Shown piece after piece: positions 1 to 5,358 of a stretch of 5,358 bases of DNA; positions within the stretch are counted from its first letter, which is position 1; every line of letters starts with the position of its first letter. The notes below the pieces were generated by a model. It made no database searches. It was not told where the DNA came from and saw only the letters and a program-made list of their open reading frames with translations. Location: contig VGCB01000232.1 of assembly GCA_016870235.1 (NCBI GenBank), positions 1-5,358 on the forward strand. Direction: 5' to 3'. The stretch is from Actinomycetota bacterium. Its GTDB lineage: Bacteria > Actinomycetota > Thermoleophilia > Gaiellales > Gaiellaceae. The translations under genes and the position numbers were made by a program.

Positions 1-856
1 CACGGGGCGGCCGTGGCACCTGTGGGTGCAGCTCTACGACCGGTTCGAGCGGATCGACGGCCGCTGGCTGATCGCGGAGCACGCCCTCAACGGCGTCGAC
101 TCGATCCCGCCGCGCCCGGACATCCCGAAGGAGTGGTACACCGGGCATCCCGACCACCCGCCGACGGATCACCTGGCGCCGTGGCAGGAGCGGGGGCGGG
201 CCTCGATCGCCATGAGCGCGCCCGACGTCGTGGCCGGGATGCGGCGCCTCCGAGCGTCCGTGCTCGCCGACGGTGCGCTCCCCGGCAAGGCGAAGGCGCT
301 CTTCGCGGCGGCGGTGGCGGCGGCGAAGGGGCACGAGGAGCTGCTGCGCGCGTACCTGACGACTGCGCGAGAGGCGGGGCTCGCGCTCGAGGAGGCATGG
401 GGCGCGGCAGCGGTGATTCTGATCTCGCGCGGCGAGGCGGTGGCCGAGCGGTTCGCGGTCGCCGTGATCGAGCTCTTCGGCTCGCCGCCTCCGTCCGAGC
501 CGGCGCTTGCCGCCGACCTCGACGAGGCGGTCGCCTACCTCACCGAGTACTACGGCGCCGTCCCGCCGCGGTTCGCCTTCCTCGAGGACGTGTCGCCTGA
601 CGCGTTCGTCGGCCTGTACCTCCAGCACCGCGGCTCGCTTCGCAGCGAGGGGCTCGACCCAATCTGGCGTGAGCTCGTCGTCTGCGCGATCAACGCCGCC
701 GACTTCCAGCCCGACCTGATGGCGATCCACGCGGGCGCCGCCCGCAAGCTCGGCGCGCCCAAGCAGGCGATCGCCGAGGCGGTGCTCGCGGCCCTTCCCG
801 TCGCCGGCCTCGCCGTGTGGTCGAAGGCGGCGGACACGATCGCCGCGCTCGACTGA
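1..856 (+). CDS. SnoaL-like / tandem carboxymuconolactone decarboxylase-like fusion protein (5' partial)
   Basis: The reading frame is open from base 2 to the TGA at 854-856, so the gene begins upstream of the window; the GTG at 26 is an internal codon, not a convincing start. The first ~30 visible residues (LYDRFERIDGRWLIAEHAL) resemble the last strands of a SnoaL/NTF2-like fold. A linker rich in Pro, His and Asp follows (about 110-210). Then come two helical segments that resemble CMD/AhpD-like domains: roughly 220-480 (RASVLADGALPGKAK...AREAGLALEEAW) and roughly 530-850 (WRELVVCAINAAD...AIHAGAARKLGAPKQAIAEAV). Known family members often use a Cys-x-x-Cys...His site. Here the second domain keeps the His (728-730) but has Gln and Leu where the cysteines would be (707-709, 716-718), and the first domain lacks all three. 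A peroxidase-type reaction is therefore unlikely; a decarboxylase, hydrolase or purely structural role is open. The CMD assignment of the C-terminal domain is fairly secure, that of the other two parts less so. Confidence 0.72.
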   Translation, partial: TGRPWHLWVQLYDRFERIDGRWLIAEHALNGVDSIPPRPDIPKEWYTGHPDHPPTDHLAPWQERGRASIAMSAPDVVAGMRRLRASVLADGALPGKAKALFAAAVAAAKGHEELLRAYLTTAREAGLALEEAWGAAAVILISRGEAVAERFAVAVIELFGSPPPSEPALAADLDEAVAYLTEYYGAVPPRFAFLEDVSPDAFVGLYLQHRGSLRSEGLDPIWRELVVCAINAADFQPDLMAIHAGAARKLGAPKQAIAEAVLAALPVAGLAVWSKAADTIAALD

Positions 857-866
857 GCGCCCGCAA

Positions 867-900
867 CCTCAGAGCGAGGTGAGCCTCAGAGCGAGGTGAG
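867..900. repeat. Perfect 17-bp tandem duplication at a gene end
   Basis: The 17-mer CCTCAGAGCGAGGTGAG occurs at 867-883 and again, without a gap, at 884-900. The second copy contains the stop codon (886-888, reverse strand) and last four codons of the leftward oxidoreductase gene; the first lies in the short gap between the two convergent genes. Each copy can form a small stem (CCTC with GAGG), but no T-run follows, so a terminator role is only possible. Replication slippage is the simplest origin. Confidence 0.9.
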
Positions 901-1761
901 CGTGGGCGCGAGCCGCCGGAGCTGGCCGAGGGAGTCGCTCCCGACCGCCTGCACCGCAACGTGGTCGGCGCCGGCGTCGAGGTGCTCCCGCACCCGCGCT
1001 GCGATCGCCTCCTCGTCGCCCCAGGCGACGAGCGCGTCGACGAGCCGGTCGGAGCCGCCGCCGTCGAAGTCCGCGTCCTCGAAGCCGAGGCGGCGCCAGT
1101 TGCTCACGTAGTTCTCGAGCGTGAGGTAGAGCGCGAGGTGGTCGCGCCCAGCGGCTCTCGCCGCGTCCGCATCCTCGGTCAGGACGACTGCCTGCTCGGG
1201 GAGGACGAGCTTTCCCGCTCCGACCGTCTCCCGGGCGAGGCGCGTGTGCTCCGGGGTGACGAGGTACGGATGCGTGCCGGCCGTGCGCTCGGCTGCGAGC
1301 GCCAGCATCCTCGGAGCGAGCGCGGCGATCACGACCTTCGCAGGCTCGGCGGGAGCGGGCAGCCGGTACTGCGCCGCGTCCATCTCGTCGAGGTAGGCGC
1401 GCATGTCGGTGAGCGGTCGCGCGTACACCTTGTTGCGCATCGGCGCGATCGCCCGGTGGCTCACCCCGATCCCGAGCAGGAACCGTCCGGGGAAGGCCTC
1501 GGCCAGGGTGTTGGCGCCGTTCGCCATCGCGATCCCGTCACGCGCCCAGATCGTCGCAATCCCGGTCGCGACGACGATCCGTTCGGTGGCTCCGAGCAAC
1601 GTCGCCGCGTGCGCGAACGCCTCCCGGTTGAACGGGCTCTCGCCGAACCAGAGCGAGCCGTACCCGAGCTCCTCGAGCTCGCGCGCGGCCGTGCGCTCGG
1701 CCGCGGCCGGCTCGAGCGCGATCGGGCCGAGCCAGACGCCCACCTTCCCCAGATCTCTCAT
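886..1761 (-). CDS. LLM class F420-dependent oxidoreductase
   Basis: A 291-residue protein of the luciferase-like monooxygenase (bacterial luciferase-type TIM barrel) superfamily, most like the actinobacterial group annotated as probable F420-dependent oxidoreductases (TIGR03620/MSMEG_4141-like, assigned from memory). Such cytosolic enzymes move hydride between reduced cofactor F420 and organic substrates; this one's substrate is unknown. Visible features are the first strand KVGVWLGP (residues 6-13), the helix and strand ARELEELGYGSLWFGES (26-42), ATGIATIWARD (65-75), the family signature GRFLLGIGVSH (92-102), GTHPYLVTPEHTR (162-174), NYVSNWRRLGF (217-227) and GADHVAVQ (264-271). The length is normal and no truncation is seen. 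The ATG start is supported by AGGAG (reverse strand, 1768-1772) six bases upstream. It converges on the upstream CMD-like gene and diverges from the SnoaL-like gene. Flavin rather than F420 cannot be excluded from sequence alone. Confidence 0.9.
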   Translation of the reverse strand: MRDLGKVGVWLGPIALEPAAAERTAARELEELGYGSLWFGESPFNREAFAHAATLLGATERIVVATGIATIWARDGIAMANGANTLAEAFPGRFLLGIGVSHRAIAPMRNKVYARPLTDMRAYLDEMDAAQYRLPAPAEPAKVVIAALAPRMLALAAERTAGTHPYLVTPEHTRLARETVGAGKLVLPEQAVVLTEDADAARAAGRDHLALYLTLENYVSNWRRLGFEDADFDGGGSDRLVDALVAWGDEEAIAARVREHLDAGADHVAVQAVGSDSLGQLRRLAPTLTSL

Positions 1762-1767
1762 GCCGTG

Positions 1768-1775
1768 CTCCTCTC
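1768..1775 (-). promoter_or_regulatory. Ribosome binding site of the LLM oxidoreductase
   Basis: Read on the reverse strand, GAGAGGAG sits six bases before the ATG at 1761. It fixes the start of the oxidoreductase and is clearly stronger than any such site before the divergent SnoaL-like gene. Confidence 0.7.
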
Positions 1776-1791
1776 GCGGGTCGTCGCCTCG

Positions 1792-1801
1792 ATCCTACGG
1801 T
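1792..1801. promoter_or_regulatory. Possible overlapping divergent -10 elements
   Basis: The 80-bp gap between the divergent starts must hold promoters for both genes. Forward, TACGGT (1796-1801) lies 40 bases before the SnoaL-like ATG. On the reverse strand TAGGAT (1797-1792) lies 30 bases before the oxidoreductase ATG. Both fit the TAnnnT pattern and overlap by two bases. No convincing -35 hexamer was found for either, so these are weak candidates. Confidence 0.25.
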
Positions 1802-1841
1802 CTCCGTTGCGCGCACACGCCGGGTGCGAGATGATCGCCGC

Positions 1842-2345
1842 ATGGCAGAGATCGACGACATCCGCGCTCGGCTCGACCTGCTCGAGGCGGAGCGGGAGGT
1901 TCTCCGCAACCTCCACCGGTACGCGCAGTGCATCGACTACGGCGACGAGGCGGGCTGGGTCGACTGCTTCACCGAGGACGGGGTCTTCGACATCCGGCCG
2001 CGGCTCGAAGGCTCGCACCAGCCCGACCGTCTGATCAGCGGGCGGGAGGAGCTCCGGGCCTTCATCGCGCGCCACACGCGGGCTCCCGAGCTCTGGCACA
2101 AGCACATGATCGTGGAGCCGCTGATCGACGTCGATCTCGCGGCCGGCACCGCGACCTGCAGCTGCTACCTGTTCGTGCTGATGGAGAACGAGGACGCCCC
2201 CGTCCTACGCGTCTTCGGCCGCTACCGCGACGAGCTCGCGAAGGGTGCCGACGGCCGCTGGCGCTTCGCGCGCCGCATCGCCGAGGTCGAGTCGATGCGC
2301 AAGGGCCTGCCGCCGTTCGTCGACGGTAGACCGGGTCCTCGATGA
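1842..2345 (+). CDS. SnoaL-like (NTF2-fold) domain protein
   Basis: A complete 167-residue single-domain protein of the SnoaL-like/NTF2 fold (cone-shaped alpha+beta barrel). The family includes polyketide cyclases, ketosteroid isomerase-like and dehydratase-like enzymes, as well as non-catalytic members. The N-terminal helical part with REVLRNLHRYAQCIDYGDEA (residues 18-37) and the following CFTEDGVFDIR are characteristic; later strands with GRYRDELAKGADGRWRFARR (about 126-145) form the usual C-terminal sheet. Acidic and aromatic residues around the pocket are present, but no specific reaction can be read from them. ATG 1842 is preferred over the in-frame GTG at 1824 because family members start just before the LLEAEREVL helix; neither start has a strong Shine-Dalgarno. 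The last residues (VDGRPGPR) run to the edge of the downstream repeat region and may be a degraded or extended tail. It is divergently paired with the LLM oxidoreductase, which suggests, but does not prove, a shared pathway. Confidence 0.85.
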   Translation: MAEIDDIRARLDLLEAEREVLRNLHRYAQCIDYGDEAGWVDCFTEDGVFDIRPRLEGSHQPDRLISGREELRAFIARHTRAPELWHKHMIVEPLIDVDLAAGTATCSCYLFVLMENEDAPVLRVFGRYRDELAKGADGRWRFARRIAEVESMRKGLPPFVDGRPGPR

Positions 2346-2361
2346 ACTGAAGCGTCTGGCT

Positions 2362-2405
2362 GCGCGCGTCTGCTTGGTGGTAGACCGAGGTAGCAGTCGC
2401 GGCGC
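2362..2405 (+). repeat. Class A hairpin 1 (degenerate)
   Basis: The left arm GCGCGCGTCTGCT (2362-2374) pairs imperfectly with 2392-2405 around a 17-nt loop (2375-2391, TGGTGGTAGACCGAGGT). The right arm has one A-to-T change and one inserted base relative to perfect pairing. The loop still matches the class A consensus, so this is an older, decayed copy. It is followed by CCGGATCCTG as in the other forward copies. Confidence 0.75.
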
Positions 2406-2434
2406 ACACCCGGATCCTGTCCACTTGCCCTTCC

Positions 2435-2452
2435 GCGTCTGGCTGAAGCCAG
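2435..2452 (+). repeat. Half class B hairpin fused to a class A linker
   Basis: GCGTCTGGCTGAAGCCAG is identical to the first 18 bases of the complete hairpin at 2792, but the expected right-arm end ACGC is replaced by GCTC and the sequence continues as a class A linker. Only CTGGC-TGAA-GCCAG can still pair. The switch happens at or just after CTGAAGCC, which both repeat classes share. Confidence 0.7.
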
Positions 2453-2466
2453 GCTCTTCTTGCCTG

Positions 2467-2526
2467 CCGAGCTCTCTCGCGTCTGCTGGGTGAGGGACGG
2501 TAGGTAGCAGACGCGAGAGAGCTCGG
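2467..2526 (+). repeat. Class A hairpin 2, perfect 21-bp stem
   Basis: Arms 2467-2487 and 2506-2526 are perfect reverse complements (inner end GCGTCTGCT/AGCAGACGC, outer end CCGAGCTCTC). The 18-nt loop is GGGTGAGGGACGGTAGGT. No T-run follows either end, so a standard intrinsic terminator is not indicated. Confidence 0.95.
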
Positions 2527-2553
2527 ATCCTGAAGCCGGGCTGTGTTGGTTTG

Positions 2554-2613
2554 CCGGGTGCGCGCGCGTCTGCTGGGTGTGGGACGGGAGGTAGCAGACG
2601 CGCGCGCACCCGG
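2554..2613 (+). repeat. Class A hairpin 3, perfect 21-bp stem
   Basis: Arms 2554-2574 and 2593-2613 are perfect reverse complements; the outer stem is CCGGGTGCGCGC instead of the AGCTCTC-type sequence of hairpin 2. The 18-nt loop GGGTGTGGGACGGGAGGT has three GGG runs and a GG, so a two-layer G-quadruplex in the loop is conceivable. Confidence 0.95.
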
Positions 2614-2624
2614 ATCCTGAAGCC

Positions 2625-2641
2625 GGGAACCTGCGGTTCCC
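2625..2641 (+). repeat. Small hairpin GGGAACC-TGC-GGTTCCC
   Basis: A perfect 7-bp stem with a 3-nt loop lies directly after the forward GGATCCTGAAGCC element. A similar G-rich stem (2845-2865) sits next to the inverted copy of that element, so this may be the outer edge of the repeat unit. Confidence 0.7.
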
Positions 2642-2688
2642 TGGGACCCTCCCTTGCGATCGAGTCCGGCACCGCGCCACCGCTCCTC

Positions 2689-2712
2689 CGCGTCTGGCTT
2701 CGGCCAGACGCG
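2689..2712 (+). repeat. Class B hairpin with UUCG tetraloop
   Basis: CGCGTCTGGC (2689-2698) pairs perfectly with GCCAGACGCG (2703-2712) around TTCG. As RNA this is a C(UUCG)G loop, an exceptionally stable tetraloop. No T-run follows. Confidence 0.9.
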
Positions 2713-2778
2713 TCTGCAGGAACAAGGCAGTCTGGACGGGATCGGGCTTCGGTGTTCTGATCCCCGGGGCGGTCTACG

Positions 2779-2793
2779 GCGTCCGTTGGACGC
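2779..2793 (+). repeat. Small hairpin GCGTCC-GTT-GGACGC
   Basis: A 6-bp perfect stem with a 3-nt loop. It overlaps the first bases of the next class B hairpin (2791), so the two structures exclude each other in a single strand. Confidence 0.55.
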
Positions 2794-2814
2794 GTCTGGC
2801 TGAAGCCAGACGCG
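2791..2814. repeat. Class B hairpin with TGAA loop
   Basis: CGCGTCTGGC (2791-2800) pairs perfectly with GCCAGACGCG (2805-2814) around TGAA. The stem is identical to that at 2689. On the reverse strand the loop reads TTCA, one base from the TTCG of the other copy, so this copy is probably in the opposite orientation. Confidence 0.9.
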
Positions 2815-2844
2815 GAAAGGGAGATGCAGGACACGAATGCAGGA

Positions 2845-2865
2845 GGGGTTCCCAAGGGGAACCCC
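2845..2865 (+). repeat. Hairpin GGGGTTCCC-AAG-GGGAACCCC
   Basis: A perfect 9-bp stem with a 3-nt loop next to the inverted GGCTTCAGGATCC element. It probably corresponds to the 2625-2641 hairpin on the other side of the large inverted repeat. Confidence 0.75.
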
Positions 2866-2884
2866 GTTCCCCTGGCTTCAGGAT

Positions 2885-2943
2885 CCGGGAGTGCGCGCGT
2901 CTGCTACGTCGGTCCCTCGCCCAGCAGACGCGCGCACACACGG
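2885..2943 (-). repeat. Class A hairpin 4 (inverted copy)
   Basis: The inner 15 bp (2891-2905 with 2923-2937) are perfect; extending outward to 2885 and 2943 gives 21 positions with two mismatches, the same stem length as hairpins 2 and 3. Read on the reverse strand, the 17-nt loop is GGGCGAGGGACCGACGT and the unit ends CCCGGATCCTGAAGCC, matching the forward copies. Confidence 0.9.
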
Positions 2944-2955
2944 CAAACAAACACA

Positions 2956-2994
2956 GCGCGTCTGGTACCTCGGTCCCTCACCCACCAGACGCGC
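2956..2994 (-). repeat. Class A hairpin 5 (inverted copy, short stem)
   Basis: An 11-bp perfect stem (GCGCGTCTGGT with ACCAGACGCGC) encloses a 17-nt loop that differs from hairpin 4 at two positions. The inner stem has G-C where hairpins 2-4 have C-G, a paired change. It lies 61 bp from hairpin 4 (loop to loop), so the linker is shorter than in the forward 87-bp units. Confidence 0.88.
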
Positions 2995-3055
2995 GAGAAC
3001 ACGGCCGGGCAGGCAATCAACACAGCGCGAGAACACCGCCAGGCCAGACGCTACA
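2995..3055 (-). repeat. Truncated inverted repeat remnant
   Basis: The linker AACACGG...CAACACAGCGCG recurs here as it does between hairpins 4 and 5 (2939-2960), followed by GCCAGACGC (3043-3051), which looks like a lone right arm. The matching left arm is largely missing (GCGCGAGAAC instead of GCGCGTCTGG). It appears to be a decayed third inverted unit, ending about 40 bp before the E1 alpha start. Confidence 0.6.
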
Positions 3056-3069
3056 GTGGATCGGTCCAC
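3052..3069 (+). promoter_or_regulatory. Possible -10 element and small hairpin upstream of E1 alpha
   Basis: TACAGT (3052-3057) fits the TAnnnT pattern 38 bases before the E1 alpha ATG, similar to TACGGT before the SnoaL-like gene; no good -35 was found. It overlaps a 5-bp stem GTGGA-TCGG-TCCAC (3056-3069). If real, the promoter is wedged against the repeat cluster. Confidence 0.25.
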
Positions 3070-3095
3070 CGCCGAGCACGGGAGACGCGACGAGC

Positions 3096-4139
3096 ATGGC
3101 AGCCAGGGAGGCGGAGCCGGTCGGCTCGCTCCGCGAGGTGAGAGACGCCGGCCTCGATCGCGAGGATCTCCTCGGCATCTACCGGAACATGCTGATCGCG
3201 CGGGGGATCGAGGAGCGCGGGCACATCCTCTACAAGCAGGGCCGCATTCCCGGCTCGTTCTACACGGGCCGCGGCAACGAGGGCTCCGCTGTCGGCGTCG
3301 CGACCGCGATGGGCCCCGAGGACGTCGGGACGCCGGTGCAGCGCGACATGGGCGTCCACATCACCCGCGGGATCGAGCCGTGGCGGATCTTCGCGCAGTA
3401 CATGGGCCGGATCGACGGGCCCACGCGCGGGCGCGACGGGAACATCCACCTCGGCGACCCGCGGCTCGGGCTGCACCCGATGGTCAGCCACCTGCCGGCG
3501 ATGCTGCCCGTCGCCGTGGGCATGGCGCTCGCCTTTCGGATCCGGGAGGAGGCTCGCGTCGCAGTCGCCTGGACGGGCGAGGGCGCGATGGCGCGCGGCG
3601 ACGCGCACGAGGCGATGAACTTCGCGGGCGTCAGACGGCTGCCGGTCGTCTTCGTCGTCGACAACAATCAGTGGGCGTACTCGACGCCGACCCATCTCCA
3701 GTACGCGGTCGAGCATCTCGCCGACCGCGCATCCGCCTACGGGTTCGACGGGGTGGTCGTCGACGGCACGGACGTCCTCGCCGTCTACCGCGAGGCGCGT
3801 CAGGCGATCGAGAAGGCACGGTCGGGCGGCGGGCCGACGCTGATCGAGTCGATCACGCTGCGCATGGAGGGGCATGCGGTGCATGACGACGCCTCCTACG
3901 TCCCGCGCGAGCTGATCGAGGAGTGGCGACGGCGCGATCCCATCGTCCGCTTCCAGGCCTGGCTGCGCGAGAACGCCGACCTGGACGAGGAAGAGGACGC
4001 GGCGATCGGGGAGCGCGTGAAGCAGCTTCTCGCCGACGCCCTCGAACGGGCGGAGGCCTCCCCGCAGCCCGATCCCGCCACCGTCGCCGCGGGTGTCTAC
4101 GCCGATCCGGACGAGCTCGACACGCCACACCACCGATGA
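3096..4139 (+). CDS. 2-oxoacid dehydrogenase complex E1 component, alpha subunit
   Basis: This 347-residue protein is a thiamine-diphosphate-dependent E1 alpha subunit. With E1 beta it decarboxylates a 2-oxoacid and transfers the acyl group to E2-bound lipoate. The N-terminal region holds LLGIYRNMLIARGIEERG (25-42) and GRIPGSFYTGRGNEG (49-63). The ThDP/magnesium motif runs from GEGA (161-164) to VVDNN (187-191), about 30 residues as expected. GEG replaces the GDG of many pyruvate dehydrogenases; GEG is usual in branched-chain E1 alpha and related bacterial proteins. MEGHAVHDDASYVP (257-270) is the conserved active-site loop region. Length is typical. The ATG is preceded by GGGAG (3080-3084) at a rather long distance of 11 bases. 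It is first in an operon with E1 beta and E2. The name pdhA, bkdA1 or acoA cannot be chosen from sequence alone, so no symbol is given. Confidence 0.95.
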   Translation: MAAREAEPVGSLREVRDAGLDREDLLGIYRNMLIARGIEERGHILYKQGRIPGSFYTGRGNEGSAVGVATAMGPEDVGTPVQRDMGVHITRGIEPWRIFAQYMGRIDGPTRGRDGNIHLGDPRLGLHPMVSHLPAMLPVAVGMALAFRIREEARVAVAWTGEGAMARGDAHEAMNFAGVRRLPVVFVVDNNQWAYSTPTHLQYAVEHLADRASAYGFDGVVVDGTDVLAVYREARQAIEKARSGGGPTLIESITLRMEGHAVHDDASYVPRELIEEWRRRDPIVRFQAWLRENADLDEEEDAAIGERVKQLLADALERAEASPQPDPATVAAGVYADPDELDTPHHR

Positions 4140-4183
4140 GCGGGACGGCACCATCGACGAGCCCGTGGGCCTGTCACCGATGA
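4136..4183 (+). other. 15-codon mini-ORF bridging E1 alpha and E1 beta
   Basis: ATG at 4136 overlaps the E1 alpha stop (ATGA, 4136-4139). The frame encodes [15 protein letters not shown] and stops at 4181-4183, again as ATGA with the preferred E1 beta start (4180). The peptide has no recognisable feature. The arrangement could let ribosomes pass from E1 alpha to E1 beta by stop-and-restart, given that E1 beta lacks a clear Shine-Dalgarno. It may be chance. Confidence 0.35.
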
Positions 4184-5154
4184 CCGAGCGGACGTACCTG
4201 CAGGCGATCAGCGACGGCCTCCGCCAGGAGATGCAGCGCGACCCGCGCGTCTTCGTGCTCGGCGAGGACGTCGGGCTGTACGGCGGCGCCTTCAAGGTGA
4301 CGCAGGGCTTCCAGGCGGAGTTCGGCCCGTGGCGCGTGATCGACATGCCGCTGGCCGAGACCGCGATCGTGGGCGGGGCGACCGGCGCGGCGCTGATGGG
4401 GATGCGCCCGGTGGCGGAGATGCAGTTCGCCGACTTCATCTCCTGTGCGTGGGATCACCTGGTCACGGTCGCCGCCAAGCAGCACTACCGGGCCGGATCA
4501 CCGATCCCGATCGTCGTCCGGCTGCCCTCGGGCGGAGGCTTCTCGGGCGGGCCGTTCCACTCGCAGAACCCGGAGAGCTCGTTCGCGCACATCCCGGGCC
4601 TCAAGATCGTCTGCCCGTCGACGCCCGAGGGCGCGAAGGGCCTCCTCGCGAGCGCGATCGACGACCCCAACCCCGTCCTCTACTTCGAGCACAAGCACCT
4701 GTACCGCCGGATCAAGGGCCCCGTCCCGGACGAGCGGTACACGACCCCGTTCGACGTCGCGCGCATCCACCGGCCGGGCGACGACGTCACCGTGGTCACG
4801 TGGGGCGCGATGGTGCACACGGCGGCGGAGGCGGCGGCGGTGCTCGCGCGCGAGGAGGTCTCGGTCGAGGTGCTCGATCTCCGCACGCTGATCCCGTTCG
4901 ACCGGGAAGGCGTGCTCGAGAGCATCCGGCGGACGTCGAAGGTGCTGGTGCTGCACGAGGACGTCCGCACCGGCGGCTTCGGCGCCGAGATCGCCGCCAC
5001 GATCGCGAAGGAGGCCTTCGAGAGCCTCGACGCACCCGTCATGCGCATCGGCGCGCCCGACGCGCCCGTCCCCTTCGCGCCCTCACTGGAGAAGGCGTAC
5101 ATCCCACAGGTCGACGACGTCGTCGCCGGGCTCCGCCAACTGGCGGCATATTAG
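4180..5154 (+). CDS. 2-oxoacid dehydrogenase complex E1 component, beta subunit
   Basis: The E1 beta subunit (324 residues from ATG 4180) forms the alpha2beta2 E1 heterotetramer with the preceding gene product and contributes to ThDP and E2 binding. The N-terminal transketolase pyrimidine-binding domain starts [18 protein letters not shown] and contains GEDVGLYGG (28-36), [17 protein letters not shown] (55-71) with the catalytic-type Glu, [11 protein letters not shown] and HSQNPE (127-132). The C-terminal transketolase domain contains EHKHLYR (170-176), [23 protein letters not shown] (230-241) and [16 protein letters not shown]. No key region is missing. Longer in-frame starts exist (GTG 4093, inside E1 alpha; GTG 4165), but family members begin near MTERTYLQA, so ATG 4180 is chosen, 40 bp after the E1 alpha stop. 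No strong ribosome binding site precedes it. Substrate class (pyruvate, branched-chain or acetoin) is unresolved. Confidence 0.95.
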
Positions 5155-5173
5155 GCAAGCTCGCGGCAACATT

Positions 5174-5182
5174 GAGGAGGAG
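5174..5182 (+). promoter_or_regulatory. Strong ribosome binding site of E2
   Basis: GAGGAGGAG contains AGGAGG six bases before GTG 5187. It decides the GTG start of E2 and is much stronger than the sites before E1 alpha and E1 beta, so E2 is probably initiated independently on the same transcript. Confidence 0.85.
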
Positions 5183-5186
5183 CTAC

Positions 5187-5358
5187 GTGTCCATCGGAAC
5201 GCAGATCGAGGTCGTGATGCCCCAGATGGGCGTGTCGGTCTCGGAAGGCACGATCACCAAGTGGCTCAAGCGCGCCGGCGACGCCGTCGCGCAGGACGAG
5301 CCGCTGCTCGAGATCTCGACCGACAAGGTGGACACCGAGGTGCCGAGCCCCGGAGCCG
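5187..5358 (+). CDS. 2-oxoacid dehydrogenase E2 (dihydrolipoamide acyltransferase), 3' partial
   Basis: Only the first 57 codons are in the window. They encode most of a biotinyl/lipoyl domain: [17 protein letters not shown] (7-23), [20 protein letters not shown] (24-43) and [14 protein letters not shown] (44-57). Lys47 in DKV (codon 5325-5327) is the expected lipoylation site. The domain carries acyl groups from E1 to the C-terminal CoA-acyltransferase domain, which would lie beyond the window together with the E3/E1-binding domain. GTG 5187 is selected by the strong upstream AGGAGG and by the usual distance to the domain start. The 32-bp gap after E1 beta and the same strand support an E1 alpha-E1 beta-E2 operon. 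MPQMG instead of MPKLG is a common variant. A biotin carrier protein is excluded by the DKV (not MKM) motif. Confidence 0.93.

Follow-up and report, generated by a model that had tools for sequence, protein, structure and literature searches.

A mirrored hairpin cluster in a Gaiellaceae genome as a probable REP/BIME-type mosaic

Main

Between two genes of the window, the whole stretch of 5,358 nucleotides that was analysed, lies a dense and mirrored cluster of hairpins. We consider it probable that this cluster is a REP/BIME-type mosaic, that is, an accumulation, outside genes, of non-autonomous palindromic repeats belonging to a type that is dispersed in Gaiellaceae and spread by a RAYT. Judged from sequence, such a mosaic is the best account of those parts that have relatives, the class B hairpins and module M. 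A dispersed family of extragenic palindromes, mixed with hairpins that bracket RAYT-like genes, is now placed in Gaiellaceae. We found no report of REPs or RAYTs of Gaiellaceae or Thermoleophilia in the accessible parts of the open-access literature; in a word search of that text, Gaiella and Thermoleophilia were absent from REP papers, and ‘Actinobacteria’ from the REP/RAYT papers queried.

Whole-genome searches covered relatives: 32 genomes reached through loci of the neighbouring E1-alpha gene, 399 genomes from the class to which G008 (isolate CAN_BIN38, with locus L008) belongs and 103 from its family, taken as Gaiellaceae from its named members. Also referred to by handle are G029 (genome of L056, CR_Sed_300A_bin.98), G024 (L034, Gaiella sp. 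FR_16), G002 (L002), G003 (L003) and G031 (L059).

A mirrored cluster between two genes

The window holds five recognisable genes by open reading frames and Pfam matches, the first of them cut at the window edge, and the coding score adds the apparent start of a sixth; no transposase gene was found in it. Adjoining the stop codon of the SnoaL-like gene (2343–2345) and ending before the start of the dehydrogenase E1-alpha gene is the hairpin cluster, with both genes on the forward strand (Table 1). The E1-alpha protein shares at most 81% identity with proteins at 80 loci, whose titles are mostly Thermoleophilia, Gaiellaceae, Gaiella or plain Actinobacteria or Actinomycetota, and on this basis we assign the host to that group. 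The SnoaL gene is present at none of these 80 loci, so no empty site could be shown. Further downstream, the E1-beta frame is open from a GTG at 4093 and overlaps the E1-alpha end, and the ATG at 4180 may be its true start.

The GCGTCTG/CAGACGC core occurs 17 times between 2347 and 3055 and once outside, at 1733, a recount that agrees with the earlier note and lies far above dinucleotide shuffles of the region (mean 0.275, maximum 3 in 2,000). Hairpins with a stem of at least 9 bp number seven, against a mean of 0.16 and a maximum of two in 100 shuffles, which bears out the dense clustering described there, and a 726-nt stretch folds at −491 kcal/mol (z −18, 20 shuffles). Class A units stand in forward orientation in the left half and in reverse orientation in the right half, and the two halves align as one imperfect palindrome of about 710 bp centred near 2751; this half-to-half local alignment, made without a shuffle control, scores 268 and has many gaps in its outer part. 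The two outer edges match at 14 of 15 positions.

At least five class A hairpins had been counted: four are clear and perfect, with stems of 21, 21, 15 and 11 bp, and the fifth is degenerate. Both perfect class B hairpins, with a 10-bp stem and a tetraloop, were recovered, together with a broken third. The statement that no stem is followed by a T-run needs the qualification of one weak terminator-like match at 2437–2454, with the tail TCTTCTTGCC, a number within chance (shuffles mean 0.4, s.d. 0.6). Rfam gave no family at gathering score on the repeats, the matches being microRNA models only and all sub-threshold.

Table 1 Features of the hairpin cluster and its flanking genes
Feature	Position	Strand	Basis
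SnoaL-like gene	1842..2345	+	Pfam PF13577 (E 1.9e-26), ORF, coding score
Left outer edge, ACTGAAGCGTCTGGC	2346..2360	+	Inverted repeat I15, direct reading
Class A hairpin A0, degenerate	2356..2417	+	Covariance model R1, 66.6 bits (unit in the R1 training set)
Class B, degenerate (GCGTCTGGCTGAAGCCAGGC)	2435..2454	+	Repeats I14 and D2; weak terminator-like match
Class A hairpin A1, perfect stem 21 bp, loop 18 nt	2467..2526	+	Repeat and stem search
Connector, reverse complement CAAACCAACACAGCCCGGCTTCAGGAT	2527..2553	-	Direct reading; within 87-bp tandem repeat D1
Class A hairpin A2, perfect stem 21 bp, loop 18 nt	2554..2613	+	Repeat and stem search
Module M, left copy, on the reverse strand AAGGGAGGG .. 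GGGAACC-GCA-GGTTCCC-GGCTTCAGGATCC	2612..2655	-	BLAST to G008, G035 and G161; alignment
Class B hairpin B1, stem 10 bp, loop TTCG	2689..2712		Stem search
Central spacer of the large palindrome	2715..2788		Inverted repeat I9, half alignment
Class B hairpin B2, stem 10 bp, loop TGAA	2791..2814		Stem search; relatives by pattern
Module M, right copy: GGAG, hairpin 2845-2865, then TGGCTTCAGGATCC	2842..2886	+	Stem search, alignment
Class A hairpin A3, perfect core 2891-2937, stem 15 bp, loop 17 nt	2885..2943	-	Inverted repeat I13, model R1, stem search
Class A hairpin A4, perfect stem 11 bp, loop 17 nt	2956..2994	-	Model R1, stem search
Right outer edge, inverted copy of 2346-2360	3043..3057	-	Inverted repeat I15
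Dehydrogenase E1-alpha gene, downstream of the cluster	3096..4139	+	Pfam PF00676 (E 7.1e-68)

Class B hairpins are dispersed between genes of relatives

The class B hairpin reads GTCTGGC-TGAA-GCCAGAC, with a TGAA/TTCA loop, and forms perfect short stem-loop palindromes in the window and in relatives, as REPs do. With at most one mismatch allowed, the pattern GTCTGGCTNNAGCCAGAC has 62 matches in G029, 11 in G003, 10 in G298, 9 in G002, 6 in G351, 3 in G031 and one each in 6 more genomes; it is absent from 91 of the 103 family genomes, and a reversed control gives at most two matches in any genome. A 22-nt form of the window’s class B stem has a match in 5 of the 399 class genomes (G029, G003, G282, G289 and G202); the one inspected, GCGTCTGGCTGAAGCCAGACCC in G029, is part of a paired unit.

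Clustering of REPs in alternating orientation, the trait of BIMEs, is seen in the window pair with TTCG and TGAA loops and in the relatives, where copies are often paired in inverted orientation or arrayed: G029 has four at 51-bp spacing, G298 a pair at a distance of 48 bp, and G003 further pairs or arrays. The copies are also extragenic, none of 38 distinct ones being centred in a predicted gene as against 3,977 of 5,400 random positions. These 38 comprise 35 GTCTGGC and 3 GTGAGGC hairpins from fetched loci, three of them touching a gene edge, and the genes were predicted with a codon-usage script trained on this group. Both neighbouring genes are visible for 27 copies, of which 17 lie between co-directional, 6 between convergent and 4 between divergent genes; for the other 11, one neighbour is beyond the contig end.

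In these respects class B resembles the REP/BIME systems with RAYT/TnpA-REP (REPtrons), which in the excerpts of PMC2817692, PMC3733652 and PMC8266576 are short GC-rich palindromes with a 4-nt loop, extragenic, multi-copy and set in inverted pairs or clusters. Unlike REPs as described in those excerpts, most class B copies are without a constant GTAG/GTGG head. An unpaired GTAG or GT(A/G)G head at the stem foot is found at neither of the two window copies, and in a loose test GTGG stands beside 4 of 36 GTCTGGC copies outside the window, so on the head tag class B does not belong to the GTAG superfamily. Nor, by its tag, does it belong to the CGTC superfamily. CGTC-tagged REPs have a similar stem (8–9 bp) and loop (4–5 nt) length, and CGTC is their unpaired terminal tag, with no dedicated transposase reported, according to the excerpted text of PMC3733652, whereas the window has CGTC within the paired stem (GCGTCTGGC) and the relatives’ copies mostly have GGGTCTGGC or GTGTCTGGC (GGGTC or GTGTC) in its place. 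Locus-specific pairing of the outer class B stem (positions 11–18) is weak, 28 of 2,000 shuffles reaching it; the idea that insertion sites set these outer stems is weakly supported and was set aside.

Sister hairpins bracket RAYT-like genes

A Y1 transposase (PF01797) is found at E 0.001 in 78 of the 103 family genomes, and relatives of the G008 RAYT-like protein in 82, so that mere presence proves little and the flanks count instead. The family-wide Y1 scan missed one match in G298 that other scans found, so its zeros are not firm. In the draft genome of G161, which has module M, no Y1 transposase was detected.

Bracketing the RAYT-like gene of G008 (L249/L331) are GTGAGGC hairpins, GGGTGAGGC-TGAA-GCCTCACCC, three on one side, of which one is imperfect, and one on the other. 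On one side of the RAYT-like gene of G024 (L337) stands GTCCGAC-TTCA-GTCGGAC, and on its other side a 60-bp array of six TGTCCGAC-TGAA-GTCGGACA units. This tandem array of six TGAA-loop hairpins (L337:2185–2509) lies immediately upstream of the gene. GTAG or GTGG stands beside 3 of the 4 distinct GTCCGAC units in G024. For both proteins the sole NCBIfam match at E 0.001 is the REP-associated tyrosine transposase, with scores of 52.7 (G008) and 47.8 bits (G024), both short of the cut-off of 80. HFH and the tyrosine are present in the G008 protein. In the G024 protein the HUH place reads HHH, and histidine occupies the column where the proteins of G008, G029 and G031 have a tyrosine, a column that we take to be the catalytic position of the transposase family; on both counts the G024 protein may be inactive.

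The GTCTGGC, GTGAGGC and GTCCGAC hairpins share the same TGAA loop, and the sets are intermixed: GTCTGGC and GTGAGGC hairpins alternate in G003, and at two places in G002 GTCTGGC and GTCCGAC units lie 45 and 67 bp apart. Class B is tied to RAYTs only indirectly, through this chain of mixed sister hairpins. The REPtron arrangement, in which a RAYT gene is flanked by inverted copies of the same repeat, is found for the sister hairpins only (G008 and G024), and to that extent the Gaiellaceae case is like the excerpted REPtrons, with hairpins flanking Y1 transposase genes in inverted orientation. No GTCTGGC hairpins were seen beside the RAYT loci scanned in G002, G003, G298, G031 and G351. In G029, with its 62 class B copies, the closest RAYT relative (L333, 47% identity to the G008 protein) is flanked by GGGGTCAGACCC-type ends and not by class B hairpins, a difference from REPtrons as those excerpts present them. 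RAYTs that satisfy the criteria of PMC2817692 are reported, in the part of that paper available, in gammaproteobacteria only.

A linked RAYT or IS transposase had been proposed as a mark of such a family; RAYT-like genes turned up beside the sister hairpins, not beside GTCTGGC hairpins in the RAYT loci scanned and not in the window. The earlier suggestion of a REP/BIME-like family is accordingly upheld for class B, which is extragenic, inverted-paired and multi-copy in relatives, and falls short for class A, not seen elsewhere in the collections searched.

Module M and the constant-loop hairpins

Module M has a consensus of about GGAGGG, about 6 nt, GGGAACC-GYA-GGTTCCC and GGCTTCAGGATCC. This connector module, GGTTCCCGGCTTCAGGATCC, is interspersed between genes in three relatives (G008, G161 and G035), and by BLAST and alignment window positions 2601–2658 and their inverted counterpart match repeats in the same three. 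The core, exact or with one mismatch, occurs 5 times in G008, 5 in G035 and 6 in G161. In all, 28 of the 103 genomes are positive, the other 25 having one match (23 genomes) or 2 (two genomes); as these resemble the reversed control (a match in 14 genomes, at most 2 each), only G008, G035 and G161 are counted. In those three the module lies outside predicted genes at all 13 scored places.

A BLAST search of window 2440–2640 in the 32 genomes gave G008 as the sole match, via the connector. The pattern CCGGCTTCAGGATCC is present in 13 of the 399 genomes, eight times in G008 and once in each of the other 12; of these single copies only that of G161 stands in a repeat context, and the other 11, coding-like by eye, were rejected. 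As a sequence pattern only, it also matches 82 viral stretches.

In the right half of the window the order is GGAG, a hairpin, GGCTTCAGGATCC, a hairpin, GGCAAACAAACA and a hairpin, with class A hairpins filling both hairpin places after module M. Complete copies in G008 and G161 keep the same order, going on to a small hairpin, then GGCAACAAACA, intact or degenerate, and then another hairpin. Two copies in G161 (L197 and L206) are without the third hairpin, one in G008 (L083) runs off its contig, and those in G035 are followed by GATCCGGGG-type hairpins, which are of another kind. At L196:1442–1954 in G035, with a predicted gene end on one side and a tRNA gene on the other, lie three 171-bp tandem copies, the first two identical, with module M and a GATCCGGGG..CCCGGATC hairpin.

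In G008 and G161 the loop of the third hairpin is constant, 10 nt long and mostly AYGCTCTYYC, and its stem varies by locus. Connector-bearing loci hold 14 matches to this loop motif, 13 of them with a stem of at least 7 bp, and the 80 E1-alpha loci (581,179 bases) hold one. CTTCAG precedes the motif within 140 bp in 11 of the 14, a proportion that is favoured because the loci were fetched for carrying the connector. Pairing at stem positions 6–16 is 72%, against 42% with arms exchanged between copies, and none of 2,000 shuffles reaches it; several of the 14 hairpins behind this test are related, and some come from one array. All 15 scored places of these hairpins are outside predicted genes. 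At L083 (G008) and L203 (G161) a loop hairpin stands 5′ of what by eye is apparently the same gene (reverse strand, RVLVTGGAGFI-type start), with stems that are paired and similar, not identical.

Class A hairpins of the window

In the class A stem, 7 of the 21 pairs have changed on both sides with pairing kept, which none of 500 shuffles reaches, and 13 pairs are invariant; the five units behind this statistic are related, come from a single place and also supplied the structure itself. A covariance model run over the 399 class genomes gave no convincing copy among the best 12 candidates per genome. Seven matches of 26–29 bits (best 28.5) were rejected, the window’s five units scoring 64–92 and the matches being coding-like by eye and taken as chance. 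With two mismatches allowed, the class A loop pattern had no match in a hairpin context in the 103 family genomes, both of the genomes with a match having a single one that by eye lies outside hairpins, and viral contigs contained no exact match. The description of the cluster as an interspersed repeat is borne out for class B and module M, and not for class A, which in these searches was seen only in the window.

Because they share a place in the common module order, class A hairpins are presumably the window lineage's counterpart of the hairpins with constant loop and variable stem by which module M is often followed in G008 and G161. In that orientation the class A loop is TACCTCGGTCCCTCACCCA, and its likeness to the G008 and G161 loops is too slight for a claim of homology.

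Origin of the cluster

In the REP/BIME-type reading, a RAYT encoded elsewhere in the window’s genome would recognise folded single-stranded hairpins, cut beside them and copy or move them into intergenic DNA, and repeated insertion with inverted duplication would build the mirrored 710-bp structure. We infer such mobilisation for class B; for class A it is a guess. Class A differs from REPs in the excerpted literature by its long constant loop and by stems that reach 21 bp. A rather unlikely further reading is that class A and the ATGCTCTTCC- and ACGCTCTCTC-loop hairpins of G008 and G161 represent, each in its lineage, a single undescribed type of element, usually placed after GGCTTCAGGATCC, with a constant loop and a stem that is set by the site and kept paired. 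The loop would be what a single-strand-specific recombinase or transposase recognises; insertion would be into the tip of a hairpin already present, for example a terminator, and the stem would come from that target, or else the arms would arise when one side of the site is copied into the other. With the constant-loop, site-specific-stem hairpins it can be tested whether such elements enter the tips of hairpins already present. A partial parallel is found in the excerpted text of PMC3733652, where GTAG-23 of T. roseum and GTAG-15 dimers of A. variabilis are REPs inserted within other palindromes and likewise combine a constant inner with a variable outer stem; unlike there, outer pairing is weak in class B and strong only in the loop hairpins of G008 and G161.

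The hairpins could instead be mainly RNA elements, either factor-dependent or T-run-less terminators or stabilisers of mRNA 3′ ends with a protein-bound constant loop, their spread being incidental, which we regard as unlikely. In favour of this reading, 23 of the 27 class B-type copies have co-directional or convergent genes as neighbours, and hence stand behind at least one gene end (distances were not split by strand), and class A stems and the loop hairpins of G008 and G161 stay paired through their changes; the cluster also begins directly after the SnoaL-like stop codon. However, the hairpins face both ways and pile up in tandem, four of the 27 copies are between divergent genes, the loop hairpins at L083, L203 and L223 are on the 5′ side of the nearest gene, T-runs in the window are not beyond chance, and pairing can equally be maintained at the DNA level.

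The single mirrored structure and its closely matching outer edges are what would be expected if the whole 710 bp, with its long terminal inverted repeats, were one MITE or decayed insertion sequence that a DDE-type transposase had moved in one piece. This is improbable: no whole-length copy was found among the best 5 candidates per genome in the 103 family genomes, no plasmid matched, and in relatives the modules inside it are found apart from one another and in different orders. That dispersal of class B and module M in relatives also speaks against a locus-specific array for regulation or protein binding, or a palindrome that arose through local template switching, either of them with no mobile ancestry. 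Such an origin would fit with class A being known only from the window, and self-templated copying would account for its matched stems, but it seems more improbable still.

The sister sets GTCTGGC, GTGAGGC and GTCCGAC offer a way to ask how a transposase discriminates between hairpins and how new REP types arise. A RAYT of a different type, with long inverted ends GGGGTCAGGTCTTCTTCGTTCCAC, is present in G035; its protein likewise matches the REP-associated tyrosine transposase, at 70.8 bits, again below the cut-off of 80, and has a C-terminal extension with weak helix-turn-helix matches. RAYT-like genes with GGGGTCAGGTC...GACCTGACCCC ends, at L242, L241 and L250 in G035 and G025, represent a second Y1 element type in the same family.
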